A DNA stretch of 64,000 bases from Liopterus haemorrhoidalis (lineage: Eukaryota > Arthropoda > Insecta > Coleoptera > Dytiscidae). The stretch is from the NCBI GenBank assembly GCA_963971575.1, contig OZ020611.1, positions 225,238,260 to 225,302,259 on the forward strand. The letters run 5' to 3'. The notes below the pieces were generated by a model. It worked only from the letters and a program-made list of their open reading frames with translations. It ran no database searches and had not been told where the DNA came from. The translations under genes were made by a program, and so were the position numbers. Below, piece by piece: positions 1 through 64,000 of this stretch (positions within the stretch are counted from its first letter, which is position 1; every line of letters starts with the position of its first letter).

Positions 1-742
1 GTTGCAAATGCGGATACTTGTAGTATGGAAGATTTAGATAGTAGTGGTGATGAGGCTAAAAATTCACTAATGGCAGAGCGAGAAATCACGTCTGAATTAT
101 CACTTCATCAGAAGTTGGATGTTGCTATTTCGAATGTGACACGAGTTGAGAATGCCGAAGGTTTTCTATATGACATCAAAAACATCGCAAAAGAAATGAA
201 TATTTATGAAGCAACGAGAAAATGCACCAATAACTTAGAAAAATATATGTTGAAAATATATGTTGTGTTGAAAATATCTGTGCAATTATATGTTGCACTA
301 ATAACCATTCCACCGACATCGAATGAATCTGAAAGAGCCTTTTTTGCTGCAGGTCTTTTCGTCACAAAAATTCGGTTATCGTTAGGTGATAGCTCCATTG
401 ACACCTTATGTTTTTTGAAAAAATATTATAAAACTTAATATTTCCTAACGAAATTTATTTTTCGGTTCTCACAATTATTTCGAATTATATTTAAGTTTAA
501 TTATTTTTGTATCATTTCAAGTTTTTCTAAATAAAAATAATCTCTTTTTTATAAATTAGTAGTAATATTTTTTCAAATTCTGAATCTGAATTAAAGATAT
601 TTCTGCACACACAACATGCTTATGGACTAATTAATTGTATTCCTGCAATTTTAAAAACCCCGGGAATACCGGGATCCCGGGTATTGATCAAATTTCATCC
701 CGGAATCCCATGATTTGAAAATTGCGGTAAATGAGAAGCCTT
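1..742 (+). pseudogene. hAT transposon 3' half, copy 1 (transposase C-terminal remnant)
   Basis: The reading frame 25-438 encodes the last part of a hAT-type transposase. It ends with a dimerisation-domain pattern, SNESERAFFAAG followed by a leucine-rich tail. The window opens inside the element. A second copy lies at 38269-39439 and matches over the coding part and the noncoding tail. The right end is a GC-rich palindromic stretch around CCCGGGATCCCGG followed by AGAAGCC near 740, as in copy 2. Compared with copy 2, the coding part has a short duplicated segment (two similar KIYVVLKI/KISVQLYV stretches). The catalytic region is missing, so this is a non-functional, non-autonomous remnant. 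Confidence 0.8.
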
Positions 743-1059
743 GATATATGAGGATATATCAACTCTGACAAATTATGGGTACTAGTAAATCGTAATTTAT
801 AATAACAACTTTAAGTCCAATATTTAATAGGTTAGGGTAAACAGAAAAACTTAACAAGATAACTGTTAACATCGAATATATGCACGAGAGAAAGTCAGTA
901 ATTAAATCACAAAAGGGTATTAAAAAAACACAAAGAAATACTTAGCCGAAAACAAGTTTAATTTTTCAACAGTCTCAACCAACATTAATACACTTATCCC
1001 ATCGCTTTATCAATGCTCCAATGCCTGCTGTATAAAAGTCTTTGGGCTACAGTCGTAAA
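743..1059. other. AT-rich intergenic or intronic stretch
   Basis: No coding potential, inverted repeat or RNA gene is recognisable. It is plain AT-rich sequence between the hAT end and the minisatellite. Confidence 0.5.
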
Positions 1060-1145
1060 CAAACAAGCGTAAACGAGCGTAAACGAGCGTAAACGAGCGT
1101 AAACGAGCGTAAACGAGCGTAAATGAGCGTAAAACAAACAAACCA

Positions 1146-1192
<47 letters not shown>
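1060..1192. repeat. 10-bp minisatellite plus AAGC microsatellite
   Basis: About six tandem copies of a 10-mer (GTAAACGAGC, last copy with one change) run from about 1070. They are followed by a run of about eleven AAGC tetramers at 1146-1192. The short open frames crossing them are repeat-encoded leucine/cysteine or arginine runs and not genes. Confidence 0.9.
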
Positions 1193-1193
<1 letters not shown>

Positions 1194-1204
1194 ATCATTT
1201 ATTA

Positions 1205-1485
1205 ATTAGCTCGAACTATCTCGTCCACCCGTATTGTTGTATCATTCGCCATTTGAACTGGGCCCAGTTTGGTGTTCGTCAACAACTTTTAAACGCACTT
1301 GAGAGAAATCCTGGACCCAGTTGTACACTGCTTTACGCGACAAACACTCTTCACTGTAAACAGGATACATTTCCTTATGATATCCTTTTGCCCACAAAAA
1401 ACGCACTACAGCACGCTGCTCGTTCACAGTATACTCTTCGAAGATGATCGCCATTTTCACTTTTCCTGCGCATGCACTCGGCAAC
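1205..1485 (-). pseudogene. Mariner-like transposase N-terminal fragment
   Basis: The minus frame 1242-1484 encodes a helix-turn-helix segment typical of the N-terminus of mariner/SETMAR-like transposases: NEQRAVVRFLWAKGYHKEM, a cysteine-leucine-serine turn, then RKAVYNWVQDFSQ. This fold binds the transposon's terminal repeats. The frame ends soon after this domain and no DDE catalytic region follows, so it is a decayed fragment. The distantly related fragment at 13376-13770 carries the opposite, C-terminal end of the same type of transposase. Confidence 0.75.
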
Positions 1486-2216
1486 TGTCACTTAAGTGTT
1501 ACCAAGCTGGATTATGGCTGCCACCTAATGACACTTTTGGAAATAGCTCATTACCGCCTTCCCTTCGTACATACCGATAAAAGATAATAAACATTTTACG
1601 ATTCAATTTCCGATCTTACACTTGCAAAACTGGTGTGTATATGTACTCTTGCTGAAGGTGTGAGTGATTGTTTAAAATATAATTAAACACTCCAATCTTC
1701 TTCATTGCAAGCACCGAGAAAACTACTTGGTCTATTTTGGTTAAATAGGTCCACTCTTTGCTTCTTGGTGGTGACATTTTTAATTAAAATATAAATATAA
1801 ACAGTAACATTTCATAACGTCAAACGTAGAGAAAAAAAACGCCAAACGCCAGTAACTTCTAAGCCGCTCAACGCATGTTTCTTGGCGTACTATGTCCTGC
1901 GCAATTGCGATTGCGTACCTCGCGCTACCAGTTTATACAAGAGTACAATATTTAGAAGTGTTTCTTATTGAAAAAAATTCAATCACAGAAATATTTATGT
2001 GAATAAATAAAAATTTTACGATGTTGCTTTAACAAAAAAAAAAAAAGAAACGATACGATACTGGGTCAAATAAACTGATATTAATAAAGTATCGGATGAT
2101 TAGTATCGATACTAAAATCGCGATATCGAAAGAAAAATATGGATACTAGTATCGTATCAATAGTATCGGAACATCCCTAGCCACAGATTAATTTAACATT
2201 ATGTTTTTATTTTCAG
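1486..2216. other. Noncoding stretch with a solo hAT-like right end
   Basis: Mostly AT-rich without genes. At 2075-2180 there is an array of GTATCGATAC-like words ending in GGAACATCCCTAG. This resembles a hAT subterminal array with a TAGGGATG-type terminus. No matching left end is visible upstream, so only one end is present. The polypyrimidine tract and AG acceptor of the following exon end at 2216. Confidence 0.45.
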
Positions 2217-2460
2217 AATTTGCCAGGTCCTGGCGAATACGAAGTCAAATCAAGTTTCGGCAGAGAGCGAAAGATTAGCCTATGTCCAATACCTTTAATT
2301 ACGGCAGAAAAACGCTTCGTCTATAATATAGACGACAACCCCACGCCAGTAACTTACAATCCCTGTGATTGTTTCAAGCATAGGCAAGACTTTGCTGTGA
2401 AGAGAGTTTCATTTTTATCAGAAACAGAAAGGCTCAAAAGCAAAATTGGTGGGGGACCAG
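2217..2460 (+). CDS. SHIPPO-repeat (sperm-tail PG-rich) protein, exon A
   Basis: This is an internal exon of a sperm-tail PG-rich repeat protein (STPG/ODF3-like family), which are cilium and sperm-flagellum associated. It follows an acceptor (TTTTATTTTCAG) and opens in phase 0 with NLPGPGEYEVK, a canonical PGPGxY repeat core. It continues through a charged region and ends GGGP plus one base before the donor GTAAAATAAG, leaving phase 1. The 244 nt are fully open. Joining to 8776 recreates a second core, GGGPGPGEYKDH. Upstream exons including the start codon must lie before the window. Family assignment rests on the repeat motifs; the exact orthologue is not determined. Confidence 0.85.
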
Positions 2461-2797
2461 GTAAAATAAGTTTTTATTTATGTAGAATAAAAAAATTCTT
2501 GACCGTATTTTATAGATAAATATATAGGTATTTTCTTGGGTTTCGGTCGATAATTAAAAGCAAATTTAGTCAAACATTTAAAAAGATTTATTTACTTGCT
2601 AACTAGTTTCGGTTCTATCTGAACCATTCTCAAAGCCTAAAAATAAGTACATGTATGTTAAAATAAATTACATAAAGTAAATATAAAATTAATAATAAAT
2701 AAAATATAAAATTAAACATTATTACACTTACTTGCAAAGTTATTATAAAAATCAGAGTTAAAATTATAAAATTTGAAACATATTAAAATTTAAGTTA

Positions 2798-3202
2798 ATG
2801 GATAAAATTTTTCTCCTGATTTACTTTTTTTTTCTAGATATCAAACTCATTAGAACACAGAATGGAAAAATAATTACAGAGTGGTACAGAAAACCAAGTA
2901 AATCAGACAGATATATAAATTTTAATTCCAAACACCCTTTAAAACAAAAAATTAATACAGCATTAAATCTAAAATATAGAGCTCTTAATTTAAGTCATAC
3001 AGATTTCCATGAAAAAATAAAAAATAATATTAAAAATAGTTTGATTAAAAATAATTTCCCTAAACGTATTATACACAGAATTTTATACAATAGTAGTTCA
3101 AAAGAAAAAACAAATAATCCAGATAACATAACAAAAAAGACTTATTTTTCCATTCCTCACATACCCAACTTATCTGAACAATTAAAAAAAAATATTAACT
3201 AA
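2798..3202 (+). pseudogene. Penelope-like reverse transcriptase, C-terminal remnant
   Basis: The frame encodes the segment just downstream of the catalytic motifs of a Penelope reverse transcriptase: a basic WYRKPSKSDRYINFNSKHP block, a QKINTALNLKYRAL helix and a lysine/asparagine-rich linker. The catalytic YxDD region is absent because the element begins inside the gene. The frame closes at 3202, exactly where the GIY-YIG frame begins, which indicates a frameshift in what should be one protein. It is not functional. Confidence 0.8.
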
Positions 3203-3618
3203 TGAAAATATTAATATTCAAAACCATCAATAATTTACACAGTACATTAAAAGACAAAGACAAGAAAGAACAAAAATCTAATATTATATACTGCATACCA
3301 TGTAAAAATTGTGAAGCCAAATATGTTGGTCAGAGTAAACGGTATTTAAAAACAAGACTAAAAGAACACGAGAACAACATTAGTAAAAATAAAATTAACA
3401 ATAACAAAAGTAACAACTCTATTGTAGAACATGCCAACAATCTAAAACATCAATTTGACTTTCCTAATACAACAATACTGAATGTTGAACAAAATTTAAC
3501 TAAAAGATTATTATTAGAAATGATTTATATTATAAAAGACAATTGTAATATTAATGCTAAAACTGATATAGATAATTTAAGCAAAATTTATTATAATCTT
3601 ATAAAAAAAATAAAATAG
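3202..3618 (+). pseudogene. Penelope-like GIY-YIG endonuclease domain
   Basis: The frame shows the hallmarks of the Penelope C-terminal nuclease: a cysteine pair (YCIPCKNCEAKYVGQSKR), in which the AKYVGQ portion takes the GIY-YIG position, then RLKEHENN with the conserved arginine, and a SIVEHANNLKH histidine block. The domain nicks target DNA to prime reverse transcription. It is largely open, but it is cut off from the reverse transcriptase by the upstream frame break. Homologous residues occur in the second copy at 56155-56493. Confidence 0.88.
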
Positions 3619-4038
3619 CTCCATCTATTAATTGTATTACTAACTTCAATTATAAATTACGGTAATTCTATTTTTTTAAAAATCTTTTTAACTTAGTTGA
3701 CGTGTAACGTATATGTGTCGCAACCTGTAGAAGATAAGGAGAAAATTTTTATCCGTTAACTTAAATTTTAATATGTTTCAAATTTTATAATTTTAACTCT
3801 GATTTTTATAATAACTTTGCAAGTAAGTGTAATAATGTTTAATTTTATATTTTATTTATTATTAATTTTATATTTACTTTATGTAATTTATTTTAACATA
3901 CATGTACTTATTTTTAGGCTTTGAGAATGGTTCAGATAGAACCGAAACTAGTTAGCAAGTAAATAAATCTTTTTAAATGTTTGACTAAATTTGCTTTTAA
4001 TTATCGACCGAAACCCAAGAAAATACCTATATATTTAT

Positions 4039-4578
4039 TTATTTATGTACATAGGCCGATATTTTACAGCCTCGTAGGTCGCTTCTCGCATCCTAAACTC
4101 TAATACTCTTGAAAGCTAAGTTTACATTACTGCATCGTAAGATTTCCGTCGTTGCAGTACTACAAGAAAATAGCACATTTGTGTTTCCATATTTTTTATG
4201 CAGTGCGCCTTTTTTTATTACGCCAAACGACAAATATCTTGTCAAGTCACTTTCCAAAGCACTGTGTCCTACGCGGAGAGAAAGTTTATGTTGGAATAGC
4301 AAAAAAGGGAGTAAACGTAACAATAAAATTTTGTAAAATAGTGACAGCAAAACTAGTTTGGTACCTGGCACAATAAAAGTTTTGCAGAAAAGTAGCAAAA
4401 CAAGTTTTCTAAATGAACAAAACTAGTTTGTAACATTAACAAACCGGGTATTGTACTGTTTACCATACAGTATTGTAAAACTAACAATACAGTTTATTTA
4501 AACCAGCAAACTACGGGGTGCTAAATAATACTACCATACTGGTATGGTTAATTAATTTGTTTTTTATTTCTTACATTG
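4039..4578. other. Unassigned AT-rich stretch
   Basis: No convincing gene, RNA or terminal repeat was found. Short open frames on both strands here mirror each other and lack recognisable domains. Confidence 0.5.
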
Positions 4579-4744
4579 TCCAATCCGCATCAACCAAACA
4601 GTTTAGCAGCCACTACTAAACCGGATGGTTAAAACGAACAACTGTGGTCATAATGAAAAATATCTCCTTTTAGACCAGAATATTATTCGTTTTAACCTCT
4701 CGCTAAACAAATACACCTGCTAAACTGCTTGGTGATTGGATTGG
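4579..4744. repeat. Short foldback (MITE-like) element
   Basis: An imperfect inverted repeat of about 28 bp has left arm CAATCCGCATCAACCAAACA followed by GTTTAGCAG, and right arm CTGCTAAACTGCTTGGTG followed by ATTGGATTG. A second inner pair involves GTTAAAACGAA and TTCGTTTTAAC. There is no coding content. Such a small hairpin with noncoding middle is typical of a MITE, but no duplication was resolved. Confidence 0.55.
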
Positions 4745-4924
4745 GATATAATAATATCTTACATTTACATTTATTTTTTTTTTTAATTTAATTTAGATCT
4801 TATTAATATCATAATGTGGACGGTGTGCAAGTAAAGAATATTTATTTCGCATAAGTTTTGCTTGCACTTCGACCAAATTGAGACAGATAAATTAATACAG
4901 TAATAGCCAGTTTCACCATCGTTT

Positions 4925-6544
4925 AATAAATTTATAATAATAATAATAATAATAATATTTATTTAGTGTTAAATACATTACAGAAAATGTTTACACAAGT
5001 CAAAATATATTAAAAAAAAAGTACAAATTTAAAAAAGTAGATATTACAAAAACAAAAACAACATGTTAAAAAGAAAATATATAAAAAGTACAAATTTAAA
5101 ATAGTTAAAAATAGTAAAAAATTAAAATAGTTTACAAAAAACAACATATTAAAATGAGAATATATATATAAAAAAAAAAAAAAATTAAAAATATATATTA
5201 CAAAAACAACATGTTGAAATTAAAATATATAAAAAGTACAAATTTTAAAATGATATTACAAAGCAACTTGTTAAGATAAAATAGTAAAACACAAGTCAAA
5301 TATGATCTTAAAATACAATATTATAAAAGTCATCAAAATCATAAAGACAGTTATCAGTTAAAATATTTTTTAATTTGTTTTTAAAGGTTTTCTTTTCAAG
5401 AGTTTTAAAACTTTCAGGCAGATGGTTGTAGAAGAGAGCGGCCAAATACATACCATTTTTAGATTTGGTTAATCGGATTTTTGGGCAGCGAATATCAAAT
5501 TTGCGTCTCGTATCATAGGAATGATTATCAGAGTTTGTTACATATTTGGTCTGGTTCTCTTTTACATACAATAAGCAATTATAAATAAAAAGACTGTATA
5601 CAGTCATAATTTTATTGCGAATAAACAATGGTCTACAATGGGCTCTATATGGATCATTATTAATTTGTCTTATGACATGTTTTTGAATTTTAAAAATTCG
5701 ATCAATCGAACTACAGACTCCCCAAAGCATAATGCCATACCCCAACTTAGACTGAAAGACACCGAAGTAGAATAAGCGCAATGTTTCATAAGAGACTGTG
5801 GTTTTTAATTTATTCAGCGCGAAATTAATTCTTTTTAGACAGGATGCCAATTTGTTCACGTGATAATCCCAAGTGAGTTGTCCGTCAATGTGGAAACCTA
5901 AGAACTTAACTGGGTCACCATAGACAATGTCCTCTGATACAATCCGGTTTAAAGAGAAGATAAGTTTTTGGGTTTTGTCCGGATTTAAATTTAATTTATT
6001 TGCATAAAACCACTCTTTGGCTCTTTCAGCTACCTCGGAAGATTCTAATAACAAGCTATTAACTGACTGATGTTTTGTTAGTAGAGTTGTGTCGTCGGCA
6101 TAAAGTATGATTTCTGAATTACTTTTTTTTATAACTTCCGGTAAGTCATTAATAAATATTATAAATAGCAGGGGCCCAATGATGGTACCTTGGCCGATTC
6201 CGAAATTTACCGTGCGAGTAGCAGACTTAGTTCCATTACAAATAACAAATTGACTTCTATTGGTCAAATAAGACTCGATTAGAGTTTTTAAGGAACCGCG
6301 AATTCCGTAGCAATCTAGCTTTTCAAGAAGTTGATCATGTGGTACGCAGTCGAATGCTTTCGACAGATCACAAAAAATGGCACATGTGGACGAATGTTCT
6401 TCAAAGCTGTCTGTTACAAAATTTACTAGTTCAGTTGCAGCTTTAGTCGTGTTCAGATTAGTTCTAAATCCGAACTGCTTATTTGTGAGAATCTTATTTT
6501 TATCAAAAAAAAAGAATTCAATCTGTTTTTTAAAATAATTTACT
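4925..6544 (-). mobile_element. 5'-truncated LINE, copy 1
   Basis: The minus-strand reverse-transcriptase gene at 5308-6543 is followed, at its 3' end, by about 380 bp of AT-rich untranslated sequence that finishes in an ATT/TAA tandem run at 4935-4957. A microsatellite 3' end is usual for several LINE clades that lack a poly(A) tail. The 5' end stops inside the reverse-transcriptase domain. The related copy on the plus strand at 39870-42050 has the same kind of tail. The clade (Jockey, CR1 or L2-like) is not resolved. Confidence 0.8.
5308..6543 (-). pseudogene. LINE reverse transcriptase, C-terminal two thirds
   Basis: Read on the minus strand, the frame is open from about 6543 and contains successive reverse-transcriptase motifs: KQFGFRTNLNTTKA, FCDLSKAFDCVPHDQLL, GIGQGTIIGPLLFIIFINDL and YADDTTLL with the catalytic aspartates. 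Then come the thumb region and a C-terminal SYDTRRKFDIRCP block typical of insect LINEs. The gene would make cDNA at a nicked target. A TGA lies just upstream of the open part and the endonuclease is missing, so this is a dead 5'-truncated copy. Although the longest frame with a start-like codon begins at 6267, the coding similarity continues upstream of it. Confidence 0.88.
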
Positions 6545-6591
6545 CATACAGTTGACAATATCGTATCAGTTATATATATATATTTTTTTAT

Positions 6592-6682
6592 AAAGTGATT
6601 ACCATTGCTGTCAGAAGAATGATGCGATATCGTCAACTTTATTCATTGAATAAATTTATTCGACATTGGTGAAATTGGACAT
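6592..6682. repeat. Repeat D, copy 1
   Basis: About 90 bp (TTTTATAAAGTGATTACCAT, then through TTCATTGAATAAATTTATTC to GGTGAAATTGGACA) recurs with few changes at 8468-8573. The outer part also resembles, in inverted orientation, the flank of the LINE near 4910-4935 (CAGTTTCACCATCGTTTAAT). The LINE may therefore have landed inside a small inverted-repeat element. Confidence 0.6.
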
Positions 6683-7078
6683 ACATTCTTTATAATGTAT
6701 TCACAAAACTGGCCTATAGTCGGATTGCTGATAGGTGACTGCTACATGTATGTATCAAGTAGTGCATTCATATAATAATCTAGTTACCATTTTTCAGCGA
6801 TTTTAAAAATGTTTTTTGTTATTTGTCTTAACTGTCAATGTCTGGTTATAAATATTAATTAAAATATGGCTTGCGGCCAATTATTAAATTCACAAACTTT
6901 AATTTTAAATCTGCTGGAATAAACAACAAATTATAATCCAAAATTTACGTATGAGTATAAATTTTTCCTTATTTATAATTATTACCTTAAAATTAATAAT
7001 TTTGTTTGTTTGAGTACTGCTGTAAATTTATTTTTCGCCTTCTAATTGGTAAAGATATCTACGAATCATGCTGTTTCG
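6683..7078. other. Unassigned AT-rich stretch
   Basis: Nothing coding or repetitive could be recognised between repeat D and repeat A. Confidence 0.45.
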
Positions 7079-7221
7079 ACGACCGCCAACATATATAAGG
7101 GAGGTATTGTGATCATACCGATTTTGACATTTCGAGATTTCAATGGATCTTCACGAATTGAGGTCCCTACATAACGTTTTAACTATTTTTAGCATGATAT
7201 CCGTCTGTCTGTCTGTCCGTC

Positions 7222-7253
<32 letters not shown>

Positions 7254-8466
7254 CGTCTGTCTGTCCGTCCGTCTGTCTGTCCGTCTGTCTGTCCGTCCGT
7301 CTGTCTGTGTACACGTGCAGAGCAAATTCAGCTGAAAGGATTTTTATAAAACTTCATATTTAAGCTTCTGCCATCAATGGCACGAGTTGATCAACTTTTG
7401 GTAAAAATCGATTGACTAAAAATGGGAGTTTACTCGTGTCGATTTTAAGATTTTTGTTAATATTTCACAACAGAAAAATATTTAGAAAAAAATTATTGAA
7501 CAAAAGTTGCTATAAAAGCAATAACTAATATTTGAGACGTTTTTTGATAAAACGAAAAATTTCGAATAATTTCTGTAAAATTTTTCGAAAGAAGAATCAA
7601 TTTTTACTTGCCCGACCTTAATATATAAGGGGCAAGTATTGTAATCGCGAAAATTTTCGATGTCGAGATTTTGACTGATGACCACGTTTCATGGTCTAGG
7701 GAATCCAAAAAACCTATTTTCGAAGTGCCATCCGTATGTATGTGTGTCTGTGTGTGTGTGTGTGTGTCTGTGTGTGTGTGTGTGTGTCTGTGTGTGTGTG
7801 TGTGTGTGTCTGTGTGTGTGTCTGTGTGTGTGTCTGTATGTATACACGATAACTCAAGAACGGTTCAACTTAGAGAATTCGTTTTGGTACTAAAAAATTC
7901 TCCTATTAAATGGGAAGAACCCTATTGTTTTTTATAAAGATCGTTTGAATAGAAATGGGAGTTTACTCGTGTCGATTTTAAGATTTTTGCGAATATTTAG
8001 CAACAGAAAAATATTTCGAAAAAATTTATTGAACAAAAGTTACTATAAATGCAATAACTAATAACTTTAATGACGTTTTTTGATAAAACGAAAAATGTTG
8101 AAAATTTTTTGTAAAATTATTTAGTCTCAATTTTTTCATATTTATATGTAACGTTTCCATGGTCTTTATAATTAATTCGTAACAAGTAAACCAAGCCTTG
8201 GACGAAAATTAGTATCGAACATAATTTAAAAAAAAAAAAAATTTAAATTAATTTTTATTTTTTTTTATTTTATTTTTTGGGAGGGCAAGTCTAGCGGAGG
8301 TTTCCCTTCGCCACTGGTTTCATACTTGTATGTAACGTTTCCATGGTCATGATAAATAATATCTCTGTTAGAAAATATTAGGCCAAGTTATTTCTACTCT
8401 TCTGCTAGAATGTATTTTATATAAGTACTTTACGATGGCGGTCGGTCCTGTGATGGCCACAGCTGA
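7079..8466 (+). repeat. Repeat A, copy 1 (composite, with two microsatellites)
   Basis: This is a dispersed repeat that begins ACGACCGCCAACATATATAA, carries a GTCT/GTCC microsatellite (7200-7305), and ends GGCGGTCGGTC, a short hairpin and CTGA at 8463-8466. Other copies are at 22791-23522, 27921-28540 and 55062-55513. The start ACCGACCGCC and the end GGCGGTCGGT are inverted complements. This copy also includes a second module at about 7610-7940 with a TG/TC microsatellite (7737-7845), related to 25081-25560. The open frames across the microsatellites are repeat-encoded and not genes. Confidence 0.8.
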
Positions 8467-8467
8467 T

Positions 8468-8573
8468 TTTTTTTTTATAAAGTGATTACCATAGCTGTCA
8501 AAAGAATGATGCGATATTGTAAACTTAATTCATTGAATAAATTTATTCGACATTGGTGAAATTGGACAACTGT
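8468..8573. repeat. Repeat D, copy 2
   Basis: Near-identical to 6592-6682. It lies directly after the end of repeat A copy 1. Confidence 0.6.
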
Positions 8574-8775
8574 GTATCTAATTTCATAATTATGCCTAAA
8601 TTATGCCATTTATATTAACAATGCCTAGATTATTATACTCATGCACTAATGGTAGAATATTGTTGTTGATTTTTAATTCTCACTTCGCCGTGATTCAAAA
8701 TATCATTAGGGGTAGACATATGAGCACATCACATAAACATATTTGAATATTTTGATTAATTTGAATATTTTGTAG

Positions 8776-8999
8776 GTCCTGGTGAGTACAAGGATCATAA
8801 ACCAAGGTGTCGTCTTACATACTCGGTCCCAGTACCCTTTCAAGCTAGAACGGATCGATGGTCTTACACGAAAAAAACCACCGACGAATTTCCTGGTCCT
8901 GGCCAATATGAAGTTCTGAATGAAATTCAACCACGAAGAAATGCAGACAGTTCAATGTTTCGATCAGTTGTTCCTAGAATGAAAACAAGATTAAGAGAG
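8776..8999 (+). CDS. SHIPPO-repeat protein, exon B
   Basis: This internal exon of the flagellar PG-rich repeat gene follows the acceptor TATTTTGTAG and enters in phase 1, so that the split codon with exon A gives glycine and restores GPGPGEYKDH. A second core, EFPGPGQYEV, lies in the middle. The exon ends RMKTRLRE at a complete codon before the donor GTAAGAAAAT, leaving phase 0. All 224 nt are open. Between the cores lie basic and aromatic residues (SVPVPFQARTDRWSY), as expected for this repeat family. Confidence 0.88.
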
Positions 9000-9094
9000 G
9001 TAAGAAAATTACCTGAAATTCTGCTTTTGGCTTCCATTACTAATATAATATATCATATTTGTTAATTTTCTCATTACGCTTATGTTTATTTCAG

Positions 9095-9139
9095 GGTGTA
9101 CCAGGGACAATGTCTCCGGTCACCCTCTTTCTGTCATAG
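9095..9139 (+). CDS. Possible short terminal exon C of the SHIPPO-repeat gene
   Basis: A good acceptor (TATGTTTATTTCAG) precedes 15 codons in the phase left by exon B. They read GVPGTMSPVTLFLS and then TAG at 9137-9139. The start GVPG after RLRE is what a further PG repeat would show, but the usual PGPGxY is not completed and the frame stops. A LINE 3' end begins about 10 bp later. It may be a real last exon of a short isoform, or the stump of an exon damaged by insertions. Exon B can also join exon D directly in phase. No poly(A) signal was identified. Confidence 0.45.
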   Translation, partial: GVPGTMSPVTLFLS

Positions 9140-9149
9140 TGGGTACATT

Positions 9150-10073
9150 ACGTTTTTCTTTTTTTTTTTTAATTTAGGATATATTTTGGGGGCTCTTCAA
9201 CTGCTGTGGTTATTAGCACCCCAGTACATTTAAAGTAATTTACATTGATGTATAAAGATGAATGTTGACATTAATTTACAATGAGGCATATTTACAATTT
9301 TATGATAAGACATTTAAGTTAGATAATTTAGAAATAATAGAACGTTTGGGAATTAAATTTTACGGAACAGATCTGCTTCTTTGAGGTAGTCTAATAAAAT
9401 GTTTTCATTTTCTGGGCTTAGAGCTTCTTTCATGTACTCTGGTATTTTGTACTTGTGTCTGAGTTTTTCATATAGTTGGCATTCCAGAATTATATGTTAT
9501 ACGGTTACAGTTTTGTTGCAGTTGTCACAGTTTTCCACCTCTTTTCTTTTCATTAGATGTTGGTGTGTAATGAATGTGTGGCCAATTCTGAGTCTTGTAA
9601 AAACCCTTGTTCTTTTCTTTTGCCTACTGGAGCCCAGGGTTTGGTGTCTTCTTTTATATGGCGAAGTTTATTGTTCGTTAGACTGTGCCATTGTCGTTTC
9701 CAGTCTTCTTTTATGTTTTGCTGTAAGTTGGATTTCGCTGGTAGATACGGATATCGGTGTGATTGGAAGGTTTGCTGCCTCTTTTGCTGCTCGGTCTGCC
9801 TGTTCATTCCCTCTTATTCCCACATGTGAGGGAACCCACACTAAGGTTACCTTTTCCCCCTGGAGGGCCACATTATGGAAGTTTTCCTGTATCTTCTGGA
9901 TCAGTGTGTCTCTTGAATATAGTACTTTAACTGCGTCGAGTACACTGCGTGAGTCAATATATATAACATAATTTTTGTCTTCCTTGTTACTCTTGTATTC
10001 GGTGGCTTTTAGCAGGCTATATGCTTCTGCAGTGAAATTACTTGCTGTATCAGGGAGGTTGTACATGTATTAC
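9150..10073 (-). mobile_element. 5'-truncated LINE with RNase H domain
   Basis: On the minus strand, 9668-10066 encodes an RNase H domain: FTAEAYSLLKA, the acidic YVIYIDSRSVLDAV strand, and the diagnostic VTLVWVPSHVGIRGNEQADR. A frameshift follows. The protein then continues in another frame (about 9364-9807) with a zinc-knuckle-like cysteine/histidine pattern (ENCDNCNKTVTV, then HIILECQLYEKL) that contains a further stop. The 3' end is a poly(T) on the plus strand at 9153-9172, immediately after candidate exon C. The reverse transcriptase is missing. A clean target-site duplication was not resolved. Confidence 0.82.
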
Positions 10074-11156
10074 TCGTCGTTGATGACATAAGCAGCACGG
10101 GTTTCACTATATTTCGAAATCTCACAGATAATCTCATAAGTATAATTTTCCGGTTGAAATCAAATATTGACTCGATGGTTTGGAAAATAATGTTTGACCA
10201 ACAAATTTCTAAAAACAATAGATATTGAATTTATAAAAATAATACATTATAATAGATGTGTAACTTGTGTTAGTACTCTAATAACATTTTGCATGTAATT
10301 TACACTAAATCACAGTAAACGTCAAGACATAACTTAACCAACACATTTTGCATATCATGCATCATAAATGAACAACAATAATGACATTAAATCCAGTTAT
10401 AATATCTCCATCTATTCGAAACGACTGTAACCAGACAGATCTACCATACAAGATATATCTAGCGACAGTAGACTGTCTAGCAAATGTCACTTATAAAATG
10501 ACATCGCCTACTTTACCCCGCCGTCCGCGCATGTTAAACAATTCCCACGCAGAGAATAAACAACTCAGACACTGTCAGACGCACGTACGGACATGCATGT
10601 ACACACAATAAGGTAGCCAGTACACTCTATCGGACAGATTTATAACCAATAATGCGAAAATGAAACAAAGGGTCAGATAAACCGTTCGGACAGGTTTGAA
10701 TTCAATCAGTTGGATGAAATGAAGTCAGGGAAATCAGTGATTCTGTTTCCCACATGAGTGTTGCCAATGAACTGGTATTAGAATTTGTAATGTTATTTGC
10801 GGAGCTGTTGACTGGAAATTCTTCTTTGCAGTTGTTGCTATGCTATATTGCAGTGGCGGATTTTGCCCAGGCTCCCCCCCCCCCCCCCGGGCCCCTATTG
10901 GGACTAAAATGGTGCCCCGCCTCGGTAACACTTATACTGGATCCCAGTATAAATGTTACTAAACAAAAATGAAAAAATCGACAAACAGCCCGATATTCAT
11001 CAATATAAATTAGTCTTACTCGCTTCAAAATCTTATCTCGTTCATATACACATGTAAACCGAGAAGTAACAACGTACAGTGGCGCCCCGTTAGATCCAGG
11101 ACTCTACACTAATAAGAATTTAACCACAAGACTGATACGAAATTTGTGTGAAATCG
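10074..11156. other. Unassigned stretch with a C15 run and possible hAT edge
   Basis: No gene was recognised. A homopolymer of 15 C at 10874-10888 follows CAGTGGCGGATTTTG, and CAGTGGCGCCCCG occurs at 11079. Words starting CAGTGGCG are common hAT termini, so 11079 may be the left edge of the hAT remnant whose coding part lies at 12340-13250. Confidence 0.4.
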
Positions 11157-11164
11157 GACCATAC

Positions 11165-12330
11165 TAGGGTTGCACATCGAAGGCAAAACATCGATGTTTA
11201 ACATCGATGTTAAAATCGGCGCTTACTATCGATGTTGAAAAAACATTGAAGGAAAAACATCGATGTATCGGAAACATCGATGTTTTATTAATATTAGAAA
11301 AAGCTATTTATTTATATTATTTAGGTTTTATTTAATAATGTAAAGATAAAATACGAAAAAAGTAAAATATAATACACAAAAAGCATTTATTAAATTTTGA
11401 AATAGAAATATTCCTTTTTAATAGTAATTAATTTCACATTAACATTATTATACCCAATATAATAATCCTAATTTGTACCTACAGTATATTCCAAACGATT
11501 AGGCGGAACTAACCGCAATTTTCATTTTTGTAATTTGTCATTAGATATTTTTTTATGTATTGAAGTTGACTTTTCCTGAACAAAATGATCAAAAGCTTCA
11601 ATCAATTGGTAAAAGTAAGTAGAATTGAAAATCTAGTTCCACCTAAACCAAAGGAACAGACTTTACTATTTTTACATTTCTAAAATGAAATATTGGATTT
11701 TATTACAATACTAATATAGTAATCTTAATTATAATTTTATATTATTTAACATAAAAATAACACTGTCATATACAATTATTTTTATACTTTTTTAAGTTGA
11801 AATAAAGTCTGTTCCTTTGGTTTACGCGGAACTAGATTTTCAATTCTAGTTACTTTTACCGATTAATTGAAGCTTTTGATCATTTTGTTCAGAAAAGCCA
11901 ACAATATATAAAAAAGTAGCTAATGACAACTTACAAAAATCCAGGGATTGGAGGAATAACAACTGGGAAAGTGTCAACAAGACTCAAAAGAAAAAGTGTG
12001 TTGGCGTCTTTGGTCATTCGCATGGTTTGCAAAAATTAGAAGTTTCTTCTTATTTTTTCGTATTCTGCTAACTGCTAAGAAGAATAAGAACTAACACTAT
12101 TAGTATTGTTATATCACAATAGATGGCGCTTATTTTTTGTGTACTAATTTTAATAAAAATTAAATTTTTAAGATTCCAGCGCCTCTAGCGGTAGTTTCTG
12201 AATCTCAAAGTTTAAACATCGACATCGGTAGTAGACATCGATGTTTTAAATCGATAAAACATCGCCAGCTGACCATCGATGGTAAAAACATCGATGTTTT
12301 CGATACATCGATGTTTTTTTCCCATCCCTA
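11165..12330. mobile_element. Non-autonomous hAT with iterated CATCGATGTT motifs
   Basis: The ends are TAGGGTTGC and GGGATGGG-type inverted complements (right end CCCATCCCTA). They are flanked by an exact 8-bp duplication, GACCATAC at 11157-11164 and 12331-12338, which is diagnostic for hAT. Both subterminal regions are packed with ATCGATGTT words in either orientation, probable transposase-binding arrays. The 1166-bp interior has no transposase. It contains a long foldback (11519-11945) that is probably a second, nested insertion. Confidence 0.9.
11519..11945. repeat. Long foldback nested in the hAT MITE
   Basis: Arms of about 170 bp are inverted copies. The left arm includes GAACAAAATGATCAAAAGCT and CCAAAGGAACAGACTTTA; the right arm includes TAAAGTCTGTTCCTTTGG and AGCTTTTGATCATTTTGTTC. 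The arms enclose a short AT-rich loop. It is noncoding and could form a long hairpin RNA if transcribed. Confidence 0.75.
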
Positions 12331-12339
12331 GACCATACC

Positions 12340-13250
12340 AACCAGGCCTCAATTAACCATTTCAATTTCCGACGGATGAATTTGACCGCAAATTTCTTAT
12401 TTCTTGGTATACCAAAAGTTTCGGAAAAGGTAGTATGAAAGAAAAAAGAAATTTGCTTGTCTATTCACCAACAAATCAAAAGATGTACTGCCAAGCTTGC
12501 TGGTTAGTCGCTGATCGCAAATATGAGCATTATAGCAAGGAATGGTCTGACCCAGAATCAGGAGTTTGTAAATGGAAAAAATGCATGGAAAAAATTGTTA
12601 AACACGAAACTTCTAAACAGCATCAAGATGCAACACGTCAATATTTGCTTACTAAATATCGCATTTCAAATGATGAACTGTAATATCAGGGTTGATCACC
12701 CAGGAGCGTGACCAAATTGATAAGAATAGAGAAATTTTGAAACGGATAATTGACGTGACGTTGTTCTTAGCAAAACAAGGTTTGCCATTTAGAAGACACA
12801 GAGAACAACATCCTTGCATGGGTGATCTTAGTAGTACAAACACTGGCAATTTTCGTGAACTGTTACCTTTACTAGCCATATATGATCTTACTTTGAATAT
12901 CATTTAAAGGTAGAAAAGAAAAATGAACTGTATTTAAGTCATAATGTACAAAATGATCTCATTCAATCACTCGCATCTGAAATATCGGCTACAATTGATA
13001 ATGAAGTTAAGCTTGCACAATTTTTTTCATTAATTATTGATTCATCTATTGATATATCCAGAATTGATCAGATGTCAATTTCTTACGATACATTTTAAAA
13101 TCAGGACAGGTTGTGGAACGATTTATAGATTTCTATACTTTATAAAATAGCGATGCTGCAGCATTTGCTGAGATAATTTTATCAGAGCTACAAAAACGAA
13201 AACCAACACTTGTAATTGTGTTATGTAGTACAGGCATTCATTGTTTGGCC
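12340..13250 (+). pseudogene. hAT transposase remnant of the zinc-finger MYM / DUF4371 type
   Basis: The frame 12435-12683 encodes a TTF/MYM-type zinc-finger region (YSPTNQKMYCQACWLVADRK, KKCMEKIVKHETSKQHQDA). After a frame change comes FLAKQGLPFRRHREQH and GNFRELLPLLAIYD. After another comes ELYLSHNVQNDLIQSLASEI and QFFSLIIDSSIDISRIDQMS, the start of the catalytic core. These blocks are in the order known for ZMYM-like hAT transposases. Several frameshifts and stops, and the loss of everything downstream of about 13230, make it a dead copy. Confidence 0.8.
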
Positions 13251-13283
13251 TTCTAATAATCATCATTCACTGACTAAATACCT

Positions 13284-13330
13284 ACAAAACCCTGAAATGT
13301 GTGAAAATTTACACTTCACGTCTTTCATTT
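13284..13330 (+). repeat. Solo copy of the shared 45-bp terminal motif
   Basis: The stretch ATACCTACAAAACCCTGAAA, then TGTGTGAAAATTTACACTTC matches the right end of repeat B without the rest of that repeat. See the finding on this motif. Confidence 0.6.
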
Positions 13331-13375
13331 CAATTTTTCATAGACTGAAACCTTACTGCCCAAAAGTATCTGGAT

Positions 13376-13770
13376 TTGTTAGAAAATAGAGCAATACCTG
13401 CATTAAATGCATTAAATATTCCGGGTAAAGTGTGGTTTCAACACGGCGGTACCCCAGCGCATATTGCCAGAATAATTAAAACATTTTTAAATCTTACATT
13501 TCCTCGATATTGGATCGGATATAAATAGAATGACCCGCTAGGTTGTCGGACTTCGCAAAGAACGATTTTTTTTTTATTGGGGATATATGAAAAGCAAAAT
13601 TTTTAATGGCCAAATTTTGCCATATAACAACTAAAAGCTAGAATTGAAAATGAATCCCACAGAATAAGACCGATGCAATTGATTAATGTTATGCAAAATT
13701 TATTTCTACGACCCTTTGGGCATTGTTTGGCAGTGAATGGCGGAATATTGGAACTTTTGTTGTAGATTAT
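13376..13770 (+). pseudogene. Mariner-like transposase C-terminal fragment
   Basis: Reading across one stop and small frame changes gives LLENRAIPALNALNIPG, then KVWFQHGGTPAHIARIIKTF with the glycine replacing the expected catalytic aspartate (the family reads FQQDGAPxHYA). It continues with the PRYWIG tract, FFLLGIYEKQNF, and the C-terminal NVMQNLFLRPFGHCLAVNGG. This is the catalytic and tail region of a mariner/IS630-type transposase. A missing catalytic residue and the stops mean it cannot be active. Confidence 0.75.
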
Positions 13771-13955
13771 TTTTATTTTGTTTTTTCCAACTTTTAAATT
13801 TTATGTTTGTTTAATAAATACATTTTAATTTCCATTCCTATTTACTTCCTTGAGAAAAAATGTTTTTCGTTTATTTATCTCTATAATCGAGTAAGAAATG
13901 CAGTTTGTTCTATTTTAAAATAAACGCATTTTACTTTGTTGTCAATCATCGGTTG
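13771..13955. other. Short AT-rich spacer
   Basis: No features seen. Confidence 0.4.
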
Positions 13956-14272
13956 CTATAGGGAAATAAATTTAAGATCGTAGCGTCGCAGTTTTCAATT
14001 TTGGAACGTAGGTAGAGGGTACTTAATGTTATTGTTACATAGCTGTGAAAGTGAAATGATAGAATTATAGAAATAAATTTTACAATATTTTGTGAACCTG
14101 TTTTACTATTTTATCAACAAGTAAATTAATACAAATGTTTATAAAACCATATTTTTGCATGACACGTCTCTAAAAAAAATTAAAAACTATATTTTGTGAT
14201 GTAGGTTATGGTCATAAAAAAATTAATAGGGATTATTTCAAGTTTATAGATGGAATTAAAAATTCACGCATT

Positions 14273-15889
14273 TAGACCAGGAGCTCATGACAGTTTTTGG
14301 TCTCCGATTTCATACAGCATGCCTTTTGGAGGAGAGAATATTTACCCTGTGACAACAAAAAAGGGATGGTACTAAACCCCTGCACGCTTTCCGGTCATAG
14401 GGAAAATTGCATTTCCACTTGCACAAAAATTTTGTGTTTTTCTCTGATTTAATATTGCTTGCCCTTTTGTCAAATGAAAGTTAAAACAAATTTAAAGTCT
14501 TTTAATTATAGGCATGCGATTCGCAGGGTCTCAAAGGGCTCAAACGGTCACGTGATCTTGTAATAGAAAAATATGATTTTTCGCGTTTTCATACAGCATG
14601 CCGATGAAAAGAATTAAAGTTTGTGTCATAAAACCTCTATAAAAAAATTGGCATGCAGCCATCGTTGGCGCAAGGATGGAAAATTTCGGAAAATATTTGT
14701 GAAAATTTTAATAGGATTTTACGTGATTTTAAACAACACCAAATAAAGTAAAATGTTAATTTTATAGTGTAAAATGTCCAAAATTTAAATGGCATGCATG
14801 CCGAGGAAGCCCATTACATCACAAATAATAAGAAAAGTTGCAAAAAAAAAAAAAATGGAAAATTTAGGTCATATTATTTTGCATGCCTTTTTGCGTTTCA
14901 CTAAATAATGTTGTTTTTAACTGAAATACAAAATGGCATGTATGACGAGGAAGCCCATCACATCAAAAATAATAAGAAAAGTTGCAAAAAAGAATTGGAA
15001 AATTTAGGTCATATTATTTTGCATGCCTTTTTGCATTTCACTAAATAATGTTTTTTTAGCTCAAATACAAAATGGCATGCATGCCGAGGAAGCCCATCAC
15101 ATCATAAATAATAATAAAAGTTGTAAAAAAAATTGGAAAATTTAGGTCAAATTATGGCATGCAAAATAATATGACCTAAATTTTCCAATTTTTTTTGCAA
15201 CTTTTCTTATTATTTATGATGTGATGGGCTTCCTCGGCATGCATGCTATTTTGTATTTGAGCTAAAAATAACATTATTTAGTGAAATGCAAAAAGGCATG
15301 CAAAATAATATGACCGAAAATTTCCAATTTTTTTTTGCAACTTTTCCGATGCATGCCTCTGTTTTGGGACCTCCTTATCTGCATGCCAATTATTTTATAC
15401 AGCAATGCATTATATCAATAACCTATAGTTAAAATGTCATGCAAAAAGAAATCACGTAAAATCCTATTAAAATATTCACAAATATTTTCCGAAATTTTCC
15501 ACCCTTGGGCCAACGAGGGCCGCATGCCAATTTTTTTATAGGGGTTTTATGACACAAACTCTAATTCTTTTCATCGGCATGCTGGATGAAAACGCGGAAA
15601 ATCATTCTTTTTTATTACAAGAAAACGTGACCGTTTAAGCCCTTTGGGACCCTCCAAATCGCATGCCTATAATTAAAAGACTTTAAATTTGTTTTGACAA
15701 AAGGGCGAGCAATATTAAATCAGAGAAAAACACAAAAAACACAAGTGGAAATGCAATTTTCCCTATGACCGGAAAGCGTGCAGGGGTTTAGTACCATCCC
15801 TTTTTTGTTGTCACAGGGTAAATATTCTCTCCCCCAAAAGGCATGCTGTATGAAATCGGAGACCAAAAATGTCATGAGCTCCTGATCTA
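14273..15889. mobile_element. Giant foldback FB1 (about 0.8-kb arms)
   Basis: This is an almost perfect palindromic element. It begins TAGACCAGGAGCTCATGAC and ends in the complement, with inverted similarity running to the centre near 15160. The flanks show a 3-bp duplication, ATT at 14270-14272 and 15890-15892. Recurrent GCATGCC words and three to four internal repeats of an approximately 140-bp unit (GGCATGCATGCCGAGGAAGC) occur within the arms. It is noncoding. The shorter relative FB2 is at 18913-19481. Confidence 0.85.
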
Positions 15890-16430
15890 ATTGTATATGA
15901 AGGAGAGGAAGTGTAAGCAAATTTTCAATCAATGGCCCACTTTTTTTCCAAATTTTTCTTTTCTAATCCAAACTTTACGACAATTTACAACTTCCTCGAT
16001 TTCAAGTTTTGTTATTAATTTAAAATTGTATGTGGAAATCTGAGGAACGATAATTCAGGGTTCCTCTTTTTCCTTGACTTGCACATAGGTACACAAGAAT
16101 AAGACCTATCCATTTTATTGGACTTTGCAAAAACAAATCGACATAAACAAACTTAAACAGTATGACTAATGCCAACGAGTTCTACTTTGAAGTAAGTCAT
16201 TAAAAGTTCTACACTTAGAATCTCTCTAATCTGGAAATGCCGATATTTTAAATAAGCTACTACGAAAATGTTATCGCCATAACCTACAACATTCACAAAA
16301 TATAGTTTTTAATTTTTTTTAGAGACGTGTCATGCAAAAATATTTCTTTTTGAACATTTGTATTAATTTACTTGTTGATAAAATAGTAAAACATGCTCAC
16401 AAAATATTGTAAAACATATTTATTCCTATA

Positions 16431-17904
16431 GTAAAGAAGACTTTAGTTGACAGATGACGGTTAATTAAAGCATATGGTTTAATGGGAAGAACTATAGCAA
16501 TAAAACTTCTATTTTTGAATAGTGCCATATCATTTGTTCACCGACAAAGCTAGAAATAGAGAAAGAGATACAATTTGTTTCACTCATAGATAAGGAAAGA
16601 CCATTAGCGACCACCCAGAGATGAAAATGCGTGCGTGTATACAAAGGGACAGACGTTGAAGTTACCATATTATAATATGATAAAAAAGACAAAAATTATG
16701 AACGTACGTTACAGTAAGTATACGTTTTTGACATCTTACATAAAACTGTGTGAAATAGGGCCGAGAGTTCCAGTTGCTAATAAACTGTCTAATAAGTTTA
16801 TTAGCAACATAATTTTTTTTCCGAGAGTTCCACCCCGAAATATTTATTAGGTTGCTAATAAATAGGCTTATTTGTCTAATAACTTATAGACAACATGAAG
16901 TGCTTAATAAAGTGACATACAACCAAAAACAAGTTCGCAAAATGTGTTAATATTTCAATTTTAATTGAAAAACAGTATCATTTTAAAAGAATGTACGAAT
17001 GTGTAGTTTTTAAACTTTTCTATAATGGTGATTTTAGTGTTTTATATACATTTTAGTTGTATTTTGACGAAATCGACGATCTATTTGGATGAATTTATAA
17101 ATTATGGACAACCGTTTTTAGAATATTTTGGGCATTTATTGTAAATGTGATATATAAAGAACAAAATATAAATATATATTTTTTAATAAACATTGTCTTT
17201 TATTTTTATATATGTATTTATTTCAATTACGATTACAACACATTACAAACAATATTTTAAGCATTACTATTTATATAAAAATGATAGAAAATAAGAAGAC
17301 AGACGCAATTATTGGCAGAATAATAAAGATGCGTGCCTGAAAATTGCTGATAAGTTTAATTCATATTGTTTAAGGAATGTAAAATAAAGCAAAATATGGC
17401 TGTCTTCTTATTTTCATTAACTTTTGTATTATAAAATGCTATTTTTATTAACATCTCTTCTATCCATATTGTCCTCTTTTTCTGTGATAAAATTTGTTGA
17501 ACGCCGTTTAATTGTCATTTTAACAGTAACACAAAAAATATACGTAATGTCATTGAATGTAAAGTCAAACTATTTATTGTCAAAATATTTAATGTCAAAA
17601 TATTCAGTGTCAAAATTTCATCTCACTTTAGCTCTACAAATTTACGTATAGCTCTATCCCTCTTGCACCGTGTTACTATCTTCATAAGAAATACCAATAC
17701 AAAAACAAAAAATTATGTTGCTAATAAACTATTAGAAGGATTTTGTAACTTGGAAATCACCAATAAATTTATTAGCTTCATAAATATATTATGTGTCTAA
17801 TAACTATTAGGGAGTTTATTAGGAACTGGAATTCTCGGCCCATAGATATATATTTCTTTATCGGTTCTCAATCGATCAATCTGTTAAGTAAATTCTTCTT
17901 TACT
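16431..17904. mobile_element. Element interrupting the right arm of X
   Basis: The boundaries follow from the break in the X right arm, whose sequence resumes after 17904. The ends are short inverted complements (GTAAAGAAGACTTTAG and AATTCTTCTTTAC). It contains the element 16758-17841. No transposase is seen. Confidence 0.55.
16758..17841. mobile_element. MITE with GGGCCGAGAG-type ends
   Basis: The terminal inverted repeats are about 27 bp (GGGCCGAGAGTTCCAGTTGC at the left; complement of GGGCCGAGAATTCCAGTTCC at the right), flanked by ATA on both sides (16755-16757, 17842-17844). Both ends are rich in TTATTAG words. The interior is AT-rich and noncoding with short TGTCAAAATATT tandem copies near 17570-17620. 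The GG-start and 3-bp duplication suggest a PIF/Harbinger-like relationship, but this is only an inference. Confidence 0.7.
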
Positions 17905-18011
17905 TTACAATTTCACTTTCACAGCTATGTAACAATAACATTAAGTACCCTCTACCTACGTTCCAAAATTGAACACCGCGGCGCTACAATCTTAAATTTA
18001 TTTCCCTATAG

Positions 18012-18770
18012 AAATGAAACCTGTATGTTCTATGATAAAATAAACTCACTGTATAATAAATAATAATATATTCATAGTTCCAAATAATTGTGTTGAACCC
18101 TGTAAACAAGTAAATAGAACAGAACCCTTTCTAGAACGCATCTTCACGCTCAATCGCTTCCAATTCCCTTGTCGACATCTCGTCCTTTCACCGCGATCAC
18201 ATGTGATGCGAGCGAGATACGACAACATATTTACATTTTAAAATGTTTCTGAAGCGTCTGTTAATTGTCCTGTACGGACGTGTTTGCTTATTAAATCTGC
18301 CTGTGATGACCTGTCAGAATCAAACATTTATGAGTGTGCGTACGTAGGTAACTCATTTACATATCAGGGTAGGATTGTTTCATAAATTTATGGCAAGAAA
18401 AATTAGTTTAATAGCTTTTCAAGAGTCATGTTGGGAACTGTTGAATAAACATCTGTTTGTTTATTTATTATTCTTGACAGAATTTTCAATTCTTAAAGTA
18501 TCGTTAGATAACTATCGTGAAAACCATTTTACCTGAAACCTTAGGGATAGGAATATTTTTTCGTGTTAAAAGAAGTAAAATAGAAGACATAAGGGCCAGA
18601 AAAGATAAGTTCTCCGTTTCTAGAATGGGTGCACTAACACGCATGCCAAATTTCAATCTTCTAAGTCCAGCTATTTGGCACAAGGTATAAGAGTGATTTG
18701 GTCATACCTTCGAAGACCTAAAATGAAATCTCTTATCTTTTGAAATGTGCTCCATGGCATACAAATGTGT
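18012..18770. other. Unassigned stretch
   Basis: No gene or clear repeat. It has mixed composition, slightly less AT-rich around 18110-18210. Confidence 0.4.
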
Positions 18771-20010
18771 ATATTCACAGCCGGAAGAAATTTTCAGAAA
18801 AAAAGTAGGAATTGGAAAAATGAACTATTTGGAAACTGTGGGCAATTTTACGTACTTGGGTGTAATCGTCCCAAACAATAATAATGAAGACCTAGAAATC
18901 GCAACAAGATTATAGACCGGGAGCTCATGACAGTTTTTGGTCTCCGATTTCATACAGCATGCCTTTTCGAGGACAGAATATTTACCCTGTGACAACAAAA
19001 AAGGGATAGTACTAAACCCCTGCACGCTTTCCGGTCATAGGGAAAATTGCATTTCCACTTAAACACAAAATTTTTGTGCTTTTCTCTGATTTAATATTGC
19101 TTGCCCTTTTGTCAAAAGAAAGTTATAACAAATTTAAAGTCTTTTAAATATATGCATGCGATTCGGAGGGTCCCAAAGGGCTCAAACGGTCATGTGATCT
19201 TGTAATAAAAAAATATGATTTTCCGCGTTTTCATACAACATGCCTATAATTAAAAGACTTTAAATTTGTTATAACTTTCTTTTGACAAAAGGGCAAGCAA
19301 TATTAAATCAGAGAAAAACAGAAAAATTTTGTGCAAGCGGAAATGCAATTTTCCCTATGACCGGAAAGCGTGCAGGGGTTTAGTACCATCCCTTTTTTGT
19401 TGTCACAGGGTAAATATTCTCTCATCCAAAAGGCATGCTGTATGAAATCGGAGACCAAAAATGTCATGAGCTCCCGGTCTATTAGCTAAAGGCAGTATAT
19501 GTGTAGGCTCTTTGTGGAAACTTTTAAAATCGAACAAAGTGTCAAGGTCGGCAAAAGTGCAAAAGACAATAATAAGACCAACAGTGATATATGGGAGTGA
19601 ATTATGGGCAATGAATAATTCGAACAAAAACAGATTGGACATTGAAAAATTTATGAAGGAAAGAAAGTGGACAGTTTAGTGTTTCGTAGAACTAATGAAG
19701 AAATAATGGAACTATATGGAGATTTCAGTTTAGGTAGTGAAGTCAAAAGGACAAAGACTAAGGTGGTTAAGACATGTGACCCGTTTATTAGAGGATAGAG
19801 TGACAAAAATAATCTTTCAAGGGGGAATAAGTACCAAAAAGAGTAGAGGACGTCCAAAAGAAAAATGGTCTAGTGCGTTTCAAAAAAACCTAGAACAGTT
19901 AGTTGTCAAAAACTGGGAGGCTAAGAGACAGACAACAGTGGAGAACAGTTGATCAACAAGCAATGGGCCTGCTAGGCCTGTAGTGTTGAATTATTATATT
20001 ATTATTAGTA
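18771..20010 (+). pseudogene. RTE-type LINE, C-terminal remnant
   Basis: The sequence encodes NYLETVGNFTYLGVIVPNNN, then after foldback FB2 continues SRSAKVQKTIIRPTVIYGSE and LWAMNNSNKNRLDIEKFM. In another frame it reads RLRWLRHVTRLLEDRVTKII and the KKSRGRPKEKW tract. This order is that of the C-terminal part of RTE-clade reverse transcriptases common in insects. Stops near 19675 and a frameshift around 19740 make it non-functional. The 3' end has a TTATTA-rich tail near 19995-20020. Confidence 0.82.
18913..19481. mobile_element. Foldback FB2, inserted in the RTE LINE
   Basis: The ends are TAGACCGGGAGCTCATGAC and its complement, 569 bp long, with flanking TTA duplications at 18910-18912 and 19482-19484. 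The LINE coding sequence is contiguous on either side. The arms match the outer parts of FB1, so it is the same family with the interior deleted. Confidence 0.88.
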
Positions 20011-20029
20011 TTATTGACAATCAGTGATA

Positions 20030-22790
20030 AGATTTTAATCTTTCAAAGAAGTCAATCCTTTAGATCATTTGTTGACAACACAATATCATTTATAGTTTAA
20101 GTATTAAGTAGTAATACCTGTTTTTACTGATTTATATCATAGTTCCGATAAAATGTTCACATTTTACTAAATTATGTATTATGTGTGGTGTCAGTAAAAT
20201 TAAGAATTTAATCTTAATATCTATTTTAAGTGTAATGCTTAATAATAATGATAACTCTAAATCACTATGATATTGCTCATTGATTTTGTGATATCTTTAG
20301 AGAGATATTTGATTGCGAAATTACATTTATATATCATGCGTCCAGAAACCTTTATATCTCATACGACTTTCTGTTCGGAGCACTCAAAACTGAAATTAAG
20401 AACCGAAACTCTAAAGCAAAACTTAAAACTTGGAGAACCAGATCCAATACCGGAACCTCGCGAAAAATAGAAGTTTCTGATATTTCCGTCGGCCGCGAAC
20501 GCTGGCTGAAGAAAGCTGGTAAATCAGCACTGACAATCGGTACCGAAAACAAGCGTACTGGGTTAGTGGTTGAGCACACGCTAAACGCTGATATTGCATG
20601 TGACACTGACAGATGACAACCTATATATAGTGCCACGAAGCAAACAAGAACTTCGGAAAATATGTGAACAAATTTGAAAATTTTGAGGCGGGTTTCCGTC
20701 TGACTAATTAGGAATCACGTTAGGCAAGGTGTATAGTCTGACGCAGAACTGATAAGTACTTTACGCTTCATTTGTATAATTTGTGCTTTAGTATTTGTGT
20801 TTGATATAATTCAAGTTGATTTGAATTTATAACTCAAAATAGATTTGTATTTATAACTATTATTAGTATTTATATATGATAGGTCACACATATATAGAAT
20901 TTCGCGCTAGTGTAATATGCCGTTGAGTGTACTTGAGAAATACATGCGCTCTATGCCACGCCTACCCAGGGACTTTGTTTGCTTCGACAGACTATATTGA
21001 AGTTTTTGTTTATTTTTACCTATTTATCGTACATTTTTTAATTATATTGGCCTAGCATAGAGTGAACGCTAGTTTTGAAAGTGTATAGCTACTCTTTCGT
21101 ATATTGGTTCAATTATATGTTGAAATAAGTGCAACCAAAAAGAAAAGGTATACATGCAATAAACCAAAAGAGACGTAAATATGGGGAATACTACCACCTT
21201 TTTCCTCGATTAAAAGAAGATGATGCAAGATTTTTTAAATGTTTTTTGTTTCGGCGCTGTCAACAAGCTGTTTAAACTGCTTAAACGATTCGAGATGCGT
21301 TCGGCATAAGTTAATAATCTACACATTCTGCATAATTTACATATTTACTCAAGAATCTTGTGTAAATTGTGCAGAATGTGTAGATTATTAGCTTATGCCG
21401 AACGCACCTTCGGTAAGAAGGTAGCCTACACCGACCGGCGCCGACCAGTACACAGCGTCTGCGGTTATTTTTGAAAAAATGGACAGATACTGCGGTAGAT
21501 CAGCGCTTGTTGTTGTGTTGTTGTGCATATTTATAAGAACGTTTCTTATTTGGAGTTGGAAAAAATAAATTTGAAATTGTTCTTTTTATAAAACAAAAGT
21601 ACATGTATAATATTTTATAATTGAAATGAGATTTAAAATAATAATAATAAAAAATTAAAAAGTAACGCTATCAAAGAAAGTAAGTAGCAAAATATAAATA
21701 TACGTATTTTATTGCTGAAAATTATTTTGCCTTAAACCACCAAAAAACCTAGATCCTTGACAAAACACTGTCACCGTAGGCCTGCTGAAGTATGTTGCTG
21801 GTCCGGTTACTTAATTTACAGACCTCGTATCCTAAACTAACCTAACATAATCTAATTTAAACCCCAAATTTCTTCTTGGGTTACTGTCAGTCGGATTGAT
21901 ACTAAAAATCCTAAAAATCTCAATACAAAAATTTTAGAGCGACTTCTTAAACTTTTTGAACAGTTTATAAAACATTGTATTCAGAAGCGTATCTTTCCTT
22001 TCTACTTATATACAGTTCCAAACTTCGTCTAAAATCATTAAAATTCTACCAAGTAAATATACTGCGAGGAAATTACTTTGCAAAATAACAGTGAACACAT
22101 TCCCTATCCTAGCATGGTTATGATACATAACCAAAAACTTGAAATGTATATTCGCGAGGGTCCTATGATGTCTACGGTCATAATCTAGCGGCGTCGCTGG
22201 CGTCCTGCTGAGCGTCGCAGGGGCGTCCCGACGAACACAGGGGGAATACGAGCAAGGGTACGAGGGGTGTAAATAACAAACAAGTAGCTAACTGACAGCT
22301 AGATTTCATTGTGTTCAATAACGGCACGAAGGGAGTATTTGGTTTCTTGCTGGGCAATTTTTAATTGATATGTGGTGGCCGCATTTGTATACACTTTTAT
22401 TATGTAGACAGACTTTTACAGTGTACACAGTATACACTGTTATTTTATATTTTATATCTTCTTATTCTAAGTTGACTATAAAAGTCATTTTATATTGTTA
22501 CAACCCGCTGGTTCAGGCGGCAGTTTAAAGGAATTGTTGAATTCCTTAGCGCAAACACACCCTGACAGATTTGGGCGCCACTCAATTTCATAAAGGAAAC
22601 AGAAAAACCGTGTATTTAAAACTTCACTCAAAGTCTCCGGTCTGACATATATATGGCAACACTGTTGCCATACGCATATGATTTTTGGATAGTACCAACC
22701 TTCAAACGATACGTGTGAAAATTTCATGACATGACATTCTGACAACTAGTTTAGAGGTTACAGTGGTTGCAGTGACTCGTTTTAGTTTTT
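20030..22790. other. Long stretch without recognisable genes
   Basis: No domain-bearing frame was found. It contains the foldback at 21295-21407, a CTAACCTAAC-type patch near 21838, and a less AT-rich patch around 22180-22260. The open frame on the minus strand at 22485-22745 has no family resemblance that I recognise. Confidence 0.45.
21295..21407. repeat. Small perfect-type foldback
   Basis: The arms of about 48 bp are near-perfect inverted copies: TGCGTTCGGCATAAG and AATCTACACATTCTGC at left, with their complements at right, and a loop of about 15 bp. It is noncoding and probably a MITE. Confidence 0.75.
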
Positions 22791-23522
22791 ACCGATCGCC
22801 AACATATATAAGGGAGGTATTGTGATCATACCGATTTTGTCATTTCGAGATTTCTATGGATCTCCACGAATTGAGGTCCCTACATAACGTTTTGACTCCT
22901 TTTAGCATGATGTCTTTCGGTCTGTCTGTCCGTCTGTCTGTCTGTCTGTCTGTGTACACGTGCAGAGCAAATTCGGCTAACAGGATTTTTATGAAACTGT
23001 ATTTAAACTTTTCATATCAATGGCACGAGTTGATCAACTATTGGTAAAATTCAGTTGACTAGAAATGGGAGTTTACTCGTGTAGATTTTAAGATTTTTGC
23101 GAATATTTAGCACCAGAAAAACATTTCGAAAAATTTTATTTAACAAAAGTTGCTGTAAATGCAATAACTAACAACTTTTATTTGAGACATTTTTTGATAA
23201 AGCGAAAACTATTTAAATTTTTTCATACTTATATGTAATGTTTCCATGGTCATGATAAATAATATCTCTGTTTGAAAATATTAGGCAAAGTTATTTCTAC
23301 TCTGCTGCTAGAATGTATTTTATACAATTACTTTATGATGGCGGTCGGTCCTGTGGTGGCCACAGCTGATTTTTTCATACTTATATGTAACGTTTTCCAT
23401 GGTCATGATAAATAATATCTCTGTTAGAAAATATTAGGCCAAGTTATTTCTACTCTGCTGCTAGAATGTATTTTATACAAGTACTTTGTGATGGCGGTCG
23501 GTTCTGTGGTGGCCACAGCTGA
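22791..23522 (+). repeat. Repeat A, copy 2 with duplicated 3' end
   Basis: It begins ACCGATCGCCAACATATATA, carries a short GTCT run (22918-22953), and reaches the standard end CCACAGCTGA at 23361-23369. The last 150 bp are then repeated once more in tandem, ending with CTGA at 23519-23522. A mariner remnant starts immediately after. Confidence 0.8.
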
Positions 23523-23526
23523 TTTT

Positions 23527-24366
23527 TTAATTTTCAAAAGAATGGATAAAAAAGAATTTCGTGTGTTGATTAAAAATTGTTTCTTGATGGGAAAAAATAC
23601 TGTTGAAGCCAAACAGTGGCTTGATAAGCGTTATAGAGACTCTGCACCAGACAAATCAACTATTACTGATTAGTATGCTGAATTTAAACGCGGTCGTACA
23701 AACACCGATGATGCTGAACGCTCTGGTCGCCCAAAATCGGCAGTTGTTCCGGAAAACAAAAAAAGTCCACAAAATAGTTTTGAACGACCGTAAAGTTAAG
23801 TTGCGTGAGATAGCCGACCTGCTTTCGAAGTGGGGTCCGCGTTCGCTTACACCGGACCAAAAACAACAACGCGTCGGCGATTCAGAGCGCTGTTTTGGAG
23901 CTTTTTTCAAGCGAGATAAAAAGGATTTCTTGCGTCGGTATGTGACAATGGATGAAACATGGATCCACTACTACACACCTGAATCAAAAAGATCGTCAGC
24001 TTAGTGGACAGCAGTCGGTGAAAGTCGTCCAAAGCGACCAAAAACTCAAAAGTCAGCTGGCAAGGTTATAGTATCCGTATTTTGGGACGCGCATGCTATT
24101 TTGTTAATCGACTATCTTGAGAAAGTTAAAACTATCAATAGCGAATACTACATGGCATTATTGGATTGATTGAGTGTAGTAATCAAGAAAAAACGGCTTC
24201 ACATGCAAAAGAAAACAGTGCTCTTTCACCAAGACAACGCCCCGTGTCACAAGTCGATGAAAACGATGGTTAAATTGATGAATTACTGGCTTTTTGCAGA
24301 CCTCAAAAAGCTGCTCCAGGGAAAGAAATTTGACTCAACCAAGCCGATTCAAGGTCTATTTTGAGA
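23527..24366 (+). pseudogene. Mariner transposase pseudogene
   Basis: Successive blocks match a mariner transposase. The N-terminal blocks are GKNTVEAKQWLDKRYRDSAP and YAEFKRGRTNTDDAERSGRP. These are followed by LREIADLL, RRYVTMDETWIHYYTPESKR with the first catalytic aspartate, the VIVSVFWDAH tract, and LFHQDNAPCHKSMKTMVKL with the second. A segment after LREIADLL is deleted. The region that should hold the third catalytic residue (the PHPPYSPDLAPSD block) is also deleted, so LMNYWLFADLKKLLQGKKF follows directly. In-frame stops lie near 23672, 24002 and 24167. The copy is inactive and non-autonomous. Confidence 0.9.
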
Positions 24367-25080
24367 GCAAAGACAACTCTGTTACCCGTAATCTTACCAC
24401 AGTTTCTACATAACTGTTCTATAAATTAATATTTTTTATACAACCGTTAGATTTGTTTAAATCCTGTCATACTTTTATATACATGACAAAAACTAGTTTC
24501 ATAAAAATCATACATTTTGATATCTAATGAACAAATACAATTCAGTTACCATTTCAATTAGATAAAAACTCAAACATAAAAAAAACCTGAAACGTATATC
24601 TATTCACTAAAAACAAAAAAACCCGCACACGATACTGTATTAAAATTTTAATCTCGTAGCAAAATAGTGTTCAGTTTTACAGAACTATTCTCAAACTCCC
24701 AGTTCCATTCAAAATACCATCGCATTTCAAATGACACTTGATTTGAAACAAATCCTGTACAGATTGCATTATCCTCTGTCAGACTCCCAGTGGTGTTTCG
24801 TCCCTCTCTCCTACGTCTCTCCGACGGACGTCACCAGGGGCGGCTGATTCATAAGGGCTGTGGGGTTACAGCCCCTCTATAATTAACCTCTTAATGCAAG
24901 ATTTTTGAACACGGTTTGTAGGTATGAGCAAGAAACCCTTATACAGGAATATCCCGAATATAGGAATTAATGTTTCTTGGAAAAAAAGAAACACAATCAA
25001 ATACAAGATGGTTACAAGACAGTTGCAAGTGCCGCCACCGATTGGTTACTACAACAAAAATACAAAATGAAATAATAAGG
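24367..25080. other. Unassigned stretch with fragmentary hAT-like and repeat B ends
   Basis: AT-rich and noncoding. CAGGGGCGGCTGATTC at 24836 looks like a hAT edge. GGTTTGTAGGTATGAGCAAG at 24914 matches the left end of repeat B without the rest of that element. Confidence 0.4.
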
Positions 25081-25560
25081 CAAATACTTCAAAAATACGT
25101 GCGTGCGCGCGTGTGTGTGTGTGTTTGCGTGCGCGCGCGAGTGCGTGCGTGCGTGCGTGCGTGCGTGCTTGCGTGCGTGCGTGCGTGCGTGCTTGCGTGT
25201 CTGTGTGTCTGTGTGTGTGTATACACGATAACTCAAGAACGGTTTAACTTAGAGAGTTCGTTCTGCTTCTAAAAAATTCTCCTAATAATTGGGAAAAACT
25301 ATATTGTTTTTATAAAAATCCGAAACTGGAAACGGAAGTTATTAAACTTTAAAATTTTAAAAAATTCATAACTATTAAACCAAGCTTTGAACAAAAATTT
25401 GTATAAAACATAATTTGATATATGTTTGAAGGTTTACCTAAATCTTTTTAAATTTTTTTTAAAATTTTTTTTTACTCTTGTTTTTTTGTTATTATTATTT
25501 TTTTTTTGTGGGAGGGCAAATCTAGCGGAGGTTTCCCTTCGCCACTGGTTTCGGTATAAA
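25081..25560 (+). repeat. Repeat A second module with GTGC/GT microsatellite
   Basis: A long GTGC and TG tract (25100-25220) is followed by TATACACGATAACTCAAGAA, GGTTTAACTTAGAG and, at the right, GGGCAAATCTAGCGGAGGTT. The same order is seen at 7737-8320. The reading frames here are repeat-encoded. Confidence 0.75.
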
Positions 25561-26182
25561 TTAATATTGTTACGAATGTCCAAACAATAATTTCTCCTAA
25601 TATGGCACAAATATGGTAATGTTCGACCTTCGACCTGAATGAAATGAAATGAATTATTCAAATGAGTTTAATGATTAACCACTTGGGAGAAGATAAAATC
25701 CCCATAAAACTGATAAATTTTAGGTAAAGTTGGAAAAAGTACAGGATAATCACACTGAAAGTCATTCAGTGTGATTATTTCTTAAATATTATAGTTATAA
25801 TATAATCTTCTGTAAGTTCTTAACAAAATTTGTATATTAAAATAAAAATAGTTTACTTTTAATTTCGGAAATTAATAATTTCTCTTTAATAACACAAGTC
25901 AACAAGATATTACTAACATGTATGAAAACATTGAATATTGAATTTTAGTTAACTCCAATACCCTGATTCTAAATCAAACTCAAAAATTTTCTATGAGGTC
26001 ACAATTTTTATTTATTCATGAAACAAATTGAAACGTAATTATTTCAATTTTGGTGTTCGTGACTGCAAACAGAGGGCATAGTTGGAAAGGGTAAGGTAGT
26101 GGGTATTTGGTTATTGTTTTCGTTTTACTTGTGACCTTGTAGTATTTCAATCTCAGTTTGGACGTAATACAAGTGCTAAAAG
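25561..26182. other. Unassigned AT-rich stretch
   Basis: No genes. A short inverted pair (AATCACACTGAAAG and CATTCAGTGTGATTA, 25748-25777) is the only structure noted. Confidence 0.4.
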
Positions 26183-26497
26183 TAGGGTGACCATTTTCTT
26201 AAGAAGGCAATGCGGGACGGAGCAAAAAAAAGGTCCTCATCTCCCAAATCCAAGTGAAGAGCAAAAAAAAAAGAAAAAGGTCCTCACCTCCTAAATCCAA
26301 GTGAAGAGAAAAAAAAGGTCGTCATCTCCTAAAATCCAAGTGAAGAGCAAAAAAAGGTCCTCACCTCCCAAATCCAAAATGCGGGACAATGCGGGACAAA
26401 ATGTTAAAATGCGGGACTTTTGCGGGACGCATCTTAATGCGGGACGAAATGTTAAAATGCGGACAGTCCCGCAAAATAGGGACGAATAGTCACCCTA
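26183..26497. mobile_element. Mini-hAT carrying a 50-bp tandem repeat
   Basis: The ends are TAGGGTGACCATT and its complement AATAGTCACCCTA, flanked by an 8-bp duplication with one mismatch (GCTAAAAG at 26175-26182, GCGAAAAG at 26498-26505). The interior has about three copies of an approximately 50-bp unit (GGTCCTCA-TCTCCCAAATCC-AAGTGAAGAG) and several ATGCGGGAC words. No coding content. The duplication length and ends fit hAT. Confidence 0.85.
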
Positions 26498-26749
26498 GCG
26501 AAAAGTAGTGTACAACAATTTAGTGTTATATAATTACAATGAAGGGAAACCATCGTGGCTGTATTAATTTGCCCAGGGCCGCCCCTAGGCGGGGGCAAGT
26601 GGAGCACCTGCACCAGGCCTCGCGCCTCGACCGTCAAGTAATAAAATAATAAAATACATTAAAAATATTATCCCATTTTAACATTTACTTTCACTTGACT
26701 TCAAGAGATTCAAGTAGGTGGTGTGCATAGCCTAAAAGTAAGTACATTT
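26498..26749. other. Spacer with a hAT-like edge
   Basis: CAGGGCCGCCCCTAGGCGGG at 26574 resembles a ZMYM-type hAT terminus. Nothing else recognised. Confidence 0.35.
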
Positions 26750-26806
26750 TTAGGGTTTTGTAGGTATGACCACCAAAAAACCCTTATAACGTCACTCGTG
26801 TCTCTA

Positions 26807-26837
<31 letters not shown>

Positions 26838-27880
26838 ACGGTTGAAATTGTAGCCAAACGGCTGAACATAGAAAGTTGAAATTTGGTATACTTGTACAAC
26901 TTTTTGACCCACATCTAGGAAAACTATAAAGAATTCAAAAAAATACAGCTCGGGATAAATATAAACAAATATGTATTTAATGGAAAAATAAATATTTTTT
27001 AAAATTTTAAGTGGGGTATCAAATGAAACCTCTTATTGCGTGGATCAACCAACAAATTTTTATTTTTGAAACATCTTTTTTATGGAGTTTTTGTCAATAT
27101 AATGGCAAAAAACTTTTGTCCCCCACCCTATCTCCCAGAGGGCTTGAACAAAAAATATGAAAAAAATCTCAATAATGTACATTGATGTGAACCGGAAAAG
27201 TTCAACAGTAAATTTTGATCTGATTGGTTTTTCGAAAAATATTGATTTTTTGGTGCCGTCGGTGTAAAAAATAAATATTTTTTTAAAATTTATTGTGTGG
27301 TATCGAAAGAAAGCCCCTAAGACATAAATTACGAAACGATAGATAGTTTTTTGAAATTGCCTTTTGTTGTTTTGGCTTTGTGACGAGGGCATTATTTTGT
27401 TGAAAAACATATTCTGAATTGTCTTCATCCAATAATTTTAATATTGATGGCTCCAAAATTTCACTAAACATGGTAATATAACGAGCAGAATAATGCGTCC
27501 CTCAAACAAAAAGATTTCGCCTAAGCCACTGGCGGACATGCACCCCCAGATCATGATGCCACCAAATTTGACCGTAGGGATGATGCTGTCACAATGAAAG
27601 CTTCACCCGGCCTACATCTTACAAACATTGCTCCAGGTTGTCCAAAAACTGATCCACAAAAGTTTTGAAATTCGTTTCTTTTAGCAGGAATTTAGCAAAA
27701 AAAGTGCAAAAGTTCTTGTCCCGCACCCTTTTACTAAAAAGAGTTAAAACAAAAATCTGAAAAAATTATAAGTAATGTATATTGATTTGAGCTGGAATCG
27801 CACGAAAGGAATTTTTGATTAGACTGTGTTTTTGAAAAATATGGTAGTTTTTGTGTTTTTGACAAAATTATTATTTTTTT
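26750..27880 (+). repeat. Repeat B, copy 1 (divergent)
   Basis: It begins TAGGGTTTTGTAGGTATGAC with a short GTCT run at about 26810-26840. The family body follows (GCCAAACGGCTGAACATAGA, TATCAAATGAAACC, TGTGAACCGGAA). A Tc1-type fragment is embedded at 27330-27680, after which parts of the body appear again. The usual right end is missing because repeat A copy 3 starts at 27921. Confidence 0.7.
27330..27680 (-). pseudogene. Tc1-type transposase fragment
   Basis: The minus strand reads PTVKFGGIMIWGCMSASGLG, EIFLFEG and, further on, FSEILEPSILKLL with YVFQQNNA. The last block is the second catalytic position with asparagine instead of aspartate. Order and spacing fit the central DDE region of a Tc1-like transposase. 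It is short and frame-broken. Confidence 0.7.
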
Positions 27881-27920
27881 ATTCATGGTTAAATTATGGC
27901 TAATAATGTTATGGATTTTT

Positions 27921-28040
27921 ACCGACTTCTAACATATATAAGGGAGGTACTGTGATCATACCGATTTTGACATTTCGAGATTTCGATGGATCTCCACGAA
28001 TTGAGGTCCCTACCTAACGTTTTGACTATTTTTAGCATGA

Positions 28041-28083
<43 letters not shown>

Positions 28084-28540
28084 CCGTCTGTGTACACGTG
28101 TAAAGCAAATTCGGCTGAAAGGATTTTTATGAAACTTCATATTTAAGCTTCTGCCATCAATGGCACGAGTTGATTAACTTTTGGTAAAAATCAGTTGACT
28201 AAAAATGGGAGTTAACTCGTATCGATTTTAAGATTTTTGTGAATATTTCACAACAGAAAAATATTTCGAAAAAAATTATAGAACGAAAGTTGCTATAAAA
28301 GCAATATCTAATAACTTTTATTTGAGACGTTTTTTGATAAAACGAAAAATTTCGAATAATTTCTGTAAAATATTTCGAAATTTTAGTCTCAATTTTTTCA
28401 TATTTATATGTAACGTTTCCATGGTCATGATAATATCTCTGTTACAAAATATTAGGCCAAGTTATTTCTACTCTGCTGCTAGAATGTAATTTATATAAGT
28501 ACTTTATGATGACGGTCGGTCCTGTGGTGGCCACAGCTGA
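27921..28540 (+). repeat. Repeat A, copy 3
   Basis: Full-length single-module copy running from ACCGACTTCTAACATATATA through a GTCT run (28040-28092) to GGTCGGTCCTGTGGTGGCCA and CAGCTGA at 28540. It abuts the truncated repeat B copy on its left. Confidence 0.85.
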
Positions 28541-29080
28541 TTTTTTGCATTTATAGCTAAGATAGTGCGTGTATTTTTTTGGAATTAAAAATATTTAAAA
28601 AAAATAATACTACTATATTTTTTTAATAGTTGCGAATTGAGTTACTCACACCACACCACACTTCACTTTACACTGTAAAATATTTCTTATTAATCTAATG
28701 AAGACTTGGATACGAAGCAAATGCAGAAAAAACGCTGGGATATTTGGCAAATTATTTAAATTTTGTTTAAAAAAATTAAATGGAAGTTCTTAGTTCTCAA
28801 ATAACAAATGAAAGCCATTATCAAAAAAACTGTTGATTTTGATGTGATAAATATACCTAGAAATCCAGTATTATGTTGGCTTCTTACACTTATTAAATAC
28901 CTACAAAACCCTGAAATATGTGATTCTGAAAAAGACGGACATATTAAAGAAAATATCGCTATTCAATATATATAGGGTCCGGGCCCCTCCCTATGAAAGA
29001 AGGAATTAAAAAAATATATATCACCATCGTCTTAGGTAAATATATGCTAATTTAAATAATTTAGTCTTCTACTATTTATA
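28541..29080. other. Unassigned stretch with a solo terminal motif
   Basis: AT-rich, no genes. AATACCTACAAAACCCTGAA at 28894 is another isolated copy of the motif that closes repeat B. Confidence 0.45.
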
Positions 29081-30008
29081 CACTTCTAAAATTTCGCATG
29101 CTTATACAACTCTTTGACCTGCACATAGGAAAAATACTAAAACATCTAAAAAACATATCCCCCTAAAAATATAAACAAATATGCGCTCATCGAAAACAAA
29201 AATATTTCTAAAAATTCTGAGTAGGGTATCAAATGAAAGCCCTTAGTACGTGGATTAACGATCAAAATTTTATTTTTGCAAAATAAATTATTTTGACGCG
29301 ACTTTTGCCAAAATTGTGCAAAAAAAATTTTGTCCCACACCCTGTAGCCCAGATGGTTTAAACTAAAAATCTGAAAAAATACATTGGTGTGAACCGGAAT
29401 AGTACAACAGGAATTTTTGATCAGATTATGTTTTCGGAAAATAACGCATTTTTTTGTTTTTAACAAAAATATGTTAAATATTTAATTCGCTATGTAACAC
29501 AGTAAATAAGTAAGCACTCGTAGCGTAGTGCGTTTCGTCGTTTCTTTGTAATTTGCAAACTACGGTTCGATTCCTGTCAATTTTTATTTTTCTGTATTTT
29601 TATTTTGTTTAAATTATTTTGTCAAAATTTTAGTTATATTTTGGTAAATGTTGCATTTAATTTTTAAAAGCATAAATTTAATAACCAGTGGGAAGTGTTG
29701 AAATTACAATTTAATTCTATGTTTGTATGTATATGAAATCAGAGGGCGGGGCTTATGATTTAAGCAACCAATGGAAGCCATAGGCGCAATTTTCAAAATC
29801 TTAATGAACCATGCTATATAAAAAAAAACTATACACATATATATACACATATATGCACATATTTAGAAACTTAAATAATGGTATTAGGCATTAGAATTAA
29901 AATTCATAAAAAAATATTTTGACATAAAATTTGTTTTGGCATCCCAAATAATCATCATTCAGTTACTAAATACCTGCGAAACCCTGAAATGTGTGAAAAT
30001 TCATACAC
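29081..30008 (+). repeat. Repeat B, copy 2 (left-truncated)
   Basis: It matches the other copies from CTTATACAACTCTTTGACC to the right end CCTGCGAAACCCTGAAATGT near 29990. The GTCT microsatellite part is missing. It includes the tRNA-like block at 29502-29577 with the clearest promoter boxes of the family. Confidence 0.8.
29502..29577 (+). other. tRNA-like block inside repeat B
   Basis: TAGCGTAGTGCG fits a Pol III A box, and GGTTCGATTCC about 45 nt downstream is a perfect B box. The block sits in the middle of the repeat. Equivalent positions occur at 52025-52095, 33592-33665 (opposite strand) and, shortened, 60395-60440. It does not fold into a convincing complete tRNA, so I treat it as tRNA-derived. 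Confidence 0.6.
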
Positions 30009-31257
30009 ATAAATTTTTTATACTGCATATTTTTATTTAGTACGTTAGTTAATTAGTTACAAAGTTTGGCGATCAGCAATGATGGCTATTTGCGCCACTT
30101 TATAACTAGAATATTATTTGTAAGTTAAATAAGACAATAAATAATAGAATTTTAAATATTGTTGTATAATACAACCAGCTGATGGTTCGTCAACCATCTT
30201 AAAAACGTAGGTTCTTAAGTTAAACAATTGGTACTCAGTTTTTGACAGTATTGGATTTCTGTCTTTTGAAATTAAATTTACTAATTCTTTAGTTATAAAA
30301 TTATATAGTTGTAGATAAAATGTATTATTTGACTCGCATTCATCTCGGTTGATTACAACCCTCGACTACGGCTCGGGCGGTAAACTTCATCCTCGTGAAA
30401 TGAAGCCTCCATTATATGATTGTTAAAATAAAATAGTACTTTAAAATCATTATTGTGGGATATCAAAATAAATATCTTAAAACTTAGCTTAAGAAAAGAA
30501 AAATAATTTTTAATAATGTTTAATCCTTCTCTTTCGATGGAAAAATGTTGGTTACACTTTTAGCTGCCCCTTCATAAGAAGTTGTGACGAGTCGCCAGTG
30601 GACTTCAGTGTCCCCTATGTTATGTACCCCTCCTTAGCGCATGTCAGTATTTGCACAGAGCGCGCGGCACTAATTGAAATATATTGTCTAGTCACTGATT
30701 GTTTACACAGCGGATTGTAGCATTACAATTTACTTGAATCGTTTTGCATGTAGTTCTGTGATACAAGGATAGATGTCTCTAGGAGCTTGTAGGTCACGTG
30801 GTGTGGAAAGATTGTTAGTCTAGGTAGGGTTTGGCGGATTATGGTTTAATCTGATATTTCATTTTGTGGTTTTCATCATGTTGAATCTGCAGAAATATAC
30901 GGTTCTATCTCTTGGTATAAATCCGCAGAATAATTGTATAAGACTTCACTCATCTTATTTAGTGTTTATTATTTATAGGATTTCATAGATAAACTGTGGG
31001 ATTCTGAAAGATGGAGTTAAGTCACAATAAGGGTTAACGTTAAGTAACGCCGGTTTTTGTCGAACTGCGATTTTGAACGAAACTTAACGTGCACATTAAC
31101 GCTGAAAGTCCAAGGGACTTAACTCCAACTGAATTGCAGCGTTGAGAGATAACTAGTACTGACATTAACGTATTCTAATCTCTAAAACGCTAGTTTCAAA
31201 GTTATAATAATCTTTATGAAATAACACATTTGACTGCATATTCTACTATACGTTATA
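30009..31257. other. Unassigned stretch
   Basis: No genes recognised. The patch 31015-31185 has loosely inverted words (TTAACGTTAAGTAACG and AACTTAACGTGC, GGAGTTAAGTC and GGGACTTAACTCC) that suggest a small decayed foldback. Confidence 0.4.
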
Positions 31258-31259
31258 TA

Positions 31260-32825
31260 CACTACCGACAGAAAGTTTGAGGCAGGTACTGAATTTTTAG
31301 AAATAGCTAAATAAATAAACTTTTCAAGTCAAATTTGTACTTTAATTATTATGGTTACATGAATTAAACATTTTTTATCAACAATTTCAAATTAAAAATA
31401 CATTTCGCTTAAATTTTTGCTTCATTAAAATAACCTCCTCGATTATTTATTACGGCTGCACAGATCTTCGGCATACGATTAATTAATCTAAACAGTGTTT
31501 CGGGTTGTATTGCGTTCCATTTTACTTGCAACATGTGCCAAAGGTTTTCTATAGAAGACGGCTGCTGTTTTCGTACATTTCTGTCAAGTTCTTCCCATAG
31601 TAACTCGATTGGGTTAAGATCTGGTGACTGTGGTGGCCATTCCATTATTTTTAGAACTTGAAGACTTTCAAGTTCTTTTAAATAGTTTTTACAAATTTTG
31701 CTGGTATGTTTTGGATCATTATCATGCATAAAAACATACTGATTGCAAAATAATCTCTCACCAGATGGTAGTACTTGATGCTCTAAAATGTCTTTATAAA
31801 TTTCTTTTGTCATTATTCCTTCGATTCTAAGTAAAATTCCAACGTTTTCTCCACCAAAGCATCCCCAAACAGTGACAGATCCACCCCCATGTTTTACTGT
31901 TGGTACCAAACATTCTTCAGAATACCTTTCTCCCGCATATCTTAGACCGAAAACACGGCGTTTTGAACCGAAAAGTTCAAATTTTGACTCATCTGTCCAA
32001 AGGACGTTCTGCCATTGTTCGATTGACTAATTTTTATGTTTTCTAGCCCAGTTTAACCTTTTTGTCTTATTAACTGGTCTTAATAAGGGTTTACGAGCGG
32101 CTACACGCCCATGTAAGCCGAATTGCTTCAGTCGATCTTTGACAGTGGAAGTGCTAATCTTAACATCATTGAACTGATTGTACACAGATCTGATTTTTTC
32201 GGCGGTGTACCTTTTATTTGATAGGGAAATCTTTTTTATTTCTCTATCCTGTAATTTACTAGTTTTTCTAGGTCTCCCAGAGCATTTTTTACTTGCATGG
32301 GCACCATTTTCTTGGTATCGCTGCAATGTCCTTTGCACACAACATCTTGAAATTTTCATTTTTTTTGCAATGTGGACTTGAGAATAACCTTTTTCGTGAT
32401 AAACGAGAATTCTTTCTCTTTCGGCAGTGCTTAATTCTCCTCGCTTACCCATTTTTAATTGTAAAATATAATTTCACTTTATATAATAATACAATAATAA
32501 TAATAAATTATACAATAATTTTTTTTTTAACTAAAAAAAAGATTTAATTATATTAGTTGTAACCGTAGTAAAACACACTAATGATACAGTTTTTTGTTTT
32601 CTAATTGAATACTCAAGTATAAATGTACAAATGTTTATTTTATAACTAAGCAAGTTAATTGTTGATTGAAATATGCTGGACTGGTCTAAACTTGTTACTG
32701 ATATACTAGAATCATAAATTAACACATAAAGACACTCATTGAAGTCAAGAAAATAAACAATTTGAATATATTTATATCTTGAAAGTATAAATTCATAACC
32801 TGCCTCAAAGTTTCTGTCGGTAGTG
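31260..32825 (-). mobile_element. Nearly intact Tc1-type transposon (DD38E spacing)
   Basis: The terminal inverted repeats are about 30 bp (CACTACCGACAGAAAGTTTG then AGGCAGGT at the left, complement at the right), flanked by TA in a TATATA context. The 1566-bp element encodes one transposase on the minus strand with a single stop codon. No other insertion is nested in it, so it looks like one of the youngest elements in the window. Confidence 0.92.
31409..32452 (-). pseudogene. Tc1-family transposase with one in-frame stop
   Basis: The reading frame runs 348 codons in one frame with a single TAG at 32027-32029. The N-terminal half has the paired-type helix-turn-helix (LSTAERERILVYHEKGYSQV, KISRCCVQRTLQRYQENG) and a GRPRKTSK AT-hook-like stretch. 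The C-terminal half has WTDESKFELFG (first catalytic Asp), PTVKHGGGSVTVWGCF, FMHDNDPKHTS (second Asp) and WPPQSPDLNPIELLWEELDR (Glu). There are 38 residues between the second Asp and the Glu, against 34 in classical Tc1. I know DD38E from the described Intruder family; membership here is inferred from spacing. The start ATG is at 32452, about 370 bp from the element's right end. Confidence 0.92.
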
Positions 32826-33175
32826 TATATATATATATACATATATATTTTAAATTATCATATTTTCCCTCTTCCATATTATGCGCTATTACATTATTTA
32901 AAAAAAATATGTTTTGGTAACTTCCCTTTTCCGAACCACAAGTGTTCTGCGGCAGCAGATCCCTTTTATACCATAGAAGAGATTTAAAAAATTGCCAAGA
33001 AATTTAATTCTACAAGTACTACACAAAAAATAAACAGCGAAGAAAATCAGCCACCACTTAAATTCCATAGATAAACTCACCCTATCCTATTTAGCAAACC
33101 TAGCCATAAATCCAAATATTCCCACTTTTCAACAGGTATTCCACAAAATAATCGCCCACATCTTCATAAAAAATT
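32826..33175. other. AT-rich spacer
   Basis: No gene, RNA or repeat end recognised. Confidence 0.4.
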
Positions 33176-34463
33176 GATGTGAAGTGTGAATTTTCACACA
33201 TTTCAGGGTTTCGCAGGTTTTTCGTAAGTGAATCATGATTATTTGGGATGCCAAAACAAATTTTATGTTAAAATATTTTTTTGTTAATTTTAATTCGAAT
33301 GCCTAATACCATTATTTAGGTTTCTAAATATGCGCAGTATTTTTTTTTATACAGCAAGGTTCATTAAGATTTTGAACATTGTGCCTATGGCTTCCATTAG
33401 TTGTTTTAAGTCCATAACTCAGCCCCTCTGATTTCGTGTAATTAATTTCAAAAATTTCACTTGGTTATTAAATTTACGCTCTTAAAAATTAAATGCACAT
33501 TTGCCAAAATATAACTACAGTTTTGACAAAATAATTTAAACAAAATAAAAATGGAAAAAAAAAACAGAAAAAATAACATTGTCTCGAGACCGGAACCCTA
33601 GTTTGCAATTTCTGCAATTTTTATTAAACGCGAGAGCGCTAACTATTACACCATGACAGCATGCTGATTTACTTTGTTACATAAGTTATTAAATATTTTA
33701 CATGGTCAAGCCTGTAGCTGCAAACGTTAAATCGTCTGTACCTGCTACTTGACTGCTGAGCAAGGGATGTGAGTTCAATTCCTGCTTATGTCAAATAATT
33801 TGTGTAAAATATTTATACAAATTACAGATTCTGCTTAGCCGTTCGCAACCGGCTTTAAACTGTAGGTGCCTTTCTGTGTACGCTAAAAAATGGACGTAAT
33901 ACTGACCATAGTACTACTGAATGTACATATATTGAAAACTTGGTCACGAAACCTGGAAACGGGAGACCTTGGCTCATTTCGGGCTGTCGCGCCAATGATG
34001 ATGATGATGACATGGTCAAGCAAAAAACACAAAAAAATGCGTTATGTTCCGAAAACATAATCTGATCAAAAATTCCTGTTGTACTATCCCGGTTCACACG
34101 AATGTACATTACTTAGAATTTTTTCAGATTTTTACTTTAAACCATCTGGGCTACAGGGTGTGGGTACAAATGTTTTTTTGCACAATTTTGGCAGATATCT
34201 TGTAAAAAAAATTATTTTGCAAAAATAAAATTTTGATCGTTAATCCACGTACTAATGGCTTTCATTTGATACCCTACTCAAAATTTTTAAAAAATATTTT
34301 TTTTTCGATGAGCACATATTTCTTTATATTTTTAGGGTGATATTTTTTTAGATGTTTTAGTATTTTTCCTATGTGCGGGTCAAAGAGTTGTATAAGCATG
34401 ATAAATTTCAACTTTTTAAGTATAGCCGTTTGGCTACAATTTTTAACGAACAGACAGACATAC

Positions 34464-34507
<44 letters not shown>

Positions 34508-34560
34508 GACAAAATGACGGTATAAGGTTTTTTTCTGTCATACCTACAAAACCCTAAAAA
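33176..34560 (-). repeat. Repeat B, copy 3 (minus orientation, carries a SINE)
   Basis: It runs in reverse, from the right-end motif GAAGTGTGAATTTTCACACA at 33181 to CCTACAAAACCCTAAAAA at 34560, with an ACAG/CTGT microsatellite at 34448-34507. It contains the tRNA-like block (minus strand, 33592-33665) and the SINE at 33711-34009. Without the SINE the length and order agree with copies 4 and 5. Confidence 0.85.
33711..34009 (+). mobile_element. tRNA-headed SINE with 11-bp target duplication
   Basis: It is flanked by ACATGGTCAAG at 33700-33710 and again at 34010-34020. The 299-bp element starts with a tRNA-like head (A-box-like TGTAGCTGCAAACG, B-box-like GAGTTCAATTCC), has an unrelated body and ends in an ATG/GAT tandem tail at 33994-34009. 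A Pol III promoter head, a simple-sequence tail and a long duplication are the definition of a SINE. I did not recognise the family name. Confidence 0.88.
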
Positions 34561-35403
34561 CGTGCACAGAACACAACAAATAACAAAAAAGCGGCCTCAT
34601 TTGGTGAAGAAGAAATTTGTGTTCAACTCATCATTCATCCGCAATTGCAATGGTTAAATTGGTCGATTTGCGCCACAAATTATAAAACAAGGAAGATAGC
34701 GGACTCCCACGTTACGGCTTTGGACAGCGATAGTTGCGACATTCGTGGTTGTAATATGAAATAGGATTAGGTAGTATGCAACCCGCAGTGCACGCAAATA
34801 TATTTTTATATTTTAAATTGCTATGAATCGATCATTAATTTTCTACCAAAATTAAAAAATAAAATGTAATTTTGGTAGAAAATTAAAGATTGCCTTGAAC
34901 CGAAAATTATGATTAATTTATTCCTAAAATTAAAATTTCCTAAAATTAAAATTAATTACAATTGTTAAAAGTTTATACTTCAGTAAACATTAAGTTTTAT
35001 TATTTTATTTGCAAGCAAGCATATGAAATAAATAAACAAGTATTTATTTTTTACTTTTATATTTATTGTACATATTAAATTTAGTCTGTTCCATTTTTTT
35101 TTTTTTTTTATTACACTATTTTTATTTTTTTTGCATTTACTATTTAAAATATTATTAATAACACTACATCATTTAAAAATAAAAAAATGTGGTGCTTATA
35201 TTTAAAAAATTCTTATAAAATTCATCGCTGTCACAATCACAATTTACTGCCACCTGTCGTTAGAACGTCAAAAACAATTGCCGCAAATTGCCGATAATGA
35301 AGTGTTCTCAAAATGTTGGTAAAAAAAAGCTTTTAGCGCTGTCGGTGGATGGAATATAACTTAAAACCGTTTCAAGGCCGTGTATATGAGTTTCATACCC
35401 CTG
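34561..35403. other. Very AT-rich stretch
   Basis: No genes. There are short inverted and direct copies of TTTTGGTAGAAAATTAA near 34845-34890 and long A/T runs. Nothing else supported. Confidence 0.45.
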
Positions 35404-35732
35404 ATTTGCAGTAGTATAACAGAGCAGGTACTGGCGCATTACCCACGAAACCCTGAAATTTGCACTAATTCACATTTCGCAAACGTACGTGACCATCGCT
35501 GTGCGTCCCCCCGCCCCTCCCCCCGCCTCCCCTCGGCCTCACTCATCCGATCACCGCGAGACTCGAAGTCAAAAAACAGGGTCCTTGTCGTGGAAGTCGC
35601 GGCGTCCGGCGCGTGCAGCGAACGAGTTCAAACTTGTTCGAGGTCAAAACCGGGTCATCGCAATTTTTGCTGACCGTCTGCAAAAATTTGATTTTTGTAC
35701 GCAGATTCAAGGTTTTTTAACTTATCGTTTCG

Positions 35733-35740
35733 TATATATA
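35733..35740 (+). promoter_or_regulatory. TATA box of the plus-strand Maverick-like gene
   Basis: TATATATA lies about 60 bp upstream of the ATG at 35801, just inside the left arm. A TCACAG initiator-like word follows about 25 bp downstream. Inferred from sequence only. Confidence 0.5.
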
Positions 35741-35800
35741 GAGCAGAATTTCAGAAGTTGTATCACAGTGACAACAGCATCATAGTTCTATTACAGTATA

Positions 35801-36264
35801 ATGGCGGGAATACCTACAACTTTGGTTGTAATATCGAAGGATGAGGCGAAACTTCCCTTGCCTATGTTAGTTGTGGTAGTTAAGCATTTATTCAGGTGAG
35901 TTATTTTATTTATTTATTTTTCATAATTTTTACATGTATTTATATTTTTTAAAGATTTGGTTTGACTAATGTGATAGTCCGAGGAGATCGGGTGATCGTG
36001 AGTCTCGGGTACTCGCCGAAGAGTAGCACCCTGGCCGCCAAGTTCGGTAACCTGCCGGTCGCCTACTTCAGGACCGCGCTCGAAACCGACGAGGAGTTCG
36101 CATTGCTCGAGCGAGCTTGTCGAAGGTTCGCCTTCCAGCTGAGGGATGAGGAAGAGGGCAACTCGCGACGCCCATCGGTGAAGGAGTTACCACCACCACC
36201 ACCACCACCATCCGTAGGCTTGCTCTTGCTTCATCCGCTAGAAATAATATATTTTTATATATAA
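35801..36264 (+). CDS. Unknown spliced protein in the Maverick-like element
   Basis: Exon 1 is 35801-35895 (ATG to TTATTCAG, donor GTGAGT). The intron is only 59 nt (35896-35954, ending TTTTTTAAAG) and exon 2 is 35955-36264, giving 134 residues. The frame is uninterrupted across the junction, and exon 2 is GC-rich with strong third-position G/C. The product has a hydrophobic beta-like start (TTLVVISKDEAKLPLPM), a central GLTNVIVRGDRVIVSLGY segment, an amphipathic, charged helix (ALETDEEFALLERACRRFAF) and a seven-proline tract followed by a short hydrophobic tail. I recognise no family. Short introns and intact frames suggest it was coding recently. Confidence 0.65.
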
Positions 36265-36276
36265 TTATTTATAACT

Positions 36277-36660
36277 TCATATATTGCTTTTTTTCTTACG
36301 TGCCACAGGGTTCACCGTCGTATGCCTGCTGTACGTCATAGCGACGTATCCGACCTCCTCTTCCAAAATCGAATTGATGCACAGCGCGCAAACTCGGCGG
36401 TAAGTTCCAACGGAATTTACCTCTTTGTAAGTGCACAGAAAACATACGCTTTTTTCGTTGGAACTATCCAACCGAATTATGCTGCTGTTGTACCGGTGGT
36501 GATTGTCCGAGTCCGACTCGTACCCCCCATCATCAATTTCACCATCATCATCAATGTCATTTTCTTCCACATCACTCTCACTCCAACTATCACTACTATC
36601 ACTTTCACCATCACTAATAATAATCACGTCATCATTTTCTTCAACATTATCCATGTTCAT
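36277..36660 (-). CDS. Unknown acidic four-cysteine protein in the Maverick-like element
   Basis: The minus frame of 127 residues starts at the ATG 36660-36658. The N-terminal 60 residues are extremely acidic and serine-rich and include NDDVIIISDGESDSSDSW. That matches the SUMO-interaction consensus, a short hydrophobic run followed by acidic and serine residues. The C-terminal half has VCFLCTYKEV then YRRVCALCINSI, that is C-x2-C and C-x2-C separated by 16 residues, as in a zinc-binding finger, and then a basic tail ending RKKKSNI. Such acidic-plus-zinc proteins are often nuclear regulators. No specific function is claimed. The gene converges on its neighbour with 12 bp between stop codons. 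Confidence 0.6.
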   Translation of the reverse strand: MNMDNVEENDDVIIISDGESDSSDSWSESDVEENDIDDDGEIDDGGYESDSDNHHRYNSSIIRLDSSNEKSVCFLCTYKEVNSVGTYRRVCALCINSILEEEVGYVAMTYSRHTTVNPVARKKKSNI

Positions 36661-36696
36661 GACATATGAAAATGATTTGATTGTGAATTCATCTGG

Positions 36697-36704
36697 TATA
36701 TATA
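36697..36704 (-). promoter_or_regulatory. TATA box of the minus-strand Maverick-like gene
   Basis: TATATATA lies 37-46 bp upstream of the minus-strand ATG. The arrangement mirrors that of the opposite gene. Inferred from sequence only. Confidence 0.45.
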
Positions 36705-37101
36705 TTATTTTATTATCAACATCCGGTTTATATCATATTTTTATTAAATTATAATTAGTTGAGAACTGAGAACTTAATTATGTAAACATGCCAAATTTTT
36801 GTGTCCGGGTACAAAAATCAAATTATCTTATCAATAGTCGTTCGTAAACATGTTTACACCAATCGAAAAACATATTACGTCAGCAAAAATTGCGATGACC
36901 CGGTTTTGACCTCGAACAAGTTTGAACTCGTTCGTTGCACGCGCCGGACGCCGCGACTCATAAGGACCCTGTTTTTTGACCTCGAGTCTCGCGGTGATCG
37001 GAGGAGCGAGGCCGATGGTCACGTACGTTTGCGAAATGTGAATTTGTGCAAATTTCAGGGTTTCGTGGGTAATGCGCCAGTACCTGCTCTGTTATACTAC
37101 T

Positions 37102-37325
37102 ATTTGCACTACGAATTTCTCCCTCATTCAACTTCTTCTCCAGATTTGGTCTCCTGCGACATCTTTCTCTTTCCAAATATGAAGAAATGGCGACCTTCGA
37201 AAAAAATTTGCATCAAACGAGAAGTTCATCGCTGAAACACACATATATTTTGCAGAGTTAGAGAAAACGTACATTTTGGAAGGTTTAATGAAATTGGAAT
37301 ATCGTTGAGCAATTGTATACGGGTT
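37102..37325 (+). pseudogene. Mariner transposase C-terminal fragment
   Basis: The sequence encodes LHYEFLPHSTSSPDLVSCDI and FLFPNMKKWRPSKKI, corresponding to the PHPPYSPDLAPxDFxLFP block with the third catalytic aspartate. After a stop it continues with the tail (HIYFAELEKTYILEGLMKLE). It starts exactly at the right duplication of the Maverick-like element. The matching upstream half is not recognisable left of 35404, so the mariner was already truncated or has decayed. Confidence 0.7.
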
Positions 37326-38268
37326 TTTTGGTCATGCCTATAAAATCCTGAAAATTGCAGGAACTTTTTGATCACACTTCATATATGTGACCCATGATTT
37401 GAATCTACAAAATTTCAAATTCTGTTTTGACTTGTCAATTAGTCTTAGGGGACAAAATGTTCGCCATCTCTGCTCTAGTGCAATGTGGAGTTTTAGATAT
37501 TATATCATTCAAACCCTCGTCTTCCTTAACAATCACTTTACTCCAATATGTATTCTCGAAAATTCACATCTATCTTATACACAATCCGCAATATACATGG
37601 TTTGTTCATTTCTCATTTCAACACAGTATCACTACCCTTGTTTTCACTCGTAACTTCCCCCTCCGTGACTAATATCTTAGTTCCCGGACCCAGTAATATC
37701 TCTGTTTGCCGATTTAAGGTCCTCTCGTGGTTCAGTTCAGAGAATAATAATTAATTCTACTGCTGTGTTAAATCTTTTATGATGGTATATCGAGTGTGAC
37801 TTTTGATACCCAGCAAGAAGAGGGGTGTTCTTATACAAGGGGTGAAATCTTGCGGTGTAATGGTATCTTTTAAATTAAACTATCTTTAAGATCGGGAAGT
37901 AGTTGTCAAGATTGTTTAAAGGGTGGGATATTTATGTCTTAATTGAAAATATTAATAAGATTTTAAAGGGTGCATAAGGGTATTAAATGTCCTGTAAGTT
38001 TCCCTTTTTAATTATATAGTTTAAGTTGTTGTGCTGGAGAAAATTTAAGGTGTTTTCCCCAAGACAAAAGCAAAAAAATGGATGTGAAGTGTGAATTTTC
38101 ACACATTTCAGGGTTTTGTAGGTATCATTTTTATTCGTTATTGAGTACTAATAGCTTACATTTAATTTTTTTAAACTAAATTTAATAATTCCTAAATTTG
38201 CGAAAATTGCGAAAATTTCATCACAATAAAATTTAAATTAAAAAATCCCAGCGATTTATCTCGGTATT
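37326..38268. other. Unassigned stretch with a solo terminal motif
   Basis: No genes. GATGTGAAGTGTGAATTTTC with CACACATTTCAGGGTTTTGT at 38080-38119 is an isolated, inverted copy of repeat B's right end. A weak trace of the same motif is at 37337-37355. Confidence 0.45.
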
Positions 38269-38434
38269 AGGGCTTCTTAAGCGGTCCCGTTTTCCCGGGA
38301 TCCCGTATGAAAAAATACATCCCGTTATCCTGGAAAATGCTGGAATCTGTCCAACAGAGAATTGTTGAACGAAAGAATAATAATTTAGTTGGCTTACTAT
38401 AATACCTAAACAACTCATCAAATTATAACACTAA

Positions 38435-38693
38435 GGCCCGGTTTTTCCACCTTCAGATAAAGTTCCAGGTAACTATCTGACATATAAGATTATTTTTAAC
38501 TTCATCTGCTGAGTAAATGTCATCCCTTCTTTCTATACAAATTTATCTATCGGATAGTTATCTAACGGGTAATGAGACTGACGTATTGGATTCACTGACT
38601 GGTATTGACATTTATTCAGCAGATGAAGTTACAAATAACCTTATCTGCCAGATAGTTACCTGGAACTTTAACTGAAGGTGGAAAGACCGGGCC
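38435..38693. mobile_element. MITE of PIF/Harbinger type inside hAT copy 2
   Basis: The ends start GGCCCGGTTTTTCCACCTTC, with the complement at the right. The inverted arms continue for about 90 bp (AGTTCCAGGTAACTATCTG, CTTCATCTGCTGA). TAA duplications lie at 38432-38434 and 38694-38696. A TWA duplication with GG-initial ends is typical for PIF/Harbinger MITEs. Noncoding. Confidence 0.9.
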
Positions 38694-38703
38694 TAAATAT
38701 GAA

Positions 38704-39126
38704 TTGGAAGTAAATTCCATATTAATACTGCCGTCTAAATCAGTATTGCAAGCTATAGCTAAAAAGTTATTTGCTAAACTTTTTGTTGCAAATGCAGATG
38801 CTTGTAGTATGGAAGATTTCGATAGTAGTGGTGATGAGGCTAAAAATTCACTGATGGCACAGCGAGAAATCACGTCTGAATTATCACTTCATCAGAAATT
38901 GGATGTTGCTATTTCGAATGTGGCACGAGTTGAGAATGCCGAAAGTTTTCTATATGACGTCAAAAACATCGCAAAAGAAATGAATATCTATGAAGCAACG
39001 GGAAAACGCACCAATATCTTAGAAAAATTATATGATGCACTAATGACCATTCCACGACATCGATTGAATTTGAAAGAGCCTTTTCTGCGGCAGGTCTTTT
39101 CGTCACAAAATTTCGGTCATCATTAG
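38704..39126 (+). pseudogene. hAT transposase remnant, copy 2
   Basis: The frame contains LPSKSVLQAIAKKLFAKLF, SSGDEAKNSLMAQREITSEL and KNIAKEMNIYEATGKR. It then loses frame just at the dimerisation motif (a one-base loss relative to copy 1 after ALMTIP), so the conserved SNESERAFFAAG is not translated. With copy 1 it defines a family whose members keep only this C-terminal part. Confidence 0.8.
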
Positions 39127-39439
39127 GTGATAGCTCCATTGACAAATTATTATAAAACTTAATATTTCCTAACGAAATTTATTTTTCGGTTCTCACAATT
39201 ATTTTGAATTATATATAAGATTTTCTAAATAAAAATAATCTCTTTTTTGTAAATTAGTAGTAATATTTTTTCGAATTCTGAATCTGAATTAAAGATAATT
39301 CTGCACACACAATATGCTTATGGACTAATTAGTTGTATTCATGCCATTTTAACCCCCGGGAAATCCCGGGATCCCGGGAGTAGATCAAATTTCATCCCGG
39401 AGTCTCGGGATTTGAAAATTGCGGGAAATGAGAAGCCCT

Positions 39440-39880
39440 ATTCAGAGCTCTTTAAATTAGTAGACTGTTCACTGTGCGTTTTGGATGAGTTTAGTAGATA
39501 GTTTTAACGTCCAAGGCAGCGTTTAGTGTTATGGAACTTAGTGCGTTACGAATAGTGCGACATCTATGTCTCTTTAAACCAACTATATCGGCTTCGATCA
39601 TATTTACTGTTCGTCTTTATACAATGTGAACGTTCTCTACGATGTAGACTGAGATAGCCAATGTGTTTATAAGTGTGTCTCATTAAAACACTTCACTAAT
39701 TAAAAGTTTGGAAAACTGTCTACAATCGACAACGTATAACGCATAAATTATATAACGTGTAAATTTAGAGCTCTGAACGATTGCTCGCGTTACTATATAA
39801 CAAACTTGTTAATGACAATCAACAGTGCATAAGTCATAGTCTATAGTCGATTAGTTTAAGAGCTCTGAACGCAGCTTTAC
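39440..39880. repeat. Inverted-repeat sequence between hAT and LINE
   Basis: TTCAGAGCTCTTTAAATTAG at 39441 and the complement-type AGTTTAAGAGCTCTGAACGC at 39854, plus TTTAGAGCTCTGAACG at 39765, form inverted pairs. The right end GAACGCAGCT resembles the end of the MITE 53070-53282 (GAATGCAGCT). This is probably a MITE of that family that lost its outer left end. Confidence 0.5.
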
Positions 39881-39888
39881 TTGTTAAC

Positions 39889-40947
39889 TTGTTTAATAAC
39901 TTAGAACTTATAAAATTCGTCATACAAGGCTTTGAAAATCATGTTACCCAAATAACGCTATGTGATCTGTCAAAAGCGTTTGATTGCGTACCTCACAAGT
40001 TACTATTAAAAAAACTTGAGTCGTACGGAATTCGCGGCGTAGTTAATTCACTCACTGAATCCTATTTAACGAACAAATCGCAATTTGTAACACAAAATGG
40101 TATTTCTTCATCGATAACAAATATCAAATACGGGGTGGGCCAAGGAACTATTATTGGTCCTTTATTGTTTATATTATATATAAACGATCTGCCAAAATAT
40201 GTTTCCTCTGGCAGTTCTGATGTCATCTTATTCGCAGATGACACCACTATACTATCCAGACATTCCTCTCCTGAAGAACTACACCAAGTAGCCGTGCAGT
40301 CGATGAGCAAAGCCAAAGATTGGTTTGCTGCCAATCTCCTTATCCTAAATGAGAATAAAACTCATAATTTAATATTCTCGCTAAACCGGAACATAGCCAA
40401 CGACATCACCTTTGGCGAACCAGTTAAATTTCTAGGCTTAATTATCTATGGCCAATTAACTTGGGAACGGCATATTGATTTTCTTGCATCTTCGTTAAGG
40501 AAAAATAATTATGCGTTGAGAAAACTTAAATCGTGTGTCACATACAAAACATTACGCATTTTTTACTTTTCCACTTTTCACTCACGTGTGTCTTATGGCA
40601 TACTATTCTGGGTTGGTAGCAGTTTTCTTGACCGTATCTTTAAAATACAGAAACAGGCCATACGAATAGTGAACAATGCGCCTTACAGGGCTCATTGCCG
40701 CTCATTGTTCACTAAATTGAATATAATGACTGTGTATAGTTTATTTGTATTTACCTGTCTGATATATGTAAAGGAAAATCACTTTAACTTTAAATTAAGT
40801 AAATCTAAAAATGGTACGTATCGAGCCGCAATCCTTTATAATCATTTACCACAGGAGATCAGGGTTTTAAACATAAAGAGCTTTAAACTCAGAATGAAAT
40901 CCATACTGACGGAAAACTGTTTATATCATCAATGGCCGGTATTATAA
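39889..40947 (+). pseudogene. LINE reverse transcriptase, copy 2
   Basis: The motifs are TLCDLSKAFDCVPHKLLLKK, GVGQGTIIGPLLFILYINDL, LFADDTTILSRHSS and a thumb ending with PYRAHCRSLFTKLNIMTVYS. Compared with copy 1 the frame is intact here, but about 23 residues of the C-terminal block (YDTRRKF...) are deleted before SKSKNGTYRAAILYNHLPQE. The natural C-terminus is replaced because the frame runs into the Harbinger insertion at 40934. No endonuclease remains. Confidence 0.88.
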
Positions 40948-41892
40948 AAACATAACTTAAGACCCAACTAAATAGTTGTAAACTAAATTTAGTTGATAAC
41001 TAATATAACAAGTTATTTAATTTCGGTATTATAAATCAGAACAGTCAACTAATCAACTAGTTCGCATCTAAAATAATTTAGTCTCAAGATTTATCGACCG
41101 AACGTTAGTATACAACTGACCGGTAGATGCCTATACTATATTTCGCGGTTTTTTTGTTGTAGTTTTAACAGCTTAACGTTTATAACCTATAAATTTAACA
41201 GTGAAAAAGAATTCGTAGAAGTTAAAAAGTATTTCAAATGGAAAAAAAAATGGGATAGAGGCAAAAATTATACAGAAATTGAAAAAGAACAATTAATAGA
41301 TATAATGTAATATGAGTTAAGGACTTTATTTAATTATCAATTAATTCAAAAATAGACAAAACAGTATCTTCTGAAACCCGAAATCTGTGTTTAAATTGTT
41401 CATCATTATAATAATTAAAGGTGTGTCTTCTTTCAATAAATTCTCTAGGCTGACGTATTCTTGAATTTTCATCATTATTACTGTCAAAAATACTGTTTAC
41501 GAATGGTGATGATGACACTACTGACAAATGATACTGACAACCTAACCTGTAAATTTTGTGTTGTTTATATATATAAATCTATTCATATGTATTTTTTTTA
41601 TGTACAATATTATTACTTATTTTGCAGTTATTAATTATCAAATATATATTTTAGTTTAAATAGTAAAAACGAGTTATTTCAATGTAAACAAAATGCTAAC
41701 TATTTAAATGTAATACAAATATAGTTGCCAACTATAATTTAGTACCCAGAAAATCTGTCAACTAATTTAGTTTGTAGATTTGGTTGGTAACTTTTTTAAA
41801 ACAAATTTTATAATACCGAAATCTATGGGTTAAATTAGGTTAACTCTTAACTAAAATTTAGTAGCAAACTATTTTGTTTTATAATACCGGCC
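40934..41892. mobile_element. PIF/Harbinger-type element inside LINE copy 2
   Basis: The ends are exact inverted complements, GGCCGGTATTATAAAA and TTTTATAATACCGGCC, flanked by AT on both sides (40932-40933, 41893-41894). Subterminal parts repeat AACTAAATTTAGT-like words and a second ATTTCGGTATTATAA, giving arms of about 100 bp. A piece of Harbinger transposase lies inside on the minus strand, so this is a deletion derivative. The 2-bp duplication differs from the usual TWA. Confidence 0.85.
41330..41527 (-). pseudogene. Harbinger transposase N-terminal fragment
   Basis: The 65-residue frame ends with RRHTFNYYNDEQFKHRFRVS then EDTVLSIFELI. This is the segment found near the start of HARBI1-like transposases, where a tyrosine/aspartate-rich loop precedes a F-x-x-RFR-x-S helix. 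The rest of the DDE transposase is missing. Confidence 0.75.
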
Positions 41893-42050
41893 ATAAGTGA
41901 ATTTTATACTATCGACTCATCTTAATATATTTAATATCATTGTAATCTGTTATTATTGTAATTTTATCTAAATTGACCTGTATGTAATTTTGACTTGTGT
42001 AAAATTTTTTTCATAATGTACATAACACCAATACATTATAATTATTATTA

Positions 42051-42800
42051 TATATTTTTAATCTCTTATTAAATAATAATACTGATACTTTCCTTTAATA
42101 TTGATTGTTCAATCTGATTTTTAATCGTTTTGATTTCCTAACCTAACCTAACCTAACCTCCATTCCAATATTCGAATGTAAAGTTGGTAAACAATTTAGA
42201 TTGACATGTCCAGTACGTGGCACGTGCGATAATATATTGCTAGTGCTTTAGTAATACCGGATCTGGACTGCAGCATTCGTACACAAGTTAGATTGAAATG
42301 GAGTTTTTGGTTTTTATTCTCGATTTTCAGGCGGCATGCGGTATGAACAGGAGACGCGTGTTGAGTTCAAAACTAGTTTCACAATTGTTATATTCAGGCC
42401 AACGAGAATGGCAATACTTCAAAAACCGATTGAACAAATTTATAACTTTAGATGTTGATTTATATCAATTGACGAAGCAGTTTAGTTTACAAAATTTTAT
42501 ATTAAGTGTTTTTAAGGTTTTATTTATTTTTTAGCAAGTTCTGACTTTAGCTTCAAAACATAAAATACAACTAAATCATAAAAATATTTAGCTCTATAAA
42601 ATCGTTTTATTTGATAAGGTTCTTGATAAAAAGATATCGGTTTGGAGGCAGTGGAATCGTTGATTCATTTTCATACATCAATTAATTCTCGTGTTATCCA
42701 GCTAAAGAGTTCTACATCGAAGTGTATAAAAACTATTACATATGAGGGATGTTTGATAAATCAGTGAGTTATTTTTCAATATAGTCTTCATTTAGCTTGA
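42051..42800. other. Unassigned stretch with a CCTAA run
   Basis: Four CCTAA pentamers plus CCT lie at 42137-42159 (telomere-type unit of many insects, here too short to be a telomere). The plus frame 42298-42534 follows a possible acceptor (TCTCGATTTTCAG) but has no recognisable domain. I do not call it. Confidence 0.4.
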
Positions 42801-42801
42801 T

Positions 42802-43145
42802 TTATTTTTCTAAAAGCAAGATTTTTAAATCGTCGGAAAATATCTGGTGTTCGGTCAGAATGTCAGTTATTAGGTCTCCAATAAATATTAAAAATAAAAT
42901 TGGTCCTATTACACTACCCTGTGGAACACCGCTTGTGACGGGGTAATTTCCGGGATGTGATGATCTAAATCGAACCTTGAAGCAGCAGTTGGTTAGGTAC
43001 GCAGTTATCCATAACAACAGGTTTCCTCTGATGCCATAGTGGTTCAATTTAGTAAACAGACGACTAAGTGCTACTCTGTCGAAGGCCTTAACAAAATTTA
43101 AGTAGATTACTTCCATGGGAGTTGAATCATCCAGATGTTAATAGT
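42802..43145 (-). pseudogene. LINE reverse-transcriptase fragment
   Basis: The minus frame shows EVIYLNFVKAFDRVALSRLF, then HYGIRGNLLLWITAYLTN and VTSGVPQGSVIGPILFLIFI. These are classical LINE palm motifs. It breaks off just at the catalytic box, where FSDDLKILLLEK replaces YADD. Both ends are truncated. The family is different from LINE copies 1 and 2. Confidence 0.82.
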
Positions 43146-43573
43146 ATGTTTCTGATCCATAATCAACAATGGAAAATAACACAGTTTGATCTGATATCAA
43201 CGTGTCGCGTTTTGTTGCGATGTGTAGTATTTTCTAGGTACGTTTCGCCCTTTGCATACCTTCCTAGTGAAGTTAGAAGAAAAGGGAATTATTTATTAGA
43301 CAGATCTTTAGTTTAAAATATATAGTATATAACTATATATAGGTATACGAATCGAAAAAAGGTTCTTGACGAAATTAATATGGGTATTGAATAAAATTCT
43401 TATTTCATAATCGTCATATATTTATTATAAAAATTCATCCTCAGTCCAATATTATAGTCAAATGTATAAAATCATGTATTTCCACATTAAAATGTTTGGA
43501 ACGGACAGGAACGGTTAATCATAGTCTAGCCGAACGGTCTGTCCTATACATATTTTTTTTTTTATTTTTTCAG
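43146..43573. other. Intron end before exon D
   Basis: AT-rich with no genes. The last 20 bases are the T-rich tract and CAG acceptor of exon D. Confidence 0.45.
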
Positions 43574-43703
43574 ACTACCCCACCACCATTAGATGGGAGA
43601 TCTACTTGGCCTGTCAAATTGAAAAGGAGACGACCGAAAATAGGAAATGCAGCGTTTCGTTCTAAGACATCAAGAAACTTTATCTTTGTTTCGAAGAACC
43701 CTT
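43574..43703 (+). CDS. SHIPPO-repeat protein, exon D
   Basis: A strong T-rich tract and CAG (43571-43573) precede 130 open bases that end with CCTT before a consensus donor GTAAGT. The exon enters in phase 0, matching exon B, and leaves in phase 1, matching exon E. It encodes TTPPPLDGRSTWPVKLKRRR, then GNAAFRSKTSRNFIFVSKNP. The aromatic/serine pattern before the next PG core is typical of SHIPPO spacers. Joining to exon E creates NPSPGEYD, a repeat core. No stop is seen in frame. The assignment relies on splice signals, phase and spacer style. Confidence 0.78.
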
Positions 43704-44070
43704 GTAAGTGCTTATAATTTTATAAGTTGCACAAATGAAAGCCTTATCACACTAGAGTTATTATTCAAGTCTAAACTTGGAAAATTAAAGTCTTTGCATT
43801 CGAATCGAAGTCTTGTGCGTGTGATAGTATGAAGAAAAAACCTAGGTTTTGAAGACCAGGCAAATGAATCAGGATACAATTTCTCGGTCTTTTTACCCAG
43901 GTCTTACAGCTTCTTTTCTTACAAACGCGTCTTTGTCTTTTGTTTATGTCAAAATATAACTGTCAACTGTCATAATTTCACGATGTGCGCATGGGTAAAC
44001 AAACAATTTCCAAGTCTTAACTAATATTTAAATACCGTGTGATTAGTCAAGACCTGAAGACTTGGATCTT

Positions 44071-44216
44071 CTTACTTTAAAAACCACAGAACAGGACTAA
44101 ATGTCCCAATTACACTGTGGCTCACAAACATCCATGCCCTGACCGGGATTCGAACCCGGGACCTTTGGCTCGTGAAGCAGGAGCACTACCTCTACGCTAC
44201 CAAGGCCGACAAAAAA
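44071..44216 (-). mobile_element. tRNA-derived SINE inside the MITE
   Basis: GGATCTT occurs on both sides (44064-44070, 44217-44223). The minus strand starts with a tRNA-like head (44136-44206) and continues into a short unrelated body (CATGGATGTTTGTGAGCCAC). The duplication is short, and no simple-sequence tail is obvious. Confidence 0.6.
44136..44206 (-). other. tRNA-like head (pseudo-tRNA)
   Basis: The minus strand gives a 7-bp acceptor stem (GCCTTGG with TCAGGGC, two G-U pairs), a D arm with AGAGGTAGT and a perfect T arm CCGGG-TTCGAAT-CCCGG. The anticodon stem pairs at only two positions around a loop TTCACGA. It therefore looks like a tRNA that has decayed as part of a SINE rather than a working gene. 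Confidence 0.6.
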
Positions 44217-44280
44217 GGATCTTGAAAAAAAAACCTACAAAAATAAGACTTGGATAGAGTTCTAGTGTGATAAAGCCTTT

Positions 44281-45600
44281 AGTTGGAATCATAATTAGGG
44301 GATAATAATAATGGGATTTATTATTCAATAGTCAAATAAGCACTTTAAATTCACTAGACTCAGTATTCTGCCGTTCGCAATCGACTATAGGGAAATAAAT
44401 TTATGATAGTAGCGCCAGTCAAATTTGGAACGTAGGTAGAGGGTACTTAATGTTATTGTTACATAGCTGTGAATGTGAAATTATAGGAATAAATATGTTT
44501 TACAATAAAGAATTATATATATAGTAATTTCCTGATACTAACTTGAGAATAACATTACCATAGCAGATGGCAGCACCGGAGGTTTAAACATCTAGTGTGA
44601 AAGAAAACTGATCTTAAACATCGGTGAACTTTAAGTTCACTTGTGTTAAAGTTCTAGTGTGAAAATAGTATTACTAAATAGCTGTTAAATCCTGAAATGT
44701 GTAAATGAGTTAACTGATATGTTTAAATATTTTAACATTTTACCCATTTACTGATACAATTTAATGTAATCTAAACTAAAATGAAGTTACCTAAATTAAA
44801 ATATGAGTAAACTGTCCTTAACACCTTGTTAATTGTATTAAATTTGATGAATTAAGTCAAGTACTTTGACAGTAAAGCAGCATCCTAAAACATCTCAAAT
44901 TGCCTTAAATTGAATTTCATCACGTCTAAACATCATACATAACCTACACAATGTAATCATCAACTACCGTGCAGAATACAAATGACAAGACGTGATGCTC
45001 TTCTTCTTATTCTTGAGCCACGTTGCAATTTACTACACGATCATATTAAGACCAGATAAGTTAGACACCGGTAAATAAACATTACTGCATATTAATTCCT
45101 TTCGTGGATGATCCGCATAAAATAATAATCCGTATCCGTATCATTGCTAAAATTGAGGACAAAATACACTTTATGATAATACATTACAAGCCGGGTTCTC
45201 GCGAAGTTCAACATGACATCGATCCAGATCCGGATCACTCCGGTCACTGCTCACAATCGCCAGACCAATCGTATCCTTGAAACTTGAAACTATACAGTGA
45301 GCCGGCTCATTTCAATTTGGTGAACCGTCTCACTTCGGTCAGTGTACTGAGCCGGCTCAGGGAGCCGGTTCGTTCATGAACGACCCATCTCTAGTTGGTA
45401 ACATTCAACATTTTTATTCTTATTTCAAGAATAAGACACGATAAGCCTGCGCACAGCAATCAAAATGTCTGCCGTAATAAAGTTTGGTCAACAGATGTTT
45501 TTCAGTTGTGATCAGAGGGTTGTAAACAACAATAAAATGTTTTTAACGGTAATAAACGAAATTTTTTAAAAGGTTTTATGAATCAGAACCTGTCAAGTGA
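44281..45600. other. Unassigned stretch with solo element ends
   Basis: 44385-44510 is one arm of foldback family X (CTATAGGGAAATAAATTTAT, TGTTACATAGCTGTGAATGT). 45370-45395 (GTTCGTTCATGAACGACC, then CATCTCTAG) resembles a solo hAT right end and follows repeated GAGCCGGCTCA palindromes. No genes. Confidence 0.5.
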
Positions 45601-47113
45601 CAAACGTTAAACACAGGCCAACGCAAGTACGCAGGCGCAGCGACGAAATGTTATGTCCTATATAAAGGGTTTAATATTTTTTATTCTTGTGTACTATTCT
45701 TATTTCCTATTCCTTATTCTTGTTCCGTATATAAACCAACCATTAAAGAAAGGAGATTCCCCGGTTCCGTTACAAATAATAAGAAGTTCCGTGCTCATTT
45801 TAATCGGTGCGAATTGTAGGTGCGACAAAAATATGAAAAGAAATGGTTCAAATTTTTAGTTCAGATTACAAGATATTATTTATTATGAATTTTTGCCGTG
45901 GTCCTAGATGGTGTTAGGTGACATTTTGAGACAAATCCTGAATGAAATATTTTTGTGAAAATTTTGAAATTTTTGAAAACCCTATCTCGAAAACGGTAAA
46001 AGATAAAGACCTGCGGTTGGATTTTTTAGAATTCTCATTATTTTCTAACCTTGTAAGAAAATTGGGCCCTTCCGAGCCATGCCCATTTTTTATGTAAACC
46101 GTTTTGAAATAGGCGATTTTTACAAAAAATATGATATTCGCCTGACTGTATCTTAAAAACTATAATATATAGATACCTGTCGTTGGAATTTTTATAATCC
46201 TGATGTTCTGAAGGTCTTTTTTTTTTTTTTTTTTTTTTAATTATGGCCTTTGTTCTGAAGGTCTTAGACCAAATTAGACGAAAAAAAAATTTTTTTTTTT
46301 TCTTAATTTCAAAATTTTATCTTGAAAACGAGAAAATGCGGTTTACATTTTTGAAACCCTTGTGCCTTGTTTAGTCTAGAAAAACATATGACCTTAAACA
46401 TCTAATTTTTTTGAATTTATATGACTGGTTCAGCTAAATCTTTGAAAATCGAAAAAACCGTAAGGGATACCCCTTGCGATATTTTCGAATTTTGACCATT
46501 TTCAAAGGTTTTGTTTGACGATTCGTATTTATTGTAAAAGTTGGGTTATTAAGGGCTTAATTTTTTTCTAGACTAAACATTATACAAAGATTTGAAAACT
46601 TCAAACATCAGTTCTTTATATTTTATTGTGCTTAACTTAGAATTTTTTGAAATTTCAAAAGAGGGAGTTGCTTTAAAATGATTCCAAAGGTCCTTTAGAA
46701 CCTCAGGATTTGAAAAATTTTAACCGCAGGTCTCTATTTCATGTAGATTTTGAGATACGGTATTTCGAAAATGAAATATTTACAAATGTTCAAACCTAGA
46801 TAGATCAAAAAGGCGTTAATTAAGGAGAACCCTATTTTTTATCTAGGTAGAAAAAAGTCTGTTGATTTCAAAAATGTAAACTGCCAAAATAACTAGAATT
46901 GTCCTTACAAAAGTGAACAGCTTATAGAGGGATATGGATGGGTAACGGGTAATATCCGGGTAATTGTGTCAGGTAACCGGTTCCAAAAATTTTTCTTGTC
47001 TTAAATGTATTGGTATTTCTCGTACATGTGTTCAATTCTCTGAACCCAGCCGCTTGACCACAATTTCTACCGAACGGACAGACTCATGTGACGGAATAAG
47101 GATTTCTTGATTA
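45601..47113. other. Unassigned AT-rich stretch with distant inverted pair
   Basis: Two segments about 0.7 kb apart are inverted relatives: 45975-46040 (AAAACCCTATCTCGAAAACG, GACCTGCGGTTGG) and 46700-46775 (AACCGCAGGTCTCTA, TTGAGATACGGTATTTC). The middle contains repeated phrases such as CTCGAAAACG/CTTGAAAACG. This suggests an old foldback element. No coding sequence supported. Confidence 0.45.
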
Positions 47114-47210
47114 TACAGGCTGGGCCATAGGAACCTGACGATTTTTGATTGAATATTACACAATGATTTCTCAAGACAAATTTTTTTTATTAACATACAT
47201 TAATAGTAAA

Positions 47211-47341
47211 TTATATATCAGTCATGTGATGACCATTCTGCCCATAACATGTTTCAAGTCTGTTCATAAATTCTTGGTGAATGCGGTCCAGTAGAGCTTC
47301 GTCAATCGCCCGGACTTCTGCACGAATGGCATCCTTTAGTT
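47211..47341 (-). pseudogene. Mariner-like transposase, C-terminal end
   Basis: Minus-strand residues ELKDAIRAEVRAIDEALLDR then IHQEFMNRLETCYGQNGHHM form the tail of the transposase whose beginning is at 48504-48980. The two parts become contiguous when the hAT and one of its 8-bp duplications are ignored. Confidence 0.82.
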
Positions 47342-48496
47342 CAGGGGTACTCAACCTTTTCATACCTACCGCCCACTTTAGCATCTCTATTGGCAGAAAA
47401 ATTTTCATACCGCCCACCTGTTGTATAATAATAATAACTTACCAAATATTTTCGCAAAATTTAGCTGCAAAAATCTTTATAAAACAACTTACTGCATCAT
47501 CTCTTATTATTAAACACAACAAATATACATGCACCAAAACGTGGCAACGTTGGATGTCACAAAGTACCCTGTGTAACACAGTACCCACACTTCCCTTACC
47601 CGTAATTTTTGAGTATAGGTTTAATGAAAACTTGTAGTTAAATTTATCTTTTTATTTATACTTTGCATACATAGAAGTATGAAGTCTATTGAAATTACAT
47701 TTAGTTAATTAAATTATTAATGAGATCCTTGAGGCTGATGCTGCGAAACTAAATATTGGTTATCTGGTTCAATTTTTGTAAGGAACAAACGAAGGTCTCC
47801 TCTGTCGGAAATATTCAGACGGTTTCCTTCTTTGGTCATAATATGATTAACAGCACTAAAGCCTGATTCTACAAGATATGAGGTAGGGAAAGGTATCAAT
47901 AAATTGAATATAATTTTCCACATATTTGGATATAAGACAGGCATTTTTTTATTTTGCCATAGGTTATCATATCACCACTATCGAAATTATGTTTACTTTC
48001 TTCATCATATTTAATGTCTAACAGTTCCAACTTGGCAAGTTGTATCAGCCTCCTCAATATTTGCGGTAAAAGGATTTTTCATCCACTCATACACCTTCAA
48101 GTTCAAAATATCTTCAAATCGTTTTTCCATATCCAATTGTACTTAAATGTTTTCCTACAAGATGTTGTCTGTGCACCACACAATGAATACATAAAACATT
48201 TGGCACTTCTTCCTTTAAATAAGCAACAAATCCACGATAGCTTAAATTGTATATTTCGAGAAATTTAACTATAAACAGTAAAGAATTGTATGAAAACTTA
48301 ATGAAAATGGTTTTCAATAATGCTATGAATTTTTTTTTAAATAATACATTAAAAAAAATCCATTTTAATGTTTTTAAAACATCAATTAAATTTTAAAAAA
48401 ACGGAAAGTAGCCAGCATTGGACAAAACCCCTACCGCCCACCAAAAAATTCCTACCGCCCACTAGTGGGCGGTAGGGACCAGGTTGAGTACCACTG
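47342..48496 (-). mobile_element. Non-autonomous hAT inside the mariner
   Basis: The ends CAGGGGTACTCAACCTTTTC and the complement of CAGTGGTACTCAACCTGGTC are flanked by an exact 8-bp duplication CTTTAGTT (47334-47341, 48497-48504). Both ends carry CCTACCGCCCAC, repeated two to three times at the right. Two short pieces of transposase remain on the minus strand (47717-47944 and about 48114-48260). Confidence 0.93.
47717..47944 (-). pseudogene. hAT transposase C-terminal dimerisation fragment
   Basis: The residues LIPFPTSYLVESGFSAVNHI and RGDLRLFLTKIEPDNQYLVS are the C-terminal signature of ZBED5/FAM200-like hAT transposases. A second piece of the same protein, RGFVAYLKEEVPNVLCIHCV followed by VHRQHLVGKHLS, lies at about 48120-48240. 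Sequence between them is deleted, so the element is non-autonomous. Confidence 0.85.
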
Positions 48497-48503
48497 CTTT
48501 AGT

Positions 48504-48980
48504 TCATCCAATGTTCTGGGTTTGTTCTCGTAAACACGAGCCTTCAGATAACCCCAGAGGAAGAAATCGCATCTTGTCAAATCTGGTGACCTCGGAGCCA
48601 GATTTCAGCTCCTGGACTAAATTCAACTTGTATGGATGAAACTTCAGATCTTGTTTAACAATACGACGGACTGTGAAACGTTTTACTCTTAAGGTTTGAG
48701 CGTGTTTTCGTGCAGAACGCCTTAGGCTTCTTTGGAAATCCTCCCTCACCCTCTCCACATTTTCGGGGGTCCGTACTGTACGAGCGGGTCCAGGCGGTTT
48801 TTTATTCATGATGTTCCCGCTTGTTCGAAAGTCGTTGACCCATTTGAGAATTGTGTTTCGGCTTGGGATGCTTCCACGGCGCCCAACATTAAACTCAATT
48901 CGAAACGCTCTTTGCGCCGCTATTACTGATTCACCGTTTTTGACAAACTCGTCATACACAAACACACGATCACACCCCAT
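48504..48980 (-). pseudogene. Mariner-like transposase, N-terminal part
   Basis: The frame starts MGCDRVFVYDEFVKNGESVI with a helix-turn-helix (AAQRAFRIEFNVGRRGSIPS, RNTILKWVNDFRTSG), followed by KKPPGPARTVRTPENVERVR and HPYKLNLVQELK. An internal deletion then removes the first catalytic region. The frame slides into what should read DFFLWGYLKARVYENKPRTL, visible in another frame at about 48495-48590. The final part continues beyond the hAT insertion. Confidence 0.85.
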
Positions 48981-49111
48981 TTAGCCATGATGTACACTAA
49001 ACTGCACGAACTGACGGTTGGAATGGAACCTACCGCTTGCTTCTACCCCCACCCCTACCTGCAGAGTACTACCCGTTTCAAAAACGTCAGGTTCCCATGG
49101 CCCACCTTATA

Positions 49112-49652
49112 CCTACGAAAACTTAAACATAAAATGGGAATATGCATTTTTTTATTAATTTCAACATCAATTATAATAAAATATAACTTATATATATATG
49201 CTATAATCCGTCTCAATTTGTTATACGAAACTAGATCTGATTACTTTGGTGACTGTGTGGTGTAAACAGACTTTGACGTATCTGTGTAATCTAATACTAT
49301 GATAATATTATAAATGTATTGTCAATATACAACATAAAAAATGAACTTTCCCTGTTAGTTAAGTATTACAAAATGAGACAGATAATATTCACTTTTGTAA
49401 AAACAAACTAAGAGGAAATTTTGATTTCAATAGTTTGCACCTTTAAAATTGTATGGTATTAAAACATCATTAAAAATATCACTTTCTTAAAATATCGATC
49501 CGTTTGACGTATGTCATAATGAAAAATGATATCTTAATTATAATGATCATAAACAATAAATGTAAAGTCGGTTTTACAGCGTAAGTACTATTTTTAATTG
49601 ACATTTGATTGTCGGTAAAACACTATAAAAGTAACGAAAATAACCAGATCTA
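49112..49652. other. Unassigned AT-rich stretch
   Basis: No genes or repeat ends recognised. Confidence 0.4.
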
Positions 49653-50466
49653 TGGTCTATTTCAAAGTAGAAAAATGTGTGTAAGAAGATTGGAGCTTTT
49701 TGTCCTTGCTTCGGATTGGTTTAGATTGTCATCCCTATTACACTATTAAAATATTGTTTTTAGTCCAAGTTGACAGATGTTCAGTGTCGTACATTGGAAA
49801 TATATATTATTTATATTACTTAACTTTTTTCATATATTTTGTTATTATTTATACATTTAGACTTTTATTTATATTCTTGGCGTAGATTTTCTGGAGAACA
49901 TTCTCCATGTAATTTGTTTTTACGCACTTATATATTTTTTAGGTTATCTGACATATAAATATTTTTTGACACTTGACAATTAAGAGATCAAGAGAGAGGA
50001 CTAATGTGAGGCCAAAAGACAGCCCAGCTGATTGTGCCCAAAGAAGAAGTTATTGATATATTTTTTAGACCTTCATATATACATATATTTTTAATTTTTA
50101 TCTACAATAATTATTTAAATAAGAAACTTTAGCTCTGAAGATATATTGTTTGTTTTATTGCTTTATTTAAACTCTTTTAGCAAATCTTTCTTGGTATATA
50201 TAGTATATCATTTTTAAAAATTTTCAAATTTCCCATTAAACTGAACTTATGTCGTATAAATAAGTGCATTTAACATCTGTCTTGTTTATTTCAATGTCAT
50301 ATTAACCATTTTCATATTAAAAAAAAAAAATCAGTTGCTAACCCAGTTACTACGCCCATGCCCTAGTTGTAACTTATTTTAAATTTCCCGCTATACTGTA
50401 TTTGTCCAGTGTAAATGGTACTCGGTTCGCAGCGCTATCTACTTTTTTCTACTTTGAAATAGACCA
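49653..50466. mobile_element. MITE with TA duplication
   Basis: Perfect inverted ends TGGTCTATTTCAAAGTAGAA and its complement lie between TA dinucleotides (49651-49652, 50467-50468). The 814-bp interior is AT-rich and noncoding. TA duplications fit a Tc1/mariner-mobilised MITE. Confidence 0.8.
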
Positions 50467-50468
50467 TA

Positions 50469-51540
50469 GTTTGTCCTGACAAAAGTGAACAGCATATATA
50501 TTGTGGACTAAACAGGACGAGCCGAGTGAAGCTCGTCTTGTTTATGTTTCAAAGAATAAATGAATAAATAAAATACGTACCTTAAATTATTTTCCAGAAT
50601 TATTTTAAATTTATTAAATTTGCATTTCATTTGAGCTAAGGAGGGGCATGTGCCCCCAGTGCCCTCCCCGAAATATGTCACTGATTCAAATAACAACGTC
50701 AACGCAATTTGTTTAAACCTGAAAAGAAAGAACAATTCTGTCGCAGTCTGTACAGAACAGCATGCTCCTTGAGCTGCAATTTAGTGCTTTTACGCCGATT
50801 ACCAAGCCGATGACATCATAGACAAGCAGCAGTTTGTTACAGCGCGCAGTGTATAGGCCACCAGCATAACGTGTGAATGATGCCATCCAACTGCGCTGAG
50901 TTATAGACAAGGGGATACCGTAACGCCATCAGCTACTCTAGATAAATGGGTTTAATGCAACTGAAAGATGTTAATGGCTGGTGTAATTGAAAAAGAAAAG
51001 GTTTTAAGCGATGAAGGAATATTGTATGAGGAAAATGGCGCATGAGTTTAGTGTTTTGATTTTTGATTAATTATAGAGATAAACCGTGCGAGAGAAGTGC
51101 TTTACATTGTAGCTCTTGTTTTTATTCAAATTTTAAGAACCGTGTTAAAAGGGAAACATCCCTTAAGTTCAGAATAGGGGTTGTAAAACTTTGTATTTAT
51201 AAGAGTCCTGGAAAAATGAAACAAATCAGTTAGTAGCAGTCAGTGACGTAGCCAGAAATTTCCCTTTGGGTCACTATTATTCGGAAGACTAAGGCAGTAG
51301 CGTAGATACATTTTTGAAGCTCTTAGATGGAATATTCCCGTAAACCCCCTCTTTTTAAGTTGTGTAGGTATTGAGTCTGTTCAAATTTTTGAAAAGTCTT
51401 TTTATATTATTTATTTGTGTTTGTCAGTGCAAGATTTCATGTAAATTGTCTGCGTTAGGCGCAAATAGCCTTTGTTGCTGTGCGCCAAAAATTTTAACTA
51501 ACTAACTAACATTTATCTGTCTGTCTGTCTGCTGGACCTA
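50469..51540. other. Unassigned stretch with hAT-like edges
   Basis: GAGGGGCATGTGCCCCCAGT at 50641 and CAGTGACGTAGCCAGAAATT at 51240 resemble termini of hAT elements, but no matched pairs or duplications were found. A TAAC tandem and a GTCT run lie just before repeat B copy 4. Confidence 0.4.
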
Positions 51541-52460
51541 TTTTTAGGGTTTTGTAGGTATGAGCAAAAACCCTTATACTTTGTTTATATTTTGTTATCT
51601 GTCTGTCTGTCTGTCTATCCGGTAAAAATTGTAGCTAAACGGCTAAACCTAGAGAGTTGAAATTTGGCATGCTTATACAACTTTTTGACCCGCACATAGG
51701 AAAAATACTAAAACTTCTAAAAAACATATCCCCCTAGAAAAAATATAAACAAATATCTCCTCAAAAAAAAAATATTTTTTTAATACTAGTATCATATGAA
51801 AGCCATATCATTTTTGGAAAATAACTTATTTTGACGCGATTTTTCCCAAAAATGTCAGATGGTTTAAACTAAAAATCTGAAAAAAATCTAAGTAATGTAC
51901 ATTTGTGTGAACAGGAATAGTACAACAGGAATTTTTGATCAGATTGTGTTTTCGGAAAATAACGCATTTTTTGTGTTTTTTGCTTGACCATCTAAAATAT
52001 TTAATAACTTATGTAACAAAGTAAACCAGCAAGCTTTCATGGTGTAATAGTTAACGCTCTCGCGTTCTAATTTGCAAACTCTTGTTCCGGTCTCGAGACA
52101 ATATTATTTTTTGTTTTTTTTACATTTTTATTTTGTTTAAATTATTTTTTCAAATTCTAGTTATATTTGGGTAAATGTTGAATTTAATTTTTAAAAGCGT
52201 AAATTTAATAACCAGTGGAAATTGTTGAAATTGAATACACGAAATCAGAGGGGCGGAGTTATGACTTAAAACAACCAATGGACGCAATTTTCAAAATTTT
52301 AATAAACTTTGCTATATAAAAAAAATACTGCACATATTTAGAAATCTAAATAATGATATTAGGCATTCGAATTAAAATTAACAAAAAAAAAAAATGTTAA
52401 CATAAAATTTGTTTTGGCGAAAGCCTGAAATGTGTGAAAATTCACACTTCACATCAATTG
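51541..52460 (+). repeat. Repeat B, copy 4
   Basis: It runs from TAGGGTTTTGTAGGTATGAG through a GTCT run (51598-51616), the family body (GCTAAACGGCTAAACCTAGA, GCACATAGGAAAAATAC), the tRNA-like block and ACGAAATCAGAGGGGCGGAG to the right-end motif at 52424-52460 (CCTGAAATGTGTGAAAATTC). It is slightly shortened relative to copy 5. Confidence 0.85.
52025..52095 (+). other. tRNA-like block inside repeat B copy 4
   Basis: CATGGTGTAATAGTTAACGC is an excellent A-box/D-arm sequence. GTTCCGGTCTCG takes the B-box position. It is at the same place in the repeat as the block at 29502-29577. Confidence 0.55.
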
Positions 52461-53066
52461 TTTCAATAATCATATTCAATAATCAATAATCATATCATCA
52501 GCAGTGGCGAAGAGCAGGGAGAAAGGTGCACAAGCCCAGGGTGCCCGCTGTTAGGAGCGCCAAAACGAGCGTTCAAATATACACATTATAAGTGGCACAG
52601 TCGGATAAATATGGAGATACCAAAAAAATTTCTACAAGATATTCGAAACATTTTTATCTATGATATATATTAAATTTTCTCATGAAATGTCGCTGAAATA
52701 GTGGCAGTCTTTGGAAAATATGCACAAAAGCAATTAAATATTAAATGTTATTTAGAGAAATAATTTTGGAAATAGCCTGTACAATTTGATATAAATCAAT
52801 TATTACTTCTAAGTTCCCGAGGGATAAAGACCTTGTCCTTCACCAAGAGCTTCCACGATGTCACCCCTAAGAAATGTCGATCTTAATTAGAAAAAATTAG
52901 CATTTAAAAATGGATAAAATGCAAGGATATCTTTTGTGATAGCAAATTACGAGATGGATTTTTTGTTAAAGGAAGATATTCATAAATATTAAATTAGTAA
53001 AATTTGTTAAATATTAACAACGATTTTTGAAAACAATTTAAGTGGTTGTACTTAAAATTTAAACTG
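52461..53066. other. Unassigned stretch with hAT-like edge
   Basis: CAGTGGCGAAGAGCAGGGAG at 52505 followed by GGTGCCCGCTGTTAGGAGC looks like a ZMYM-type hAT terminus. No coding sequence. Confidence 0.4.
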
Positions 53067-53069
53067 TAA

Positions 53070-53282
53070 AGCTGCATTCACACCTCTGTAAATCAACACG
53101 TTGTACGCTATGGATAATTTTTAAACGAGGTCATTTGGTATGATCGGACATGCTCGTGCTTTGTCGTTGCTCTACTACTGTTGAGCGATATAGTACGAGA
53201 TTGTCCGATCATACCAATTGCACTCGTTTAAAAACTATCCATAACGCACAGAGTGTTAATTTACTGAGCTCTGAATGCAGCT
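53070..53282. mobile_element. MITE with TAA duplication
   Basis: The ends AGCTGCATTCACACCTCTGT and TGAGCTCTGAATGCAGCT are inverted. The arms run about 85 bp (GGTATGATCGGA meets TCCGATCATACC). TAA flanks both sides (53067-53069, 53283-53285). Noncoding, 213 bp, consistent with PIF/Harbinger MITEs. Confidence 0.85.
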
Positions 53283-53285
53283 TAA

Positions 53286-53739
53286 GATGAATGCTTATAT
53301 TTTACACTGAATTTGAAAAGTTGCTATACAGAGCATCTAACAGATATTTGACACAAATTCGTTCAGCATTAGGATGAAAAGTATACTATTAAAGTTAAAA
53401 TAGTCAGCTTTGGTAGTGAACCTAGTTGGTGCTTCTCTATAGAGGTATTCCATAACCCCCTGTCTAAAGAGGGGTTCGGGGGTCCGGGGTCCTACTTTGG
53501 AAGAAATTTAAAAAAAAATGTTTTTAATTAATAGCGTCTGTAAAATATTTTTTCTGCGCGATCGTATTTTTCAATGGCTGCCTACAGGGATGACGCTAGA
53601 TTTTAAAATTTAGAGGTGCCAGCGGGCAACAGGAAATATTTAGTACAATATTTTTAGAAAATATGATAATTTTGAAAGCGGGCCTTTTGGCCCACTTCCA
53701 TCTTTCTCAATTCGAAACGAAACGGCTCCATAAATATAT
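53286..53739. other. Unassigned stretch
   Basis: No genes. A GC-richer patch at 53455-53500 (GAGGGGTTCGGGGGTCCGGG) may be a hAT end fragment. Confidence 0.4.
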
Positions 53740-53755
53740 TACGTTTAGTAAATAA

Positions 53756-55016
53756 TATATAAATTCTTTATTTACCCTAGGCCTTTCGGCGTTTAGGGTT
53801 TTAACCAATACATTTAAAAAAAACATAATAATAATAAAATAAAATAAAATAATAATATTATAGTACATTTTTTACATTTTATGACTTCTTTCTTCTTCTT
53901 CTTCTACATTCTTCCTCCGGTGTTCCTCTCTTTCTTCCTATTCTCTTTTCAGCTTCCGTCTCCGGTCTCCTTCCTTCTTGACTCCAGTTGTTCTTCCGCT
54001 CTTTCTTCGCTTCTCTTCCCTCTTTTCTTTCCTCTTCCTTTATCTCTCTCTTCCTTCCTGTTCTCAGTTCTGTCTTACCTCACCGCATTCCTTCCTTCTT
54101 TCCTCGAGTACTCTCACCCACCTTTCTCCTTTTCCTTCTTCACTCAACAGCTCCTTTATATCTACCTCCCATTTTGTCAGCTTTCCACATCTTCTTGTTA
54201 GGTGTTCCAAGGATTCTTCCTCCTCCCTACACATTCTGCATAGCCTATCCTCTGTTTTTGCCCAATACCTATTACTCCGTTCTTCATTTCCGCATCTTAA
54301 TCTGGCAATCCTTCTAACTCTGCCCCCTGCCTTTCCTCTCCTTCCTTTCAAATATTTAGGTATTCCTACCGTCCTTATCTCTCTATACCTTTTCACATTC
54401 CTGGAATTTTCTATTCTTACTGTTCTTTCCTGCTCCTGTACCTCCTTGTCTCTCCTCCTCAATTCTTCTACTATGTTTCTTCCTCCATTTCTCTTTCGCT
54501 CAGCTTTCCTTATGTCCATCCCACATCTCCAATAGTACTCTTTCCTTGTTTCTCACTATCTCATATACTCTTCACTATCCCGTCAAACAATTTCATCCTC
54601 CACCTGATATCGTCGTCAAACCTCCTCTCTCCTATGCTCCATAGCTTCCCCATAACCATTGTTGCCTTCTTCACCCTCTCTCTAACATGCTGCTCTGCTC
54701 TGTTGTTCCTCGTTAGAACATATCCGAGGTACTTCAGACTTTTTACCTCTTCAATTTCTGTCCCTGACCAGTCCCATCTTATATTCTTTCTCTTTCCTCC
54801 CCCCTTTCCAAACACCATCACCTTCGTTTTATCTCTATTTACCTCCAGTTTTTTTCTTCTGAAGTACTTGTCCGCTCTGCCCATCATCCTCTTTAGTCCC
54901 TGCTCATTCTCTGCCATCAGAGTCAGATCATCTGCGTATCCCATTGTCCAATACTTCTTCCTTCCCACCACCACTCCTCCGTCTTGCCCCTTCCTCATTG
55001 TATCTTCCAGGTCCGC
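53756..55016 (-). mobile_element. 5'-truncated LINE with 16-bp duplication
   Basis: TACGTTTAGTAAATAA occurs exactly on both sides (53740-53755, 55017-55032). Between the copies, the minus strand carries a reverse-transcriptase end and a downstream cysteine-histidine domain. The 5' end is cut inside the reverse transcriptase. The plus strand of the coding part is strikingly pyrimidine-rich, unlike everything around it. Confidence 0.92.
54064..55016 (-). pseudogene. LINE reverse transcriptase C-terminal part and zinc-knuckle tail
   Basis: The minus strand reads MGYADDLTLMAENEQGLKRM (catalytic box), RKKLEVNRDKTKVMVFGKG and EVKSLKYLGYVLTRNNRAEQ, then changes frame near 54540. It continues with RKAERKRNGG, GRVRRIARLRCGNEERSNRY and LCRMCREEEESLEHLTRRCG, the C-x2-C...H...C zinc-knuckle of insect LINEs. 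The long, low-complexity plus-strand frames over this region are the antisense of this lysine/arginine/glutamate-rich protein. Confidence 0.88.
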
Positions 55017-55061
55017 TACGTTTAGTAAATAAATATTCATTAATATGGTCAATATATTATT

Positions 55062-55513
55062 ACCGACCGCCACATATAAGGGAGTTATTGTGATCATACC
55101 GATTTTGACATTTCGATATTTCTATGGATCTCCACGAATTAAGGTCTCTACATAACGTGTTGACTATTTTTAACTTTCTGTCTGTCGGTCTGTCTGTCGG
55201 TGCGTGTATACTTGCAGAGCAAATTTGGCTGAAAGGATTTTTATGAAACTTCATATTTAAGCTTTTGACATGAATAGCATGAGCTGATTAACTTTTGGTA
55301 AAAATCGGTTAACTAGAAATGGGAGTATACTCGTGTCGTTTTAAGATTTTTGCGAATATTTCACAACAGAAAAATATTTAGAAAAAATTTATTTAACAAA
55401 AGTTGCTATAAAAGCAATAACTAACAACTTTTACTTAAGACTTTTTTGATAAAACGGCATAAATTAAACAAGTACTTTGTGATGGCGGTCGGTCCTGTGG
55501 TGACCACAGCTGA
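55062..55513 (+). repeat. Repeat A, copy 4 (internally deleted)
   Basis: It starts ACCGACCGCCACATATAAGG 29 bp after the LINE's duplication, has a short GTCT/GTCG run (55178-55202), lacks about 100 bp of the middle and ends GGCGGTCGGTCCTGTGGTGA then CCACAGCTGA at 55513. Confidence 0.85.
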
Positions 55514-55679
55514 TTTATTTTTACTGCTCCAGCTTGTTGTCGCATGCATTACAGTGTCTAAAATAGTATTTTTAAGCACTTGCGCATAAAGAGTTGCCAT
55601 AGTAACAAACTGTTAATGCAAAAAATTATCAAATGTACAATTTCATGATTAGATGAGTTACGTCCGTAAGTTAGTAATT

Positions 55680-57451
55680 ATAGTTGAAGGTAATGGGATT
55701 CGGACCAGTCAGAAAATAAAAACAAATTTATTAACTTCGCTAACGTTTCGATTTTTATTTTAAATCTTCATCAGAGCTACAAAGATATATAGAAAAATAC
55801 AATTATTAAATCGGTAAGTTTACATGTATAAAATTATGATAGTATTCAAATTTAACAAGTCAAGTAGTTAAAATAAGCATTACAAAATTGTCGGAATTTA
55901 AAATATAACATAAAATAATATTAGATAATAAAACCATATCAAATATGAGTTAAAGAATAAAAAACAATGTTAAATTTACATTACCTTAGTTAATAGTCAC
56001 GAAATAAAATAACAATTGTAAAATTAATAACGAACACATCATATTGTCTGGTTATTGAACTCAGAGATAAGCAATGAATAAGCCACGTATGAATTTGAAA
56101 AAGGGTTTGAGATTGTTGAAACCAGTAAGTAACGCTATCTATTATATGTTAGATTTAGAATTTTTTTAATATATTACAATAGATGGCGCTTATATTATCA
56201 CAGTCGGTTTTAAAGTTAACTAATTTAGGGTTCTGAATTATATGTATGCTCTCAGTAATCAACCTTTTACTGAGATTGTCTACTTTATCTAAGATTTTAG
56301 TTTGTTCAAAATTAAAATTGTGATTAGTGGTGAAGAAATGGGTACTGAGTGCCGTGTTTTCTTTTTTATTTTTAAATTTATCCTGACAGCTATTTTTATG
56401 TTGATATACTCGGTTTTTAAGATATTGTTTAGTCTGTCCAACATAACCTAAATCACATCCTCCACAAGGAATGTGATAGACTACTGACGACATTTTATTA
56501 AATTCAGTAGGTTGTTTAATTTTTGAGTGGAGTTGATTAATAGTTTTAAGATTATAGAAAGCTAGTTTTATATTATAGGGTTTAAAAAGTTTGGCAATTT
56601 TAAATGAAATATTTTTGATATGTGGGAATTTTAAATACGAACAATCAGTGTTGATATCTGGAAGTGAATTATGATTGGTGGGATTATTAGGATTGTTATA
56701 AAAAATTCTATTAATGATATTTCTAGGGTAGTTATGAATAATTAGATAGTCAGTGGCTTTTTTAAAATTTTACCTATGGAATTTAGGGTCACTCAAACTG
56801 AGTATTTTATGTTTACATGATTTTATAATGGCAATTTTTTGTTTATATGGATGTTCTGATAAGAAATTTAAAGTACGTCCTGAACTTGAGGGTTTGGTAT
56901 ACATATTAGTAGATAAGGTGCCATTAGAATTACGTATTAATAGAATGTCGAGAAAAGGGATAGTTTTATCATTTTCAGTTTCTATAGTAAATTGTAATTT
57001 GTTGTGATAAGAGTTAAAAATAGAAAGTGTTGTATCTACTTGATCTGAAGGTATGGCTAAAATAGTATCATCTACATAATATTGAATGAATGGTAAATGA
57101 AAAGGTAATTTTTTAATGACGGTATTAATGAGTTTTTTAATTTACCACTAAATTAGCTAATACAGGTGATGAAGGAGCACCCATTGCTGTACCGAACAAT
57201 TGTTGGTAGTATTTATTATTGAATACGAAATAACCACTATCAAACAGATATTTTATAATAGTGATAAATGAATCATAAGATAGGTTAGTATATGCTGAAA
57301 TAGTATCCCATTCTTTATTTCAAACATCGTGTATTTTTCTATATATCTTTGTAGCTCTGATGAAGATTTAAAATAAAAATCGAAACGTTAGCGAAGTTAA
57401 TAAATTTGTTTTTATTTTCTGACTGGTCCGAATCCCAATACCTTCAACTAT
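55680..57451 (-). mobile_element. Penelope-like element 2 with inverted terminal repeats
   Basis: The terminal copies 55680-55801 and 57330-57451 (TAGTTGAAGGTAATGGGATT, GCTAACGTTTCGATTTTTAT) are in inverted orientation. Between them the minus strand carries a Penelope reverse transcriptase and GIY-YIG domain. The layout equals that of element 1, although the terminal sequence differs. Confidence 0.88.
56155..57320 (-). pseudogene. Penelope-like reverse transcriptase and GIY-YIG nuclease
   Basis: From the right, the minus strand shows QQLFGTAMGAPSSPVLANLV, the diagnostic Penelope motif. Next come YVDDTILAIPSDQVDTTLSI (catalytic aspartates), NDKTIPFLDILLIRN, STNMYTKPSSSGRTLNFLSE and, after frame changes, the nuclease domain in 56155-56493 (YHIPCGGCDLGYVGQTKQYL, STHFFTTNHN, LSKRLITESIHII). 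Frame breaks at about 57140 and 56770 prevent function. The N-terminal part before the LFGTAMG motif is missing. Confidence 0.88.
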
Positions 57452-57851
57452 AAGTACAATTTCATCTTATAAAATACGTAACTGAAAGACATGAGCAGAG
57501 GAAAATACTTTTCTGAAATATTTTAGTTCAACTAACCAAAATAACCATATCAGCCGATTAAAACACTTAATATATAAATAATCAACAATTGATTACTTGT
57601 TGGCCATCTTATGTTGTCATGGTAGCAAGTAACCAGTCAAGGGTCATACGTACCAGTCAAATATTGATTGTTGAGTTAACGTGAAGTTTAAGATGATTTA
57701 AAATGAATAAATGATTCTTTACTTCTCAAATTATAGCCTAAATTTGTGAAGTAAATAATCATTTATTAATTTTACCTAATACATTATGGACACTGGTCTG
57801 CCATCTTGTGTGGAATTTTAGTACTAAATGTCAAAATGGTGGAAGATTATT
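57452..57851. other. Unassigned stretch with a small palindrome
   Basis: AATAAATGATTCTTTACTTC and GAAGTAAATAATCATTTATT form a hairpin at 57703-57770. No genes. Confidence 0.4.
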
Positions 57852-58097
57852 AATTGAAGGGTTCGGGAGTAAAACTATCAATTTTATCTATTGTAGTAAT
57901 TCAATTTTAAGTTTTATTGATGTATTGATATTGATACATTTATATATATTATAAATTATTTATTCAATATTATTAACTACGCTGGACATAAATAAGACAG
58001 AAGAATAATAGCGGGTTTACTTTACATGTTTTACATGCTTTTAGTAAAGAAACACCAGTTTTGTTACTTAACATATTTTACTCCCGAACCCTTCAAT
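57852..58097. repeat. Foldback MITE-like element
   Basis: Perfect 22-bp inverted ends (AATTGAAGGGTTCGGGAGTA and complement) enclose about 200 bp of AT-rich noncoding DNA. The symmetric AATT flank hides the exact duplication. Confidence 0.7.
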
Positions 58098-58437
58098 TAT
58101 AGCACAGTTTTCTCGAATTTTTATTAATATGTTTGGTGTTTGAAAAAATGTACTGTTCTGGTACCTCAAACTTATAAAGAACAAAATTATTAGCAATGAA
58201 AAATACATCAATCTCGCATAACAGATATAATTATCAGTACAATTTATATAAAGCGATTTTCTACCTTAAAAACATCTGTATCAATTTCCCCTATTGAGTT
58301 CGAAATCTGTTCAATATCGGTTTACGGTTGGTTCGATATTAATTGAGTCCTTAATGAGGGAAATGTAATAACGATACAGCGAGGCATGCACCGCAATCTG
58401 CATTTGTACTGACTCAGATTTGCTGGTTCGGTTTCAG

Positions 58438-58556
58438 CTCCCGGAGAATATGATGTTACGGAGGTATCCTGCAAGCACACTGGCCAGTATTTCAACATCT
58501 CTCCGAGATTCAGTCAGAAGGAGGTTGATTTTGTTCCTGGTCCTGGTTATTATACG
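58438..58556 (+). CDS. SHIPPO-repeat protein, exon E
   Basis: After the acceptor TTCGGTTTCAG the exon enters in phase 1. With the T left by exon D it gives serine and SPGEYDVTEVSCKHTGQYFN. It then reads ISPRFSQKEVDFVPGPGYYT, which contains a full PGPGYY core. It ends on a complete codon before the donor GTAGGTTTTT, leaving phase 0. All 39 codons are open. The next exon was not found in the remaining 5.4 kb, so the gene continues to the right. Confidence 0.9.
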
Positions 58557-58625
58557 GTAGGTTTTTATTTTATTGGCATAAAATTTGGAACATAAAAACA
58601 GTATCTTGAGGAGAATAGTCTACGA

Positions 58626-59324
58626 CAGCGGTTTCCAAAGAGGGAGTCGCGCCCCCTGGGGTGGCGTGCAAGATTCACCAAGGGTTCGCGGGTTTATTGA
58701 AAATATGTATTTTTTTTTTACGTTTATTGTCGAATATTATGATAATTTTGAACTATTGAACAGGAAAAATTAATAGCACTTGTGATAGCTCGCTAAAAGA
58801 TCAATTCAATCCTAATAATCCGGGGAAATTCTGGATGGAAGTAAGCAAGGAATATCCCGCCTTATCATCAAAAGCTATAAAAAATCTTTTACCTTTTATG
58901 ACCTCATATATGTGCGAAACAGGATTTTCCACATTAGCTGTTATTAAAACAAAATATCGAGCACGATTAATAGTGGAAGACAAAACAAGAGTAGCTCTTT
59001 CTTCATATGAACCGCGTTTTAATCAATTATGTGCGAAGAAACTAGCCCATACTTCACATTAAAATTGATTCATTTTTATTGTATTTTGTATTATATTTAA
59101 TATTAATATAGCTTATTTTTATACAATTTTCGTGATTTATGTTGTGAGAATAAATATTTAGGAATAAGAGATATTATTTACATTACATATTGTACTACTT
59201 TTGTGATTATTATTTCAATAAAGACATTATTTACAAATTGTTTATAAATTTCCTAAATAGGGGGGCATCAGAGATGGGATTTTTTATAAAGGGGGCGTTA
59301 GTGAGCAAAGTTTGGAAACCGCTG
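58626..59324 (+). mobile_element. Non-autonomous hAT 69 bp behind exon E
   Basis: The ends CAGCGGTTTCCAAAGAGGG and the complement of CAGCGGTTTCCAAACTTTG are flanked by an exact 8-bp duplication GTCTACGA (58618-58625, 59325-59332). The 699-bp element keeps only the end of its transposase gene. Confidence 0.95.
58820..59061 (+). pseudogene. hAT transposase C-terminal domain
   Basis: The residues SKEYPALSSKAIKNLLPFMT, then SYMCETGFSTLAVIKTKYRA, VALSSYEPRFNQLCAKKLAH form the dimerisation domain of ZBED/SCAND3-type hAT transposases, complete to its natural stop at 59061. The catalytic domain is deleted. The intact reading frame suggests a fairly recent loss. Confidence 0.88.
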
Positions 59325-59332
59325 GTCTACGA

Positions 59333-59860
59333 TGTCTCAATACATAAAGTCTTTATTTATGGATTAATAATTCCACAGGTCAACAAAATATTTTTTTTTT
59401 CTCATTATAGACAAAAGCACATTTTTCTAGATCAATTTTTCATGCTGATTCCAAATATGTATTCAGTTTTGTTGTTTCACGTCAGGTTTGTGAAATACGA
59501 CCATTCTTTGGGTTTGATGAATCGTATCAAAGTACATATATTGTTGTTTTACCATATATTATGAACATTAGGGTGGTCATTATATGGCTCAAAAAAATTT
59601 TTTTTCGAAATTTTTGACCGGCACCATGTCATTTGATTTTCTATCCTAAGAAACTATTTCAGTTATTTTCACATTTTTTAATAATATTTAGGGGTCGCTA
59701 CCAAGGTTTGAATTTTAATGAAAAAAATTAAAACACTGTATTAATCACTTATTTGCATTTATTGATATAAAACATTTAGCATGCAAAATTATTTTTTAGA
59801 TTACAAATTAAGATACCTCTTAATTAAAATCATTCATAATCAGGATAGAAGGGTTGATTT
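59333..59860. other. Unassigned stretch with hAT-like edge
   Basis: TTAGGGTGGTCATTATATGG at 59568 resembles an element terminus. The long frame at 59190-59564 crosses the hAT border and has no domain, so it is not called. Confidence 0.4.
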
Positions 59861-60874
59861 TTAGGGTTTTGTAGGTATGACCAAAAAACCCTTATACCGT
59901 TATTTTGTCGTCTGTCTGTCTGTCTGTCTGTTCGGTAAAAATTGTAGCCAAACGGCTAAACCTAGAGAGTTGAAATTTGGTATGCTTATACAACTCTTTA
60001 ACCCGCACATAGGAAAAATACTAAAACATCTAAAAAACATATCCCCCTAAAAATATAAACAAATATGTGATTATCGAAAAAAAGAATTTTTTTAAAAATT
60101 CTGAGTGGGGTATCAAATGGAAGCCCTTGGTACGTGGATTAACGATAAAAAAATTATTTTTGCAAAATAAATTATTTTGATGCGATTTTTGTCAAACTTG
60201 TGCAAAAAAAGTTGTCCCACACCTGTAGCCCAGATGGTTTAAACTAAAAATCTGAAAAAATTCTAAGTAATGTACATTGGTGTGAACCGGAATAGTACAA
60301 CAGGAATTTTTGATCAGATTATGTTTTCGGAAAATAACGCATTTTTTGTGTTTTTAACTAAAATATGTTAAATATTTAATTCGCTATGTAACACAAAAGA
60401 TAAGTAAGCGTTCATAGCGTAGTGCGTAGTTCGATTTCTGTCAATTTTAATTTTTCTGTGTTTTTTTTTTGTATTTTTATTTTGTTTAAATTATTTTGTC
60501 AAAATTTTAGTTATATTTTGTTAAATGTAACATTTAATTTTTAAAAGCGTAAATTTAATAACCAGTGGGAAGTGTTCAAATAATAATTTAATTCTATGTT
60601 TGAATGTATACGAAATCAGAGGGCGGGGCTTATGATTTAAGCAACCAATGGAAGCCATAGGCGCAATTTTCAAAATCTTAATGAACCTTGATATATATAA
60701 AAAAAATAACTGCACATATTTAGAAACTTAAATAATGGTATTAGGCATTCGAATTAAAATTGATAAAAAAATATTTTGACAAAATTTGTTTTGGCATCCC
60801 AAATAATCATCATTCAGTTACTCAATACCTACAAAGCCCTGAAATGTGTGAAAATTCATACTTCACATCAATTT
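59861..60874 (+). repeat. Repeat B, copy 5 (most complete)
   Basis: It runs from TTAGGGTTTTGTAGGTATGA through AAAAAACCCTTATACCG, GTCT repeats (59909-59932), GCCAAACGGCTAAACCTAGA, a shortened tRNA-like block (60395-60440) and ACGAAATCAGAGGGCGGGGC to the right-end motif CCTACAAAGCCCTGAAATGT with TGTGAAAATTCATACTTCAC at 60870. AGGGTTTTGTAGGTAT at the left and ATACCTACAAAGCCCT at the right are inverted complements. Confidence 0.85.
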
Positions 60875-61390
60875 ATTTGTATCGGAGTATTTCTTCCTGT
60901 ACTCTTACTAACAAAAGTAAATATTGCTTTAGCTTTTCATCTGTTGTCATCAGTTTATTATATTCCTCCATTAAAGCAACACCACGCGCAGTAATATCAT
61001 TTACTACCTGCATAGAATTGACGATTTTCTTCGCAGCCTCAAAATCGGCGTCATCCTCCCAAGTTTCAACTTTTTTATGCAAAAACTGTGATGAGATACC
61101 CAGTATCTGGAAAAATCGTAAGGAGTTGCTATTCACAAAACCTTTGATGCTTTTTTCAGTGATGTGTTTGACAACAATGCTTTTACACCAGCCCTTCCGA
61201 CAAGTACCATAAATGGTTCAGTACTTTTTTCATGGCGACATTGACCATCGTTTGGTTTATACTTTGAAAGGCTGTAAGGCCCACTTTTCTCCGGTAATTG
61301 AAGTGAAGGTCCTCCTAACTCTATCATCATCTTCAACTGATTCACGGCCATCTTGAAAGTCTTTATACTATTTGCAAATCGCTTGTTCAT
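60873..61390 (-). pseudogene. Frame-broken protein of an unnamed transposon-related family
   Basis: Two minus-strand frames, 61133-61390 and 60873-61136, overlap at a frameshift. The first reads NSIKTFKMAVNQLKMMIELG and EKSGPYSLSKYKPNDGQCRH. The second reads NSNSLRFFQILGISSQFLHK and VNDITARGVALMEEYNKLMT. The xND-x-A-x-RGVxLxxxYN pattern is one I associate with a widespread, unnamed multi-copy protein family in arthropod genomes. I cannot give a superfamily. It abuts repeat B's right end, which may have truncated its C-terminus. Confidence 0.5.
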
Positions 61391-62699
61391 TCATACTTGA
61401 CTCGCCAAATGACTTCTGCAACATTTCCACTACTTTACAGCACTTGATTTAATTTTTCGCTCAAAATTTAATGGATATTCTTTGATACCTCATTGTGAAA
61501 AATAAAAAAACGCCGAAAATACAGAAACACAACTTCTTTAATTAGCTGTCAAATCTAAAATACACACCCAATATGGCTGCTAATTGAAACAGTCGTCAAA
61601 AACAGGTTAACCAACATGACAACAAAAAAGTTTATCAATCCGACAAATGTAGTGCGGGAATTTAAAAAATTGCATGAACTTTTTCATTATAGTTTCATTC
61701 TTATATGTCAGAAAGTCCAGGTCAAATTCTAATCGTTTAACTGCTCAAAAAACGCGTATTTTAATATTATTGGTTGGGGAGAGGTGTAAGACTACGAACC
61801 CCCCTCTGGATGGGCGACTAAGGGAATTTACAATCTCTTCTTATGTACCACTTTTGTATTGAGAACCCATTATTATTACCATAATATATCACAACCATAT
61901 TCAGAATTGATCAACATCATAGTGCCAACTTAGTCATAACACACATTTCTTTGAAATATCTGCCATACAACCCTGCCATTCATAAATTCCAACGCGAAGA
62001 AAAACGACTTGTCTTAAACATACTCATAGAATAAAACCTACTAATCTTATATTTTACATAAATTCCATACAAAACATAATTCACATAAAATTTTACGATC
62101 AAATAAATTTATCCTCGATAAATCTCCTTAACCCTCTTCCCCAAAGCGTCTGCAAGCAAAAACCGTACGCAAAATTTTATAGCCCCATAACAGTGGCACA
62201 AATTTAACAATAATTATAGTTAATGATACGTGCTTTAATCAAGAGTGCTATTAGAAAGTGCTGCCATCTTTGTTGAACGTATTGATGGTAGTGACATCTC
62301 TGTTTAGCGGCGGTAGTTAGTGCGTTTGACGTCTAGCTAGGATGAGTCATATGTAATGACTTTCTACGAATAGCGAAGTTTTCAAAGTGATTTGTGATTA
62401 ATTCAGATTTATGGATTTCGTAGGAAAATGTCGGGAAAATTTTATGGGGTAGGGAAAAAGTTGTTTATCAATTTGCAGGGGTTTTCTTTAGGGTTGGATT
62501 TTAGTGTTTGTATTATTGAAATGTTGAAGTTTTAGATGAATGGTTTTAAAGGGATTTTTTAAATTTGTTTTCATGGTTGGAAAAAATATTGTGGTCTGTC
62601 AGATAAAAATTATTACTACTTTCGGTAAGCAATTTACCTTCATTTCTAAATTACATATATACATATTCAATAATAAGTCTTTTTAAATAAAACAGGTAA
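61391..62699. other. Unassigned stretch
   Basis: No gene or repeat border recognised. Some TG-rich plus-strand bias around 62380-62560. Confidence 0.4.
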
Positions 62700-62995
62700 A
62701 AATTACCTGAATAGCAGGCAGGTTTCAGAGTAGGTCGATCGACAATAGACCACGTATTTACCTTGAAAATCTTTGTCGATAAAGCGTTACAAGTAAGTCA
62801 GGAACTCCTATTAGTTTCACTAGACCTAGAAAAGGCATATGACAGTGTTCCCATTGACAAACTCTGGCAAGTAATGCAAGGCATGAAAATAAGGGAATGG
62901 TTGATAAAATCCACTATGACTCTATATGAAAAAAATAACATTCAAATCAAGTCGAACAAGCATATGTCTGGTCTGGGAAAAAGTTCGTGGCGTTT
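62700..62995 (+). pseudogene. RTE-type LINE reverse-transcriptase fragment
   Basis: QAGFRVGRSTIDHVFTLKIF and LLLVSLDLEKAYDSVPIDKL, then WQVMQGMKIREWLIKS, are the N-terminal palm motifs of an RTE-clade reverse transcriptase. It stops before the catalytic YADD, where mariner-flanking sequence begins near 62995. Both ends are truncated. Confidence 0.8.
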
Positions 62996-63147
62996 TTGCC
63001 GATAGACGGCGCCAATTGCAAATAACTCAGGAAACACAGATCGCAGCGACACCACTAAGCACTCGTTGGAAAGGTGATAGTTCGAGCGTTACATTGAGTG
63101 TCTAAACATCAAAATATGTGCAGTGGTTGGAAAGTTGTTTGCGTTTC

Positions 63148-63470
63148 AAAATGGAGAAATGTAATGAAAAATTGCGTTATATTTTGCAATATTATTACGA
63201 CAAAGAAAAGAAAGAACGCTGCGCAGGCCTGTGAAAAAATGTGTGTACGGTGAAGGTACTTTATCAAAATCTGCTGCGCGGAAATGGTTCGCTCGCTTTC
63301 GTTCAGCTTATTTTAATGTAAAAGATGACTCACGCTCTGGTCGTCCAATCAGTGAAAAAGCTGCTGAAATTATTGAAAAAGTTCAGCAAGATAGGCATAT
63401 CAGCAGTGTCGATATTGGTACGGAGCTAGTTATCATGAGCCTTCTCATGACAACCTAAAGAACGAAACTC
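63148..63470 (+). pseudogene. Mariner transposase N-terminal fragment
   Basis: It begins with an ATG and NEKLRYILQYYYDKEKKERC. After a one-base frame change it continues VYGEGTLSKSAARKWFARFR and DDSRSGRPISEKAAEIIEKV, then QQDRHISSVDIGTEL. This is the double helix-turn-helix DNA-binding part of a mariner transposase. The catalytic domain is absent. Confidence 0.88.
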
Positions 63471-64000
63471 CCAGTTAATTCCGCTTAAACCAAAAAAACG
63501 CGACTATATCTCAATTATACTTCCATCAAGTTTACACAAGTTTCACAATCTTATGAGAATATGAATTAATAAAAAGGAAAATAAAATAAAACAAAAATTT
63601 AGAGAAAAATATTAATACCGTAGTAGTAAATATCTTACATAAACTGGAATATAAATATTTAAATACTAAAATTTTATAAATCCTGCAGATCTAAATTTAC
63701 AATCTAGAAGGTGTTGCTAATGGTGAATACCATTAAAACCCCCCAACATTATGGCATTAAATGAGCAGTATAGCCAACATAGTTCCATGGACGCCAACTA
63801 AAACATTAAAACATACCTAAAATATGACGTGGTAAATATTTTTAATATCTCGCCAGAGTTAAATACATATAATTTTCCACACTTTACTTCTGTTATTATG
63901 ACAGACCGTAAGCTCTCGACAACATATCGTACAATAACTCGGTGCAGTTAATTGAAGAGTAAATTACAGTTTAAACTGTAGGCTCATCTAGTTTTAAAAA
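63471..64000. other. Unassigned AT-rich end of the window
   Basis: No genes, exons or repeat ends recognised. Confidence 0.4.

Follow-up and report, generated by a model that had tools for sequence, protein, structure and literature searches.

An internally deleted 1.7-kb Maverick/Polinton derivative in the genome of Liopterus haemorrhoidalis and its full-size siblings

The usual picture of a Maverick is of a large, self-synthesising element. Its protein-primed (terminal-protein) replication and its integrase are expected to need only the ends of the element in cis. Internally deleted non-autonomous DNA transposons and MITEs likewise keep their ends and need the enzymes of their relatives, and the defective genomes of adenoviruses keep the terminal repeats, lose the core and are probably replicated in trans. 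A deletion derivative of the kalilo linear plasmid, a work on which is listed among the references of PMC11071308, would belong to the same class. For the vertebrate Maverick/Polinton elements, the account in PMC8097293 gives intact lengths of 12.7-24.6 kb, 6-bp duplications, long inverted repeats, accessory regions at both ends and, as the commonest end motif, (AGT)2//(ACT)2. What, then, is to be made of an element that has such ends and little between them? Our literature search, outside which most subscription journals and repeat databases lay, returned no report of non-autonomous, miniature or truncated Polintons, and these may well be listed there. Maverick miniatures with clean 6-bp duplications would suggest that the ends alone suffice for integration, and would let mobility be tested with a very small substrate.

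Such an element lies in the window, which here means the whole stretch of 64,000 nucleotides that was analysed; its features and those of its relatives are collected in Table 1. Two exact copies of ATTTGC enclose a body of 1,692 bp (35410-37101; 1,704 bp with both duplications) in which GC stands at 43.6%, against 32.0% in the flanks measured. Alignment of the two arms over 223 bases shows 7 mismatches and 2 gap runs, one of them of 37 bp, and the left arm is up to 94% identical to the arms of other elements in the genome. The ends read AGTAGT...ACTACT, or (AGT)2...(ACT)2, as in the vertebrate elements. A preliminary description had reported the exact duplication, inverted arms of about 270 bp running from AG to CT, a GC-rich 1.7-kb body and a lack of replication or capsid genes, and all of this is borne out: translation of the element in all six frames showed no polymerase, integrase or capsid gene. 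Unlike the intact vertebrate Mavericks, therefore, the window copy is 1.7 kb long and has no core genes, and a complete core gene set within about 13-25 kb, as in an autonomous Maverick, is not what is found here.

Table 1 Features of the window element, other miniatures and full-size pairs with the same arms.
Feature	Position	Length	Strand	Duplication	Remarks
Left target-site duplication	35404..35409	6 bp	.	ATTTGC	from sequence
Left terminal inverted repeat	35410..35674	265 bp	+		starts AGTAGTATAACAG; from arm alignment
TATA-like string (putative), upstream of gene 1	35733..35741		+		by eye
Gene 1 exon 1	35801..35895		+		ATG start, MAGIPTTLVV...
Gene 1 intron	35896..35954	59 nt	+		GTGAGT...AAAG
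Gene 1 exon 2, 3'-truncated	35955..36216		+		shared sequence stops near ...PPPPPPPSV
Out-of-context tail of gene 1 frame	36217..36264		+		right-end DNA, then stop
Deletion junction, left end joined to right end	36213..36221		.		CGTA (36213-36216) on both parental sides
Gene 2 exon 2 remnant	36222..36234		-		few codons; second CxxC...CxxC motif lost
Gene 2 intron position	36235..36299		-		GTAAGA...; 3' splice site TAGCGG here
Gene 2 exon 1	36300..36660	120 aa	-		acidic; VIIIS-type motif; one C-x2-C...C-x2-C motif
TATA-like string (putative), upstream of gene 2	36695..36705		-		by eye
Right terminal inverted repeat	36879..37101	223 bp	-		...ACTACT end; without the left arm's 37-bp GC-rich stretch
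Right target-site duplication	37102..37107	6 bp	.	ATTTGC	from sequence
Right flank, degraded repeat, presumably mariner-like	37102..37312		+		element within or beside it; from genome search
Miniature	C12:30258466-30259685	1,220 bp		ACTGTT	gene 2 piece kept; arms differ 2/146
Miniature	C15:9740515-9741483	969 bp		AAAGAG	pieces of both end regions; arms differ 0/94
Miniature	C1:132892174-132892971	798 bp		AATAAT	arm sequence and repeat; arms differ 4/257
Miniature	C2:7127757-7128371	615 bp		CTTACC	arm sequence and repeat; arms differ 0/173
Miniature	C1:74421447-74421994	548 bp		CCACGC	arm sequence and repeat; arms differ 7/171
Full-size pair	C1	25,950 bp		ATAGTA	
Full-size pair	C5	14,376 bp		TGTTTA	
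Full-size pair	C13	17,980 bp		AAAGTA	
Full-size pair	C11	24,456 bp		CCCGAG	
Full-size pair	C11	18,447 bp		CTCAAC	
Full-size pair	C4	21,282 bp		TACTTA	
Full-size pair	C11	21,798 bp		ATCTTC	
Full-size pair	C13	18,454 bp		GGTCCT	
Full-size pair	C12	18,449 bp		CACGCA	
Full-size pair	C11	17,678 bp		TGCGTG	
Full-size pair	C2	19,693 bp		GTTAAG	
Full-size pair	C16:37102365-37116565	14,201 bp		ATTATG	

The genome searched was a 1.02-Gb assembly of 91 contigs. With the 1,704-bp query the only full-length match listed is the window copy itself (40 of 176 candidates scored); the other matches listed are pieces that cover the gene 1 side to about position 813, the gene 2 side from about position 819, or the arms, and these are never joined as they are in the window. 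Fundamental to the identity of the element is that ends with the same arms also occur 14.2-26.0 kb apart, and that identical 6-bp flanks were found in 12 of 12 such pairs, which were formed by proximity and orientation (14 further loci with an end left unpaired are not counted). The C16 pair carries three successive arm copies at its right end. The 6-bp duplication is thus present in 12/12 large elements and 6/6 miniatures. Long AG-initial repeats and (AGT)2//(ACT)2 ends are likewise found, and chance is excluded by the arms and by an element family with matching 6-bp duplications.

Core genes come from interior pieces of three of the 12 pairs, with different genes in different elements. The C13 10.57-Mb piece (L039) holds an integrase (rve, E 3.1e-15) and a chromo match below the cut-off, the C11 35.09-Mb piece (L040) a double-jelly-roll capsid protein (PF21738, E 7.7e-118) and the C11 29.05-Mb piece (L041) a polymerase, DNA_pol_B_2 (PF03175), at E 1.3e-25 when the region was scanned apart and unlisted at the 0.01 limit when the whole 1,048-residue frame was scanned. 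This PolB is 51-62% identical to PolBs at eight other loci of the genome. A genome-wide search for the PolB family (82 of 301 candidates scored) listed 132 stretches and none inside the 12 elements, so that the PolB evidence for this family consists of one piece, L041. Some copies account for two or more of the 132 stretches, and many of the stretches lie about 7 kb from an inverted partner and have long open frames; other Maverick-like families seem to be abundant in the same genome. Integrase, capsid and PolB, one from each sibling, are all absent from the window copy, and because the core genes sit in large siblings with the same arms, the window element is non-autonomous. Its earlier designation as a Maverick/Polinton-like, non-autonomous miniature therefore stands, and the large same-arm elements with PolB and integrase that had been anticipated do exist (L041, L039).

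The coding content is another matter. Where the preliminary description saw two uninterrupted and intact genes, an intron of 59 nt interrupts gene 1 and, in the relatives, one of 63-66 nt interrupts gene 2, and both genes are truncated at the 3' end. The accessory genes have not been kept as such, since one internal deletion cuts the two of them, and their convergent arrangement comes from the joining of a large element's two ends. The appearance of two intact genes is an effect of this joining, in what is a real Maverick derivative and one of at least six miniatures. At the junction the left copies read CATCCGTA followed by TCAGCGG or similar, the right copies read GTAGCTCTTGC in one lineage and CAACGTA...AGGCTTGC in a sister lineage, and the window element reads CATCCGTAGGCTTGCTCTTGC. 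Sharing of CGTA by both sides is as would be expected of end joining or of copying jumps at short homologies. A description of the junction as a 3-bp GTA overlap with a 5-bp filler was dropped, as right ends of the sister lineage have GGCTTGC beside the junction. When a 141-bp junction query was used, the window copy alone among the matches listed (40 of 53 candidates scored) matched on both sides, while 7 of the 40 listed matches begin at CGTA and are confined to the right side. Among the 40 of 64 candidates scored there was no exact right-hand parent; the best right-half relatives listed are on C15 (89% over the whole 649 bases) and on C11 at 31.26 Mb (92% over part), and the identity of the right half to its relatives varies from bin to bin in a mosaic-like manner.

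Gene 1 can be followed in 24 left-end loci, where the intron measures 59 nt in 18 (two of these without a recognised start), 63 nt in four and 55 nt in one, and was not found in the remaining one. In the 20 loci with both start and intron recognised, the protein is 164-178 aa long in 14 and shorter in the others (74-132 aa in five, 156 aa in one), and the longer proteins end in a DSDEE...KRAKK-type tail. The window gene has 118 codons in common with its relatives and then reads about 16 residues from right-end DNA, the acidic/basic tail having been lost through the internal deletion. Pooled pN/pS is 0.178 over 94 codons in 18 loci and the window (uncorrected Nei-Gojobori counts), six of the 24 loci having been dropped for want of a recognisable start, intron or core motif; this value and that for gene 2 are descriptive, since many pairs are close relatives. 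One outside protein, Diabrotica virgifera LOC114335716, was matched by a three-protein profile of gene 1 (E 2.4e-22, 40% identity over 55%; 7,994 candidates scored), and this would point to a beetle host. In two large elements, C5:24334360-24348735 and C4:25312380-25333661, the gene 1 region is present at both ends. Compared with about 0.41 kb in the C13 and C1 elements, their inverted repeats measure about 0.84 kb in C5 and at least 1.3 kb in C4, where the fetched piece stops.

In relatives, the gene 2 intron is 63-66 nt long and runs GTAAGA...CAACAG (12 introns at 11 loci), and the second exon mostly ends ...DYRCDVCGDSLVLAIPTDVCPRCVNTE. The 3' splice site is TAGCGG in the window as opposed to CAACAG in the 11 relatives listed, and because exon 2 is cut and this site is changed, the window frame (127 aa) reads into the intron. 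Pooled pN/pS for exon 1 is 0.474 (uncorrected Nei-Gojobori) from nine of 15 positions tried, the window included and one of the nine being a fused double gene; the other six were broken or their start was not recognised, and L030 had no such splice site. The fused gene, at L029 (C11:31258400-31260700), reads as two gene 2 types in tandem with 216 codons open, which suggests that recombination may have occurred between lineages. Gene 2 introns are near-identical among relatives, while in bins of the coding exon up to roughly one base in five differs. Upstream of gene 2, positions 36702-36781 are identical at 79-80 of 80 bases to all eight right ends compared.

The open frames of the window copy reflect a constraint seen across the whole family (pN/pS 0.18 and 0.47), which does not in itself demonstrate the selection on the single window copy that had been considered. 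Neither window frame had a protein match at E <= 1; against Pfam and PHROGs the two gene frames gave hits below the cut-off or none, and the best hit in PDB sequence searches was at E 0.14. Matches in a phage collection were limited to pieces some 30 bases long (E 0.1); in viral contigs the exact arm patterns had 0 matches, and no relative was confirmed by a PolB search. Confidence was low in both structure predictions that were made (mean pLDDT 51.2 and 44.7).

Other miniatures were obtained from a search with the arm alone (40 of 119 candidates scored) and from the 1,704-bp search. With the window element included there are at least six (548-1,692 bp); their interiors differ, and every one has an exact 6-bp duplication of its own. 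Inside the 798-, 615- and 548-bp forms there is only arm sequence and a GACCTGTTCAACCTGTC-type tandem repeat, which also occurs inside a full-size element (L039:5137-5303). The C12 and C15 miniatures have 336 identical bases in common, so the six need not all be independent events. Many 1.7-kb copies with distinct duplications had been foreseen: distinct 6-bp duplications are indeed present at the other copies, and no further 1.7-kb copy was found among the scored candidates, where the five miniatures are of other lengths. The 548-, 615- and 798-bp siblings have a MITE-like look. The window element is unlike a MITE in that its parent is self-synthesising and virus-like, it holds gene pieces, and one copy with its junction is present among the scored candidates.

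With C16 left out, the arms of the full-size pairs differ at 0/256, 0/254, 0/255, 1/256, 2/256, 4/235, 7/260, 8/253 and 8/123 (ten gap runs) positions. The C2 pair and the C11 pair at 28.96 Mb are unusable for dating because of large gaps, the counts being 31/191 and 33/205 mismatches in global alignments of fixed slices as opposed to 0/99 and 1/97 in local ones. The suggestion of recent activity made from the window alone finds no support for this copy, as its arms differ at 7/223 positions against 0-2 in 254-256 in five full-size siblings.

The reading we favour, to which a probability of roughly two in three is given, is that the window element is a defective Maverick/Polinton genome, internally deleted and then copied and integrated in trans by its full-size siblings. 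One internal deletion removed the core (integrase, capsid, polymerase etc.) and joined the two terminal accessory regions near CGTA, leaving both terminal inverted repeats and 3'-truncated pieces of gene 1 on the left and gene 2 on the right, face to face. The polymerase of the siblings would copy the deleted DNA and their integrase would insert it, as happens with a defective viral genome, with a 6-bp duplication as the outcome, and the five other miniatures, which differ in length, would be accounted for by the same process. The step in trans is inferred from the ends being the expected sole requirement in cis. The likeness to the adenovirus and kalilo derivatives lies in the retained terminal repeats and the deleted core; unlike the defective genomes of those protein-primed replicons, the products here are integrated with 6-bp duplications. 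In favour of transfer in trans is that the compared arm stretches are identical in two miniatures (0/173 and 0/94). Against it, no second insertion of the 1.7-kb form is present among the scored candidates, and the 141-bp query (40 of 53 candidates scored) did not find the same junction at a second insertion site, as a trans-mobilised defective genome would have it.

These last observations suit a different account, possible if less probable, whereby a full-size Maverick inserted at this site and later shrank through the joining of ends at a short sequence common to both, so that the miniature never moved. Such a post-insertion deletion would leave the same arms and duplication, for which reason the step in trans is not proven by them; the single 1.7-kb form among scored candidates, CGTA on both sides of the junction and arms that differ by 3.1%, like those of the diverged full-size copies on C1 (3.2%) and C13 (2.7%), are all compatible with it. 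It is harder to reconcile with the retention of both outer ends and exact duplications in six miniatures, three of which are little more than arms around a short interior repeat, a state that separate deletions would have to reach repeatedly. Could the miniature instead belong to a true lineage that keeps two useful accessory genes, for example because they interfere with the full-size element or protect the host? The core of window gene 1 is few changes away from its nearest copies (0 nonsynonymous and 3 synonymous from L003, 1 and 1 from L007), yet both genes are truncated at the 3' end, the 3' splice site of gene 2 is altered, the form is a single copy and the constraint seen is that of the whole family, all of which makes this very improbable; the element can be explained without any function of the truncated proteins. 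Least credible of all is an unrelated element, whether of another superfamily that has 6-bp duplications or an insertion resembling a parvovirus or bidnavirus: the missing protein matches of both window frames would allow it, but the same arms and (AGT)2...(ACT)2 ends are found on large elements with Maverick core genes, and these genes rule such origins out. As an extension of the favoured reading, and a doubtful one, the six miniatures (0.55-1.7 kb) might form a satellite or defective-interfering-like Maverick population that is replicated, integrated and possibly packaged by full-size siblings, with truncated accessory proteins from some of them perhaps interfering with those siblings.

The element family is also of note for its matrix-metalloproteinase-like cargo and for copies with identical arms. 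The cargo gene occurs in full-size elements, at L041:632-2164 (Peptidase_M10 E 2.6e-33, hemopexin E 3.6e-6), and a frame like this matrixin/hemopexin protease is present at L040:3276-4508; the literature search found no report of a matrix metalloproteinase in a Polinton.

The insertion site itself is complex. Starting a few bases from the ATTTGC duplication, the right flank aligns to a repeat that we take, from a translated motif, to be mariner-like and that is listed at 39 further places (40 of 1,657 candidates scored), whereas the left flank has no mariner-like match to the five copies compared. The target would therefore have lain at a pre-existing break or been rearranged; this mismatch of the flanks, from which an empty site was not recovered, would count against a simple insertion. 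A GTGAATTTTCACACATTTCAGGGTTTYGTAGGT-like motif is common to the Maverick arm and several other dispersed repeats of the window (37030-37071, 38083-38124, 33178-33213 and others).
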